NCBI GenBank assembly: GCA_009903775.1
Contig: WYEM01000016.1
Coordinates: 1 to 53,466, forward strand
Length of the DNA stretch: 53,466 nt
Reading direction: 5' to 3'
From: Nitrososphaerota archaeon
GTDB lineage: Archaea; Thermoproteota; Nitrososphaeria; Conexivisphaerales; Conexivisphaeraceae
This document shows positions 1 through 53,466 of this stretch, piece by piece; the stretch's first letter is position 1; each line of letters begins with the position of its first letter. The position numbers were made by a program, and so were the translations under genes. The notes beneath the pieces are model-generated. The model had not been told where the DNA came from, did not search any database, and saw nothing but the letters and a program-made list of their open reading frames with translations.

Positions 1-126
1 GCTTTATTTCATCGACGGGTTATTTATTTGCATTTCATGCGCTGTCGACCCGGGGGCATCGTGAGTTATCGGGCGGCGCCCGGGCATCCAGCTCGACTTA
101 TCTCGCCCCCCGCCGATCCCCCCGCG
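1..126. other. A/T-rich leader region before xthA
   Basis: No gene is recognised here. The first 40 bases are A/T-rich and TATA-like (around 19-29). A second TATA-like stretch, acttatctc at 96-104, lies about 26 nt before the TTG at 127. That spacing favours a leaderless xthA start there. The frame is also open from a TTG at 28, but the residues it would add do not resemble exonuclease III. Confidence 0.5.
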
Positions 127-873
127 TTGAGGATAGCGTCGTGGAACGTCAACGGGCTGAGGAGCGCGATGGGGAAGGGCCTGATGGAGTTCCTGTCCAG
201 GGGGTACGAGGTGATCCTCCTGCAGGAGGTGAGGTCGGACTCCGTGCCGCTCGAGATCTACCCGGGATCGGGGTACCTGGCCTACCTGAACCCCTCGAGG
301 AGGAGGGGCTACGCGGGCACGATGACGCTCTCGAGGGTGGAGCCCATCTCTGTGTCCCGCGGCATCGGGGACCCGAGGTTCGACGACGAGGGGCGCGTGA
401 TCACGATAGAGCTGGAGGAGTTCTACGTGGTCAACGTTTACTTCCCGAACTCCCAGCAGGGGCTCGCCAGGCTCGACTACAAGCTCGAGTTCGACCGGGC
501 CTTCGAGGGATTCGCGCAGGGGCTCAGGAGGAGGAAGCCGCTCGTGATAGGCGGGGACTTCAACGTGGCGCACACGGAGCTGGACATAGCGCGGCCGGAG
601 GACAACGCGAACAGCGCGGGATTCACGCAGCAGGAGAGGGACTGGATGACGCACTTTCTCGGGCTCGGCTACGTGGACACCTTCAGGATGTTCGTCAGGG
701 ACGGGGGGCACTACTCCTGGTGGTCCTACAGGTCCCGCGCGCGCGAGAGGAACGTCGGCTGGAGGATCGACTACATACTGGTTTCGGAGGAGCTCAGGCA
801 CAGGGTGAGGGGGGCAGGAATACTCTACGACGTGATGGGGTCCGACCACGCGCCGGTCTGGGCGGAGATAGTC
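127..873 (+). CDS. xthA: Exodeoxyribonuclease III / AP endonuclease
   Basis: This is an Mg-dependent AP endonuclease and 3' exonuclease of the EEP family, acting in base-excision repair. Family motifs occur in order: SWNVNGLRS at the N-terminus, LLQEVRSD carrying the catalytic Glu, GGDFNVAH, RIDYILVS near the C-terminus and the final GSDHAPVWAEI. About 249 residues matches the usual length. TTG 127 is chosen because the conserved N-terminus begins there and a TATA-like box lies 26 nt upstream. The frame does not stop after the conserved end. It stays open to 1998, through the antisense of purM, so the end given is the end of homology and not a stop codon. Confidence is high for identity and low for the 3' end. 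Confidence 0.88.
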
Positions 874-879
874 CGATGG

Positions 880-2058
880 CCATCGCGCCAGGGCGCGGCG
901 CCAGGAGAGCTCGCCGGCCCAGCGGGTCCTTATCACGAGGGAGTTCTCGCCGGGCGTCCACCGCTCCACCCTGCCCACGATCGATGCGCCCACCCCGTGG
1001 AGCTCGGCCGCGCGCAGCGCCTCCTCGGCGCACTCGCGCGTCGTCAGGATCTCGAAGCCGATCCCCATGTTGAAGGACTCGTACATCTCCGCCCATCCGA
1101 TGCGGCCCTCCTCCCTTATCAGCCCGAAGATGGGGTCCGGCTCCGGAAGCCCGTCCAGGACGTAGCGCACCCCCGAGCCCAGCCTCAGGATCTTCGTGTG
1201 CCCCCCGCCCGTCACGTGCGCCATCGCCATCGGGCTCCCCGCGCAGCGCCTGAGGGACTCCAGAGCCACGGGCGCGAATATGCGCGTGGGCGACGAGAGC
1301 GCCTCGCCCACGGTCATCCCCAGACCATCGGGCGAGTCCTCCAGGCGGAACCTCCCGTCCCCGCGCGCCTCCGGCGAGTAGGCCTCCGGGTACCTCGCCC
1401 TGTACTCCGGCGAAAGCAGGACGTGCCTGGCGAGCGTCAGCCCGTTGCACATGATCCCGCTGTTCTCCCTGGGCTCCCACCTGGACCTGCCGCCGCTCCT
1501 GAGCCCGACGATGACCATCCCGGCCTCGACCGCGGAGGCGCGCCGGGCCTCCTCCAGCCCCACCGAGGACAGGACCGCGCCGGCGACGTCCAGCGTGCCC
1601 ACCTGATCGGGCGACTGCGCGGTCTCGCCGCCCGCCAGGGCGGGCCCCCCTCCCAGGCCGGACATCGCCTCGCCGAGCGAGGACAGCGAGGACCCGAGCC
1701 CCGACGCTATGGCCGGGAGGAGGTCCTCGCCCCTTATCCTCAGGCTATTGTAGACCACGTAGTCGGCGAAGAGCAGCGGGCGGGCCCCCACCGCGGCCGC
1801 GTCGTCCACGTTCATGGCGAGGACGTCCTGCACGAGGCCCGAGAACCAGGACGGGTCCCCGGTCTCCCTGTAGTGGAGGTACGCGATTATGGGCTTCGAT
1901 CCAGCCCCGTCCACGTGGAGCACGAGCCCCCTCCCGGCGACCTCCGGGTCCTCCAGGACGTCGGAGAACCCCCTGACGGCGGGCCTCACCATCGATGAGA
2001 GCGCCTCCACCCCCTCCTTCCTCGGGTCCACCCCCAGCCCCCTGTAAGAGGAGGACAC
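880..2058 (-). CDS. purM: Phosphoribosylformylglycinamidine cyclo-ligase (AIR synthetase)
   Basis: It converts FGAM to AIR with ATP in purine synthesis. Visible signatures are the VDGAGSKP segment, DVLAMNVDDAAAVGARP, the GGETAQ loop, AHVTGGGHTKI and a C-terminal FNMGIGFEI block, all typical of PurM. GTG 2058 is supported by a TATA-like atttagat on the minus strand near 2083-2090. The gene converges on xthA and has no stop where the family ends (about residue 390). Its frame stays open to position 4, so the end given is approximate. It is separated from the main pur operon and lies divergent to purE. Confidence 0.88.
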
Positions 2059-2171
2059 GCGGATCCGGGGGCGCCGCGATCTAAATCCGTTGCTGCGCCG
2101 CGGGGCGGGCCCGAGGAGAACTCTACCCCCCTCCCCTAGAAGGGACGGGCTTGTCGTTTTATCATCGATCG

Positions 2172-2190
2172 TGCAAATTTTAAATTTGCA
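2172..2190. promoter_or_regulatory. Inverted repeat between purM and purE
   Basis: tgcaaatt-tta-aatttgca is a perfect 8-bp-arm inverted repeat with a 3-nt centre. It lies in the A/T-rich divergent promoter region, about 43 nt upstream of purE. A TATA-like attttaga for purE follows at 2202-2209. It could be an operator for coordinated purM/purE control or simply A/T-rich promoter sequence. I did not find the same element upstream of purC. Confidence 0.4.
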
Positions 2191-2232
2191 TGTGAGAAAT
2201 GCATTTTAGACGTCCCGCGGCACCGATGAAAC

Positions 2233-2703
2233 ATGGGGCCCCTCGTGGGCGTCATCATGGGGAGCAGGAGCGACTGGGAGGTGATGAGGGAGGCGGTGGA
2301 GGTCCTGAGGCAGCTCGAGATACCGCACGAGGTCAGGGTGGTATCGGCGCACAGGACCCCGGAGCTGATGTTCGAGTACGCGAGGAGCGCCGCCGGGAGG
2401 GGCCTCGAGGTCATAATTGCGGGCGCCGGGGGCGCCGCGCACCTGCCCGGGATGACCGCGTCGCTGACCCCCCTCCCCGTGATAGGGGTGCCGATACCCA
2501 CGAGGAACTTGGGAGGACTCGACTCCCTCCTCTCCATAGTCCAGATGCCGTACGGGGTCCCCGTGGCCACCGTGGCGGTCGGGGGGGCCAGGAACGCCGC
2601 GCTGCTCGCCGCCAGGATACTCGGGTTGAAGCACCCCGAGATTAGGGATAGGGTCGTCGCGCTCATGGAGTCCATGAGGGATGAGGTGCTGGGGGCGTCG
2701 CTG
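2233..2703 (+). CDS. purE: N5-carboxyaminoimidazole ribonucleotide mutase
   Basis: It rearranges N5-CAIR to CAIR. The class I PurE signature is complete: [12 protein letters not shown] at the start, [24 protein letters not shown] and GVPIPT. The domain is about 157 residues, the family norm, and ATG 2233 follows a TATA-like box. The frame has no stop at the domain end and continues to 3633 in a frame shifted against purK. Removing one G from the G run at 2691-2695 would join purE in frame to purK, so either a PurE-PurK fusion or an indel is possible. Confidence 0.9.
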
Positions 2704-2704
2704 G

Positions 2705-3883
2705 ATGGCGCGCGAGCGGGGGCCACGCGTGGGGATACTCGGCGGCGGCCAGCTGGGCTGGATGATGGTCCTGGAGGGCAGGAGGCTCGGGATATCCTTC
2801 GGGGTCCTGGACCCGGACGCGGGCGCCCCCGCCGCCAGGATTGCCGACAGGGCGTTCAGGCCTGGCGAGGGCGCCGAGCTGGCCTCCTGGAGCGACGTGG
2901 TGACCTACGAGTTCGAGAACGCGGAGGCGGAGGCGGCGGAGATCGCGGAGGCGGCCGGGAAGCTCAGGCCGGGGTTGCGCCCGCTTCTCGCCAAGCGGAA
3001 CAGGCTCCTGGAGAAGCGGCTGTTCGTCGAGCTGGGGATCCCGACGGCCGATTTCAGGCCCGCCGGCTCGCCCCGGGAGGTGGAGGAGTTCCTCTCGAGC
3101 GCGGGGTCCGCGGTCGTCAAGGCCCTGGGCGGGGGGTACGACGGGAAGGGCGTGCGCTTCCTGAGGAATCCCGGGGACGCCGCGTCCATCCCCTGGGGCT
3201 ACCCCGTGCTCGTGGAGGAGATGGTGGATGTCCGGGAGGAGATCTCGGTCATAGTTGCGCGCTCGAAGTCGGGCGAGGAGGTGGTCTACCCGGCAGCCGA
3301 GAACCACAACGCGGGCGGGATCCTCCTGTACAGCATTGCGCCCGCGCGGGACGCGGAGGCCGTCGAGGCCGCGTCCAGGGCGGCGGTCCGCCTGGCCAGG
3401 TCCATGGACTACGTCGGCGTGCTTGCGGTCGAGTTCCTCGTGTCGGCCGACGGAAGGGTCCTCGCCAACGAGTTCGCCCCCAGGGTGCACAACACGGGGC
3501 ACTGGTCCCTCTGCGGGGCGGCCACGAGCCAGTTCGAGAATCACCTGCGCGCCATACTGGACATGCCGCTCGGATCGACAGAGATCCTCCGCCCGACGGG
3601 GATCGTGAACATCCTGGGGATATCGAGGGATGAGCTGCCGGTGCGGGACATATTATCGGTGCCCGGCGCGAGGCTCTGGTGGTACGGGAAGGCCGAGGCG
3701 AGGCCCGGGAGGAAGATGGGGCACGCGTGCGTGGTGGCCGGATCGGATGAGGAGCTCAGGAGGAGGTTGAGGGAGCTGATGGCGGCCATCTACGGGGATT
3801 TCCCGCCCTCGGCCGCGGCGTCCGTCGGCGCCGGAGCCCTCGAGAGCGAGATCAGCCACCTGAGCAGGAGCGCCGACGCGTAG
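2705..3883 (+). CDS. purK: N5-carboxyaminoimidazole ribonucleotide synthetase
   Basis: An ATP-grasp enzyme that carboxylates AIR to N5-CAIR, the substrate of PurE. It begins with the Rossmann-like [13 protein letters not shown], has the ATP-grasp region [14 protein letters not shown] and [16 protein letters not shown], and ends with [12 protein letters not shown], the PurK hallmark. ATG 2705 is chosen because it directly precedes that conserved start; ATG 2681 is in the same frame. The last 30 codons overlap the end of the convergent TDT gene and look unlike PurK, so the natural C-terminus may be shorter. Coupled to purE. Confidence 0.92.
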
Positions 3884-4853
3884 ACCGAGTACGCCCAGAG
3901 CGGCAGGGTGACGGCCGCGATCACGATCCTCGAGGGAAGCGAGTACCCCGAGGAGGCCAGGAGCGCGGATATGCGGATCGATGAAACCCAGAAGATCGTG
4001 AGCGGGAACAGGTAGGCCCAGACGCTCATCGGGGGCCGGCCGCGGAGGGATGCTGCGCTCACGGCGGCCATCACGAGCAAGTTCCAGAGCTCGAACCCCC
4101 ATAGCGCGATCGCCATCGTGAGAGCGAGTTTCCCCTGGATGAAGCCGATCGATGAGAGGAAAAGTACGTTGATGGCCAGTATGCTGGACACCCCGACCGG
4201 GAATATCGCCACCGGTAGGTGCTCAGGGGCCTTGACCTCCCTGACGTGCGCGGCGAGCCCCAGGGATCCTATGAGCATGAAGAGCATGAAGCTCACCCCG
4301 AGGCCGCCCGCGACCAGGAAGTCCACGAGGGGGGCCAGGCCCGGGGCGATCTGAACCAGCGAGGGGGCCAGCAGCACCCCGGTGGACACCGATATGGGGG
4401 GGGTATCACGAGCGCGTACGTCAGCTCACTCCCGGAGATCTCCCCCTTCGTGTAGAGGAGATAGCCCTCCAGCACGCTGAGGGACATGGATGCGGCGAGC
4501 GCGGCGAAGTAATCCGCGAGGAGGAGCGCGGAGCGCGGCGTCCCCAGGTAGAGCTGGAGCGCGGTTCCCAGCGCTATCATCTCCAGCGGCATCACGGCGG
4601 TGAAGCTCACGCGGTTCAGGTCGCGCGAATCGCTCCCGATGAGATGGGGGAACGCCAGCCCCCTCGCTGCCCAGAGGACCGAGATCGCGGCGAAGGACGC
4701 GGCGCCGATTATGAGGAACGCAAGTTCCACCCAGCGCAGGATGGACAGGCGATAGAGCGCGGACATCCAGTAGGTCGCGACCGACGTGGCGGTCGTGCCC
4801 AGCGCGACGGAGAACCACTCGGATGAGAACGCCGAGAGGAGCCTCGGCGGCAC
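3790..4853 (-). pseudogene. TDT/TehA-SLAC1-family carrier, frameshifted
   Basis: This is a membrane protein of about ten hydrophobic segments. The N-terminal FSSEWFSVALGTTATSV matches the opening signature of the tellurite-resistance/dicarboxylate transporter (TDT) family. The reading frame breaks in a run of eight G at 4396-4403. With nine G the two halves join as LVIPPPISVSTG into one carrier of about 355 residues, the family size. GTG 4853 is chosen because the minus-strand TATA-like box at 4875-4883 lies 26 nt upstream. It follows purQ but is not a known purine gene. The break may be an assembly error, decay or a slippage switch. Confidence 0.7.
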
Positions 4854-4874
4854 GCGGTCCACCCCGGCGAGATG

Positions 4875-4883
4875 TTTTATATC
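4875..4883 (-). promoter_or_regulatory. TATA-like box for the TDT-family gene
   Basis: The A/T-rich tttatatct (plus-strand reading) is set in GC-rich sequence, about 26 nt upstream of GTG 4853. It fits leaderless transcription of the carrier independent of the pur operon. The box falls inside the reading frame that continues from purQ, which argues that purQ should end before it. Confidence 0.5.
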
Positions 4884-4961
4884 TTTCTCACCATTTGCGG
4901 CCCGGTATGCTAAATATTGTAATGAAATCACTCGTATTGCGGTAGAGAGGCGTGCGCCCCG

Positions 4962-5735
4962 AACTCGCGCGGACCTGGAAGCAGCCTCGACGAACGCCCT
5001 GAAGATCGCGATCCCGCCGGCTTCCCCCATCGCGCGGGGCACCTGCCACCGGTGGACCGCCCTCTCGGGGTGCGGCATGATCCCCATGACGTTGCCCTCC
5101 GGCGAGCACAGGCCGGCTATGTCCGCCGCGGACCCGTTAGGGTTGAACGGGTACTCGCCGCCGGCGGGGGAGCCATCGGGCCTAGCGTACTTGTACGCTA
5201 TCAGACCCATGGACTCCAGCTCCTCGGCGCAGCCGGGGTCCGACAGCACCACCCTGCCCTCGCCGTGCGCCACGGGCAGAGGCTGGACGTCGGGGCCCGC
5301 CGCGAGGGGGCACCGGCCGGTCCTCCTGACGCGCACCCAGCGGGACTCGAAGCGGGCCGAGGAATTGGGGGCCAGCGCCGCCCCGCACCGCCTGATGCCC
5401 GGGAGGATCCCCAGCTCGACCAGCACCTGGAAGCCGTTGCAGATCCCAATCACGGGCCGGCCGCGCGATACGTGCTCCTCCAGTGCCCCGCGGAGGGACG
5501 TCTTGAGCTTCGCCGCCAGTATGGCGCCCGCCCTCACCCTGTCGCCGTAGGAGAATCCGCCCGGTATCACGAGCCCGGCGAAGCGCGAGAGATCCGACCT
5601 CCCGGACTCCAGGTCCGATATGCTGACCGTGACCGCGTCGCCCCCCGCCTCCCTCAGCGCGCCCTCCGTCTCACGGTCGCAGTTCGTGCCGGGGGCCCTC
5701 AGCACGGCGATCCTCGCCACGGCCCGCGCCTCCAT
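4962..5735 (-). CDS. purQ: FGAM synthetase glutaminase subunit
   Basis: Class I glutamine amidotransferase subunit that feeds ammonia to PurL. The N-terminus has VLRAPGTNCDRET, the nucleophile elbow is GICNGFQVL with Cys, and the catalytic His and Glu occur in MPHPERA, with FRAFVEAA as the family C-terminus. ATG 5735 overlaps the end of purL by 37 nt. No stop follows the conserved end near 4980: the frame passes through an A/T-rich promoter-like stretch and the TDT gene to 4293. The end given is the end of homology. Confidence 0.9.
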
Positions 5736-7957
5736 GCCGACTCCAGGTCCTCGAGGCCCAGCTCCAAGGCCCCGCGGCGCCCCCTGAGGACCAGCTCCCC
5801 CTCGCCCGTCACTGTGCCCACCCTCGCGAACGCGCAGCCGATGGATGCCATCAGGCGCTCCAGGTCGCGCTCGCTCCCCCTGCGGGCCTCGACCAAGAAC
5901 CTCCCGTTGCTCTCGGAGAACATCAGGTGGCGGTCCGCCAGCGCGCCCTCCGAGGGGATCCTGGTGAGGTCCAGGTCCATCCCCAGGCGGCCCGAGATCG
6001 CCATCTCCGCGGCGGCGACGGCGAGGCCGCCCTCCGACGCGTCGTGGGCCGCGGCCAGCAGGCCCTCGTCCGCCGCGCGGATCACGCACTCCAGGGCGCG
6101 CTTGGACTCGCCCGGCCTGACCCTCGGCACGACGCCGCCGCGGATCCCCAGGAGCTCGAAGTACTCGGATCCCCCCATCTCCGCCCTGGTGACGCCCAGC
6201 GCGTACACGGGGTCGCCCGGCGCCTTCAGGGACGATGTGAGGGCGCGCCTCACGTCCGGGATCACGCCCACCGCGGTTATCACGAGCGTGGGGAGCACGG
6301 GCCCGAGCGCCGACTCGTTGTACAGGCTGTCCTTCCCGGACACGAACGGCGCCCCGAAGGCCGAGGCGAAGTCGCGGCAGGCCCTCAGGGCCTCCAGCAG
6401 CGACCACATGGACTCCGGCCTCTCCGGGCTCCCCCAGGAGAAGTTGTCGAGCAGGGACCACCTCCTCCCGCCGACGGCTGCATTGTTGCGCAGCGCCTCG
6501 TCTATGCTGGAGGCGGCCATCCAGTAGGGACTTATCCTGGAGTACCTGGGCTTCAGCCCCACCGATATCACCACCCCCTCCCATCCGTCGCCGAGCGGCT
6601 TCAGGACGGCGGCGTCGTTGTGGCCGCCGGCCGGCTCCTCCAGCGGGTAGACGGCGGTCCTCCCCCCGACGCCCGTGTCGTAGGTCCTTATCACGCCATC
6701 CCTGCTCGAGATGTTGGGCGAGGCCAGCAGGCGCAGCAGCGCCTCGCCGAGGTCCGGCGGGTCCTCGAGCTGCGGGTCCTCCTCCGCCGGGAGCGCCGGC
6801 GGGGACGCGACCCTGGTGACCCTCGGGGGATTGAATAGGAACCCCATGTCCAGGTCCGCGACGACCTCGCCGCGGAAGCGCGCGACGAATCTACCCGATT
6901 CCGTGAGCCTGCCCACAACGGCGGCCTCCAGGCCCTCGGCCCCTGCGATCCTGAGGAGGCGGCCGACATCGCCCGGGCGCGCGGAGAGGAGCATGCGCTC
7001 CTGCGACTCCGAGACGAGGATCTCCCAGGGCTCCATCTCCTCCCTGAGGGGCACGGAGTCCAGGGACAGCTCGCAGCCGGCGCGCGCCTCGCGCGCCATC
7101 TCCGCGGCGGCGACCGCCAGGCCCCCTCCCCCGAGGTCGGTCACGCCGGAGGCCGCGCGGGCGCCCCTGGCCGCGGAGATGAACCTGATTAGCCCCTCCT
7201 CCACCAGCGGATCCGGTATCTGGACCGCCGGCCTGAGCGCCACCAGGTCCTCGGGGAGGGCCGAGGAGGCGAAAGTCGCGCCGGCTATGCCGTCCCGCCC
7301 CGTGCGGTTGCCCACCAGGACGAGGACGTCGCCCGGGCGCGGGTCCTTCGAGTACCCCCCAGGGGGCACGATGCCCACGCACCCGGCGAACACTAGGGGG
7401 TTCCCGACGTACCCCTCGTCGAACACGACGGCGCCCGCCAGGGTCGGCACCCCGACGTTGTTCCCGTAGTACCCTATGCCGGAGATCACGCCCTCCATCA
7501 CGCGGCGCGGGCTGAGGGCGCCGCGGAGCCCCGGCGAGCCGGGAGGACCGAAGCAGAGCACGTCGATCAGCGCGATGGGATCCGCCCAGACGGCCAGCAC
7601 GTCCCTAATCACGCCCCCGACGCCCGTGGCCGCGCCGCCGAATGGCTCCACGGCCGACGGGTGGTTGTGGGTCTCGACCTTGACGGCTATCCCGTGGCCG
7701 CGCGCCAGCTCGACGATCCCGGCGTTGTCCCTCAGCGACGAGATCACCCAGGGGGCCGCGGAGACGGACCCTATGAACGTGGAGAGCGGGTCGTCCGCCA
7801 GCACCTCGCCGCGCGGATCCACGATCCTGCCCCTGAACGTCCTGTGCCTGCAGTGCTCCGACCAGAGCTGAGCTATCATCCTGATCTCGGCGTAGGTGGG
7901 GGGGCGGCCGAGCGCGGCGAAGTGCTCCTCCACCGCCCTCGCGTCCTCCGGGCTCAT
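5699..7957 (-). CDS. purL: FGAM synthetase subunit PurL (small type)
   Basis: Catalytic subunit that makes FGAM from FGAR, ATP and PurQ-derived ammonia, in a complex with PurS and PurQ. At 752 residues it is the small PurL that needs PurS. Motifs are AQLWSEHCRHRTF at the N-terminus, VETHNHPSAVEPFGGAATGVGG, and GKDSLYN with the following loop. ATG 7957 gives an ATGA overlap with the purS stop, which decides the start over longer in-frame options. Its 3' end overlaps purQ. Confidence 0.94.
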   Translation of the reverse strand: MSPEDARAVEEHFAALGRPPTYAEIRMIAQLWSEHCRHRTFRGRIVDPRGEVLADDPLSTFIGSVSAAPWVISSLRDNAGIVELARGHGIAVKVETHNHPSAVEPFGGAATGVGGVIRDVLAVWADPIALIDVLCFGPPGSPGLRGALSPRRVMEGVISGIGYYGNNVGVPTLAGAVVFDEGYVGNPLVFAGCVGIVPPGGYSKDPRPGDVLVLVGNRTGRDGIAGATFASSALPEDLVALRPAVQIPDPLVEEGLIRFISAARGARAASGVTDLGGGGLAVAAAEMAREARAGCELSLDSVPLREEMEPWEILVSESQERMLLSARPGDVGRLLRIAGAEGLEAAVVGRLTESGRFVARFRGEVVADLDMGFLFNPPRVTRVASPPALPAEEDPQLEDPPDLGEALLRLLASPNISSRDGVIRTYDTGVGGRTAVYPLEEPAGGHNDAAVLKPLGDGWEGVVISVGLKPRYSRISPYWMAASSIDEALRNNAAVGGRRWSLLDNFSWGSPERPESMWSLLEALRACRDFASAFGAPFVSGKDSLYNESALGPVLPTLVITAVGVIPDVRRALTSSLKAPGDPVYALGVTRAEMGGSEYFELLGIRGGVVPRVRPGESKRALECVIRAADEGLLAAAHDASEGGLAVAAAEMAISGRLGMDLDLTRIPSEGALADRHLMFSESNGRFLVEARRGSERDLERLMASIGCAFARVGTVTGEGELVLRGRRGALELGLEDLESAWRRGPWRGSPC

Positions 7958-8241
7958 TCCGGCGGCGACCGCGGCCTCCGCGACGGATCCCGTCGCCCTA
8001 TCACCTCCACGCGGCAGGAATCCCTGACGGGGTTGGCGAGGAGCTCCCTGCACATGCCCTCCGCCATGGACACGGCCTCCTCCGCGCCGGGCGCATCCAC
8101 CGATATCTCGTAGATCCTCCCGGCCCTCGCCGAGCGCACAGGGAATCCCAGCCCGGAGAGCGCCTCCGAGACCGTGCGGCCCTCCGGGTCCACGAGCCCC
8201 TCCCTCAGCCAGACCTCAATTCTCACCGTGTAGCGCGCCAT
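7954..8241 (-). CDS. purS: FGAM synthetase subunit PurS
   Basis: A 95-residue accessory subunit that bridges PurL and PurQ and helps ammonia transfer. It has the PurS pattern: an opening beta strand (YTVRIEVWLREGLVDPEG), a helix EALSGLGF and a second strand RIYEISVDA followed by a helix with MAEGMCRELLANP. The ATG at 8241 lies 26 nt inside the end of purT, and the stop overlaps the purL start. The purS-purL-purQ order supports a three-part FGAM synthetase. Confidence 0.92.
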   Translation of the reverse strand: MARYTVRIEVWLREGLVDPEGRTVSEALSGLGFPVRSARAGRIYEISVDAPGAEEAVSMAEGMCRELLANPVRDSCRVEVIGRRDPSRRPRSPPE

Positions 8242-9589
8242 AGGATATCGACCCCTCCGCCGCTGAGGCTATGGAGGCGGCCCTGGCCCTGGCCGCGCGC
8301 AGGGAGCGGGAGCACGCGGCGGCCAGCCCCATCCTCCTCCCGGGATACGCGGTCGGCTTCCCGAAGAACCACACGTCGCCCATCCAGCCCCTCCTCCTGA
8401 TCAGCGAGTACGCGGCGTTGGGGCTCCAGGAGGTCACCGGCGCGCCCGGCGCGACGTCGTCCGGCGCGAGCACTACGCGGGCCGCGCAGAAGGAGCCGGG
8501 GTGCGCCGCGCGGGGGGCCGGCACCACGAGGCCCATGGTGGCCTTGAGGTGGAGCGAGCCCTCGTCCTCCGCGAGCGCCCACCTGGTGACCATGCCGGTG
8601 TCATGGGGCCTGTTGGCGAACTCGCTCGTGTAGACCCTCCCGCCCACCACGAACTGCTCGACCGCGTAGAGCCCCAGGCCCCCCAGGGCGTTCGCCACCT
8701 TCGCGGCGTGCTCGGCGCCCTCCCGCTCCAGCTCCGCGGGCACGCCGGAGGGGAACCAGCTCTCGACGTAGACGGCCCCGGGCCTGCTGTGCCCGACCGC
8801 GAGAACCGTCGTCCTGATCCTCCCGTCCTCGTCGAAGTGCCTCAGCACCAGCTGGGTGAGCTCGACGCCCTCCGTCCTCAGCTCGGGGAGGTACCTCTCC
8901 ACTATCACCTCATCCCCCCTGCCCCTGGCGTGCCTCATCGCGTGCTCGTACGCGGCATCGAGTCCCCCCTCGCCCTCCACGATCGAGGTGCCGTGCCCAC
9001 TCGACGTCATGACTGGCTTCACTATTATGGGGAACCCGAGCTCCCCAGCGGCCGCGCGCAGCTCCTCCAGCGACCCGGCGTACCTCCACTCGACCGCGGG
9101 CACGCCCAGCCTCTCGATCAGGAGCTTGCTGGCCAGCCTGTCCATGCCCACCAGGGGGCCGTACGGGGTCGAGACCACGTTGTAGCCCCTCCTGGTCGCC
9201 ATCTCGAATACGCGGGCCGTGTCCACCGCTTCCACCTCCAGGAACACCGCGTGCCTGACCGAGCGGGGATCGCGCACGAATCCGGAGATCGCGGACTCCA
9301 AGGCGTCCCCGTCCCTCATGTCCACGACCGCGCTCAGGTCCGCGCTGTCCTGGGCGGGGAAACCCTGATACCTGTCGATGGCCGCCGTGACTATGCCGGC
9401 GCTCCTCCCTCCCAGCGACCTCTTGGCGGCGGTGAGCACCAAGTCCCCCAGCTCCCCCCCGCCGACGCTCACGTAGACGAACGGGTCCCCCGGGTCCAGG
9501 CGGTCGAGCGGCTCCAGGCGGGATTCCAGCTCCCTGGCGTAGGACACGGCCTCCTCGATCGCGGACTCCCTGGGCTCGATGCCCCTCAT
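8216..9589 (-). CDS. purT: Formate-dependent GAR transformylase
   Basis: An ATP-grasp ligase that makes FGAR from GAR, formate and ATP, replacing folate-dependent PurN. Features are VSVGGGELG at the N-terminal domain, VVDMRDGDAL, FPIIVKPVMTSSGHGTS of the ATP-grasp fold, VGHSRPGAVYVESW, EFANRPHDTGMVT and the C-terminal WFFGKPTAYPGRRMGLA. It has 457 residues, somewhat longer than bacterial PurT because of the N-terminal extension. ATG 9589 overlaps the purD tail; a TGA in another frame sits exactly here (ATGA). No purN was seen, so this step depends on formate. Confidence 0.92.
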   Translation of the reverse strand: MRGIEPRESAIEEAVSYARELESRLEPLDRLDPGDPFVYVSVGGGELGDLVLTAAKRSLGGRSAGIVTAAIDRYQGFPAQDSADLSAVVDMRDGDALESAISGFVRDPRSVRHAVFLEVEAVDTARVFEMATRRGYNVVSTPYGPLVGMDRLASKLLIERLGVPAVEWRYAGSLEELRAAAGELGFPIIVKPVMTSSGHGTSIVEGEGGLDAAYEHAMRHARGRGDEVIVERYLPELRTEGVELTQLVLRHFDEDGRIRTTVLAVGHSRPGAVYVESWFPSGVPAELEREGAEHAAKVANALGGLGLYAVEQFVVGGRVYTSEFANRPHDTGMVTRWALAEDEGSLHLKATMGLVVPAPRAAHPGSFCAARVVLAPDDVAPGAPVTSWSPNAAYSLIRRRGWMGDVWFFGKPTAYPGRRMGLAAACSRSLRAARARAASIASAAEGSISYGALHGEN

Positions 9590-11105
9590 CGCGGGCGGTC
9601 ACCTCCCTCACGAGGTCCTCGGCGGGGTCCACGAGCCCCCGGCCCGGAGCCCAGTCGAGCCTCCTCCCGAGGATCCCCCTCTCCATCCTGTAGCGGTAGA
9701 GCGCCCTCGCCCTCTGCGCGGACCTCACCGCCCTGGATATCATTTCCGCGGATCCTATGTCTCCCCTGTGGATCAAGCGCCACCCATCGGCGAGCCTCAC
9801 CGCGCCGGCGCAGGCGTTGGCGCGCGCCGAGGCCCCGGGCGGATCGGCCCCGGTGGCCAGCACCTCGGCCGCCCTCGATCCCCGGGTCACGATCGATCCG
9901 CCCTCCTCGTGCACGGATCCCCAGTAGATCCTGCAGCCGCGCCCGGAGATGGCCTCCAGGTCCGCGGAGACCGGGTGGCCCGCCGCCAGATCGCGATATT
10001 CCGGATATCCCCGGGGGGCAAGCGCCACCACGACGGTCGCCTCCTCCGAGAAGTCCATCCTGAGGCCCTCGAGCCTCCCCTCAACTGTCGCCTCCAGGAC
10101 CTCCACGAGGTCCGCCCTGAGGGACGCCAGGGCGTTCAAGCCCTCGGGGTCCCCGAGCCTCGAGTACATCTCTATCAGCGTGGGCCCCTCTATCTCCGTG
10201 AGCATCATCTGGCCGGCGACGAAGCCGACGTACCTGAGGCCCGTCTCCGATTCGATGGCCCTCACCATTGACGACACTATCTCGACGCTCCTCCTGTACT
10301 CCTCCTCGGTGAGGAAGGGCAGGAGATGCCCCGAGGAGTAGCTGCCCATTCCCCCGGTCTCCGGGCCCATCCCCAGCTCGAACGCGTGCTTGTTGTCCTG
10401 GACGGGCGGGAAGCAGCGCAGGGAGCGCCCGTCCGACAGGCACTGGACGGTGTACTCGGGTCCCCACACCTTCTCCTCTATCAGTATCCTCTCCTCCAGG
10501 TCCCCGTAGCCGGCCACGTATCTGTCGAGCCACTCCGCGTGCCTGAGCTTGAACGCGGCCTTCTCCCCGTGCAGGTAGGCCTGCCTGTCCTCGATCACCT
10601 TGACGCCCTTTCCCCCGGCCTGCCTCGCCGGCTTGAGCACCACGTTCTGGGTCCACGCGGGCGCGTCCGGCTGCGCCTCTATGTCGGCCACCGCCTCCGC
10701 GTAGCTCCTGTACGCCCTGAAGAGCAGCCTGCCGGGTATCCCGTGAGACCACTGGATCCTGCGCATGGTGGCCTTGGACATCTCGAGCGCCGCCAGGTTC
10801 CTCCTGGCGCCCACGACCGCGACGCCCAGTCCCTCCAGGGAGTCCGCGACCCCCCTGAAGAGGGGCTCCTCCGGCCCCACGACCGCCAGCTCCACCCTCC
10901 AGGCCCTCGCCAGCCGCGCGACCGCCTCGGGGTCCGAGGCGTCCGCAATCGCGTACTCGCCGCCGGTCCGCTCCACCGCCGCCCTTATCCCCGGGTTCCG
11001 ATTCTCCGAGATCCAGAAGATCCGCACGTCCCTGGAGCTGGAGGCCAGGGCCTCCGCCAGGGCGGCCTCCCTGGATCCCCCGCCCAACCCCAGCACCCTG
11101 ATCAC
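9588..11105 (-). CDS. purD: Phosphoribosylamine-glycine ligase (GAR synthetase)
   Basis: An ATP-grasp ligase joining phosphoribosylamine and glycine. The start VIRVLGLGGGSREAAL, the ATP-grasp stretch VVLKPARQAGGKGVKV, GMGPETGGMGSYS and IEMYSRLGDPEGLNAL are PurD signatures. GTG 11105 forms a GTGA overlap with purF2, which decides it over the GTG at 11123. The protein looks coding up to the purT start, but the stop expected there (TGA of the ATGA at purT) is in another frame. The purD frame itself stays open to 8910, inside purT. The end given is inferred. Confidence 0.9.
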
Positions 11106-12331
11106 GCGGATCCCCTCCAGCACCTCATGCAGAAGCCATCCGCCCCGAGCGCGGCGCGGAGCCCCTCGAGGCTAAGGAAGCGCACGCTGTCCGCGCCGAC
11201 CACCGCGGCTATCTGCTCCTCCGACAGGTCCGAGGATATCAGCTCGTCCCTCGGGGGCAGGCGGCGGAGCGGGCAGCCGCCCGCCAGCGGCGGGCTGCCC
11301 ACCCTCACGTGGACGATCCTGGCCCCCTTCCTCCTGAGGTTCCAGACCACGTTCCTGAGCGTCGTCCCCCTGACCACGCTGTCGTCGACGAGGACCACGT
11401 CCCTCCCGTCGACCGCGGATTCTATCACGTTGAGCTTCAGCTGGACCCCGGCCACCCTCTCGAGCGCCGTCCGGAGCCCCGCCGTCCTCAGCCTGCCGAC
11501 GCTGGATACGAAGCCCAGCGCCAGGGGTATCCCGGACCTCCTCGAGTAACCGATCGCCACCGGGAGGGAAGTCTCGGGCACGCCTATGACGACGTCCGCA
11601 TCGGCTGGCGCCTCCTCGGCCAGCAGCTCGCCGATCCTCTCCCTGACCGCGTAGACGCTCACGCCGTCGATCACGGAGTCGTGCCTGGCGTTGTACACGT
11701 ACTCGAAGGAGCAGCGCGAGCCCTCGCGGGGATCGGCGCTCGCCCTCGAGACCTCCAGCGGATCCATGACGATCACCTCCCCGGGGCGGATGGGACCCGC
11801 GTGCTCGAATCCCATGACCTCGAGCGCCGCCGACTCCGAGGCGACCGCGCCCATGTCGAACCCCATGGATCCGACCTCGAGCGGCAGGGATCCGCCCGGG
11901 TCCCTCCCAGCGGCCAGGGTCCCGCCCCGGGAGAGGGCGACGAACGCGTAGTGGCCGCCCGCGCCGCCGACGACGTCGGCGAGGGCCGGCGCGGGGTCGC
12001 TGGACGAGAGCGCCGCGGCGGCCTCGTCGGCGAACCTCCTCCATCCAATCTCGGGCGCGCCGTCGCCGGCCAGGACCACCTCGCCGACCTCGAACCAGGA
12101 GTCATCGCCCGACGCGACCGCGCCGACGCCCACGTAGCCCGGGGGACCCTCCTCGAGGTCCTCCGGGTCCCTCGCCTCGGCGCGGGCAACCGTGAAGCCG
12201 TCGAACACGGCGATCGCCGCCCCCTGGGAGCCGCGGTTGCGCAGCGCCATCAGACCGTAGCGGAGGAACGGCGACACCCTCCACACCTCCCTCCCTTGGC
12301 CGAACGTGCAGACACCTAGGATCCCGCCCAA
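11102..12331 (-). CDS. PurF paralogue with degenerate glutaminase domain (PurF2)
   Basis: It is related to amidophosphoribosyltransferase over 409 residues. The C-terminal phosphoribosyltransferase half keeps the PRPP loop VVLVDDSVVRGTTLRN and cysteines at PurF Fe-S positions (RCSFEY, GGCPL, FCMRC). The N-terminal half has the fold pattern ALRNRGSQGAAIAV. The nucleophile is Gly (GGILGV from TTG 12331, where PurF has CGI-G), the GHVRYAT segment is VGAVASG, and the NGNL and SDAE motifs are absent. Glutaminase activity is therefore not expected. It overlaps purF1 by 16 nt and purD by a few, so it is co-expressed. It may partner PurF1, use free ammonia, or regulate. Confidence 0.85.
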   Translation of the reverse strand: MGGILGVCTFGQGREVWRVSPFLRYGLMALRNRGSQGAAIAVFDGFTVARAEARDPEDLEEGPPGYVGVGAVASGDDSWFEVGEVVLAGDGAPEIGWRRFADEAAAALSSSDPAPALADVVGGAGGHYAFVALSRGGTLAAGRDPGGSLPLEVGSMGFDMGAVASESAALEVMGFEHAGPIRPGEVIVMDPLEVSRASADPREGSRCSFEYVYNARHDSVIDGVSVYAVRERIGELLAEEAPADADVVIGVPETSLPVAIGYSRRSGIPLALGFVSSVGRLRTAGLRTALERVAGVQLKLNVIESAVDGRDVVLVDDSVVRGTTLRNVVWNLRRKGARIVHVRVGSPPLAGGCPLRRLPPRDELISSDLSEEQIAAVVGADSVRFLSLEGLRAALGADGFCMRCWRGSA

Positions 12332-13764
12332 GAGCCCATCGCCTCCGTTATCCTCCCCCTCAAGTGGGGGGCCCTGAGGGCGGCCTCCGCCAGCGCGGAG
12401 GCGCGCCTAGTGGGGTAGTGTCCGGTGACGCACGCGACGCAGGAGTCGCGCCCCACTACCTCCAGGAAGTCGTCTAGGTCCTGGTAGTTGACGCTGTCGG
12501 CCCCTATCCTGCGCGCCACCTCCTCGGGGCCGCGGTTGAACCCGATCAGCTCGCCGTACGTCGCCATGTCTATGCCGTAGAAGCAGGGGTGCGAGATCTT
12601 GGGGAAGGTCGAGAACACGTGGACCTCCGCGGCCCCGGCCGACCTCAGCGAGGACACGAGGTGCCTGAGGGTGTCGCCCCTGACCACGCTGTCGTCGATC
12701 AGGGCTACCCTCCTGCCGGCGGCCCTCCTGGACACGTTGTACTTCCTCGCTATGAGCTCGGGCCTCTCGTCATCCCTGGACATGAACGCCCTGGCCCTGA
12801 CGAACCTGTGCTTGAAGACGAGCGGCTCCAGGGGCTTCCCCGAGACCTCGTGGAACCCGTACGCCGCGTCGGCTGCCGTCTCCGGCACGGGGGACACGAC
12901 GTCCACGCGCGCCACCACCTCGGGATAGCGGCGCGCGAGCCTCCTCCCCAGCTCCCTCCTGACCTCGTAGACGTACCTGCCGCCCAGGATCGAGTCCGGC
13001 CTGGCGAAGTACGCGTACTCGAATGAGCAGAGGCGCTCCGGGGCGGCGGGCGCGTACCTCGAGCGGGAGATCGCCCCGTCCCTCACCACAATCAGCTCCC
13101 CGGGGGCCAGGGGCCCCACCGGCTCGGCGCCTATCATGTCGAGCGCGACGGTCTCGGACGCGAACACGAAGCCGGACCCGATGCGGCCCGCGAAGAGCGG
13201 CTTTATCCCGTTCGGATCCCTGGCGGCGAAGAGGGTCCCATCGTCGATCAGCCCGACGATCGAGTAGGCTCCGTCGACGGTCCCGGACGCGCGCGCCAGC
13301 GCGCCCTCGAGGCCTCCCGCGCCCAGGCCCCGCAGGATCTCGAGCGCGAGCACCTCGGCGTCCGATCCGGTCCTCAGGCGCGCCCCCGAGGCCTCCAGCT
13401 CCCTCCTGAGCTCCAGCGCGTTGGCGAGGTTGCCGTTGTAGGCGATCGCGAGCCTCCTGCCGTGGCCCTCCACCAGCACCGGCTGGGCGTCCGCCAGCAG
13501 CTCGGACGCCGAGCTGCCCCCGGAGGTCGCGTACCTGACGTGGCCTATGCCCAGCTCACCGTCCATCGCGCCCGGATCGGGCCGCCGCGAGTCGGGGAGC
13601 GGCCCCAGGTCGACCGCCCTCAGGATCTCGCCCCCGCGGAGCACGGCGAACCCGTGGGACTGCTGTCCCCGGTGGTTGAGGCTCAGGAGCGACCAGTAGA
13701 GGTCGCTGATGACTCCGCCCCCGCGCCTATATATTCCCACCACTCCGCAGCTCTCCCTTGGCAG
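12316..13764 (-). CDS. purF: Amidophosphoribosyltransferase (PurF1)
   Basis: First enzyme of purine synthesis: PRPP plus glutamine gives phosphoribosylamine. Glutaminase residues are present: Cys in SCGVVGIY, LNHRGQQSHGFAV, GHVRYATSG, YNGNL and GSDAE. The PRPP loop is VALIDDSVVRGDTLRH, and the four putative Fe-S cysteines are in LCSFEYAYF, HPCFYGID and CVAC. The first ordinary start (GTG 13743) lies after the Cys codon 13747-13749. Upstream, an in-frame TGA at 13771-13773 leaves only CTG 13762-13764 as a near-cognate start, giving a short propeptide before Cys. The start is therefore uncertain (CTG, or a local indel). It overlaps purC. Confidence 0.9.
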   Translation of the reverse strand: MPRESCGVVGIYRRGGGVISDLYWSLLSLNHRGQQSHGFAVLRGGEILRAVDLGPLPDSRRPDPGAMDGELGIGHVRYATSGGSSASELLADAQPVLVEGHGRRLAIAYNGNLANALELRRELEASGARLRTGSDAEVLALEILRGLGAGGLEGALARASGTVDGAYSIVGLIDDGTLFAARDPNGIKPLFAGRIGSGFVFASETVALDMIGAEPVGPLAPGELIVVRDGAISRSRYAPAAPERLCSFEYAYFARPDSILGGRYVYEVRRELGRRLARRYPEVVARVDVVSPVPETAADAAYGFHEVSGKPLEPLVFKHRFVRARAFMSRDDERPELIARKYNVSRRAAGRRVALIDDSVVRGDTLRHLVSSLRSAGAAEVHVFSTFPKISHPCFYGIDMATYGELIGFNRGPEEVARRIGADSVNYQDLDDFLEVVGRDSCVACVTGHYPTRRASALAEAALRAPHLRGRITEAMGSWAGS

Positions 13765-14638
13765 CCTCCATCACCTCGTCAAGCCCCAGGAGCCCCAGGT
13801 CCTCCGGGCGCGCGGCGCCGGCCATGACCCTGTACGCCCCCATCGCCCTCCTAGCCACCTGGTCCACCACGACTCCGGGGAGCCCGCACCTCACGCAGCC
13901 GACCTCCCTGAGGTAGGCCCTCAGGAACTCCTTGTCCAGGCAGTGATCCTCCTGCCGCTTCCCGGGCTCGTAGTACTCGGACGGCCATATGCGCGCCGAA
14001 TCGTGCGTGGGCGGCTCGTCTATCTGGATCAGCCCGTCCCGCGTCCTGCCGAACTCGAACTTCGCGTCCGCGAGTATCAGCCCCCTCGAGGACGCCACGC
14101 GGCGGTAGAAATCGTAGAGCCTGAGGCTCGCCTCCTCCAGCTCCCTCCACTCATCCCATGTCAGGAGCCCGGACGATACTGCGTCCCGGGCGCTTATCTC
14201 CTCGTCGTGCCCGACTTGGCTCTTGGTCGTGGGAGTCAGCACGGGCTCCGGCAGCTCGTCGGCCATCCTCAGGCCGGGCGGCAGCTCGACGCCCGAGATG
14301 GTCGTCCTTCCCCTCGAGTAGGCGCGCCACGCGGAGCCGTAGAGGTAGCCCCTGACTATGAACTCCAAGTCTATCCTCGATGCCTTCACGACCTCCACGG
14401 AGCGCTCGTCGACCCTCCTCAGCAGGTGGTTCGGGTACACGCCCCTGCTCATGCCCAGCAGGAGGACCGACATCTCGCTGAGCGCGACGCCCTTCCCGGG
14501 TATGGGATCCGGCAGGACCTCGTCGAACGCTGATATCCTGTCCGTGAAGACTATGAGCAGGCGGTCCCCCATGTCGTAGATGTCCTTCACCTTGCCCCTC
14601 CACGAGGGAGACCCCCTATCCACGCATTCGGACGCCAA
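13727..14638 (-). CDS. purC: SAICAR synthetase
   Basis: It couples CAIR and aspartate with ATP. Typical motifs are RGKVKDIYDMGDRLLIVFTDRISAFD at the N-terminus, GVYPNHLL, FIVRGYLYGSAW, and LADAKFEFGRTRDG with IDEPPTHDSARIW. It has 303 residues, like archaeal and yeast-type PurC. It is the first gene of the leftward pur operon. TTG 14638 lies about 24 nt from the TATA-like stretch at 14657-14666, while GTG 14625 lies about 25 nt from the one at 14645-14652, so two starts are possible. Its stop TAG lies inside purF1. Confidence 0.93.
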   Translation of the reverse strand: MASECVDRGSPSWRGKVKDIYDMGDRLLIVFTDRISAFDEVLPDPIPGKGVALSEMSVLLLGMSRGVYPNHLLRRVDERSVEVVKASRIDLEFIVRGYLYGSAWRAYSRGRTTISGVELPPGLRMADELPEPVLTPTTKSQVGHDEEISARDAVSSGLLTWDEWRELEEASLRLYDFYRRVASSRGLILADAKFEFGRTRDGLIQIDEPPTHDSARIWPSEYYEPGKRQEDHCLDKEFLRAYLREVGCVRCGLPGVVVDQVARRAMGAYRVMAGAARPEDLGLLGLDEVMEAAKGELRSGGNI

Positions 14639-14640
14639 AT

Positions 14641-14667
14641 CGCTTTATTTAAAAATTTTTTATATGT
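14641..14667 (-). promoter_or_regulatory. Promoter of the purC operon
   Basis: A 27-nt A/T-only-like stretch containing two TATA candidates (tttaaaaa and tttttatatg in plus-strand reading) lies directly upstream of purC, between it and the end of the formate dehydrogenase-like gene. It is the only clear promoter before the tightly overlapping purC-F1-F2-D-T-S-L-Q series, so it probably drives the whole operon. Confidence 0.6.
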
Positions 14668-14690
14668 GCGCGCAAAGTTGGCACGAGAAT

Positions 14691-16670
14691 TTAAAGGGAA
14701 TCGGCGCCGGTTTCGGCGCGAGGGGCCGCGCTGATTTCGGCGGACGGCGGGACCAGCTGCGCGTCCCCGAGGTAGACCCTCACTGGTATGAACTTGTACC
14801 TCGGCGTCCTGGAACACTCCGAGAGCTCCGGCGGCACCAGGTCATTGTAGCGGGCCCTCCTGTTGCTCAGATGATATCCGATGAACCCCCTGGGAATCAC
14901 CGCGCTCCCCCTGGCCGGCGCCTCCAAGCACCCCGCGTCGCTGCAGACCCTGACCCTGAGGCCCTCGATCCCGAGCTCCTCCAGGTCCGCGGGATTCATG
15001 AGCACAGCGGGTCCCCCCGAGGCCCTCGCGAGCGACCTCACCCTCCAGGTGACCTCGCCCCCCAGGAAGTGATGGGGGCTCCGGAGGTCCACCAGCAGCC
15101 AACTGCCGGGCGGCACGTCGATGGGGCCCGGATCTGTTGCCAGCGCGAACCTGGGGCGGATCGGCCCCTTCTGGGCCCACTGATCGAGGCCGGAGGCCAG
15201 CGCTCCGGGGTCCACGGAGCGGTACCCCGGGACGAGCTCGACCATCTCGCGGGTCACGTCCATCGCGGACGAGTAGCCCAGCTCGCGCCCTAGGATCCTC
15301 GCCAGCTCGGACGCTATCCTCCACTCCTGGAGCTGGGAGCCCGGGGGAGGCGCGGCCGGCCTCACCGGCCTCACCCTCCTCTCTCCGTTGGTCACGGTGC
15401 CCTCCCTCTCCGGCATCAGCGGTGTGGGGAGCAGGACGTCCGCCAGCTCCGTCGTCTCGTTGGGGTAGCTGCACATGCAGACGACGAACGAGTTCTCCAG
15501 CGCCCGCTCCACCGCCCGGGGGCTCGGCATGCTGTGCACAGGATTCATGTCGGTCATGAGGATGACCTCGGGGCTTCCCCTGAGAAGCGCGTCGGTGAAC
15601 GTGATGCCGCCGCCCGGGATCGGGCCCCAGCGCCCCTCCGCCCTCGACCGCGAGGCATCGTCCCAGCAGCGCAGCCCCGGGCAGGCGCCCATGTCGCCCA
15701 CGCCCTGGACGTTCACGAGCCCCCTCATGGTGAGGACCCTCGCGCCCTTCAGCAGGGCCAGGTCGTAGAGGGACCTCAGGGCCGCGCAGCCCCCGGGACC
15801 GTGCGCGAGGCCCATGCCGCTGGCGACGCCCATGCGCGCGGAGCCCGCGACGAGCTCAGCTGCCCGGCGCAGTTCCCCGGGGGATCCCATGAGCGCATCC
15901 GCGGCCCTCGTGAGGTCGTAACCCATGACCCACTCGCGGTACTCCCGGAATCCGTCCACGAGCTCGACGCCATCAGCGTAGGCGCGCGACTCGATGACCT
16001 CCCTGGCGATGTAGTTGAGGACCGCCACCTCTCCCCCCGGCCGCACGAGCAGGGAGAGGTCGGACGCGCGGGAGGTCTCCGCGGCGACCGATCCCATGTA
16101 GACGACCGCCGTCCCCCGGGCGCGGGCCCTGGAGATCCTGGAGTACATGGGAGGATAGTCGACGGCCGGGTTCGTGCCGGCCAGGAGCAGGAGGTCCAGC
16201 CCCCCGATGTCGTCCAGGGTCCCGGTGGACGCGGGGACACCGTATATCTCCCTCAGCGCGTCCACGGTGGACGAGTGGCAGACCCTCGCGCTCGCGTTGT
16301 CCACGTTCGGCGTCCCCACGACGGCCAGGGCGGTCCTCACCAGGGCCAGGGCGTCCTCGTTGGTCACCCTCCCCGAGATCGCGAAGTGCACCCCCTCGGG
16401 ATCGGATCCCGCCAGCTCGCGCGCCACGATCTCCAGAGCCTCCCTCCAGCCCACCGTCCTAGGACGGCCGCGCTTCCCGCCCCTGACGATCGGCGCCATG
16501 AGCCTCCCCCGGTACATGGCCTCGTGCACGGTGAGGCCCCTTATGCACGGCGACCCGCCGCTGACCGGGTCCGACGGATCGGGCCCCGTGGACGAAGCGC
16601 GCCCCCCGCGGACCTCGAAGCGCAGCCTGCAGGCCAGCCCACAGTATGGACATATTCCGAGGGAAGCCAC
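14691..16670 (-). CDS. Formate dehydrogenase-like molybdopterin oxidoreductase
   Basis: A DMSO-reductase-family enzyme carrying bis-MGD and one [4Fe-4S] cluster. The N-terminal cluster motif is CPYCGLAC followed by CIRGLTVHE. DNASARVCHSSTV matches the formate dehydrogenase metal-ligand segment, with Cys rather than selenocysteine. Later blocks include GTNPAVDYP, NVQGVGDMGACPG, and DVLLPTPLMPEREGTVTNGERRV, a strong FDH/NuoG-type signature. About 659 residues; no Tat signal, so probably cytoplasmic. GTG 16670 is chosen because a TATA-like box (16690-16699) lies about 25 nt upstream and the cluster motif follows at once. No electron-transfer partner gene is adjacent. Formate supply for PurT is possible but unproven. 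Confidence 0.82.
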   Translation of the reverse strand: MASLGICPYCGLACRLRFEVRGGRASSTGPDPSDPVSGGSPCIRGLTVHEAMYRGRLMAPIVRGGKRGRPRTVGWREALEIVARELAGSDPEGVHFAISGRVTNEDALALVRTALAVVGTPNVDNASARVCHSSTVDALREIYGVPASTGTLDDIGGLDLLLLAGTNPAVDYPPMYSRISRARARGTAVVYMGSVAAETSRASDLSLLVRPGGEVAVLNYIAREVIESRAYADGVELVDGFREYREWVMGYDLTRAADALMGSPGELRRAAELVAGSARMGVASGMGLAHGPGGCAALRSLYDLALLKGARVLTMRGLVNVQGVGDMGACPGLRCWDDASRSRAEGRWGPIPGGGITFTDALLRGSPEVILMTDMNPVHSMPSPRAVERALENSFVVCMCSYPNETTELADVLLPTPLMPEREGTVTNGERRVRPVRPAAPPPGSQLQEWRIASELARILGRELGYSSAMDVTREMVELVPGYRSVDPGALASGLDQWAQKGPIRPRFALATDPGPIDVPPGSWLLVDLRSPHHFLGGEVTWRVRSLARASGGPAVLMNPADLEELGIEGLRVRVCSDAGCLEAPARGSAVIPRGFIGYHLSNRRARYNDLVPPELSECSRTPRYKFIPVRVYLGDAQLVPPSAEISAAPRAETGADSL

Positions 16671-16689
16671 GCGGGCATTCGCCTTGAAG

Positions 16690-16699
16690 ATATTTATAT
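16690..16699 (-). promoter_or_regulatory. TATA-like box of the FDH-like gene
   Basis: atatttatat in GC-rich surroundings, centred 25 nt upstream of GTG 16670. It selects that start over ATG/GTG codons further upstream, which would place this box within the coding region. Confidence 0.55.
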
Positions 16700-16734
16700 C
16701 GTTGCGCCGCACGCATATGATAAATTTACACGAG

Positions 16735-17157
16735 TCATCCGCGGCGCCGGGGGCGCCCGGCGGAGTCCAGCGCCTCGTTGCACATGCCGTCCACGATCCT
16801 GATGAACGGGTCCTCCCTGGGCACGTTCACGAGCTCGACGCCCTCGAACCTCGAGGACAGCTCCCTCGCGCGGGAGAGCAGCCCCCTCATCCTGGGGTCC
16901 CTGGCGCGCCATGACCCCGAGAGCTGGCTGATCACCAGCCTGCTGTCCGAGTGCAGGCGGATCCTCCGGATGCCGAGCCTGAGGGCCTCCTCCATCGCCC
17001 TGATCACGGCCACGTACTCGGCCTCGTTGTTCGTGCACCTCCCCAGGCGCTCGCTGCGGCGGGCGAGCACCCTGCCGCCGCTGATTATCAGGAATCCGTA
17101 GGCGCAGGGGCCGGGGTTGCCCCGCGACGCGCCGTCCGTGTATATGGAGGCCTCCAC
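16735..17157 (-). CDS. rnhA: Ribonuclease HI
   Basis: Cleaves RNA in RNA-DNA hybrids. It is a compact 140-residue domain: IYTDGASRGNPGP carries the first Asp, TNNEAEYVAVIRAMEEAL the Glu, LHSDSRLVISQLSG the second Asp and IVDGMCNEAL the last Asp of the active site. GTG 17157 places the first strand at the N-terminus as in archaeal type 1 RNases H; a longer frame to 17247 has no homology. It lies just after the V4R gene and may be co-transcribed. Confidence 0.88.
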   Translation of the reverse strand: MEASIYTDGASRGNPGPCAYGFLIISGGRVLARRSERLGRCTNNEAEYVAVIRAMEEALRLGIRRIRLHSDSRLVISQLSGSWRARDPRMRGLLSRARELSSRFEGVELVNVPREDPFIRIVDGMCNEALDSAGRPRRRG

Positions 17158-17182
17158 GGGGTCGCGGCCCCGCCGGGCCCCT

Positions 17183-17995
17183 ATTAACGTCGCTGGGAGG
17201 TGGATGCCCGGCCCTCCTCGCCTCGAAGGCGCACCTGTCGGACCCATCGTTGACGCACTCCACCTCCTCTACGTCCCACTCCCCACCCTCGAGCCCCGAG
17301 AGGAATCCGGCCAGGACCCCGCGGAACCAGTGAGACGTCCTCCCCCTCCTCCTGCCCCTCAGGAGGTCGCACTCCACGAGGTCGCGCACCTCTATCCTGT
17401 AGTGAGACCCGTCGGCGCTCCCCAGGAGTTCGATGCGCGACGCGTACCCGTGGGACTCGAGGATCCTGAGGTGCGCGCCAAGCGCCGGCCCCGGCCCCAG
17501 CGCGCCTGAGAGCTCGGCCGCCGCCTGGCGGCCCGAGAACATGCCGGCGTAGTAGGCGAAGGCGGATCCCGCGGGGTCCCCCATGTACTCCCGGGCCCCG
17601 AGGAACAGCCCCAGGAGCGCGCGGGACGTCATCACGACGGACCTGACGCCGCCCGCCTCGAGTATGTGGCCGCCCGCGGCCGCGAACCCCCTCGTCGGGC
17701 CCCCGATTACCCTAACCGAGGCGAGGCCCTCCATGGCCGACAGCCTCGAGGCGACCTCCCGCGGATCAGCCGCCGACCCCGTGACGTCCAGGATCCCGAC
17801 GCACCTCAGGCTCGGGCCCTCCCCTGAGCACATCAAGCCGAGGACGCGGAAGCCGGCCTTCCTCAGGCCGTCGTAGAGCACCCCGAGGTATCCGGCGGCC
17901 ACGTCCGCCTCGAGCGCGACCAGGTCCCTTCCGGGGGCCATCCAGGACACCGGCACCATGAGGGCGCCGGAGTCCCGCGCACGTCCGGATTCCAA
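17183..17995 (-). CDS. V4R-domain protein
   Basis: About 270 residues. The C-terminal part has the V4R small-molecule-binding pattern: YRIEVRDLVECDLL, then a helix with GVLAGFLSGL, and the closing VECVNDGSDRCAFEAR with its paired cysteines. The N-terminal 120 residues contain a strand/helix region (CVGILDVTG, VRVIGGPTRGFA) I do not recognise. TTG 17995 lies 26 nt from a TATA-like stretch at 18019-18032. The V4R homology ends near 17220 and a TAA-TAG pair sits at 17181-17186, but in another frame. The actual frame runs to 16694 through rnhA. The function is probably ligand-sensing; the ligand is unknown. Confidence 0.65.
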
Positions 17996-18122
17996 CGCGG
18001 TGGAAGTAGGCCGAGGTGGTATATTATATTTATGGCCAAATGTGTTACCTGTGAGCGCTAGTTATTGCATAATGGATGGATATGCACATATTATGTTAGT
18101 CATTCGGCAATTCGGTTGCAGT

Positions 18123-18668
18123 TCAGCCGGCCGCGGGCCTCCCGGAGTTCTCCCCGGCCAGGGCTCCGAGCGCCCTGCGGGCGAACTCCCTCAGGACGCG
18201 GCCCAGATCGCGATCGGGCGCGCCGCACTCCCTCCGGAGGTCCGCTAGGAGGCCACCCAGGTAGCGCTCGTCAACAGGGGCGGCCATAGACCTCCTCGCG
18301 ATCTCCCTCGCCGATTCCATGCGGCCCCTCTGGGCATGGACGGCCGCGGCGCAGCACTTCACCAGAAATCCCAGCGATCCCCCCGCGAGCCCCGGCGTGC
18401 CGCGCCACAGCGACTCCAGCACCTCGTGCGCCTCCCAGAACCTCCCCATTGACATCAGCTCGAGCCCCCTCCTCAGGGGATCGCCAGCGCCCTCGATCGT
18501 CCCGACGTCGACGACGTCCAGCACGGCGCATCCCCAGTCCGCGCATCCTTCCCCCTCCACGTCCACCTCCGCGTGGTCATAATCCAGCCTGACGTCGATG
18601 ACCCTGAGCCCGGCGGCCAGCGCCCTGGACCTCAGCTCATCCCTGGACGCGCCGGCGCAGCCCAGCAC
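18123..18668 (-). CDS. DUF309-domain protein
   Basis: 181 residues with the DUF309 signature GRFWEAHEVLESLWRG near residue 75, followed by two helices with KCCAAAVHAQRGR. Its role is unknown. The N-terminal part (about 70 residues, with DYDHAEVDVEGEGCADWGC) is not recognised. The gene starts about 30 nt after the right end of the TnpB element described below. Its natural promoter or first codons may have been displaced by that insertion; GTG 18668 is the first usable start, although the frame is open upstream. Confidence 0.65.
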   Translation of the reverse strand: MLGCAGASRDELRSRALAAGLRVIDVRLDYDHAEVDVEGEGCADWGCAVLDVVDVGTIEGAGDPLRRGLELMSMGRFWEAHEVLESLWRGTPGLAGGSLGFLVKCCAAAVHAQRGRMESAREIARRSMAAPVDERYLGGLLADLRRECGAPDRDLGRVLREFARRALGALAGENSGRPAAG

Positions 18669-18698
18669 GTAGATCCTGCGCGGCCCGCTCAGAACGAT

Positions 18699-18716
18699 CT
18701 GACCCCCTCCCCGCCC
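18699..18716 (-). ncRNA. 3' part of an interrupted TnpB right-end scaffold
   Basis: This 18-nt stretch (minus strand, ending in ggtcag) matches the terminal part of the scaffold at 30498-30515. Together with 19849-19920 it reconstitutes one TnpB right end, split by the IS in between. The scaffold end points toward the DUF309 gene, so the original guide portion would be the sequence just below 18699. Confidence 0.6.
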
Positions 18717-18735
18717 TTCACTGTAGACCCAAAAT
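18717..18735 (+). repeat. Terminal inverted repeat, left
   Basis: 19-nt terminal repeat, exact reverse complement of 19834-19852. It is followed by an A/T-rich promoter-like stretch before the 3' end of the transposase gene. Confidence 0.8.
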
Positions 18736-18740
18736 CACCT

Positions 18741-18770
18741 CCTTAAATATGGATCCCTTAAATATGGATC
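18741..18770 (+). repeat. Perfect 15-bp tandem duplication inside the IS end
   Basis: ccttaaatatggatc occurs twice in direct succession, between the left terminal repeat and the transposase stop. It may be a transposase binding site array or a simple duplication. Confidence 0.7.
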
Positions 18771-18774
18771 ATGG

Positions 18775-19740
18775 TCAGGTATGATGATCGCCGCTGAACT
18801 GTTCGATCGGATCGATCTCGACCTCCACCATCCCCCGTATGAGAACCAGCGCCAGCAGCAGCCTGAACTCCTCCCTCCTCAGGCTGCCCCTGAAGAGGGT
18901 GGAGAAGGAGTGGATGAGCGCCGCGAGGAGGAAGGCGAAGAGCCTGAAGATCCTCTTCGTGGAGCTCGTGAACAGGAGGAAGCTCTTGATGTCCCTGTAG
19001 GACGTCTCGATCGGCGCCCCGATCCTGTCGTAGAACCTCAGGACGTCGCGCCCCGGCAGCCCCAGGTTGGTGGCCCTGGCGACGTACCCGGGTCCCCGGC
19101 GCCGGTGGCCCGCCGGCTCGAGGCCGGCCCGGCGCCGGCTGACTATCAGCCTGAAGTCGACCTGCTCGCCCTCGGCCAGCCTCCTGCTCCTCGTCCTGTA
19201 GTGCCCGTCGAACTCCCCGCGGATCCCGACTTCGCCCACGGAGTGGAACCCGGAGTCGAGCGCGACCGTCCTTACCCTGAACCCCAGCGATAGCACCTGC
19301 TCGATCAGCGACCTGACAATCCCGGCCTCGCTCATCCCCCTCACGTACGGCGAGAACGCGAGCAGCAGTATCCTGCCCCTGTATTTCGTGGTGGCGGTCG
19401 CGTAGTTCCAGGAATATCCCTTATCGCCGGATCCCAGGCCCTCCACGTATTTGCCGTAGTACCTTATCCCGGTCCAGTCGAGCGATAGATCTATCCTCCT
19501 GACCTCCTCCAGCATCTTCGCGGATATCCCCCTGACCTCCTCCAGCACGTTCCCGATCACGCTGAGCCCCTGGTCCTCCACGTAGTTCCTGACCGTCTGG
19601 GCCGACACGCCGTACGTCCCCGATTTGCCCTCCACGGAATCCCTCCAGATAGATGCGGAGACCAGGGTCCTGGCCGCCGCATCCCCCTTCCTCCCCCTGA
19701 AGCTCAGCAGGGAAACCAGTTTATACCCTGCCAGCCGCAC
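18775..19740 (-). CDS. ISH3-like DDE transposase
   Basis: 321 residues. The DDE pattern fits ISH3/ISC1439-type transposases: first Asp in LSLDWTGIRYYGK, second Asp in ALDSGFHSVGE and the Glu in IGAPIETSYRDIKSFL, followed by a hydrophobic helix with RIFRLFAFLLAALIHSF. The frame is intact, so the element may still be active. GTG 19740 is used for lack of a better start; a TATA-like gtataaac lies just inside this start, so the real start may differ. Confidence 0.82.
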   Translation of the reverse strand: MRLAGYKLVSLLSFRGRKGDAAARTLVSASIWRDSVEGKSGTYGVSAQTVRNYVEDQGLSVIGNVLEEVRGISAKMLEEVRRIDLSLDWTGIRYYGKYVEGLGSGDKGYSWNYATATTKYRGRILLLAFSPYVRGMSEAGIVRSLIEQVLSLGFRVRTVALDSGFHSVGEVGIRGEFDGHYRTRSRRLAEGEQVDFRLIVSRRRAGLEPAGHRRRGPGYVARATNLGLPGRDVLRFYDRIGAPIETSYRDIKSFLLFTSSTKRIFRLFAFLLAALIHSFSTLFRGSLRREEFRLLLALVLIRGMVEVEIDPIEQFSGDHHT

Positions 19741-19833
19741 CTCATCCCGGCGAGGTGGTTTGCCATTCTGGGTCGCTTGGATGGGAAACCATCCTCGCCA
19801 AATGCGTTTCCAGCTCGGGATCGCCGGGGATGA

Positions 19834-19852
19834 ATTTTGGGTCTACAGTGAA
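19834..19852 (-). repeat. Terminal inverted repeat, right
   Basis: Exact reverse complement of 18717-18735; it marks the upstream end of the IS relative to its transposase. Confidence 0.8.
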
Positions 19853-19920
19853 GGGCGAGGGTTCCCCGGGGGATCCCGGGGCGGGGTCTCGGCGGTTGCG
19901 CCCCCTTGGCGGGCGCTACT
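19849..19920 (-). ncRNA. TnpB right-end (omega RNA) scaffold, 5' part, interrupted
   Basis: GC-rich, hairpin-forming sequence at the 3' end of the tnpB fragment. It is nearly identical to 30429-30498 on the plus strand, with a few substitutions and a 2-nt length difference. In IS200/IS605 elements this region becomes the scaffold of the TnpB guide RNA. Here the terminal hairpin is broken by the ISH3-like insertion, so this copy should no longer yield a normal guide RNA. Confidence 0.6.
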
Positions 19921-20398
19921 CCGCTGTGGTCCACAAAGTAGGAGAGCGGCCTCTCTAGCGTTGTTGGCATCGAGCCCGCGCCGCGCCTCAGAATGTTCAG
20001 TGCCCCGTTCAGGTCGCTGTGCAGCCTGTGCCCGAGCGGGCAGGTGACCACTCCCCTCGGGCCCCTCGCCACCTTCGTCCCGTGGATAGCGCAGTGATTA
20101 GAGGTGTTGTACTCAAGGACCTCGTACACGCGGATGCCGTACTCCTGCGCCTTCAGCTCAATTGTGTTCATGAGTTCACGATACCTCCACAGGTTGGAGG
20201 TGAGCTTGTTTCCATTATCCTGCGCTATATCGTGAGGATACCCGAGGTATATCTTAGACGCCCCGAGCTCCCAGAGGCCCCTCACCATGTGGTTTGCCAG
20301 GTTCCAGTACAGGTGCGCCATGCGCCTCATCAGCTTCCGGAAGAGCCTCCGCCTCCTCCTGTTGAGCCTCCGGAACTCCTCTATTACGCGCTCGTCAA
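19921..20398 (-). pseudogene. tnpB: Truncated tnpB (C-terminal part)
   Basis: C-terminal third of an IS200/IS605 RNA-guided nuclease: the arginine-rich helix FRRLNRRRRRLFRKLMRRMAHLYWN, the RuvC-II Glu in YEVLEYNTSNHC, a zinc-ribbon remnant in which one Cys is His (CAIHG, later CPLGH), and the RuvC-III SDLNGALNIL. RuvC-I and the N-terminal wedge/REC regions are missing: upstream sequence reads as an MFS fragment on the other strand. The frame remains open to 19704 across the IS end. Non-functional as a nuclease. Confidence 0.8.
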
Positions 20399-20600
20399 CG
20401 AGCTCATACCGGAGGGCGAGAGGGCCAGGGCGAACGGCGCCCTCCAGCTCCTGGACTCGATACCGAGGTCAGGAGGCCCCTACGTGACCGGAGTCCTGAT
20501 GTCCCTGGGGAACATGTCGCTGCCCTTCTACATCACGGCGGCCCTCTACGGATCCGCGACCGCCACCCTCTATGCGCTCATGAGGGGGCGCGCCAGGTGA
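20382..20600 (+). pseudogene. C-terminal stump of an MFS transporter
   Basis: The plus strand encodes YYALVNELIPEGERARANGALQ and then two hydrophobic segments (GVLMSLGNMSLPFYITAAL and TATLYALM), ending at TGA 20598-20600. The motif and position fit the last two helices of a major facilitator. The first ten or so helices are absent; the TnpB fragment occupies the sequence before it. It appears to be a gene cut by element insertion plus deletion. Confidence 0.6.
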
Positions 20601-20671
20601 CGCCGGACCGGCGAGGGAGGGGCCGGGCGGCCGCCCGGCCCATCAGCGCCCGGACGAGGCGCAAAGCTTAC

Positions 20672-20687
20672 GTATTACATGTAATAC
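20672..20687. promoter_or_regulatory. Perfect 16-bp palindrome before an RHH-like gene
   Basis: gtattacatgtaatac equals its own reverse complement and ends 10 nt before the ATG at 20698, inside the only A/T-rich part of this spacer. It lies where the TATA/initiator region should be. It is a good operator candidate for autoregulation by the product of the following gene. Confidence 0.55.
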
Positions 20688-20697
20688 TAGAGGCGCG

Positions 20698-21249
20698 ATG
20701 TCTGACGGGAACCGGCCGCAGGAGGAGAGGAGGATTCGCTCCATAAGGGGCCTGAACGACGACCTGTACAGGGAGTTCTCCGCGAAGGCCAGGGAGCTCG
20801 GCGTGAGCGTGGGGGAGCTCATGAACGTGGCGATGAGCAGGCTGCTGGTCTCCATGGACGCGGGCACGAGCGCGGGGCGTAGGCTGGCGGACGCCCTGAG
20901 GTCGCTCGGATCCAAGCTCGGGGAGGCGCAGTCGAGGGCCTTCAAGAGCGCGGTGGAGGCGGTGGCGGACTTCGACCTGGTGGCAGACCTGGATGAGCTG
21001 AGGGTCGGGCGCGGGGACCTCGAGCGCGCCAGGAGGCCGCTGGTCTTCTCCAACATCAGGCGCCTGGAGTTCGGGGACGACGTCGACTGGGAGCTGCTGA
21101 GCTCGAAGGTCAGGTCGATAAACGTCGTGGACGAGGTGATAGTGCCGGAGGGCATCCCGCTGCTGGAGCTCGCGTCCCGCTGCAGGCTGGTCAAGCGGAT
21201 AGCCAGGCGCGGCGAGGCCGGGACGCCCCGGGGCGACCTCAGCACCTAG
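20698..21249 (+). CDS. RHH-like N-terminal domain protein, function unknown
   Basis: 183 residues. The first 55 residues (RIRSIRGLNDDLYREFSAKARELGVSVGELMNVAM) have the strand-helix-helix pattern of ribbon-helix-helix regulators of the CopG kind. The remainder contains two short strand motifs (PLVFSNIRRLEFGDDVDW and INVVDEVIVPEG) that I do not recognise. ATG 20698 follows a palindromic operator candidate. Its last 11 nt overlap the convergent carboxypeptidase gene. Probably a DNA-binding regulator; the effector is unknown. Confidence 0.6.
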   Translation: MSDGNRPQEERRIRSIRGLNDDLYREFSAKARELGVSVGELMNVAMSRLLVSMDAGTSAGRRLADALRSLGSKLGEAQSRAFKSAVEAVADFDLVADLDELRVGRGDLERARRPLVFSNIRRLEFGDDVDWELLSSKVRSINVVDEVIVPEGIPLLELASRCRLVKRIARRGEAGTPRGDLST

Positions 21250-22729
21250 AATACTTGTCTCCCAGGTAGGAGACGAGGGCAGGCGCGTGGTACTCCCTCC
21301 CGAAGGAGCGCCTGAGCAGGTCCTTCGGCGCGTAAGTCGCGCCCCACCTGTGGACGCGCTCCCTCAGGAAGACGCGCACCGGCTCCAGGTCGCCTGACCC
21401 TATGGACGCCTCCAGTCCGGGCCCGTAGGCCTCGCCCATCATCGCCGCGACTATGTTGCCCAGCGTGTAGGTTGGGAAGTAGCCCATGGATCCGTGGGCC
21501 CAGTGGACGTCCTGGAGGACGCCGTCCGCGTCGTTCGCGGGCCTCACGCCCAACAGCTCCTCTGAGCGCGAGTTCCAGGCCTCTGGCAGCTCGGATACTC
21601 TGAGCCCGCCTTCGAGGAGCAGCTTCTCGATCTCATACCTGAGTATTATGTGCAGGTTGTAGGTCAGCTCGTCCGCCTCCGTCCTTATCGCGCCGGGCCT
21701 CACCAGGACGAAGTACCTATAGAGCTCGTCCGGCGAGTACTGCGCGGTGAAGCCCAGCTCGCCGTCGAGCACCGGCTTAACGAGCCGAGCGAACGCGCGC
21801 GTCCTGCCCACCACGTTCTCCCAGAACCTGCTCTGGCCCTCGTGCACCCCCAGGCTGACCCCGTCCCCTGCAGGGGTCATCCTGAGCTCCGGATCCACCT
21901 GGAGCTCGTAGAGCGCGTGCCCGAACTCGTGTATCGTGCTGAAGAGGGACCTCTTGAAGTCGAAGCCCTCGTACCTGGTGGTTATGCGGACGTCGCCCAC
22001 GCCCAAGCCCTGCGTGAAGGGGTGCGGGCTGACGTCCAGCCTGGCCCGATCCCACGGATAGCCGAGCAGGTCCAGCACCCTCCGGTTGACGCGCTCCATG
22101 GCCTGCTGGTCGTACCTCGCGGACTCCAGCGGGCTCCCGGCCATGCAGTCCCCCCTCTCCCTGACGCGCTCCAGGATTTGCCTGAGCTCGCGGCCCAGGT
22201 AGTCGAACAGCCCATCCGCGTCGCGCGTCCTCAGGCCCTCCTCGTGCAGGTCCAGAAGCGCGTCGTACGGATGGTCATCGTATCCCAGCGCCTCGGCCCT
22301 CTCGATGTTGAGCTGGACCAGCCTCTCGAGGTGCGGCCTGAATAGTCCGAAGTCCGACCTGGCCCTGGCCTCCCTCCATGCCTGGAATGCCTCCTGAGCC
22401 TCCCTCGAGAGCTCGTACACGAGCCTGGGGGGCAGGCGCCTCATTATCGAGATCTCCCTGTTCAGGACCCTGAGGGCGCCGCGCTCGTACTCGCTGAGCC
22501 CCTCCTTCCGCGATGCTTTCTCGACGAGCGACGTGAAGGCGTCCCTCAGCAGGAGCTCCTGGTACAGCGTGGCCAGCTCGGCCTGGGCGACCCCCCTCTC
22601 CTCCGCGCCGCCCGGCGGCATGTAGGTCTCGCTGTCCCACCCCATGAGCGCCGAGGCGTGGGAGATGGCCCAGAGCCTGCGGTACTGCCTCAGAATCTCG
22701 AGGACGTCCGGATCGGAGAAGTACCCCAC
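21239..22729 (-). CDS. M32 family (Taq-type) metallocarboxypeptidase
   Basis: A cytoplasmic zinc carboxypeptidase that trims C-terminal residues. The catalytic HEFGH is in FSTIHEFGHALYELQ; other M32 landmarks are MGWDSETYMPPGG near the N-terminus, GVHEGQSRFWENVVGR with the zinc-binding Glu, and VRPGAIRTEADELTYNLHIILRYE. At 496 residues it is family-sized. GTG 22729 lies 26 nt downstream of the TATA-like attttataag at 22752-22761, indicating a leaderless single-gene unit. Confidence 0.92.
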   Translation of the reverse strand: MGYFSDPDVLEILRQYRRLWAISHASALMGWDSETYMPPGGAEERGVAQAELATLYQELLLRDAFTSLVEKASRKEGLSEYERGALRVLNREISIMRRLPPRLVYELSREAQEAFQAWREARARSDFGLFRPHLERLVQLNIERAEALGYDDHPYDALLDLHEEGLRTRDADGLFDYLGRELRQILERVRERGDCMAGSPLESARYDQQAMERVNRRVLDLLGYPWDRARLDVSPHPFTQGLGVGDVRITTRYEGFDFKRSLFSTIHEFGHALYELQVDPELRMTPAGDGVSLGVHEGQSRFWENVVGRTRAFARLVKPVLDGELGFTAQYSPDELYRYFVLVRPGAIRTEADELTYNLHIILRYEIEKLLLEGGLRVSELPEAWNSRSEELLGVRPANDADGVLQDVHWAHGSMGYFPTYTLGNIVAAMMGEAYGPGLEASIGSGDLEPVRVFLRERVHRWGATYAPKDLLRRSFGREYHAPALVSYLGDKYSRC

Positions 22730-22751
22730 GGCGCGCCTGCTCGGTTCATTC

Positions 22752-22761
22752 TTATAAAATT
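22752..22761 (-). promoter_or_regulatory. TATA box of the M32 carboxypeptidase gene
   Basis: A clear A/T-rich box (cttataaaat in plus-strand reading) centred about 27 nt upstream of GTG 22729. Confidence 0.6.
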
Positions 22762-22765
22762 TAGG

Positions 22766-23560
22766 TTAAGTGGGGGATAGAAGGTTCCACACCTCGAGGC
22801 CGCCGGCGCGGCTGTGGAACTCGCCGTTCCCGAGGGCCCGGCATCCCCGGGTCCCCATGTGCAGCTCCACCACCGTGGACGACGCGTAGATGGTGCCGCC
22901 ATCCGAGGCGCACTCATAGAGCCTGTAGTAGCGCTCCAGGTCGGGATCGCTCGCGTCGCCGCGGAGCCTGTAGTGGCTCCCCACGATCACCTGGGGGCCA
23001 GCCGCCGCGCCGAGCAGCGCTATCCCCAGGTTCGCGCCCGTCCGCTCGGCGCCGAGGAGCCACTCGAGGTCCCGGCGCGATATGCCGCCGCGGATCCTGG
23101 AGGCCAGCGCGACGGCCGCGGCCCAGGTGTCGCTGTGCGGCGCGGCCTCGCCGATCAGGCCGTCCAGCTTGCCGCGGTCGAACGATCCGTTGTGCACGAT
23201 GTAGAGGTCGCCCCAGGCCGAGCTCGCGTGGACGGGGTGCGTCGATGCCAAGTCCACGGGGGTCCCCTCGCTCGCCTTCCTGGCGTGCGCCATGAGCACC
23301 ACGGGCGCGCCGGCGGCCCAGCCGGGGATCGCGGACTCCGGATCGGAGCCAGACGAGAATATCGGGCGCGTGCTCCTGTGATGCAGCGCTGCGGATCCGT
23401 CCAGCCGGGCGATCAGGATGCCCCAGCCGTCGTCGTGGGAGCGCTCCCCGTAGAGCGCCTCCCCGTAGGGGTCGTAGGCGGCGGCCTCCCTCAGCGCGCG
23501 CACCATCGAGCGAAGCTCCCCTGCCTCGAAGCGGCCGACGGCTATGAGCATCCTGCACAC
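22766..23560 (-). CDS. Class II glutamine amidotransferase domain protein
   Basis: A stand-alone Ntn-type glutaminase of 264 residues, related to the YafJ/GAT_4 group. With GTG 23560 as start the second residue is the nucleophilic Cys (CRMLIAVGRF), as the mechanism demands; longer in-frame starts would bury it. Further support: SHDDGWGIL, MAHARKAS, THPVHA, and IVHNGSFD carrying the oxyanion Asn-Gly. No synthase partner domain is fused or adjacent, so the acceptor of the ammonia is unknown. It is divergent from the iron-exporter gene through a shared promoter. Confidence 0.8.
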   Translation of the reverse strand: MCRMLIAVGRFEAGELRSMVRALREAAAYDPYGEALYGERSHDDGWGILIARLDGSAALHHRSTRPIFSSGSDPESAIPGWAAGAPVVLMAHARKASEGTPVDLASTHPVHASSAWGDLYIVHNGSFDRGKLDGLIGEAAPHSDTWAAAVALASRIRGGISRRDLEWLLGAERTGANLGIALLGAAAGPQVIVGSHYRLRGDASDPDLERYYRLYECASDGGTIYASSTVVELHMGTRGCRALGNGEFHSRAGGLEVWNLLSPT

Positions 23561-23582
23561 GGGCCACCTCGTCCGCGGCACG

Positions 23583-23590
23583 CTTTTATC
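23583..23590. promoter_or_regulatory. Shared TATA element of two divergent leaderless genes
   Basis: The only A/T-rich motif (cttttatc; minus strand gataaaag) in the 52 nt between GTG 23560 (minus) and GTG 23613 (plus) lies about 26 nt from both. One box may thus serve, or be competed for by, both directions. Confidence 0.5.
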
Positions 23591-23612
23591 GGTTGCCCGC
23601 GCCGAGCCCACC

Positions 23613-24542
23613 GTGGGCGCCGCGCGCGACTTCGCCCTGAACGAGTTCCGGGAGTACCTGACGTACTCCTGGCTGGCGCGCGTGGAGAGGAATCCGGACA
23701 GGAGGAGGATACTAGAGTCGCTCGCGGCGCAGGAGCGCGGGCACTACGAGTTCTGGGCGAGGAAGGAGCCCGTGAGGCCCGGGAGGATGGTGTACTTCGA
23801 GGCGGCGCTCCTAGTGCTCCTCAGGATGATCTTCGGCATAACGTTCGTCGGGAAGCTGATGGAGCGCGGGGAGCGCGAGATAGTGGAGGAGTACTCGGAC
23901 GCGGCCGCCCGCATGAGCGGCGAGGACCGGAGGACGCTGGAGTCCATCATAGAGGACGAGAGGACCCACGAGTCGGAGGTGCTGGCGCAGGTCGACGAGA
24001 CCATCGTCAAGTACATGGGGGCGCTCGTGCTGGGGCTAGCGGACGCGATAATAGAGATAACGGGCGCGCACGCGGGGACCCTGGGGACCACGAACGACAC
24101 GGTGATAGCGGGGGTCATAGGCCTCATAGTCGGGGTCTCGGCATCCATCTCGATGGCCTCCGCCTCCTACCTGCAGGCGAAGCACGAGACCGGCAAATCG
24201 CCAGCGACCGCTGCGGCCGTCACCGGCATCGGGTACATGGGCGCCGTGGCGCTGATGTCGCTCCCTTACTTCCTCACGCGCGCGATCTATCTGGCGTTCG
24301 CGTCCTCGATATCGGTGGGGATGATGCTCGCGCTCATGTTCACCTTCCAGGGATCGGTCTACTCTGGGACCGACTTCCGCAGGGAGTTCGTGCAGACGGC
24401 GCTGCTCCTCCTGGGCACGGCGGCGCTCTCGTACCTCCTGGGCTACGCCATAGGGGGCGCCCTGGGGATAAGGAGCCTGATCCGAGCCCGGATGGGATTC
24501 GGCGCGCCAATTTCGGCAACGCGTAAATATCATGAAGTATAG
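23613..24542 (+). CDS. Ferritin-like/VIT1 membrane iron exporter (MbfA-like)
   Basis: Two domains. Residues 1-130 form a ferritin-like four-helix region with ALNEFREYLTYSWLARVE, AAQERGHYEFW and EDERTHESEV as likely metal ligands. The rest is a VIT1/CCC1 transporter with GALVLGLADAIIEITGAHAG, VSASISMASASYLQAKHE and further helices. This is the architecture of membrane-bound ferritins that export iron or manganese. GTG 23613 is preferred because the TATA-like box lies 26 nt upstream. The last 15 residues run into the promoter of the next gene and may be an extension. Confidence 0.8.
   Translation: MGAARDFALNEFREYLTYSWLARVERNPDRRRILESLAAQERGHYEFWARKEPVRPGRMVYFEAALLVLLRMIFGITFVGKLMERGEREIVEEYSDAAARMSGEDRRTLESIIEDERTHESEVLAQVDETIVKYMGALVLGLADAIIEITGAHAGTLGTTNDTVIAGVIGLIVGVSASISMASASYLQAKHETGKSPATAAAVTGIGYMGAVALMSLPYFLTRAIYLAFASSISVGMMLALMFTFQGSVYSGTDFRREFVQTALLLLGTAALSYLLGYAIGGALGIRSLIRARMGFGAPISATRKYHEV
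24523..24530 (+). promoter_or_regulatory. TATA-like box of the TauE-family gene
   Basis: taaatatc lies about 27 nt before GTG 24554, within the tail of the preceding frame, supporting a leaderless start there rather than at the upstream ATG 24532, which is in another frame. Confidence 0.5.
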
Positions 24543-24553
24543 CGCGAAACCCC

Positions 24554-25384
24554 GTGTACCTCACGCCGCTGCAGATGGTCCTGAGCGTGGTGTCCGGGAT
24601 CCTCGTCGGGTTCTCGCTGGGGCTCATAGGCGGAGGCGGATCTATACTGGCGGTCCCGCTCCTCCTCTACCTGGTGGGGCTCAATTCGGTGCCCGGCGCC
24701 GCGCACATCGCGCTCGGCACGACGGCGCTCGCGGTCGGGCTCAACGCGTACATCAACTCCTACATGCACGTCAGGAGGCACAACGTGGCGCCCAGGATAG
24801 GCGGGATCTTCGCGGGCGTCGGGCTCATAGGATCGCTCATAGGAGCGTACCTGGGGCACATAACGCCAGGCAGCAGCCTGCTGCTCTACTTCTCGGCCGT
24901 CATGATGATACTGGGCGCTTACGTAGCGATCAGCAAGCGCGCATCCGGCGCGGGAACCCACGAGGAGGGGCCGCGCCTCGCAGATGCGAGGCGCAGGTGC
25001 CCGGGGCTGAGCGCCAGGACCGCCCTCGCGGTGGCCGGCGCGGGGTTCTCGGTCGGCCTCCTCAGCGGGTACTTCGGGATAGGGGGCGGGTTCCTGATAG
25101 TCCCGGCGCTCATATTCTCGTCCGGGATCTGCATGACGTTAGCGGTGGGGACCTCGCTTCTGAGCGTGGGGACCTTCGGGCTCGCGAGCGGGCTGGAGTA
25201 TATGTTCTACGGGGACGTGATACTGTTGATATCCCTGCTATACCTCGTGGGCGGCGTGATCGGGGGGTACGCGGGGACGTCGCTGGCCGTCCGGACGCCC
25301 AGGGACAGGCTCAGGGCGATCTATGGGATCATAATAGTCATCGTGGGAATCTATATGGCGCTGAAGGTAATGGGCTACGCGTAG
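24554..25384 (+). CDS. TauE/SafE family membrane permease
   Basis: 276 residues with about eight hydrophobic helices in two similar halves. Each half begins with the family motif: GFSLGLIGGGGSILAVPLLLY and GLLSGYFGIGGGFLIVPALIF. TauE/SafE proteins export or take up small sulfur-containing or organic anions; the substrate here cannot be named. GTG 24554 follows a TATA-like box. The gene ends four bases before the next, starting a plus-strand series of membrane and glycan-like genes. Confidence 0.85.
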   Translation: MYLTPLQMVLSVVSGILVGFSLGLIGGGGSILAVPLLLYLVGLNSVPGAAHIALGTTALAVGLNAYINSYMHVRRHNVAPRIGGIFAGVGLIGSLIGAYLGHITPGSSLLLYFSAVMMILGAYVAISKRASGAGTHEEGPRLADARRRCPGLSARTALAVAGAGFSVGLLSGYFGIGGGFLIVPALIFSSGICMTLAVGTSLLSVGTFGLASGLEYMFYGDVILLISLLYLVGGVIGGYAGTSLAVRTPRDRLRAIYGIIIVIVGIYMALKVMGYA

Positions 25385-25388
25385 CGAA

Positions 25389-26366
25389 ATGAGAAGAACC
25401 CTGGTGAGGGCGATCCCCCCGGCGGTCGGGGCGGCGGCGCTGGCGTCGGCGATCTACCTGAGCGGGCCGCGGAGGATAGCGGCGTACCTGGGGAGGGCGG
25501 ACCCGGCCCTCCTGGCGGCCGCGGCGCTGTCGGAGGCCTCCGCCATAGCGCTCACGGGGCTCGCCTGGCACAGCATAGTGCGCGGGATGTCGCTCAGGCC
25601 GCGCGCCGTGGACTCCCTGAAGGCGACCGGGCTGGAGATATTCGTTGACGCGACGATACCGATGGGGACCTTGGGCGGCGAGTTCCTCAGGATAACGTAC
25701 GCCTACAACAAGATGCGGATACCCATTTGGAACTCGGTGGCGGCGGCGGTGGTGCTCAGGGTGCTGATCGCCGGGGTGCTCGCGTCGCTCCTGGCATCGG
25801 CCGCGTACCTGGGTCTGGCCCGCCTCAGCGCCATGTGGCTCCTGCTCGCGGCCTCGGTGGCCGCCATAGCGGCCGTGGCGGCCGTGGCGGCTTTCCCCTC
25901 GAAGGCGGTGAGCCTGGCGCCGGGCCGCTACAGGGCGCTTGCGGAGGAGGCCATCGGGCCCGTGGCGGCCGCGCTCAGGTCCAAGGGCGCGATAGCGGCC
26001 CTCGGGCTCGTGTTCGCCGAGATAGCGTCGAGCGCGGCCGCACAGATGCTGGCCTTCAGCGCTCTCGGCATCAGAATCCCTTATTACTTCGTCATGGTCG
26101 CGTATCCGATATATGACGTCCTCCTCGCCCTTCCAACGGGCATACCGGGGTCATTCGGGGTGGCGGATGTGGGGACCAGCATCATTTATGCGTCCCTGGG
26201 TGTGAGGTGGCCGGCGGCGCTGGCCGGCATGATCGCCACGAGGATCGTCTGCCTGATCTCGGACGCCGCCATGGGCCTCCCCGTGCTCCTGCTCGAGGCG
26301 GGGCGCATGGCGCCGCCGGCCGACATCCGGAGGGCGCTGAGAGGGGAGGGGAGGGGGGCGGGATGA
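25389..26366 (+). CDS. Flippase-like LPG-synthase-TM (UPF0104) membrane protein
   Basis: 325 residues with roughly eight membrane helices. The motifs EIFVDATIPMGTLGGEFLRI and LALPTGIPGSFGVADVGTSIIY are characteristic of the lysylphosphatidylglycerol-synthase TM/UPF0104 family, whose members often accompany glycosyltransferases and act in lipid or polyprenyl-sugar handling. Its stop overlaps the next start (ATGA), so it is translated with the glycosyltransferase. A lipid-linked sugar role is inferred from this pairing only. Confidence 0.8.
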   Translation: MRRTLVRAIPPAVGAAALASAIYLSGPRRIAAYLGRADPALLAAAALSEASAIALTGLAWHSIVRGMSLRPRAVDSLKATGLEIFVDATIPMGTLGGEFLRITYAYNKMRIPIWNSVAAAVVLRVLIAGVLASLLASAAYLGLARLSAMWLLLAASVAAIAAVAAVAAFPSKAVSLAPGRYRALAEEAIGPVAAALRSKGAIAALGLVFAEIASSAAAQMLAFSALGIRIPYYFVMVAYPIYDVLLALPTGIPGSFGVADVGTSIIYASLGVRWPAALAGMIATRIVCLISDAAMGLPVLLLEAGRMAPPADIRRALRGEGRGAG

Positions 26367-27520
26367 ACGCGCTCCTGACGTACGTGGCGGCCACGGCGGG
26401 GCTGGCGCTCGCCGCGTCGGGCGCGGAGGCGGGCCTCCTGCTGTACTCGAGGACAGCGGGGCCGGGCTCCCCCTGCCCCGATCCGCAAGTGGACGAATAT
26501 CCGACCCTCTCCGTGATAATCCCTGCTTACAGGGAGGGCGAGCGCGTCATGGACGCGCTGGATTCCGCCGCGGGCCTGGACTATCCCAGGGACAGGCTGG
26601 AGGTCCTGCTCGCGCTGGAGCCCGACGATGATGTTACCCCGAGGGCCCTGGGGCGGCTGGCCGGCTGCACGGAGGCGCCCTGCGAGCGCGGGGGGATCAG
26701 GGTGCTCGTCGTCCGCAACTCCAGCGGTATCAGGAGCAAGCCGGCCGCGCTCAGGGAGGCAGCGAGGGCCGCGAGGGGGGACATCATATGCGTGCTCGAC
26801 GCGGAGGACGTGCTCGACAGGGATGCCGCCAAGGCCGCCGTGGGAGCCATCGCCGGGGACGTGGCGGCGGTGCAGCTGGCGAGGGACGCGAGGAACCCGA
26901 GGGAGAGGGGGCCCATAACTATAGCGCAGCACGGGGAGCTGGAGGCCAACAACAACTACTTCATACCGGCCCTCAGGAGGCTCACAGGGTTCGTCCCCAT
27001 CCTGGGATCGGGGTACTTCGTGCGCAGGAGCGCCCTGGAGGAGGTCGGCATGTGGGATCCCAGGGCCCCGGCCGAGGACCTGGACCTGACCGTGAAGCTG
27101 TACGAGAGGGGATACCGCGTCGAGTTCTTGGGCTCGCCGCGCGTCCACACGCTGGCGGTCACCAGCCTCAGGGGGCTCATAAGGCAGAGGGAGAGGTGGA
27201 TCAGGGGGACGCTCCTGGTGATGCCGAGGGCAATGAAGGTGCTCGGGAGGGCCTGGCCGGTGGTGCTGTCCTACATGGTATCGCCCATAGCCTGGATGCT
27301 CGCCGACGCGTGGCCGCTCATATGGTTCGTGGATCCCGCCGCGCAGGCGCTCATAGCGGGCGCCTCGGCCGCCTCGCTGGCCATATACGCGCTCAAGCTG
27401 AGGATGCAGGGGGGCGCCCCATCGGCCCCGCTCGTGTCCATCGTGTACGCGATGGCCGCCTGGCTCGCGGTCGCCAAGCTGATGGTCGCCCCGAGGTCGT
27501 GGAGCAGGACGCGCGGTTAG
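26363..27520 (+). CDS. Membrane GT2 family glycosyltransferase
   Basis: Processive-type family 2 glycosyltransferase. After an N-terminal hydrophobic helix come LSVIIPAYREGERV, the nucleotide-sugar region CVLDAEDVLD (DxD-like), GSGYFVRRSALEEVG, AEDLDLTVKLYERGY (ED of the catalytic base) and RQRERWIRGT (Q/RxxRW). Three to four C-terminal helices follow. ATG 26363 is preceded by a purine-rich stretch and overlaps the upstream stop. The acceptor is unknown; the pairing with a UPF0104 protein points to polyprenyl- or lipid-linked sugar transfer. Confidence 0.85.
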   Translation: MNALLTYVAATAGLALAASGAEAGLLLYSRTAGPGSPCPDPQVDEYPTLSVIIPAYREGERVMDALDSAAGLDYPRDRLEVLLALEPDDDVTPRALGRLAGCTEAPCERGGIRVLVVRNSSGIRSKPAALREAARAARGDIICVLDAEDVLDRDAAKAAVGAIAGDVAAVQLARDARNPRERGPITIAQHGELEANNNYFIPALRRLTGFVPILGSGYFVRRSALEEVGMWDPRAPAEDLDLTVKLYERGYRVEFLGSPRVHTLAVTSLRGLIRQRERWIRGTLLVMPRAMKVLGRAWPVVLSYMVSPIAWMLADAWPLIWFVDPAAQALIAGASAASLAIYALKLRMQGGAPSAPLVSIVYAMAAWLAVAKLMVAPRSWSRTRG

Positions 27521-27560
27521 GCGCCAACTTTTTTTACGAGCGCCAGCATGGTGGGTCAGG

Positions 27561-28580
27561 TTGGTGCCCGGGGGGCCCCGCGCCTGGTGGAGGGTCGCCA
27601 AGAGGTATGTGGAGTTCTCCCTGGGGAGGAATCCATCGCCGATCTTCGCGTCGTACTTCGTGACGTACAGGTGCAACCTCAAGTGCAGGTTCTGCTTCAT
27701 AAGGAGGGACGACAGCCCCGAGCTGGACCCTGCGGGCGCCAGGGAGGTCGTGAGGAGGATCTGCGCGTCCGGCGTGCCGGCGCTGGACTTCAGCGGGGGC
27801 GAGCCCTTCCTGAGGAGGGACATGGAGGAGCTCGGGGCGCTCTCCAGGAGCATGGGGTGCGTGACCGGCGTCAACACCAACGGCACGCTCATAGACGGCA
27901 GGAGGGCCAGTAGCATAGCGGGCTCGTTCGACTACGTGACCATATCCATAGATGGCCCGGAGGACGTGCATGACAGGATCAGGGGGGCGGGGGGCACGTA
28001 CGCGCGCGCCAGGTCCGCGATGGCCGCGCTGAGGGACGCGGGCGCCAGGGTCGGCGTGAGCTCGGTCGTCATGCCCTCGAACGCGGACGGCATAGCGAGG
28101 GCGCTGGACGACCTGAGCGGGCTCTACGACTACGTGATAGTCCAGGCGGTGATGCCGCCCGAGGGGCCGTCCGGCGACGGCGTCAGGAGGCTGCTCTCGC
28201 GCCTGGAGGAGCTGAGGGGCTCCGGCGTGGACGTGCTGGTGCCCCGGCAATTCCTGAGCGGGATACCGGAGTACCTGGACGGCAGGGCCCCGAAGGTCTG
28301 CGACGCCATGAGGCTCTACTTCGCGGTCGACCCGATGGGCCGGCTCCTCGCCTGCGGCGCCCGCACGGACATAGCGCTGGGCAGCATATTGGACGGGGAT
28401 ATCCGCGAGCTGCTCGAGAACCCGCCGCGGGACGCCGTGAGGAAGGTCGAGGAGTGCGGCGGCTGCTGGATAGCCTGTACGACCGGCACGAGCCTAGCCG
28501 TCCGCAGCCCGCTCGACTACATCAGGTGGATCAGCGGCCCGGCGATCCGCCGGCGCCGCGGCCCGGGCCGCACATATTAA
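27561..28580 (+). CDS. Radical SAM protein with SPASM-like C-terminus
   Basis: 339 residues. The SAM cluster motif is CNLKCRFC in FVTYRCNLKCRFCFIRR; LDFSGGEPFLR, VNTNGTLID and VTISIDGP follow as expected for the TIM barrel. The C-terminal part has cysteines in VCDAMRL, LLACGART and VEECGGCWIACT, suggesting auxiliary Fe-S ligation as in SPASM proteins, which modify peptides or other substrates. TTG 27561 (or GTG 27564) lies about 26 nt after a T-rich box at 27530-27537. Its stop overlaps the HEPN start (TAATG). The substrate is unknown. Confidence 0.82.
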   Translation: MVPGGPRAWWRVAKRYVEFSLGRNPSPIFASYFVTYRCNLKCRFCFIRRDDSPELDPAGAREVVRRICASGVPALDFSGGEPFLRRDMEELGALSRSMGCVTGVNTNGTLIDGRRASSIAGSFDYVTISIDGPEDVHDRIRGAGGTYARARSAMAALRDAGARVGVSSVVMPSNADGIARALDDLSGLYDYVIVQAVMPPEGPSGDGVRRLLSRLEELRGSGVDVLVPRQFLSGIPEYLDGRAPKVCDAMRLYFAVDPMGRLLACGARTDIALGSILDGDIRELLENPPRDAVRKVEECGGCWIACTTGTSLAVRSPLDYIRWISGPAIRRRRGPGRTY

Positions 28581-28939
28581 TGGGGGTCCGGGCCACCCAG
28601 ACCGTGGAGAGGCTGGACGGCGCGCTGAGGGAGTTCAGGGCCGCCAGGCGCAGCGCCGCCGAGGGCAAGTACGCTGTGGCGTGCATGGCGGCCAGGCAGT
28701 CCGCGGCCGACGCGCTCGAGGCGCTCCTGGGCGCGAGGGGGAGGGAGGCGCGGGGGGCCACCCTGGGCGACCTCCTGAGGGAGATGGGGGACCTCTACGA
28801 CGTCTCCCAGATAGCGCGCGCCGCCGCGGAGCTCGATTCCTGCTCGGAATATGGGGAGGACCTGGGGCCGAGCGAGTTTGCGGCCGCCAGGGCCCTGGCG
28901 CGCGCCGAGCAGGTCATACTTTGGGTGAGGGAACGCCTT
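28580..28939 (+). CDS. HEPN-domain protein
   Basis: About 120 residues of helical HEPN pattern: ALREFRAARRSAAEGKYAVACMAARQSAADALEALL, then LYDVSQIARAAAELDSCSEYGED and AAARALARAEQVILWVRERL. HEPN proteins are often RNases of toxin systems or accessory helical modules; the RxxxxH motif is not obvious and no MNT antitoxin gene is adjacent. ATG 28580 overlaps the radical SAM stop. No stop occurs at the domain end: the frame is open to 29242 through the antisense of the MFS gene. The end given is the end of homology. Confidence 0.65.
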
Positions 28940-30152
28940 CCCGGGCCGCGCCAGCCGGGTCGAGCGCGAAGGCTCGGACCGCGGGCTCCGACGCCCCGCG
29001 GCCCCCGGCCCGCGACATGTAACCCCTCAGCATCGCGTAGGGGATCAGCGACGCGAACGCCGCGGCGGAGGTCAGCGCCCAGAGCCACCCGTACCCCAGG
29101 GGGACGAAGATCAGGGGCGCGACGGCCCCGGCGACCACGCCGCTCAGCTGCCAGAAGAGGTTGGCGGCGCCCGTCACGCTGCCGGATCTATCGGGTCCGC
29201 CCAGGACGCTCGCCAGGGTTGAATTGGAGGGGGTCATCATGAACCTGAAGAATCCCATGGCGAGCGCCACTAGCGCGAGCCACGCCGGGGCCCTCAGCAG
29301 CGCGAAGCCCAGCAGGGTCGCGCCGTACGGGGGTATAGACAGGAGGAAAGCGCGCCAGAGGCCCACCCTGGCTATCAGGTAGCCGGTGAACACTGTGGAC
29401 GCGATCCCCGCGACTGCGGTCATCGAGTATATCTCCCCGGCCAGCACGCCGGACATGCCTGTGGACCTAAGGTACTGGTAGGCGTAGAAGGCGAACGCCC
29501 AGTATGAGAAGTAGAAGAGGAATCCGCCGGCCGAGAGCAGCGCCATGTCCCTCCTGGCGAGCACCCTGAGATCCGGGGGCGCGCCCGCGCGGTCCTTCAC
29601 GTCCCTCACGAGCGCCAGGACCGCCGCGGCGACCGCCGCGGACGCGATCCCTATCAGGTAGTACCCCCAGCGCCATCCGAGGTCCTCCGCCGCGGCGGGG
29701 AGCCCGATCCCCAGCAGGATTATCGAGAGCGGCCACGCCAGGCTGTAGTAGCCCATCGCCTTCGCGAGGCCGCCGCCCTCGAAGCTGCCGGAGATGAGCT
29801 TGACCGTCGTGGGGTATATCCAGCCGGCGCTGAACCCCATGAGGGCGCTCCCCACGTACTCGACGGGCATCGAGCCGGCGAGGCCGCTCAGCGCCGAGGA
29901 TCCCGCCAGGCCCAGCAGCGCGGCCACTAGGACCGCCTTCGGGCCGATGGCGTCGGACACCATGCCCGAGGGCACCTGAACCGCCACGTATGCGGCGAAG
30001 AACAGCGAGAACATCACACCGTCGTCGTAGGGCGTGGGGTGGAGGGAGGAATATGTGGACAGCACGCTCCAGGCCAGCCTCGAGTAATAGCTCAGGAAGA
30101 AGGATGCGGACGCCAGCACGACGTATAGATAGCTGCGCACAGCGGCGATCAT
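28914..30152 (-). CDS. MFS transporter
   Basis: 412 residues with about twelve hydrophobic helices. MFS motif A appears as GMVSDAIGPKAVL between helices 2 and 3, with a matching GYLIARVGLWRAFL between helices 8 and 9. SAGWIYPTTVKLISGSF resembles the sugar phosphate/organic anion branch. ATG 30152 opens directly into the first helix; further upstream in-frame sequence is not membrane-like. The 3' end overlaps the convergent HEPN gene by about 25 nt. The substrate is unknown. Confidence 0.85.
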   Translation of the reverse strand: MIAAVRSYLYVVLASASFFLSYYSRLAWSVLSTYSSLHPTPYDDGVMFSLFFAAYVAVQVPSGMVSDAIGPKAVLVAALLGLAGSSALSGLAGSMPVEYVGSALMGFSAGWIYPTTVKLISGSFEGGGLAKAMGYYSLAWPLSIILLGIGLPAAAEDLGWRWGYYLIGIASAAVAAAVLALVRDVKDRAGAPPDLRVLARRDMALLSAGGFLFYFSYWAFAFYAYQYLRSTGMSGVLAGEIYSMTAVAGIASTVFTGYLIARVGLWRAFLLSIPPYGATLLGFALLRAPAWLALVALAMGFFRFMMTPSNSTLASVLGGPDRSGSVTGAANLFWQLSGVVAGAVAPLIFVPLGYGWLWALTSAAAFASLIPYAMLRGYMSRAGGRGASEPAVRAFALDPAGAAREGVPSPKV

Positions 30153-30390
30153 CTGCGCTCCAAACGATATTAACGTTGGGAGTGAGGATGTATGTAGAAT
30201 TCTAGCGAGTAATGAACTATTATTCCCCGAGGTAGGCGCCCAGCAGTAACCGAGGGATCCTGACGCGGGCCTGTCGCAGTACCTCATGGATCCCGAGGCG
30301 CATCTCGGCGGTTAACGCAACCTCCGCCGTGATAAAAACGACAAGCCTAGCCCCCTCTGGGGACGGGATCGTCCCACCCTGTAGGCCGGA
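30153..30390. other. Spacer upstream of the MFS gene
   Basis: About 240 nt without a recognisable gene. Its A/T-rich part (30160-30225) probably holds the MFS promoter (gatatta near 30166-30172). The remainder is GC-rich with short stops in all frames, and may be residue of the former TnpB element. Confidence 0.4.
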
Positions 30391-30407
30391 GCGAAAGGCT
30401 TTTAAAC
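30391..30407 (+). promoter_or_regulatory. BRE/TATA promoter before the orphan TnpB-type RNA
   Basis: gcgaaa (BRE-like) followed by cttttaaac (30399-30407) gives a near-ideal archaeal core promoter. Its centre lies about 26 nt upstream of 30429, exactly where similarity to the TnpB right-end scaffold begins. Confidence 0.6.
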
Positions 30408-30428
30408 AGGGCCCTGTCAGGATGCTCA

Positions 30429-30515
30429 GTAGCGCCCGTCAAGGGGGCGTAACCGCCGAGACCCCGCCCCGGGATCCCGGGGAACTCTCGCCCTTCAGGG
30501 CGGGGAGGGGGTCAG
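30429..30515 (+). ncRNA. Orphan TnpB-type guide RNA scaffold (omega RNA-like)
   Basis: About 87 nt nearly identical to the scaffold at the end of the tnpB fragment (19849-19920 plus 18699-18716), here uninterrupted. It contains a terminal hairpin (cgccc-ttca-gggcg) and ends in ggtcag, the point after which the guide begins in such RNAs. No tnpB frame precedes it, but a BRE/TATA sits at the right distance. The following bases from 30516 would be the guide. Either a solo right end left by excision or a transcribed stand-alone RNA. Confidence 0.6.
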
Positions 30516-30588
30516 CCATGATGAACGGGAGCGTACTGCCAGCCGTAACAGGGATAGAGCCCGCGCGCTCGGCTCGATCGGGCGTGCC

Positions 30589-31030
30589 ATGCCGCCGAGG
30601 GGGAGGAGGCCGGCCGCGCTGGACGCGGCCGCGGAGGGAGTGAACGGCCGGAAGATCTACGCGTGGGCCGCGATGTGCGTGGACGCGGGGAAGCCTCCCG
30701 CCATAGAGGCGTCATATCCAGTAGCCCCTCGTCTCCTCGGGCCGGGCGCTCGGGACCTGCGAACGAACCGGCGCTCGTCGCGGAGGGACCGCGGCGCTCA
30801 CGTGTCGTCCGGGAGCCGGGCTGCGGCGCTATCACGAGGCGCTCGGGGACGGGAGCGGGTCCGAGAGGTCCTTCAGCTCCCTGAAGAGGGTTATGAGTGC
30901 CTTCTTCAAGGGCATGGACGCAGGGAGGTCGAGGATCGCATCGCTGGATAGAATCGTCGACATTTTCTTCGCGTACCACGACGGGCTGAGGTTCCAAGAG
31001 GGGATGGGGCGCTTGCCGTCTTATGCGATC
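30589..31030 (+). pseudogene. Decayed DDE transposase (IS6/ISC774-like)
   Basis: Fragments in two frames read like a transposase. GVNGRKIYAWAAMCVDAGKPPAIEASY (from about 30637) resembles the strand with the first Asp. RYHEALGDGSGSERSFSSLKRVMSAFFKGMD and then DIFFAYHDGLRF (30825-31005) resemble the Glu-containing C-terminal part. A shift and loss of the central portion separate them, and no ends could be defined. The family assignment is tentative. Confidence 0.5.
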
Positions 31031-31091
31031 GCGATCCTCCGTGATCCCCTTATCCGGCCATCACCACCTGAGGGGGGGAGGTTCGTCCTTC

Positions 31092-31844
31092 TCATATCAG
31101 GAGCGCCGAGAGGATCATCGACATTATTCCGCTGACGAATATCCCGTCGAACGTCCCGGCTCCCCCGATGCTCACGAGCCACGCGGCTATCTCGTCGCCC
31201 CTCGCCAGGAGGTTCGCGACGTCCGCGCCCACCAGCGCGCCGAAGATCGCGCCCACGTAGGAGATGGTGGGGGCGAACGCCTGCAAACCCAGGGGCCACG
31301 TGAGCAGGAGCGCCGAGAAGAGCGATGACATGGGCGGGATGAAGGCCGGGACCACGATCCCCACGCCCCGCACTATCTTGGAGGACCTGTACGTCACGGC
31401 CGCCACCACGACCGCGGTCGCCGCGGTCATCGCCAGCAGTTCCGGGGCCCTGGGGTTCAGCGCCTCAGCTATCGTCATCAGGGCGGCGATGGATATCGGG
31501 ACGAGCGCCCCGCCCACGTTTACGGCGATGAGCGATTCCACGGTAGTCCACCTGGGCCTCGCGACTGGCACGGGTATCCCGAAGAGGCTCACGTAGTCCA
31601 CCTCCAAGATCTGGGCGAGCACCTCGCGGCGCTTCACGACCACATTCAGGAACCCCAGGAGAGGCGACAGCGCGAGCAGGGCGAGGACCGCCGGCAGCGC
31701 CGCGGGAATCCCGAGGGGCCCCAGCGCCGCGGCGAGCGCCCCCGGAAGCACGTATCCCAGGAGTATGGGCACTAGGAGCACTAGGAACAGCGCGCCCATC
31801 AAGCCGGGGTGCGCCGGCGGCGATATTATCAGCCGCCTGTTCAC
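31092..31844 (-). CDS. DUF1614 membrane protein
   Basis: 250 residues with about seven hydrophobic helices. The C-terminal SIGGAGTFDGIFVSGIMSMILS is the DUF1614 hallmark, and ESLIAVNVGGALVPISIAAL fits the central part. The function is unknown. GTG 31844 is chosen because a TATA-like ttaaatct (minus strand, 31868-31875) lies 26 nt upstream and the longer frame has a non-membrane leader. It is divergent from the ThiN-type regulator. Confidence 0.75.
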   Translation of the reverse strand: MNRRLIISPPAHPGLMGALFLVLLVPILLGYVLPGALAAALGPLGIPAALPAVLALLALSPLLGFLNVVVKRREVLAQILEVDYVSLFGIPVPVARPRWTTVESLIAVNVGGALVPISIAALMTIAEALNPRAPELLAMTAATAVVVAAVTYRSSKIVRGVGIVVPAFIPPMSSLFSALLLTWPLGLQAFAPTISYVGAIFGALVGADVANLLARGDEIAAWLVSIGGAGTFDGIFVSGIMSMILSALLI

Positions 31845-31903
31845 GCACCGCGTTCGATGCGCTGGAGATTTAACCATAGTGGACGCGCAGTGAAATATAA
31901 TTA

Positions 31904-31912
31904 CTTTTATAT
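31904..31912 (+). promoter_or_regulatory. TATA-like box ahead of a GC-rich island
   Basis: cttttatat on the plus strand is centred about 26 nt before the start of the GC-rich segment at 31932. It is too far (136 nt) from the regulator start for leaderless expression. Confidence 0.4.
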
Positions 31913-31925
31913 TGAGTTTAATTGC

Positions 31926-32005
31926 GGAAACCGCCCGAAGGCGGGATGGCCAGCGGTGCGCCCGGCGCCGGGAGTCCCGTCGGCCGCACATATGGTGCCT
32001 ATAGA
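31926..32005 (+). ncRNA. Possible structured RNA or leader in the spacer
   Basis: An 80-nt GC-rich island inside an A/T-rich divergent spacer. It has a stem ccgcc-cgaa-ggcgg (31931-31944) and a perfect 12-nt palindrome cccggcgccggg (31961-31972). A TATA-like box precedes it and a T-rich stretch follows at 32017-32024. It could be a small RNA or a long 5' leader of the regulator gene. It does not match the TPP riboswitch core by eye. Confidence 0.35.
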
Positions 32006-32009
32006 ACCA

Positions 32010-32030
32010 GGTTATCATTTTTATTTAACC
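32010..32030. promoter_or_regulatory. Inverted repeat over the regulator promoter
   Basis: ggtta-(11 nt)-taacc surrounds the T-rich TATA region (32018-32027) about 26 nt before GTG 32048. It is a plausible autoregulatory site for the following HTH/ThiN protein; the short arms make this weak. Confidence 0.35.
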
Positions 32031-32047
32031 ATGATATAAAGGGCACC

Positions 32048-32935
32048 GTGACGCCGTTCGAGCTCGCCGCCAAGTTCGTGGTGCCCCAGCTCAGGGCGCT
32101 GACCGCGCAGAGGCTCCTCCAGCGGGGGATGAGCCAGAACGAGGTCGCCAGGAGGCTGGGGGTGACGCAGCCCATGGTGAGGAAGTACTCGGCGGGCGCG
32201 GAGGGCGCCCTGGAGGAGCTCGCGGAGGCCGGCCTGCCCAGGGAGGCCGCGATGGCCATGGCCGACGTGCTCGCGGATGCCGCGGAGAGGGGACCCTGGG
32301 AGCATGCTGTGACTATGGCCACACTCGTTTCATCGCTGCTCAGCGGAGGGAGCCTCTGCGCCCTCCACAGGAGGCTCGACCGCGGCGTGCCCCAGGGCTG
32401 CTCGCTCTGCGGCGACCTGCTGAGGGGTGGATCGGACGCCTACACGGAGGACGTGGCGAACGCCCTGTCGATCCTCGAGGGGGATCCGGACGCCTACAGG
32501 CTGATCCCCGAGGTCGGGATGAACATAGCAGTGGCGCCGCCCGGCGCGTCCACCGTGGAGCAGGTGGTCGGGGTGCCGGGGCGCGTCGTGAGAATTGGGA
32601 CGCGCGTGGTGGCACTGGGGAAGCCGTCCTACGGCGGCAGCACGCACACGGCCGGGGTGGCCCTCTGGGCCGGCAGGCGCTGGGGGTTCCCGGCGGCGGC
32701 TGTCGCGGCCCGCTACGGCGACGAGATCCTGAAGTCCGCCTTGGGCGCCGGGATGGTGATCCTGGAGGCGGGCGCGGACTCGCCGCGGAGGCCGGATCTA
32801 GTGGTGGATCGGGGCGGCCAGGGCGTTGAGCCCATAATCTACTTCCTGGGAGGCAGCGCCTCCGAGGCGGTCAGGAAGGCGCTGGGCGCGCTGCACGGCT
32901 CAGGGTCCCGGCCCGGCAGCTATCGTTATCTATAG
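32048..32935 (+). CDS. HTH-ThiN transcriptional regulator (ThiR-like)
   Basis: 295 residues. Residues 15-50 form an HTH (RLLQRGMSQNEVARRLGVTQPMVRKYSAG). A short Cys-containing linker with LCALHRRLDRGVPQGCSLCGDLL follows. The C-terminal half is a ThiN domain: LIPEVGMNIAVA, VGVPGRVVRIG, PSYGGSTHTAGVAL, LEAGADSPRRPDLVVDRGGQGVEP. This architecture is that of archaeal regulators of thiamine genes that sense thiamine phosphate. No thiamine gene is adjacent. GTG 32048 is supported by the TATA-like box. Confidence 0.82.
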   Translation: MTPFELAAKFVVPQLRALTAQRLLQRGMSQNEVARRLGVTQPMVRKYSAGAEGALEELAEAGLPREAAMAMADVLADAAERGPWEHAVTMATLVSSLLSGGSLCALHRRLDRGVPQGCSLCGDLLRGGSDAYTEDVANALSILEGDPDAYRLIPEVGMNIAVAPPGASTVEQVVGVPGRVVRIGTRVVALGKPSYGGSTHTAGVALWAGRRWGFPAAAVAARYGDEILKSALGAGMVILEAGADSPRRPDLVVDRGGQGVEPIIYFLGGSASEAVRKALGALHGSGSRPGSYRYL

Positions 32936-32954
32936 GGCCCCGCGCCGAGCAATT

Positions 32955-33698
32955 GTGCCGTCCGGGGAGGAGCGCTGGAGGAGCAGCGAGAGGATCGCGG
33001 CCGGCGTCCTGGAGAGCGCGGGCTTCAGGATCCTGGAGGAGCACGCGCGCCTGACGGTGGGCGGGGTCGAGGTGGGAGAGGTCGACCTCGTCGCCGAGAA
33101 GGATGGGCGCAGGTATGCCGTCGAGGTCAAGGCCGGGAGACTCGACGTGGGCGGCGTCAGGCAGGCGTACGTGAACGCGAGGCTGATGGGCGCCGAGCCG
33201 CTCGTCGTGTGCAGGGGGTTCTCGGACTCGTCCGCTGAGGCGCTGGCCAGGGAGCTGGGCGTGGAGGTCCTGGTGACCTCGGACCTCTTCCTAGTGGAGC
33301 CGGAGGAGCTCGAATCGGTCCTGAGGGAGGTGCTGTACGACGCGCTGGAGGAGCTCGCCTCGCTCCTCGCGTCGGATGCGGCGCTCTCGGAGGACGACGC
33401 GAGGATCCTGAGGGCGGTGGCGGAGGCCGAGGACCTCTCGGAGGCCGCGGGGAGGCTGGGCGTGGGCGTCGGCGACCTGGCCAGGGCGCTGGACGGCATG
33501 AGGTCCAGGGGCGTCCTGCCCAGGTGGGCCAGGAAGTACGGCAGCCTCAGGTTGGCCGCGGGGGTGATACTGGCCAGGGACAGGGTGAGGAGGGCCCTCA
33601 GGTCCCTCGGGGGGCCTGATCGAGCGCGCCCCTCCCGCCCTCCAGGAGCTGCGCCACGTCCAGCACCCTCAGTCCGAAGGACTGCGCCTCCGACCTGA
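32955..33698 (+). CDS. PD-(D/E)XK nuclease-like protein
   Basis: 247 residues. The N-terminal half has a restriction-endonuclease-like core: a helix with ERIAAGVLESAGF, then VGEVDLVAEKDGRRYAVEVKAGRLDVGGV, with D, E and K in nuclease spacing, then PLVVCRGFSDSSAEALARELGVEVLV. The C-terminal half contains a winged-helix-like stretch (LRAVAEAEDLSEAAGRLGVGVGDLARALDGMRSRGVLP). The last 34 codons overlap the convergent etfD-like gene and look like antisense extension. Likely a DNA-processing protein; the pathway is unknown. Confidence 0.6.
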   Translation: MPSGEERWRSSERIAAGVLESAGFRILEEHARLTVGGVEVGEVDLVAEKDGRRYAVEVKAGRLDVGGVRQAYVNARLMGAEPLVVCRGFSDSSAEALARELGVEVLVTSDLFLVEPEELESVLREVLYDALEELASLLASDAALSEDDARILRAVAEAEDLSEAAGRLGVGVGDLARALDGMRSRGVLPRWARKYGSLRLAAGVILARDRVRRALRSLGGPDRARPSRPPGAAPRPAPSVRRTAPPT

Positions 33699-35643
33699 AC
33701 ATGGAGTTGCAGAAGGGGCACGCGACCACGACCGTGTCCGCGCCCGTCGCGGAAGCCTGGGAGGCCCTGATCTTGCTCACCCTCTCGCCGATCTTTATGT
33801 CGAAGAAGAACTGGGCGCCCCCGCCGCCGCAGCAGAACGAGTCCGCCCCGTGCCTGGCCATCTCAGAGAGCTCGGCGCCGGTGGCCCTTATGAGGGAGCG
33901 GGGCTCCTCCAGGATCCCGTTCCACCTGGCGAGGTAGCACGGATCGTGGTACGTGACCCTGATCCCGGAGGCGTCCGCGGGCTCTATCCTGCCCTCCGCG
34001 ACGAGCCTCGACAGCAGCTGCGTGTGGTGCACGACGTCGAACCTCACTCCGTAGAGCGGCATCTCGTGCTTGAAGTTGTTGTACCCGTGGGGGCAGCTGA
34101 CCAGGAGGGACTTGAACCTGTACCTCGACAGCGCCTCGCCCACGGACCTCGCGTTCTCGAAGAACAGGTACTCGTCCCCTATCCTCCTGGCGGGCTCCCC
34201 GCAGCACGTCTCCTCCCTCAGGAGGGCGACCTTCACCCCGGCGCGCTTCAGCAGCCTCAGGAGCGACTCGGCCACCGGCCTCAGGTTCGGATCGTAAGCC
34301 GTGTTGCAGCCCACCCAGTATATGTAGTCGTACTCCTCCCCGGGCTCGGCGAACGGTATCCCCAGGTCTGTGGACACCCTCTCCATCCACCTCGTCCTCT
34401 CATCCGGGTCGAAGCCGAAGGGGTTGCCCAGCCTCATCACGTTGTAGAGCGCCTGCGAGAGCCCCTCGGGGACGGCGCCGCCGGTCGACACGAGGCCGCG
34501 CCTCACGTCGGTTATCAGCTCCACGTGATGGATCATGGCCGGGCACTCGCGGACGCATGCCCCGCAGGTTGTGCAGCTCCAGTAGGCCTCGGGGGCAAGC
34601 GGGCCATCGGAGACCAGCTTCGACGAGGGGCCCGCGTGGACGGCTTCCCTCAGCGCCTGGACGAGGTGCATGGGGCTCAGTGGCTTCCCCGAGGCGAAGG
34701 CGGGGCACGCGTTCGTGCACCTGGCGCACTTGACGCACGCATCGAGGTCCAGCCTCTCCTTCCAAGTCAGTTCCGATGCAGTCGTAGCGCCCACGACCTC
34801 CCCCCTCTCCACCTTCCCCTGCAGGTCCTCCACCGGCCTGAAGGCCGAGGGGGGCTCCAGCCTGTAGTAGAGGACGTTCAAGCCCCCGTGCACGAATATG
34901 TGCGAGAACTTCGTGTACGGGATGAAACCTATGCTCATTATCGCCAGGGTCATGTGGAAGAGCCAGACGGCGCGGTAAGCGGGCACCAGCTGAGCCACGG
35001 TGATCCCCAGGTCCCTGTAGAGCGAGGCCAGCGAGTACCCCACGACGTCGTACGGGAACATGTAGGACATCCGGTAAGCGTACGTGTTGACCGAGTCGAG
35101 GAAGAACCCGGTGATGGCTATCGTGAGCAGCGAGAGAAGCATGTAGTGCTCCATCGGGCCCATCGGGAGGTTCGGGGTGATGCGGCGAGCCCTCCGGTAG
35201 TAAGCCAGGAGGATCCCCGCTATGAGCATCAGCCCGCCGATGTTCATGGCGAGCTTGAACCAGAGGTAGACGGGGCCTATCAGGAAGCGAGCGTGGAATA
35301 ACCTGAGCGTGATCTCCGACTCGATCGCGTCGAGGATGGTCCCTATGAGGAGCAGGGTCGTCCCCCAGAAGATCAGGCTGTGGATGACCCCGGGGAGGCG
35401 ATGCCTCCAGACCTTGACCTGCGCGAAGCTGTACCTGAGGACGTTCGCCAGCCTGGCTCCCAGGTGATCCGGGATCGGGATGGGCTGGCCCATGAGCCAC
35501 CTGGAGAAGGATCTGTAGAATCCGTAGAGGCAGATCGCCGCTGCCGCGATCGACTCTATTATTATCAGGGGATAAAGGCCCTGGACGAACAGGTAGTACT
35601 TTATCTCGGGCACTGCTGCCAGCGGGAGCTGCCAGGGGATCAC
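33598..35643 (-). CDS. EtfD-type membrane Fe-S oxidoreductase (ETF:quinone)
   Basis: 681 residues, three modules. The first 270 residues are a NarI-like membrane part with six or so helices and His residues suited to haem b. Next are two [4Fe-4S] motifs, CVKCARCTNACP and CTTCGACVRECP (HdrC-like). The C-terminus has two CCG (HdrB/GlpC-like) domains with REETCCGEP, YHDPCYL, FCCGGGGAQ and VACPFC. Such proteins accept electrons from ETF and reduce menaquinone, as for mycobacterial EtfD. GTG 35643 overlaps the etfA stop (GTGA), so the three genes form one unit. Confidence 0.88.
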   Translation of the reverse strand: MIPWQLPLAAVPEIKYYLFVQGLYPLIIIESIAAAAICLYGFYRSFSRWLMGQPIPIPDHLGARLANVLRYSFAQVKVWRHRLPGVIHSLIFWGTTLLLIGTILDAIESEITLRLFHARFLIGPVYLWFKLAMNIGGLMLIAGILLAYYRRARRITPNLPMGPMEHYMLLSLLTIAITGFFLDSVNTYAYRMSYMFPYDVVGYSLASLYRDLGITVAQLVPAYRAVWLFHMTLAIMSIGFIPYTKFSHIFVHGGLNVLYYRLEPPSAFRPVEDLQGKVERGEVVGATTASELTWKERLDLDACVKCARCTNACPAFASGKPLSPMHLVQALREAVHAGPSSKLVSDGPLAPEAYWSCTTCGACVRECPAMIHHVELITDVRRGLVSTGGAVPEGLSQALYNVMRLGNPFGFDPDERTRWMERVSTDLGIPFAEPGEEYDYIYWVGCNTAYDPNLRPVAESLLRLLKRAGVKVALLREETCCGEPARRIGDEYLFFENARSVGEALSRYRFKSLLVSCPHGYNNFKHEMPLYGVRFDVVHHTQLLSRLVAEGRIEPADASGIRVTYHDPCYLARWNGILEEPRSLIRATGAELSEMARHGADSFCCGGGGAQFFFDIKIGERVSKIRASQASATGADTVVVACPFCNSMFRSEAQSFGLRVLDVAQLLEGGRGALDQAPRGT

Positions 35644-36572
35644 CGGCGCAGCTCCTCCAGCCGCCTTATGAGAGCTGGGACCACCTGATACAGATCGCCT
35701 ATCACGCCGTAGTCCGCGTACTGGAATATCGGCGCGTTCTTGTCCTTGTTGACCGCGGCTATCAGCTTCGAGTCCATAGCTCCGGCCATGTGCTGCGGCG
35801 CGCCCGATATCCCGAGCGCCACGTAGAGCTTCGGCCTTATCTTCTTCGCCGATATCCCTATCCACCTGTCCTCGGGCAGCCATCCGTAGTCGGCCGCTAT
35901 GGGCCTGCTGCACCCGACCGCGGCTCCCAGGAGCTCCGCCAGCCTGAAGGCCAGGGACAGGTCCTCCTTCGAGCGGAACCCCCTGCCCACCCCCACGACG
36001 ATGTCCGCGGAGGATATGTCGACGCCCTCCCTCCTCTTCGGCTCCACGCCCAGCACCTCGGGCCCCCTCGCGCCCACGTCCAGCCGCCTCACCTCGATCG
36101 TCCCCGAGGGCTGCGGCGCCGGGAACCTGCCCGGCGCGACCGTGGCCGCGAATGGCGGCACGACGGAGTACTCGGCCACAGCCCTCCCCGCCATGGCGGC
36201 CCTCCTGAGCGTCACCTCCCCACCGGCCCCCCTGGCGAACTCCGTAACCTCGGTCAGCATTGGGATGCCGGCACCGGCGGAGAACCTCGCGAGGGCGTCC
36301 GTCAGGTCCTTCAGCGCGGGCGACACGACCGCGTAGAGGTCGGGTCCGGCCACGCGCCCGAGCGCCTCCAGCATCAGCTCGGGCGCGTGGCCGGACCCGG
36401 AGATCGCGTAGGCCTCCGAGGCTATGCCCGCGACCGCGCGCCCGAGCTCGTCGCCGCCGGATAGAGCCACCGCGACCACCGAGGACCCGGACGCGTCCGC
36501 GACCATCTTCGCGAATCCTATGGCGCTCGACACGTCCTGCGGGTTCCTGCCCGCCACGACGACCCTGCTCAA
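35640..36572 (-). CDS. etfA: Electron transfer flavoprotein, alpha subunit
   Basis: 310 residues. The C-terminal FAD-binding half is complete: VGVGRGFRSKEDL, GCSRPIAADYGWLPEDRWIG, and KLYVALGISGAPQHMAGAMDSK followed by NKDKNAPIFQYADYGVIGDL. TTG 36572 forms a TTGA overlap with the etfB stop and sits right before VVVAGRN; the open frame upstream is only a shadow in etfB. It pairs with EtfB and passes electrons to the membrane oxidoreductase downstream. Confidence 0.94.
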   Translation of the reverse strand: MSRVVVAGRNPQDVSSAIGFAKMVADASGSSVVAVALSGGDELGRAVAGIASEAYAISGSGHAPELMLEALGRVAGPDLYAVVSPALKDLTDALARFSAGAGIPMLTEVTEFARGAGGEVTLRRAAMAGRAVAEYSVVPPFAATVAPGRFPAPQPSGTIEVRRLDVGARGPEVLGVEPKRREGVDISSADIVVGVGRGFRSKEDLSLAFRLAELLGAAVGCSRPIAADYGWLPEDRWIGISAKKIRPKLYVALGISGAPQHMAGAMDSKLIAAVNKDKNAPIFQYADYGVIGDLYQVVPALIRRLEELRR

Positions 36573-37369
36573 GCGCGTATCACCCCCTCCTCGGCCAGGG
36601 CCGCGATGAGCTTGGAGGCGGCCTCGTCGGGCTTGGACCCGTCTATGTAGACGTTCTTCCTCTTCTGGACCAATGCGCGGAGCGCGGTGCGTCTGGCCCT
36701 CCCCGAGGGCGAGACCCCGAGGTCGGCGAGCGAGTAGAACTTCAGCGGCTTCGAGAATGCCCTCCTTATCTGCATCAGGGTCGGTAGCCTCGGCTTGCTC
36801 GACTCCCCGGTCACGCTCATGACGAGGGGCGGCGAGGCCCTGAGGGTCTCGAGCGCGTCCTCCAGGTCCCTCGTGAGCCTCAGGGAGCCGCCCTCGGGCT
36901 CTATCCTCTTGACGTAGGTGAACGCCGGCAGGCCGAGGATGGCCGCCAGCATGGGCGCCACCTGCCCCGAGACCATGTCGGAGGATCCCTCGCTCGCGAT
37001 GTAGACGTCGAATCCCCCGAGGGACCTGGCGAGCGCCGCCAGGGCCCTGGCGGTGTCCAGCGGCACGCCGGTGAGCGAGTCGTCCAGCACCATGTGCGCC
37101 TCGTCGACCCCCATGGCGAGCGCCTCCCTGAGCGCTGCCTCGTAGTCCTTCCTCCTCTCCGAGGACATGCCCCACGTCGAGGCGGAGAGCGCGGCCACCT
37201 GGCCGCCCAGCTTATCCCTGAGGTCGAGCGCGGCCTGCACCGCGTTCCTATCGTACTCGGCGATCGCCATCGCCGTCTGGCGCAGGGAGACCTCTCCTGA
37301 GGGCTCCACCTTCATGAGGTTCGGATCCATCGCGACCTTCACGAGGGCGGCGATCCTCAATCGGCACAC
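36569..37369 (-). CDS. etfB: Electron transfer flavoprotein, beta subunit
   Basis: 266 residues. Family features are IAALVKVAMDP at the N-terminus, AIAEYDRNAVQAALDLRD, EALAMGVDEAHMVLDDSL, AMP-contact region SEGSSDMVSGQVAPMLAAILGLPAFTYV, and the recognition-loop-like LPTLMQIRRAFSKPLK. GTG 37369 is used; TTG 37360 is equally possible. It starts 24 nt after the stop of the hydroxylase large subunit, so it is probably in that operon. Electron donors would be the acyl-CoA dehydrogenase encoded at 49.6 kb and relatives. Confidence 0.93.
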   Translation of the reverse strand: MCRLRIAALVKVAMDPNLMKVEPSGEVSLRQTAMAIAEYDRNAVQAALDLRDKLGGQVAALSASTWGMSSERRKDYEAALREALAMGVDEAHMVLDDSLTGVPLDTARALAALARSLGGFDVYIASEGSSDMVSGQVAPMLAAILGLPAFTYVKRIEPEGGSLRLTRDLEDALETLRASPPLVMSVTGESSKPRLPTLMQIRRAFSKPLKFYSLADLGVSPSGRARRTALRALVQKRKNVYIDGSKPDEAASKLIAALAEEGVIRA

Positions 37370-37393
37370 CCCGGGGCGAGCTGCCGGAGGAGG

Positions 37394-39688
37394 CTATTGA
37401 ACATTTAGCGCCAGGGCCCTCCAGATCTTCTCCGGGGTTATCGGGAGGTCCCTTATCCTCACGCCCAGCGCGTCGGCCACGGCGTTGGCTATCGCGGGGC
37501 CCACCGGGATGACCGGCCCCTCCGCCACGCCCTTCGCCCCGTAGGGGCCCTCGGGATCGGGCTCCCCGACGGAGACCACGTCTATCTCCGGGATGTCGGT
37601 GACCCTCGGCAGCCTGTAGTCCTCGAAGGAGCCGTTGACCACGCGGCCCTCGGACAGGTGGAGCTCCTCCAGCAGCGCCAGGCCTATGCCCATGGCCACG
37701 CCCCCCTGCACCTGCCCCTCGAACCCGTTGGGGTTTATCACGCGGCCCGCGTCGTGCGCGCTCACTATCCTCAGCACCTTCACCCTCCCGGTCTCGGGAT
37801 CCACCTCGACGAGCGCCGCCTGGCAGCCGAACCCGTACGTGGCGGACACGTTCCCGTGCCACCTCTCGTCCGGCTCCTCGGACGGCGGCTCGTAGAAGCT
37901 GGACGCCACCACGATGCGGCCCTGGGCGCCGCTGAAGAAGTGCATCCGCCTGACCACCTTATCATATTCCATTCCCTTGGACGGATCGGTCCGGGAGCGG
38001 ACGAACCCGTCGACTACCTCGAGGTCCTCGGGCGGCGCGCCCAGGATCTTGGAGGCGCCCTCGAGTATCTGCCTCCTGGCGTCCAGCGCGGCCCTCAGCG
38101 CGGCGTTCCCGCAGACGAATGTGCCCCTGCTCGCGTGGGTTCCGACGTCCCAGAGCCTCATCGAGGCGTCGCCGTTTATCTGGACCCTGACCCTGTCCCT
38201 GGGGACGCCCAGCGCCTCCGCCACTATGAGCTGTATCGAGGTGTCCAGGCCCTCCCCGATCTCCGTGCCGCCGACCGACACGATCACGCCGCCGAAGTCG
38301 TCGACCTTCACGATGGCGCCGCATCCGTCGGACCTGTAGATCCTGGCTCCGCCGCCCACGTGGAAGTAGCACGCGAACCCGATACCCCTATGGGGGCCCG
38401 CTGAATGCCGTCCCCTCCACCCTATCCTCCTGGCGGCCTCCCTGATGGCTTCGGGCATAGCGCACGTGGTTATCCTCGCGCCCTGCGGCGTCACGGTGTT
38501 CGGCCTGTTCGCGTTGAGGAGCCTGAACTCCACGGGATCCATCCCCAGCCTCTCCGCCAGCTCGTCCATGTTGCTCTCGACCGCGAACGTGATCTGGGAG
38601 TTCCCGGCGCTCCTCATAGCGGCGGTGCTCGGGTTGTTCGTGTAGACCACCGTCGTCCTGAACCTGACGGCGGGGACAGAGTAGAGCCCGGTGACCGTGT
38701 ACTGCATGACCCTGGCGTCGAACACGCCCCATCCCACGTACGCGCCAGCGTCCAGTATCGCGTCTACCTCCCTGGCGACCAGCCTGCCGTCCCTCGTGGC
38801 CCCCTGGCGAACCCTCGCTATCAGCGGCTGCTTCGTGGGCGCGTTCTGGAGCTCCTCCGAGCGCGTGAACAGGAGCTTCACGGGCCTCCTAGTCCTCATG
38901 GCCAGGGCCGCCGTTATCACGTCGTGCGGATACACGTCCAGGTTCCTCCCGAAGGCGCCGCCTATGTGGGGCTGGATCACCCTGACCCTGTGGGCCGGTA
39001 TCCCCAGCGACTCGGCCAGCCAGCGTTGGTAGAGGAACGGCGCCTGCGTGTTCGTGTAGACGTTCAGGATGCCCTGCGCGTCCACCCAGGCCAGAGCCCC
39101 CATGGTGTCGCCCGGGGTGTGCGCGACGTACTGCGTCCTGTACGTCCCCTCCACGACGACGTCCGCGCGCTGGAATGCTGCCTCGACGTCGCCGTAGGAG
39201 AGGCCGAAGTCCAGGTTGACGCGGTTCGTCCCGAGCTCCTCGTGGACGAGCGGGGCCCCCGGCTCCAGCGCCGCCACGGGGTCCGTGACCGGGGGCAGCG
39301 GCTCGTACTTCACATCTATCGCATGTAGCGCCTCGGACGCCGTCTCCGGGTCGACGGCGGCGACCGCCGCTATCTCGTCGCGGACGCTCCTGACCTTCCC
39401 CCACTTGAGGGGGGGATTGTCCTTCAGGTACCCCAGGTTGTTGAGCCTCACGTCCCTCGCCGTTATGACGTCCACCACGCCGGGCATGCGCGCCGCCTTG
39501 GACGCGTCGATCGAGAGCAGCCTGGCGTGCGGGTGGCTGCTCCTCAGGATCTTCGCGTGCAGCATGCCGGGCATCTCCAGGTCCAGCAGGTAGCGCGCCT
39601 CGCCCAGGACCTTCTCCAGGGCATCGTACTTCGGGACGCGGGATCCTATGACCGAGAATTCCCTCCCGACCAGCTCGACAGACGTCAT
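37394..39688 (-). CDS. Molybdenum hydroxylase large subunit, set 1
   Basis: 764 residues of the xanthine dehydrogenase/CO dehydrogenase large-subunit family, holding Mo-cytosine dinucleotide. Visible are YDALEKVLGEARYLLDLEMPGMLH at the N-terminus, HIGGAFGRN, AAMRSAGNSQITFAVES in place of the CO dehydrogenase loop, GGTEIGEGLDTSIQ and the catalytic Glu in YGAKGVAEGPVIPVG. The lack of the AYxCSFR loop excludes a form I CO dehydrogenase. ATG 39688 overlaps the small-subunit stop (ATGA). The substrate is unknown, probably an aromatic or other organic acid or its aldehyde or CoA ester. Confidence 0.88.
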   Translation of the reverse strand: MTSVELVGREFSVIGSRVPKYDALEKVLGEARYLLDLEMPGMLHAKILRSSHPHARLLSIDASKAARMPGVVDVITARDVRLNNLGYLKDNPPLKWGKVRSVRDEIAAVAAVDPETASEALHAIDVKYEPLPPVTDPVAALEPGAPLVHEELGTNRVNLDFGLSYGDVEAAFQRADVVVEGTYRTQYVAHTPGDTMGALAWVDAQGILNVYTNTQAPFLYQRWLAESLGIPAHRVRVIQPHIGGAFGRNLDVYPHDVITAALAMRTRRPVKLLFTRSEELQNAPTKQPLIARVRQGATRDGRLVAREVDAILDAGAYVGWGVFDARVMQYTVTGLYSVPAVRFRTTVVYTNNPSTAAMRSAGNSQITFAVESNMDELAERLGMDPVEFRLLNANRPNTVTPQGARITTCAMPEAIREAARRIGWRGRHSAGPHRGIGFACYFHVGGGARIYRSDGCGAIVKVDDFGGVIVSVGGTEIGEGLDTSIQLIVAEALGVPRDRVRVQINGDASMRLWDVGTHASRGTFVCGNAALRAALDARRQILEGASKILGAPPEDLEVVDGFVRSRTDPSKGMEYDKVVRRMHFFSGAQGRIVVASSFYEPPSEEPDERWHGNVSATYGFGCQAALVEVDPETGRVKVLRIVSAHDAGRVINPNGFEGQVQGGVAMGIGLALLEELHLSEGRVVNGSFEDYRLPRVTDIPEIDVVSVGEPDPEGPYGAKGVAEGPVIPVGPAIANAVADALGVRIRDLPITPEKIWRALALNVQ

Positions 39689-40167
39689 GGTTTCCCGCCC
39701 CCCAAGGCCTCGGCCGCCCTGCGGATCGCTTCGATTATCTTGACGTACCCGGTGCACCTGCACAGGTTCCCCCTGATGGCCTCCCTGATCCCGCCCTCAT
39801 CGGGCCCGCCCCCGCCGTCCAGGTACGCCTTAGCTGCCAATATCATGCCGGGCGTGCAGAACCCGCACTGGACGGCGCCCGCCTCTATGAAGGCGCTCTG
39901 CAGCGGGTGCAGCTCCCCGCCCCTGGAGAGCCCCTCCAGCGTCGTTATCGAGCGCCCGTCCGCGCGGTAGGCGGGGGTCATGACGGAGTAGATGGGCCTC
40001 CCGTCCAGGAGGACCGTGCAGGCGCCGCACGCGGAGCACGAGCCCTCGCAGAGCGCCGTCTTCACGCTCTTGATGCCGAGCCTGTTCCGGAGGACGTCGA
40101 ACAGGCTCTCCCAAGGCTCGGCGTCCAGCTCCACCGCCGAGCCGTTCAGCGTGAACCTGAGCTTCAT
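39685..40167 (-). CDS. Molybdenum hydroxylase [2Fe-2S] subunit, set 1
   Basis: 160 residues. Plant-ferredoxin-type cluster motif CEGSCSACGACTVLLDG in the first half and the second cluster motif CGFCTPGMIL with CRCTGYVKIIEAI in the second. It passes electrons from the Mo site to the FAD subunit. ATG 40167 and both ends overlap neighbours by ATGA, giving the order medium-small-large. Confidence 0.93.
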   Translation of the reverse strand: MKLRFTLNGSAVELDAEPWESLFDVLRNRLGIKSVKTALCEGSCSACGACTVLLDGRPIYSVMTPAYRADGRSITTLEGLSRGGELHPLQSAFIEAGAVQCGFCTPGMILAAKAYLDGGGGPDEGGIREAIRGNLCRCTGYVKIIEAIRRAAEALGGGKP

Positions 40168-41042
40168 CTCGCTGACCCCCCGGCCCTGGCGTATGCCCTG
40201 GCGACCGCCCTCCTGGCCATGACGCCCGCGAGGTGCCTCCTGTACTCCGCCGACGCGACGAAGTCGTCCAGGGGGTCGACCGAGTCGCGCGCCAGCCCCT
40301 GGATCTCCTCCAGGACCCCCTCGTCCGGGACCCTCCCCACGAGGGCCCGCGGTGACTCCAGGACGACGCTCCTCCTCAATCCCCCGCCGAGCGCTATGCG
40401 CGCGCTCGCCACGGAGCCATCGTCCGCAAGCGCCAGATGCGCGGACGCGCTCGCTATGGGATGATCTATGTCGCTCACGACGAACTTCTCGTGCGCCGAA
40501 GCGCCGATGGGTTGCTCGATCACCAGCTCGCTCAGGAACTCGCCGCTCCCCAGCGAGGGCGACAGGGGGGCGGCCATGTAATCCCTGAGATCGACCACCC
40601 TCTCGCCCGAGGGGCCCGAGATCCTCGCGCGCGCCCCGAGCGCGAGGAGCGATGTAGCAATGTCCGACTGGGGCATGCCGATGCTGGCGCTCCCGCCCAC
40701 CGTGGCCATGTTGCGGATCTGCCACCCCGGCATCGACATTATGGCGTCGGCCAGCGCGCCCAGGGCGCGGCCCCTGCGCGGGTCCGACGCTATCCACCTG
40801 TATACATCGGAGAGCGGCGTGTAGGAGCCGATCGCCACCACAGCATCCCCCCTCACGTAGCTCAGCCCCAGCCTGGACAGGTCCACCAGCGCCTCGACGT
40901 GGTCCAGGAGCCCGCTGTCGCGCAGCCTGAAGAGCATCGTGCCGCCCGCGATTATGACGGCGCCGCCCCCGAGGGCCTCCAGGCTCTCGGAGGCCTCCTC
41001 GCGCGTCGCGGGTAGGATCACCTTAGAAGGCCTGAAGGGCAA
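40164..41042 (-). CDS. Molybdenum hydroxylase FAD subunit, set 1
   Basis: 292 residues, CoxM-type. FAD contacts are IIAGGTML near residue 30 and the segment IRNMATVGGSASIGMPQSD. It has no cysteine, so the extra [4Fe-4S] insertion of 4-hydroxybenzoyl-CoA reductase is absent. TTG 41042 follows an A/T-rich stretch (41070-41080) that overlaps the end of the acyl-CoA ligase gene. It may have its own promoter or be co-transcribed with the ligase. Confidence 0.88.
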   Translation of the reverse strand: MPFRPSKVILPATREEASESLEALGGGAVIIAGGTMLFRLRDSGLLDHVEALVDLSRLGLSYVRGDAVVAIGSYTPLSDVYRWIASDPRRGRALGALADAIMSMPGWQIRNMATVGGSASIGMPQSDIATSLLALGARARISGPSGERVVDLRDYMAAPLSPSLGSGEFLSELVIEQPIGASAHEKFVVSDIDHPIASASAHLALADDGSVASARIALGGGLRRSVVLESPRALVGRVPDEGVLEEIQGLARDSVDPLDDFVASAEYRRHLAGVMARRAVARAYARAGGSAR

Positions 41043-41061
41043 GCCACTCTATAGAATCCTG

Positions 41062-42705
41062 TTACGCCATAATAAATTTATTCATTGCAGCTCGGCCCGG
41101 TTGCTGCGTCCTCGCGATCTGCGCCCCCTCCCTGGAGGATCCGCCGTCCGCGCCGCCGGACGGGAAGTTGCCGAACTTCTCCCTCAGGACCCTCCTGAGG
41201 ATCTTCCATCCGCCCATCTTGGGCAACTCCTCCAGGAACACGATGTCGCGCGGGACCTTGTAGCTCGCCATGTGCTGCCTCGCCCACTCCAGGATCTCCT
41301 CCTTAGTCGCCCTCTCGCCAGGCTTCAGCACGATGGCGGCCACTGGGACCTCCCCCCTCCTCTCATCGTACCTGGCGAAGACCGCCGCCTCCAGTATCTT
41401 GGGGTTCTGGAGCAGTATCGACTCCACCTCGGCCGGATAGATCTTGAAGCCCGACATCACTATCATGTCTTTCTTCCTGTCCGTTACGTAGAGCACGCCG
41501 TCCTCGTCCAGGAACCCTATGTCGCCCGTCAGGAACCACCCGTCCGGCAAGAAGGACTCGCGCGTGGCCTCCTCGTTCCTCCAGTAGCCCTTGGCCACCG
41601 CCGGCCCCCTCAGGGCTATCTCGCCGGTCTCCCCGGGGCCCAGCTCCCTCGAGGGATCGTCCGGGTCCACTATCTTCACCTCGGCGTACCCTATGGGGGC
41701 GCCGACGGACCTGTAGCCCTTGCTCAGGTGCTCCCACCCCGGCACCGTGCCGGGGGCGGACCCCACTACTATCGTCTCCGAGAGGCCGTAGGCGTTGAGC
41801 ACCGGGATGCCGAAGCGCGATACCCACTTCCTCCATATAGGCTCGGGGGTGGGCGCGCCGCCGGTCACGACGACGCGCGCGGCCCTGAAGTACTCCTCGA
41901 TCCCGCTGGGGCCATTGACCATGTCGGTCATGACGGGCGGCATCGAGCATAGAACCGTGGCGCCGTACTCCGCGGCGTACCTCAGGTACTTCTCCATCGA
42001 GTACCTCTCCATGAAGATCACTGTGGCGCCGTACTTGAGGGCCGTCAGGGCCCAGCTGAACCCCACGTGGACCATCGGATATATGTAGAGCATGACGTCC
42101 CGATCCGTCAGGCCGAGGGCCCAGCGCTCCGAGTCGAACGCCGCTATCCAGTTGCAGTGCGTGAGCATGGCGCCCTTCGGGAGGCCGGTCGTGCCCGACG
42201 TGTACTGGAGCTGGGCCAGGCACTCCGGCTCGCAGTTCTCTGCCCTGCCGGAGTCCCGCGATGACGCCATGAGGTCCGCCCAGGAGTGGACCCCATCCCC
42301 GCTGGCCCCGCCATCCGTCAGTATCACGCTGACCTCTGGAACCGAGCCCCGCAGGTTCCTGATGACCTCGTAGCCCTGGGAGTTCGTGACCACGACGGAT
42401 GCCCCCGAGTCGTTGAGCAGGTGCCTCACCTCGTAGTCCCTGAGCACGACGTTCATGGGGACCGCCACGGCCCCCGCCCTCCAGGTCCCCAGGAAGGCTA
42501 TCAGCGTCTCGGGCGCGTTGGGCATGTAGATCGCCACCCTGTCCCCCCTGCGCACGCCGAGCGATCTCAGGGCGTTGGAGAAGCGGTTGATCTCCGAGAG
42601 CAGCTCCGGGTACGTGTATTGCTTGCCCCTATCGGGGAACACCGCCACCGCCTTGCGGGGCCAGTAGCGGGCATTGACATCGATGAACACCGATATATTG
42701 GCCAT
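41062..42705 (-). CDS. Acyl-CoA synthetase (AMP-forming)
   Basis: 547 residues of the ANL superfamily, activating a carboxylic acid through an acyl-adenylate. Motifs: QYTSGTTGLPKGAMLTH (P-loop), NAYGLSE, DGWFLTGDIGFLDEDG, DRKKDMIVMSGFKIYPAEVE (hinge) and the C-terminal catalytic Lys in GGWKILRR. ATG 42705 lies 26 nt from a strong TATA-like box. The substrate is not readable; neighbours suggest the acid handled by the catabolic genes here. Confidence 0.9.
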   Translation of the reverse strand: MANISVFIDVNARYWPRKAVAVFPDRGKQYTYPELLSEINRFSNALRSLGVRRGDRVAIYMPNAPETLIAFLGTWRAGAVAVPMNVVLRDYEVRHLLNDSGASVVVTNSQGYEVIRNLRGSVPEVSVILTDGGASGDGVHSWADLMASSRDSGRAENCEPECLAQLQYTSGTTGLPKGAMLTHCNWIAAFDSERWALGLTDRDVMLYIYPMVHVGFSWALTALKYGATVIFMERYSMEKYLRYAAEYGATVLCSMPPVMTDMVNGPSGIEEYFRAARVVVTGGAPTPEPIWRKWVSRFGIPVLNAYGLSETIVVGSAPGTVPGWEHLSKGYRSVGAPIGYAEVKIVDPDDPSRELGPGETGEIALRGPAVAKGYWRNEEATRESFLPDGWFLTGDIGFLDEDGVLYVTDRKKDMIVMSGFKIYPAEVESILLQNPKILEAAVFARYDERRGEVPVAAIVLKPGERATKEEILEWARQHMASYKVPRDIVFLEELPKMGGWKILRRVLREKFGNFPSGGADGGSSREGAQIARTQQPGRAAMNKFIMA

Positions 42706-42730
42706 TGATCTTAACTAGAGATAACAGTAG

Positions 42731-42741
42731 TATATAAAAAC
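42731..42741 (-). promoter_or_regulatory. TATA box of the acyl-CoA ligase gene
   Basis: agtatataaaa in plus-strand reading, within a 28-nt A/T stretch, centred close to 30 nt upstream of ATG 42705. One of the clearest promoters in the window. Confidence 0.65.
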
Positions 42742-42747
42742 TATGGT

Positions 42748-43185
42748 TTACGGATCGGGAGCTCGCCCCAGCGGGCGGAACACCGGCACCGCCACGCCGC
42801 TCGCCAGGTCCTCGAAGTCTATGCGCACGCGCAGGCCGGGGCGCACGTCCTCCGGCCTGATCCCCAGGACGCGGCCGTAGATCCTGAAGCCGTCGTCCAT
42901 GTCGACTATCGCCACGGCGTAGGGCATCTCCTTCTCCCAAGCGGGCGAGTTCCCCACCACCACCCTGGCTATCGTGGACGCGTAGACGGTGCCGGTCTCC
43001 CTCGGCCTCGTCCACTCGAGGTCGCGCGAGCCGCAGTAGGGGCAGGACCCCCGGGGATACCATATGAAGCGGCCGCACCTACGGCAGCGCTGGACCACGA
43101 ACTCGTGGCGGGCCGCGGCGTCCCAGAACGGCTTGTTGAGCGGCGTCACCTCGGGCAGGGGCTTCTCGGGCTGCCTCTCCGACAT
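42748..43185 (-). CDS. DUF35 OB-fold zinc-ribbon protein
   Basis: 145 residues: an N-terminal helix (LNKPFWDAAARHEFVVQRC), a rubredoxin-like zinc ribbon CRRCGRFIWYPRGSCPYCG, then an OB-fold with TGTVYASTIARVV and YAVAIVDMDDGFRIYGRV. DUF35 proteins (ChsH2 type) bind thiolase-fold partners and CoA esters, acting in aldolases and hydratases. It begins one nucleotide after the thiolase-fold gene, so the two probably form one complex. Confidence 0.88.
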   Translation of the reverse strand: MSERQPEKPLPEVTPLNKPFWDAAARHEFVVQRCRRCGRFIWYPRGSCPYCGSRDLEWTRPRETGTVYASTIARVVVGNSPAWEKEMPYAVAIVDMDDGFRIYGRVLGIRPEDVRPGLRVRIDFEDLASGVAVPVFRPLGRAPDP

Positions 43186-43186
43186 C

Positions 43187-44377
43187 TCACATCACCCCCA
43201 GCACGAGCGCGCCCGCGTTCGCCAAGTTGTTGCCGTAGGCGAGGCCGCCGAGCCCGCTCACCAGGCCTATCCTGGCGTCGCTCACCTGCCTGCCGGTCGC
43301 CTCGCCCCTGAGCTGCCTGACCGCCTCCACCAGGTGAACGAAGCCCGCCGCCATCCCCGGCTGGCCGTTCGAGAGGAGCCCGCCGCCCGTGTTCACAGGG
43401 AGGTCCCCCTTGTACGATATGTCCGTCCTCTCCAGGAACCTTCCGCCCTCCCCCTTCGCGCAGAAGCCTATGTCCTCTATCTGCATCAGCACTGCGCCCG
43501 TGAAGTCGTCGTAGAGCTGGAGGAAGTCCAGGGACCCGGGGGACTTCCCGGCCATGCCCAGCGCGTCGCGGGCCGCGACCTTGACGCCGGTGGTAGTTAT
43601 ATCGGGCATCGCCGGGTCGCCCTCCGCGTAGTTGTGGGCCAGCCCGTATCCGAGCAGGTAGATCGGGCGCTTCGGGGCCCTGGATGCCCTCTCGCGGCTG
43701 GTCATTATGACGGCCAGCCCGCCGTTCACGAACATGACCGAGTCCAGGAGCCTGAGCGGGTCCGAGAGCATGCGCGACTTCAGGTAGTCCTCCATGGTCA
43801 GCGGCGCCTTGACGTACGCGTTGGGATTGAGCCTCGCGTGCTCCCTCTGGGTCACGGCTATCTTGCCGAAGTGCTCCGCCTTCGTGCCGTACGCGCTCAT
43901 GTGCCTGCTCATCATGAGGCCCGCCAGGGTCACGAAGCCCATGAGGCCGAAGGGCCTCATGTAGTCTATGTCGTACCTCCAGCTCCTGGCGGTCTGGGTC
44001 CCGAAGGGCGTCATGGGGGAGTCGGCCCCCAGGAGCAGCACGTAGTCGACCAGCCCGGACCTTATCGCGGCCGCCGCCTGCACCGCCAGCTCTACGGCGT
44101 TGTTGCCCCCGAAGTCGCCCCTCAGGAGCAGCTTGGGCCTGAATCCGAGGTTCTGGACGACCTCGGCGGACCATATCTCGCTGTGCGGCCATTCGGTCCC
44201 GGCCACGGCCAGCCCCTGCCCATCCAGGTCCCCCTTGCTGAGGCCCGCGTCCTCCAGGGCCAGGGAGACGGCCCAGGAGGCGTACTGCTCGGCGCTCATG
44301 ACGACCTCGCCCCTATCGGCCCTGGCGCGACTGTAGGGGGTCTCGCCAATTCCGATTATCGCGACGTCAGCGCTCAT
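43187..44377 (-). CDS. Thiolase-fold protein lacking thiolase residues (SCP2/Ltp2-like)
   Basis: 396 residues with the overall thiolase pattern: VAIIGIGETPYSR, LALEDAGLSKGDLDG, AIRSGLVDYVLLLGAD, QLYDDFTGAVLMQIEDIGFC, and NTGGGLLSNGQPGMAAGFVHLVEA. The usual nucleophile segment (C-S/A-G) is DFGGNNAVE, without Cys, and the GHP His of the C-terminal half is Gln (NGQPG). Claisen-type thiolysis is thus unlikely. With the adjacent DUF35 gene it resembles the retro-aldolase Ltp2-ChsH2 pair. ATG 44377 lies 26 nt from a TATA box. Confidence 0.82.
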   Translation of the reverse strand: MSADVAIIGIGETPYSRARADRGEVVMSAEQYASWAVSLALEDAGLSKGDLDGQGLAVAGTEWPHSEIWSAEVVQNLGFRPKLLLRGDFGGNNAVELAVQAAAAIRSGLVDYVLLLGADSPMTPFGTQTARSWRYDIDYMRPFGLMGFVTLAGLMMSRHMSAYGTKAEHFGKIAVTQREHARLNPNAYVKAPLTMEDYLKSRMLSDPLRLLDSVMFVNGGLAVIMTSRERASRAPKRPIYLLGYGLAHNYAEGDPAMPDITTTGVKVAARDALGMAGKSPGSLDFLQLYDDFTGAVLMQIEDIGFCAKGEGGRFLERTDISYKGDLPVNTGGGLLSNGQPGMAAGFVHLVEAVRQLRGEATGRQVSDARIGLVSGLGGLAYGNNLANAGALVLGVM

Positions 44378-44400
44378 TATATGTTGCGGGACCGTTGAAG

Positions 44401-44410
44401 GTATATTAAC
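44401..44410. promoter_or_regulatory. Divergent promoter of the thiolase-fold and crotonase genes
   Basis: gtatattaac (minus strand gttaatatac) lies 26 nt before ATG 44377 on the minus strand and about 36 nt before ATG 44444 on the plus strand. The plus-strand gene would then have a leader of some 13 nt, with a purine-rich gagtgatga just upstream of its start. Confidence 0.5.
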
Positions 44411-44443
44411 TTGTATGCGGGGGACCCCATCGAGTGATGATGC

Positions 44444-45238
44444 ATGTCTCAGAAGCCGCTCGTCCTATATGAGAAGAGGCCGGAGGATCACGTGGCCATT
44501 ATAACGCTGAACAGGGACGAGGCGCGCAACGCGTTCAACGTGGCGATGCTCCAGGAGTTCTACGAGGCGCTGAAGAAGGCCGCCGACGATCGCGACGTGT
44601 GGGCCGTCGTGATAACGGGCGCCGGCAAGGCGTTCAGCTCCGGGGGCGACGCGAAGGAGTTCCTCGCCAACGTCGAGGCCGGGAAGTATTATGAGATAGA
44701 GAAGTTCAACAGGTTCAACCTCGAGATATGGCGCTTCATGGAGAAGATGAGGAAGCCGATAATAGCGGCGGTGAATGGGTACTGCAACATAGAGACGATA
44801 CAGGCCGTCGACCTGGTCGTAGCGAGCAACCAGGCGAAGTTCGGGCTGCCGGAGACCGGCATCGGGATAATGCCGGGCGCGGGGATCACGATAAGGCTGC
44901 CCCGCGTGATCAGCAAGTACTGGGCGAAGTACCTGCTCTTCACCGGCGAGTGGATATCGGCGGAGGAGGGATACAGGCTCGGGTTCGTCAACCTCGTGGT
45001 CCCGCACGAGCAGCTGATGGAAAAGACCATGGAGCTCGTGAGGAAGATAATCAAGAACGCGCCGCTCGCCGTCGGCGCCGCGAAGGTCGCCGTCAACCTG
45101 GGCAGCGAGATGCCGATAGACGAGGGAACCGAGTATCAGCTGAAGGAGAACCTCCTGCTGTTCTACACGGATGACCTGAAGGAGGGAATAAGGGCCTTCT
45201 TCTACGAGAAGAGGCAGCCGAAGTTCCAGGGTAAATAA
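44444..45238 (+). CDS. Divergent enoyl-CoA hydratase/isomerase (crotonase) family protein
   Basis: 264 residues aligned end to end with crotonases: IITLNRDEARNAFNVAML, VITGAGKAFSSGGDAKEF (first oxyanion part), KFGLPETGIGIMPGAG (first Glu position retained in PE) and FFYEKRQPKFQGK at the C-terminus. Two deviations stand out. The NGYALGGG segment that forms the second oxyanion NH is shortened by three residues (NGYCNIETIQAVD), and the second catalytic Glu position reads YWAKYLL. Simple hydration is doubtful; a lyase or other crotonase reaction is possible. Confidence 0.82.
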   Translation: MSQKPLVLYEKRPEDHVAIITLNRDEARNAFNVAMLQEFYEALKKAADDRDVWAVVITGAGKAFSSGGDAKEFLANVEAGKYYEIEKFNRFNLEIWRFMEKMRKPIIAAVNGYCNIETIQAVDLVVASNQAKFGLPETGIGIMPGAGITIRLPRVISKYWAKYLLFTGEWISAEEGYRLGFVNLVVPHEQLMEKTMELVRKIIKNAPLAVGAAKVAVNLGSEMPIDEGTEYQLKENLLLFYTDDLKEGIRAFFYEKRQPKFQGK

Positions 45239-45258
45239 ATAGATTTTTATTTTTAATT
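45239..45258. terminator. T-rich terminator between convergent genes
   Basis: The spacer between the crotonase and CoxG stops is nearly pure A/T and T-rich on the plus strand (taatagattttta-type pattern extending to about 45263). This fits archaeal T-tract termination for the plus-strand gene, and A/T-rich termination for the other. Confidence 0.5.
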
Positions 45259-45699
45259 TTATTTGCTCAGCTTCTCCTTCGTGCACTTGAAGATGTCGGA
45301 GACCGTCTTGAAGGCGATGTCGTTCAGGTAGCGGGCGCCGAGGCCCGCGAGCGTCCCCGAGACCGTGACGTCCGCGACCCAGTCCAGCTGGGTCCCCTGC
45401 TGCGCCTCCTTCAGCTCCACCGTGGCATTGATCAGGGCCTTGCTCCCGACGCCGCTGCCGTCCATCCTCATCGCGATCCTCTCCGGGGGGACCTTCTCGA
45501 CGACCTCGTACTTCACCTTCACGGTGCCCCTCAGTATGCCTATGCCCACCTGCACCTCCGCGTTGAAGTGATCGCTGTCCACTACCTGGAGCGACTTGAG
45601 GCCGGGCACGCATCCTCCGACCTTCTGGGGATCGGTCAGGAAGTCCCAGACGGCCTGCCTGGGGGCGCTTATCACCTCCGAGCCCTTGAACTGGGGCAT
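45259..45699 (-). CDS. CoxG-type SRPBCC protein
   Basis: 146 residues of the START/SRPBCC superfamily: FKGSEVISAPRQAVWDFLTDPQKVGGCVPGLKSL is the classic CoxG start, followed by strands with GTVKVKYEV and a C-terminal helix (NDIAFKTVSDIFKCTKEKL). CoxG proteins recruit a molybdenum hydroxylase to the membrane or assist its electron transfer. It begins four nt after the set 2 large subunit, so it belongs to that enzyme. Confidence 0.9.
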   Translation of the reverse strand: MPQFKGSEVISAPRQAVWDFLTDPQKVGGCVPGLKSLQVVDSDHFNAEVQVGIGILRGTVKVKYEVVEKVPPERIAMRMDGSGVGSKALINATVELKEAQQGTQLDWVADVTVSGTLAGLGARYLNDIAFKTVSDIFKCTKEKLSK

Positions 45700-45703
45700 C
45701 GCA

Positions 45704-48157
45704 TCACACCTCCGACTTGCCGCGCGCGGCTCCCTTTAATATACGTAATATCGTCTCGGGATCAGCGTGGCTCTCCCCCAGCTCCCCGCCCAGGGGGGCC
45801 AGGGCGTCCTCCACGGCGCTGATCACCGCCTGGACCGCGGTGCCGCCTCCCTCCCCCATCCCCTTGGCGCCGGTCGGCGTGAACGGGCTGGGCGTCTCCA
45901 TATGGATGACCTTCATGTCCGGGATCTCCAGGGCCGTCGGGACCAGGTAGTCCACGAACGTGGGGTTGAGGAGGTTGCCGTTCTCATCGTAGTGATACTT
46001 CTCATAGAGGGCCTCGGCCACGCCGTGGGCGATCGCGCCGTGCACCTGGCCATCCACTATCAGCGGGTTCACGATCCTGCCGGAGTCCTCCAGCGCTGTG
46101 TAGCTGAGTATCTTGGGCATCCCGGTCTCGGGATCTATCTCCACGACGACCACGTGGACGTTGTAGGAGTAGGTCAGGGCCAGGTTGGCCCTCCTGTTCT
46201 CGTCCGGGTTCTGGAAGGGCGGCCTGAATATAGCGAGCGAGTACAGGCCGGGCTCCATGCCGGGCGGCAGCTCGTTGACGTTGCCGTACGCTATCCTCGC
46301 GATCCTCCTGAGCTCCATGGACCTCTGGGGGTCCTTGGCGCAGCGGGCGGCGCCGTTCTCGATCACGACGTCGCCCTCCGGGCACTTGAGGAGGTACGCG
46401 GCAATCTTGGCCAGCTTCTCCTTCAGCCTGGCCGCCGCCAGGTAGACCGCCGAGAGGCCTATCGGGGCGAACCTGCTGCCGTAGGTGCCTGAGTGCATGG
46501 TGTAGACCGAGGAGAACGAGTCGAACCCCGTCTGCACGTAGATGTCGTCGTAGCTTACGTCGAGGACGTCCGCGACCACCTGCGCCGCCGTGGTCTCGTG
46601 GCCCATTCCCTGCGGGGAGCTCCCCAGGATCACCCTGACCTTGCCGTCCGGGGTCATCTGCACGAGCGCGCCCTCGGTCCCGCCGGTGTAGGGCAGCCCC
46701 GGATTGTACATCTTGACCTGCGCCATGTTGGGCCCCGCGGAGTCGGAGCCGACCACGACCCCCACGCCTATTATCCTCCCCTGCCTCCTCAGCTCCTCCT
46801 GGCGCTTCCTCCATCCCCAGTAGTCCGCGGCCTCCAGTGCCCTCCTGAGGCCCTCCGGCCAGTTGCCGCTGTCGTAGATGCCGCCGCTGGGCGTCATGTA
46901 CGGCATTTCCTCCGGCCCCACCAGGTTCTTCATCCTAATCTCGGCCGGGTCCATGCCCAGCCTCCTGGCTATCCTGTCCATGATCCTCTCTATCATGAAC
47001 AGATGGGGCGCCCTGGAGAACCCGCGTATCGAGGTGGAGGGGCACTTGTTGGTGAACACCGCGTAGTAATCGTTCTCGAGCGCCCTTATCTTGTACATGC
47101 CGGTCGAGACCTGCGCCCAGACGGTCATGCCCGCAGGCTCGTGCCTGGAGTACGCGCCGTCGTCATCCACGCACCTCATCCTGAGCGCCAGCACCGTCCC
47201 GTCCTTCCTGACGGCCGCGCTCACTGTGCACGTCCTCTCCGCGTTGTGGGCCGCCGCCTGGAGGTTCTCGGTCCTGGTCTCCATGTACTTGACGGGCCTC
47301 TTGAGCTCCTTCGAGGCGAGCGCCGCCAGGATCATGTACACGTAGTTGATCAGCTTGGTGCCGAAGCCCCCGCCTATGTCCCTGGTCACGACCCTCAGCT
47401 TGGGATACGGCATGTTGAGCCCGGCCGAGAGCTGCGGGAGCCACTCCATGGGCGCCTGGTTGTTGCAGTATATCGTCATCACGTCCGCGCGCTCATCGTA
47501 GTCCGCAACCACCGCGTTGGTCTCGAGCGGCGCTCCCGTGAACCTGTGGTAGTGGAACTTCGCCTCCACCACCAGGTCGGCGTGCTGGAAGTAGTAGTCC
47601 ACGTCGCCCCATTTGTAGTGCACGTGCGCTATGAGGTTGGTCCCCACCTCCTCGTGCACCAGGGGGGCCCCCGGCTCGAGCGCCCTCTCCGCGTCGACCA
47701 CGGCCGGGAGGGGCTCGTAGTCGACATCTATCTGGTTCACCGCGTCCTCGGCGATGTAGCGGCTCTCCGCCACGACCATCGCGACGGGTTCCCCCTGGAA
47801 CCTGACCTTATCCACCGCCAGCGGATAGTCGATGGCGTTCCTCGCCGGGGGAGGCGTGGCCTGCGGAAGGGGCCTCATGCGCCTCTTTATGTCGTCGCCC
47901 GTCCAGACGAGGAGGACCCCGGGCATCGATTTGGCCCTGGAGACGTCTATCCTCTTTATCCGGGCGTGGCTGTAAGGACTCCTGAGGAACGCCATGTATG
48001 CCATGCGCGGCAGCTGGATGTCGTCGACGAATGTGCCCCTCCCCCTCACCAGGCGGTAGTCCTCCTTCGGCTTCAGGGGCTTCCCGAGCCACTTGAGGGT
48101 CAGGGCGCTGCTATCCTGCGTGTACAGTGAAATAATCTCCGGAGGGGCCTTGGACAT
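45704..48157 (-). CDS. Molybdenum hydroxylase large subunit, set 2
   Basis: 817 residues. Blocks: LVRGRGTFVDDIQLPRMAYMAFLRSPYSHA at the N-terminus, DIGGGFGTK, STSIRGFSRAPHLFMIER where CO dehydrogenase has AYxCSFR, SSPQGMGHETTAAQV, and the Mo-site Glu in TGAKGMGEGGGTAVQ. It is therefore a form II-like hydroxylase and not a proven CO dehydrogenase. Several DNA stretches of 40-70 nt are (nearly) identical to the set 3 large subunit. ATG 48157 is six nt from the small-subunit stop. The substrate is unknown. Confidence 0.88.
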   Translation of the reverse strand: MSKAPPEIISLYTQDSSALTLKWLGKPLKPKEDYRLVRGRGTFVDDIQLPRMAYMAFLRSPYSHARIKRIDVSRAKSMPGVLLVWTGDDIKRRMRPLPQATPPPARNAIDYPLAVDKVRFQGEPVAMVVAESRYIAEDAVNQIDVDYEPLPAVVDAERALEPGAPLVHEEVGTNLIAHVHYKWGDVDYYFQHADLVVEAKFHYHRFTGAPLETNAVVADYDERADVMTIYCNNQAPMEWLPQLSAGLNMPYPKLRVVTRDIGGGFGTKLINYVYMILAALASKELKRPVKYMETRTENLQAAAHNAERTCTVSAAVRKDGTVLALRMRCVDDDGAYSRHEPAGMTVWAQVSTGMYKIRALENDYYAVFTNKCPSTSIRGFSRAPHLFMIERIMDRIARRLGMDPAEIRMKNLVGPEEMPYMTPSGGIYDSGNWPEGLRRALEAADYWGWRKRQEELRRQGRIIGVGVVVGSDSAGPNMAQVKMYNPGLPYTGGTEGALVQMTPDGKVRVILGSSPQGMGHETTAAQVVADVLDVSYDDIYVQTGFDSFSSVYTMHSGTYGSRFAPIGLSAVYLAAARLKEKLAKIAAYLLKCPEGDVVIENGAARCAKDPQRSMELRRIARIAYGNVNELPPGMEPGLYSLAIFRPPFQNPDENRRANLALTYSYNVHVVVVEIDPETGMPKILSYTALEDSGRIVNPLIVDGQVHGAIAHGVAEALYEKYHYDENGNLLNPTFVDYLVPTALEIPDMKVIHMETPSPFTPTGAKGMGEGGGTAVQAVISAVEDALAPLGGELGESHADPETILRILKGAARGKSEV

Positions 48158-48163
48158 CCGCCA

Positions 48164-48655
48164 TCAACCCGCCTTGGAGCTCGACATCTTGAGGGCGGCG
48201 GCCTTTATCGCCTTCACAATATTTACGTACCCCGTGCACCTGCACAGGTTGCCCTCTATCGCCTTCCTTATCTCCTCCTCGCTCGGATTGGGGTTCCTGC
48301 TCAGCAGGAAGTACGCGGACATCAGCTGTCCGGGCGTGCAGTAGCCACACTGCAGCGCGTGGTTCTCCCAGAAGGCCTCCTGGAGCGGGTGGAGCTGGCC
48401 GTCCTTCTCCAGCCCCTCGACAGTCATTATCTCCGAGCCATCCGCCTGCACCGCCAGCACCATGCAGGACTTGACGCTCCTCCCGTCCATTATCACCGTG
48501 CAGGCGCCGCAGTGGCCCGTGTCGCACCCTATGTGGACCCCAGTGAACCCCAGGACGTCGCGGAGCAGATCTACGAGCAGCATCCTGGGCTCCACGTCGG
48601 CCTCGTACCACTGGCCGTTGACCTTCACCCTGATGTGCCTCAGCTCCTGGCTCAT
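48164..48655 (-). CDS. Molybdenum hydroxylase [2Fe-2S] subunit, set 2
   Basis: 163 residues: [15 protein letters not shown] for the ferredoxin-type cluster, [13 protein letters not shown] and [13 protein letters not shown] for the second. [12 protein letters not shown] matches CoxS-type subunits more closely than set 1. ATG 48655 overlaps the FAD-subunit stop (ATGA). Confidence 0.93.
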
Positions 48656-49533
48656 TGCTCCATCCCCCTCGCGCGAGCGTACGCCTTCAGGATCGCCCTC
48701 TTGACGAGGACCCTGGAGACCTCCTTCCTGTACCAGCTGGAGGCCTGGACGTCCGATGGCGGCTCCAGGTCGCGGGTCCCTGCCTCGGCCGCCCTGGCGG
48801 CCAGCCCCTCGTCCACCTTCGCGCCCGCCAGGACCTCCTCGGCGCCCACCGCCCTGTAGGGCTTCGGCGCCACTGATCCGAGCACCACGCGCGCCTCCTT
48901 CACGCCCCCATCGTCGCCCACCGTCATCTGAACCGCGACCTCCACTATCGAGAAATCTATCTCCCTCTTCGACAGCTTCATGTAGGCACCGCCGCTTCCC
49001 CTGGGCCAGGGGGGCAGCCTAACCTCGACCAGCGCCTCCTTATCGGGCTCCAGCGCGGTCGTGAACGCGTCGACGAAGAAGTCATCGGCCTGTATGACCC
49101 TCCTGCCGCCCCCCGCGCGCGCCGCGACCATCTGCGCCTTGAGCGCCACCATGACCGGCGGGAGGTTGGCCGACGGATCCGCGTGCGCGAGGCTCCCGCC
49201 GATGGTCCCCCTGTTCCTGACCTGCTGATCGCCCAGCCTGTAGAGCGCCTCGTGGAGCGCCGGGTAGCGCTCCCTTATCAGGGGGGATTGCTCGAGCTCG
49301 TCGTATATGGTCATGGCCCCTATGAGCAGCCACCCGTCCTCCTCCTTTATGTAGCGCAGCTCGCGTATCCTGTTGAGGTCTATCAGCGCGGTGGGGGTCA
49401 GCAACCTCAGCTTCATGAGCGCCAGCAGGCTCTGCCCGCCGGCCAGGAGCTTCGCCCCCTCCTTCTCGCTGAGCAGTCTCAGCGCCTCCTCGAGGCTCGT
49501 GGGCGCATAGTACTCGAACGGAGCAGGACGCAA
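48652..49533 (-). CDS. Molybdenum hydroxylase FAD subunit, set 2
   Basis: 293 residues, CoxM-type: [33 protein letters not shown] and [18 protein letters not shown] are FAD-binding signatures. TTG 49533 lies 26 nt downstream of the TATA-like tttaaata (minus strand, 49557-49565), indicating leaderless initiation of the operon medium-small-large-coxG. Confidence 0.92.
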
Positions 49534-49556
49534 TTCGGCTCGAAGAGCCCCAGGAG

Positions 49557-49565
49557 TTATTTAAA
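49557..49565 (-). promoter_or_regulatory. TATA box of the set 2 hydroxylase operon
   Basis: tatttaaag in plus-strand reading. It overlaps the stop codon of the acyl-CoA dehydrogenase gene and lies about 28 nt before TTG 49533. Confidence 0.6.
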
Positions 49566-50757
49566 GTTGAATCCGCGCCCTTGAATCTCGGAATGTCCTA
49601 GGAAGTCCCAGGACGCGCCTGCTGATGAAATTGAAGACCATCTCCTTGGGCACGGGGGCTGTCCTGAACAGGCGCAGGTCCCTGTAGTAGCGCTCCACGT
49701 CCATCTCGACCGAGAATCCAAGGCCGCCGAAGGTCTGGACCGCCTGGTCGGCGGCCCTCCAGGCGGCCTCGGCGGCTATGTACGCGGCCATATTCCCCTC
49801 CACCGACGGGTCCTCCCCCCTGTCGAAGCGCCACGCGGCCTTCTGGAGCATGAGCTTGGCCGCCTCGAGGTAGATCTTGATCTCGGCCAGCGGGAAGCTC
49901 ACCGCCTGGTTGGAGCCTATGGGCCTGCCGAACACGCTCCTAGTCTTAGCGTACTCCACCGCCAGGTCGAGCACGTACTCCGCGGCCCCGGCGGCGACGG
50001 ATGCCGTGCCCAGGCGCTCCGCATTGAACACGCTGGTCAGGTAGCGCCACCCCTTGTCGACCTCGCCCAGCACGTTCTCCTCGGGCACCCTCACGTCCTC
50101 AAAGTAGACGACGTTCTCGCCGAGAGGCCTCATCACGGAGGCTGGTAGCTTCGCAGTCCTTATCTTCGACTCGCGCGTGTCGATCACGAAGAGCGTGAGC
50201 CCATCGCTCTTGTTCGCGACCTCCTCCTTCCTCTTAGTCCTGGCCACCAGGAGTATCGCGTCAGCCCTGTGCGCCAGCGTCATCCATATCTTCTGCCCGT
50301 TGATCACGTACTCGCCGGCCCTGCGCTCCGCGTAGGTCTCTATATCGAACGTGTTGACGCCCGCCACGGGCTCCGTGTGCCCTATGCTGAACAGCGCCCT
50401 CCCCTCGGCTATCCTGGGCAGCCATTTCTCCTTCAGGTAGGCGCTGCCGAACTGCCTTATCGGGTAGCTCCCGAACATGTAGGTCCTCATGAGCAGGTCG
50501 CCGCCCGGGACCCCGGCGCCGTTCCTGGAGGCCTCGTAAATCGCGAGGTGGGCCTCGTACATGTTGAGGCCGGCGCCGCCGTACTCCTCCGGGACTAAGA
50601 GCCCCAGCCACCCGTGGCTCGCGAGCGCGTCCCAGTACTCCTGGGGGAACTCCTCCGACACGTCCTTCTTGCGCCAGTACTCGCGGGGGAACTGCCTCAC
50701 GAGATCCGCGATCTCCTTCCTCAGCAGGGCATGCTCGTCCGACTCGTTGAAGTCCAT
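49561..50757 (-). CDS. Acyl-CoA dehydrogenase
   Basis: 398 residues; FAD-dependent alpha,beta-dehydrogenation of an acyl-CoA, passing electrons to ETF (genes at 35.6-37.4 kb). Motifs: EEYGGAGLNMYEAHLA, ALFSIGHTEPVAGVNT, YVINGQKIWMTLAHRAD, TRSVFGRPIGSNQAVSFPLAEI and TFGGLGFSVEMDVERYYRDLRLFR. The MCAD-type catalytic Glu (YEGT) is absent (FRTAP). A Glu in FNAERLGTA occupies the place used by isovaleryl- and long-chain acyl-CoA dehydrogenases. ATG 50757 has an A/T-rich box about 34 nt upstream. Confidence 0.9.
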   Translation of the reverse strand: MDFNESDEHALLRKEIADLVRQFPREYWRKKDVSEEFPQEYWDALASHGWLGLLVPEEYGGAGLNMYEAHLAIYEASRNGAGVPGGDLLMRTYMFGSYPIRQFGSAYLKEKWLPRIAEGRALFSIGHTEPVAGVNTFDIETYAERRAGEYVINGQKIWMTLAHRADAILLVARTKRKEEVANKSDGLTLFVIDTRESKIRTAKLPASVMRPLGENVVYFEDVRVPEENVLGEVDKGWRYLTSVFNAERLGTASVAAGAAEYVLDLAVEYAKTRSVFGRPIGSNQAVSFPLAEIKIYLEAAKLMLQKAAWRFDRGEDPSVEGNMAAYIAAEAAWRAADQAVQTFGGLGFSVEMDVERYYRDLRLFRTAPVPKEMVFNFISRRVLGLPRTFRDSRARIQL

Positions 50758-50784
50758 TTTGGCGCGCCAGCGCCTCGGCGCCCA

Positions 50785-51213
50785 TTAATATTTTCGGCCA
50801 GTGAGTATGGACCTCAGCCACTCGGGGATCTCGCGGGAGCCGCCGGTGGAGGGATCTATGTGCACCATCGTTATGCGGCCGCGCGCGACCGTCGCGCCGT
50901 CGGACACGTCGATCACGAGGCCCTCGAACGACACGCGGCGGGGCCTCACCTCGGAGGGGCGCGCGACGGCCTCTATCTGGCTGCCGAGCGCCAGCGGCCT
51001 ATCCATCCTGGTCCAGTACTCCCCTATCGCGAACGCGACCACCTCGCCGCGGGACTCGTGGAGCAGCGCGCCGTTCCCCAGGAACCTGAAGCCGGCCGCC
51101 CTGAAGAAGTCCTGTATCGCGCGGTCTATCCAGATCGCGTACCTGGAGAAGTGCACCCTCCCGGTGCAGTCGGTGTCGTCGAAGGAGACGGTGGCCCTGA
51201 AGCGGCCATCCAT
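50785..51213 (-). CDS. Hotdog-fold acyl-CoA thioesterase (YbgC/4HBT-like)
   Basis: 142 residues. The N-terminal VSFDDTDCTGRVHFSRYAIWIDRAIQDFF is the 4HBT/YbgC signature with its active-site Asp. Next are the long helix, GEYWTRMDRPLALGSQIEAVA and RRVSFEGLVIDVSDGATVARGRITMVHID. It would hydrolyse an acyl- or hydroxyacyl-CoA. It begins nine nt after the set 3 large subunit and is probably in the same operon. Confidence 0.87.
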   Translation of the reverse strand: MDGRFRATVSFDDTDCTGRVHFSRYAIWIDRAIQDFFRAAGFRFLGNGALLHESRGEVVAFAIGEYWTRMDRPLALGSQIEAVARPSEVRPRRVSFEGLVIDVSDGATVARGRITMVHIDPSTGGSREIPEWLRSILTGRKY

Positions 51214-51222
51214 CGGCTCCCC

Positions 51223-53466
51223 TCACCGCCGGATGGCGCCCTGGGCCGATTTGATCGCGCGCAATATGTTCTCCGGGTTCAGGGGGGCGCGGTCAAGCTT
51301 CACGCCTAGCGGGCTGAGCGCATCCTCTATGGCGCTGAAGAGCGCCGCCGGGGCGCCTATGCTCCCGCCCTCGCCCATCCCCTTCCAGCCGCCGAGCTGT
51401 GGGCTGGGCGTCTCTATGTGCTCGACCTCTATGTTCGGGATCTCCAGGGCCGTCGGGACCAGGTAGTCCACGAACGTGGAGTTGAGGAGGTTGCCGTTCT
51501 CATCGTAGCGGAGCTCCTCGTACATGGTGCCGCCGATCTCATGCGCGACTGCGCCGTGCGTCTGGCCGTGCATCGTCATCGGGTTCACGGCTATACCGGC
51601 GTCCTCCAGGACGTAGTACTTCAGTATGTCCACCTTCCCGGTCTCGGGGTCCACCTCCACCACCACGAAGTGCCAGGCGTGGCTAGTGGTCGTGTAGACC
51701 TGGGGCTCGTACGTCGTCACGACCTCCAGCCCCGGCTCCAAGTCCATGGGTATCCTGTGAACCTCCTGGTACGCTATCCTGGCCACCTCCCGGAATGAGA
51801 TCCTGGCCGAGGGGTTCGACCTCACGTAGAACCAGCCGCGCGCCAGGTCGACGTCCTCCGGGTTCACCCCCAGGTTGAACGCGGCTATCTTCGTCATCTT
51901 CTCCCTAATCATCCTGGCGGCCTTCACCGCGGCCCCGCCCACGACCACCGTGGCCCTGCTGGCCCAGGCGCCATAGCTGTAGGGGGTGTCGTCCGTGTCC
52001 CCCTCCACGACCGTCACGTCGTCCACGTGGACCTGGAGCTCCTCGGCGACTATCTGCGCGAATATGGTCTCGTGGCTCATCCCCTGCGTGGACTGGCCAG
52101 TGAAGAACTTCACCTTGCCCGTGGGCTCCACCCTGAGCCTGACCATGTCGTACCCGCCGACCTTCCACCCCAGGCCCTCGGACAGCCTCTTGGAGGAGGG
52201 CGCGGAGTACTCGACATACGTCGACACGCCTATTCCGATGTACCTACCCTGCCTCCTCAGCTCCTCCTGGCGCTTCCTCCATCCCCAGTAGTCGAACGAG
52301 CGCAGGGCGGTCTCCAGGGCCCTCGGATAATTGCCGCTGTCGTAGACTATATTCGTTATCTGCCTGTAGGGCATCTCATCCGGCCCTATCAGGTTGCGCC
52401 TGCGTATCTCGACCGGATCCAGGCCCAGCCTGCGGGCCGCGGCGTCCATTATCCTCTCCATGATCAGTGCCCCGGTGGGCCTCCCGAACCCGCGGTGGGC
52501 GGCGTAGGGCGCCTTGTTCGTGGCCACGCAATACAGGTCGAACTCGAACCCGCGCATCTTGTACGGGCCGGGGACCTGCGCCTGCGCCACGAGCGCCGGC
52601 TGTATCTCCGTCCAGAAGGCGCCGTAGACGCCGAAGTCCGCTATTCCCTTCACCGAGACCGCCAGCAGCTTCCCGTCCTTCGTGAAGGCGCCCCTGTACC
52701 ATATCTTCCAGTCCCTCGCGTGCCCGGTCACCTGGAGGTTCTCGGTCCTGGTCTCGACCCACTTGACCGGCCTCCTCAGCTTGAGCGCGAGCTGCAGGAC
52801 AGCCACGTCGTCCGGGTACACGTGCGACTTGGGGCCGAAGCCGCCCCCGACCCTCTTGGCTATCACCTTTATCCTGTCCTCGGGGAACCCGAGGACCTGC
52901 GACACGTATGTCTTGAGCACGTGAGGGAACTGCGTCGTGGCCCATATAGTGAGGGTCCCCCTCGTCTGATCGTAGTGCGCGGTTATCGCGCGGGGCTCAA
53001 TCGGGGTCGGCGAGTGCCTGTTGCTGACGAGGGTCCCCTCGACCACCACGTCGGCGCTGGAGAAGGACCCCTCGACGTCGCCGAACTTGGCCTTGCCATG
53101 GTAGATCACGTTGTCCCCCCACTCCTCGTAGAGCAGGGGGGCCCCCGGCTCGAGCGCCCTCTCCGCGTCGACCACGGCCGGGAGGGGCTCGTACTCCACC
53201 TCGACCAGCTGCGCGGCGTCCTCGGCGGCGTACCTGTCAGTTGCGGCCACCGCCACCACGGGCTCGCCCTGGAACCTCACCTTGCCCACCGCGAGGGACG
53301 TGCGCGGGACCTGCCTCATGCCGGGGAACTCCATCCAGGAGGGCAGGGGGACGGCCTCGTCGGGCGTCAGCACGCCCACCACCTTCGGGTGGGCGAGGGC
53401 GCGCGACACGTCCACGCGCTTTATCCGCGCGTGGGCGTAGGGGCTCCTTACGAAGGCGACGTAGAC
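51223..53466 (-). CDS. Molybdenum hydroxylase large subunit, set 3 (partial)
   Basis: 748 codons; the N-terminus lies beyond the window, as VYVAFVRSPYAHARIKRVDVSRAL is already open at 53466. Features: KRVGGGFGPK, AAHRGFGRPTGALIMER in place of the CO dehydrogenase loop, GQSTQGMSHETIFAQI and the Glu in GGWKGMGEGGSIGAP. It is most like the set 2 large subunit, sharing long DNA patches of near identity, while other parts differ. Its FAD and Fe-S subunits are expected outside the window. The start codon is not visible. Confidence 0.88.
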   Translation of the reverse strand, partial: VYVAFVRSPYAHARIKRVDVSRALAHPKVVGVLTPDEAVPLPSWMEFPGMRQVPRTSLAVGKVRFQGEPVVAVAATDRYAAEDAAQLVEVEYEPLPAVVDAERALEPGAPLLYEEWGDNVIYHGKAKFGDVEGSFSSADVVVEGTLVSNRHSPTPIEPRAITAHYDQTRGTLTIWATTQFPHVLKTYVSQVLGFPEDRIKVIAKRVGGGFGPKSHVYPDDVAVLQLALKLRRPVKWVETRTENLQVTGHARDWKIWYRGAFTKDGKLLAVSVKGIADFGVYGAFWTEIQPALVAQAQVPGPYKMRGFEFDLYCVATNKAPYAAHRGFGRPTGALIMERIMDAAARRLGLDPVEIRRRNLIGPDEMPYRQITNIVYDSGNYPRALETALRSFDYWGWRKRQEELRRQGRYIGIGVSTYVEYSAPSSKRLSEGLGWKVGGYDMVRLRVEPTGKVKFFTGQSTQGMSHETIFAQIVAEELQVHVDDVTVVEGDTDDTPYSYGAWASRATVVVGGAAVKAARMIREKMTKIAAFNLGVNPEDVDLARGWFYVRSNPSARISFREVARIAYQEVHRIPMDLEPGLEVVTTYEPQVYTTTSHAWHFVVVEVDPETGKVDILKYYVLEDAGIAVNPMTMHGQTHGAVAHEIGGTMYEELRYDENGNLLNSTFVDYLVPTALEIPNIEVEHIETPSPQLGGWKGMGEGGSIGAPAALFSAIEDALSPLGVKLDRAPLNPENILRAIKSAQGAIRR

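Follow-up and report, generated by a model that had tools for sequence, protein, structure and literature searches.

How a guide-RNA scaffold of the TnpB type comes to stand behind its own promoter with no tnpB beside it is the question raised by positions 30429-30515 of the window (the whole 53,466-nt stretch of DNA analysed here). A sequence-only reading had described a scaffold of about 87 nt, nearly identical to the right end of a tnpB fragment in the same window, with a BRE/TATA promoter placed for a start at the first conserved base. It saw there a domesticated, stand-alone guide RNA that could direct a TnpB or a nuclease-dead relative encoded elsewhere, and possibly an undescribed system. 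The description was borne out: the letters read GTAGCGCCCG...GGGGGTCAG (GTAGCG...GGTCAG), no tnpB adjoins the scaffold, and the identity to the 3' end of a truncated tnpB at 19849-19920 (minus strand) is 93% over 72 nt. The BRE gcgaaa lies at 30391-30396 and the box cttttaaac at 30399-30407, where TTTTAA ends at 30405, 23 nt up to the first base of the scaffold at 30429. The positions given for scaffold and promoter therefore stood, but the extent did not: the conserved unit starts at 30334 rather than 30391 and has an IS605-type left end, which is also found in six sister copies in the genome.

We conclude that the locus is very probably a non-autonomous miniature element of the IS200/IS605 type (IS1341-type), a palindrome-associated transposable element (PATE), which arose when a tnpB-bearing relative lost the tnpB coding region. 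Of its parent, the element has kept the hairpins at the two ends, the tnpB promoter and the scaffold in full, as follows.

30329..30333, plus strand: adjacent motif GTGAT (TAM / left target site), the left boundary of the homology in 7 of 7 copies
30334..30515, plus strand: complete miniature (PATE-type) element, 182 nt (174-192 nt among the copies in the genome)
30346..30367, plus strand: left-end near-terminal hairpin, which aligns with its counterpart in full-length tnpB elements
30369..30390, plus strand: block (TCGTCCCACCC..GGCCGGA) present in miniature copies only, mean pairwise identity 0.89
30391..30407, plus strand: BRE/TATA promoter (gcgaaaggcttttaaac), homologous to the tnpB promoter GAAAGCTTTTAAAC
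30429..30515, plus strand: guide-RNA (omegaRNA) scaffold, 87 nt
30429..30452, plus strand: leftover 3' coding end of tnpB (codons for VAPVKGA*), read alike in full-length copies
30485..30505, plus strand: right-end hairpin, which is also the last stem of the scaffold
30516..30535, plus strand: guide region, that is, flanking DNA, originating from an old antisense tnpB relic
30288..30575, minus strand: decayed tnpB 3' end, split by the element into flanks 30288-30333 and 30516-30575
19704..20330, minus strand: truncated tnpB of the same family, with the scaffold remnant at 19849-19920

The order of left-end hairpin, miniature-only block, BRE/TATA, spacer of 22-23 nt, scaffold and right-end hairpin is the same in all seven copies compared within the genome. 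Each has [TC]GAT immediately to its left, and the right terminus is TCAG (30512-30515 in the window), with TCAT in one copy. Separately, the right-end hairpins of the tnpB elements at window position 19849 and at L023 (C91:545) are both split by apparently one other insertion sequence, which suggests hairpin-targeted insertion at these two places.

Copies were counted from sequence searches of the host genome (1.45 Mb in 117 contigs, 80% complete), in which positions 30391-30560 matched 34 places. Five other places matched from promoter through right end, a further set (query 38-125) fell on tnpB 3' ends, among them the fragment at 19849-19920, and about 15 short matches covered the right-end hairpin only. 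With the six sister copies, which share the left half of the window copy, there are at least seven miniatures: the window copy, C6:7074, C102:40348, C48:20894, C11:27171, C11:15527 and C61:3220. The genome holds a size series of full-length, 180-nt and ~46-nt forms. The family was found in none of 19 other genomes of the order, and a scan of named genomes gave no match to the miniature junction. The ~46-nt class comprises about a dozen single-hairpin remnants (L017, L018, L019, L021-L022, L024-L028, L030), in which the left terminus is fused to the right-end hairpin; they resemble the 52-bp terminal-only PATEs of Haloquadratum (PMC3119063). One of them, L019 (C26), is all that stands at a site occupied by a full-length tnpB element in L012 (C32), the right sides being 98.8% identical over 1.5 kb; the pair represents either strain variants or a duplicated region.

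The parentage of the miniatures is visible in their full-length siblings. These carry the same left hairpin, followed by TGAAAGCTTTTAAAC, 23-25 nt, and then the ATGC.. of tnpB, and the scaffold of the miniatures opens with GTAGCGCCCGTCAAGGGGGCGTAA, the last seven tnpB codons plus stop (VAPVKGA*). Because the siblings share the left hairpin and promoter, and the scaffold contains the end codons of tnpB, the miniature is best read as the inherited tnpB promoter joined to the tnpB 3' end. The promoter, which had been taken as a sign of domestication, is in this comparison not newly acquired. Full-length and miniature scaffolds are 90-95% identical. The ~22-nt block of the miniatures occurs in no full-length element of the genome, and so the exact parent is not present in it. 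tnpB elements with the same left-end and promoter layout occur in a relative, the MAG Thaumarchaeota archaeon EvPrim.Bin21, in which the matches have coordinates agreeing with those in G006, a genome of the same order. The same MAG holds L105 and L100 (G061 C15:3326 and C2:3702), the one a lone scaffold lacking the left end and the other a decayed copy with a AAAGCTTTT box shortly before the scaffold, which are possibly independent losses of tnpB.

The geometry of the promoter points to a transcription start at or near 30429. The TATA median distance to the start site is 23 bp in Thermococcus kodakarensis (PMC4247193). A TATA-like box lies at equal spacing in five of the six sisters, so that promoter and spacing are retained in 6 of 7 copies, the exception being L016, which lacks the TATA. 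The pattern GRANRGCTTTTAARC occurs once in the window against 0.02 expected by chance, a pattern that was itself derived from the family. In the full-length siblings, the TTTAAA-to-ATG distance of 23-25 nt matches the spacing of the miniature promoter and suggests that their tnpB mRNA may be leaderless; TATA-like hexamers also cluster 23-25 nt before candidate starts of the long ORFs in the window, in small numbers. Selection on the spacing is not claimed: the 22-nt spacer had no indels in six copies against about six elsewhere, a difference, read from the copy alignment with no formal test, that is not significant. L003 (C102:40348-40538) has its TATA box twice (cttttaagccttttaag) through a duplication of 9 nt, yet the near copy retains the 23-nt spacing.

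The family is a mobile element that multiplied after the deletion of tnpB, because its seven copies have a common junction. Mobility was also seen at a single site: the sister copy C6:7074-7254 has an uninterrupted counterpart in both same-genus genomes (G001 and G002), to which its joined flanks align over 400 columns at 79% and 77% identity, respectively, through an apparently open coding frame. Since this alignment is gapless, the C6 copy inserted precisely, with GAT on one side and the guide on the other, and interrupts a gene. Insertion thus took place after GAT without target duplication, beside a motif that reads [TC]GAT in 7 of 7 copies. Relatives yielded no empty site for the window copy. 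Its joined flanks, however, align straight across the junction with a tnpB 3' end on the opposite strand, and for 7 of 8 tnpB references none of 200 shuffles aligned as well. As the flanks are collinear with antisense tnpB, the alignment indicates that the window copy is inserted into an older, reversed tnpB relic. Loss of tnpB in situ at the window locus was considered and rejected, since the flanks and the sister copies show an already shortened element inserting.

It follows from this insertion that the window guide is decayed tnpB antisense sequence. A fresh guide there could have matched sister tnpB genes; compared by eye, it now differs from the tnpB of L008 at about 6 of 20 positions. 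The sequence-only reading had proposed looking for guide matches after 30515. Neither its own genome nor those of the same genus contain a second match to the guide (30516-30535) at up to three mismatches, and an exact search of viral contigs gave no target. The guides differ in all seven copies. The predicted empty-site substrate for the window guide would be GTGAT followed by CCATGATGAACGGGAGCGTA.

Conservation of the scaffold as an RNA was analysed in an alignment of 22 sequences, comprising 15 scaffolds from the host genome, six from relatives and one divergent copy. The first stem, the closing stem and the right-end stem are retained, and 97.1% of the cells of the 25 consensus pairs are paired. 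Two-sided changes occupy 12 cells, compared with 3.8 in shuffles and 1-2 with the structure slid, and the covariation is seen in the first and closing stems. The window copy forms 25 of 25 pairs, five other solo scaffolds at least 23 of 25, and L016 20 of 21. The layout is that of an omegaRNA, in that the scaffold overlaps the tnpB 3' end, stops at the right end and is directly followed by the guide.

Covariance models from Rfam also touch the locus. HgcC (RF00062) matched 30443-30526 with 27.8 bits, under its 50-bit family cut-off, and sot0042 (RF02656) gave a weak, local match at the right end with 20.5 bits (cut-off 88); both are sub-threshold and positionally sensible, falling on the right-end hairpin. 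The 3' half of HgcC is the same IS605 right-end hairpin with its GGTCAG terminus, and the HgcC model matches further right ends of these elements, both in the rest of the genome and in relatives, and also gives hits in three control genomes of archaea (M. jannaschii, H. volcanii and S. acidocaldarius). HgcC itself appears from such matches to be a TnpB-type guide RNA, which would place a long-known archaeal "high-GC" RNA family among the TnpB guide RNAs. In T. kodakarensis, HgcC1-3 lie within transposase genes and HgcC4-5 outside them, and all five are expressed (PMC4247193). As HgcC4-5 are expressed apart from transposase genes, expressed guide RNAs apart from tnpB are probably not new in archaea, though not so named.

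Candidate partner proteins are encoded in the same genome, where full-length tnpB genes with intact frames (L007 and L014) coexist with the miniatures. The TnpB of L007 (P0001) matches OrfB_IS605 and the Cas12f1-like TNB domain. Its usual RuvC-II glutamate is replaced (IYLGYP), and a glutamate stands seven residues ahead of the first cysteine of the zinc finger (EYNTSNHC; E-x6-C), which fits the alternative RuvC-II glutamate position described in PMC10711439. This archaeal protein combines the alternative glutamate with an unusual zinc finger, which has C..H in place of CxxC. VDLGIN, the E-x6-C alternative glutamate and SDLNGA are all present in the family TnpBs inspected, a D/E(alt)/D set. 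Because of these residues, a live nuclease is the simpler reading of the family TnpB, and the nuclease-dead partner proposed earlier is not indicated. Neither mark of a TldR was found: the inspected TnpBs have not lost their RuvC catalytic residues, and the guides are not conserved between copies, the window guide having no second match at up to three mismatches in its own and the same-genus genomes. Searches for the Y1 transposase TnpA (PF01797) were negative in the host genome (80% complete) and in nearly all of the relatives covered.

The system is not wholly undescribed, as had been thought possible, since miniature IS605 elements with tnpB 3' ends are already known. PMC3119063 describes PATEs of Haloquadratum walsbyi, including HqIRS71 and 52-bp terminal-only forms, which share near-terminal IS605 palindromes, multiple copies, no target duplication and no transposase gene with the elements here, and which are likewise reduced down to single-hairpin forms; HqIRS71 also retains part of the tnpB C-terminal region. 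The elements here fit that description, having end hairpins in common with full-length tnpB elements and being, at 174-192 nt, too short to encode a transposase. The promoter-to-guide-RNA arrangement is without mention in the available part of that report. A PATE-like element of Halanaerobium hydrogeniformans has the same layout (left-end hairpin, last 58 nt of tnpB and complete right end), but is a single copy with only 28 nt of left end and no promoter described (PMC7290912). HgcC RNAs share the right-end hairpin and GGTCAG but occur in other hosts, with the sub-threshold score given above. The sotRNAs and archaeal omegaRNAs of IS200/IS605 (RF02656; PMC12558985, PMC8303175) overlap the tnpB 3' end as here, but are processed from tnpB transcripts, as in haloarchaea (PMC8303175), whereas the window element has no tnpB and its predicted primary start is the first base of the scaffold. 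Precedents exist both for IS605 miniatures that keep a tnpB 3' end and for archaeal guide RNAs expressed apart from transposase genes (HgcC4/5). The unusual feature here is that, in a family of several copies, the tnpB promoter is so positioned that the RNA should start with the first base of the scaffold; we found no description of such a multi-copy fusion in the open-access literature searched, which is not proof of its absence.

Other explanations of the locus were weighed against these results. A host-domesticated guide RNA, directing a TnpB or a nuclease-dead TldR-like protein to a chosen target, would explain the promoter at the scaffold start and the intact scaffold structure. Set against it are seven copies with seven unrelated guides, the absence of the family from the 19 other genomes of the order, the empty site of a sister copy, the position of the window copy in a tnpB relic, the lack of a second match to the window guide in its own or same-genus genomes and the D, E(alt) and D of all family TnpBs inspected. 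We regard this reading as very improbable, and for the family it is largely refuted. Hardly more probable is a mobile promoter for neighbouring genes, in which the scaffold would be passive right-end sequence: its transcript would have to cross three stable stems, and downstream of the window copy there is only a transposase relic, even though bacterial miniature elements with outward promoters acting on neighbours are known (PMC10969869).

A dead fossil, in which a deletion left promoter and scaffold behind by chance and neither is transcribed or used, deserves more weight, and we consider it somewhat unlikely. The many ~46-nt remnants, the vanished TATA of L016 and the failure to find TnpA are what such a fossil would leave. 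Multiplication after the deletion, with one junction common to seven copies, at least one insertion that the genus relatives lack, a promoter with its spacing intact in 6 of 7 copies, and scaffold pairing retained despite divergence all count against it.

For a miniature element of the PATE type, a mechanism can be proposed from scaffold similarity and from the known behaviour of TnpB, which cuts the vacated site so that the element is not lost and which can process its own RNA (PMC11870625, PMC10278001). Transcription from about 30429 would give a ready-trimmed guide RNA, the guide being the DNA to the right of the insertion. TnpB from full-length siblings may load this RNA in trans and, once loaded, could cut the empty site, so that retention of the miniature would be favoured. 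TnpA supplied in trans would move the element, and the miniature would then be a parasite of both proteins of its parent. We suggest, tentatively, that the family is a compact guide-RNA gene in which the scaffold is the very start of the primary transcript and the TnpB of relatives is used for the element's own retention, with no tnpB transcription or RNA processing needed. The seven copies have seven guides, their insertion motifs are known, and so is the empty site of at least one, which makes this directly testable. If the RNA is transcribed and loaded, a non-autonomous transposon would exploit its parent's transposase for movement and its parent's RNA-guided nuclease for retention.
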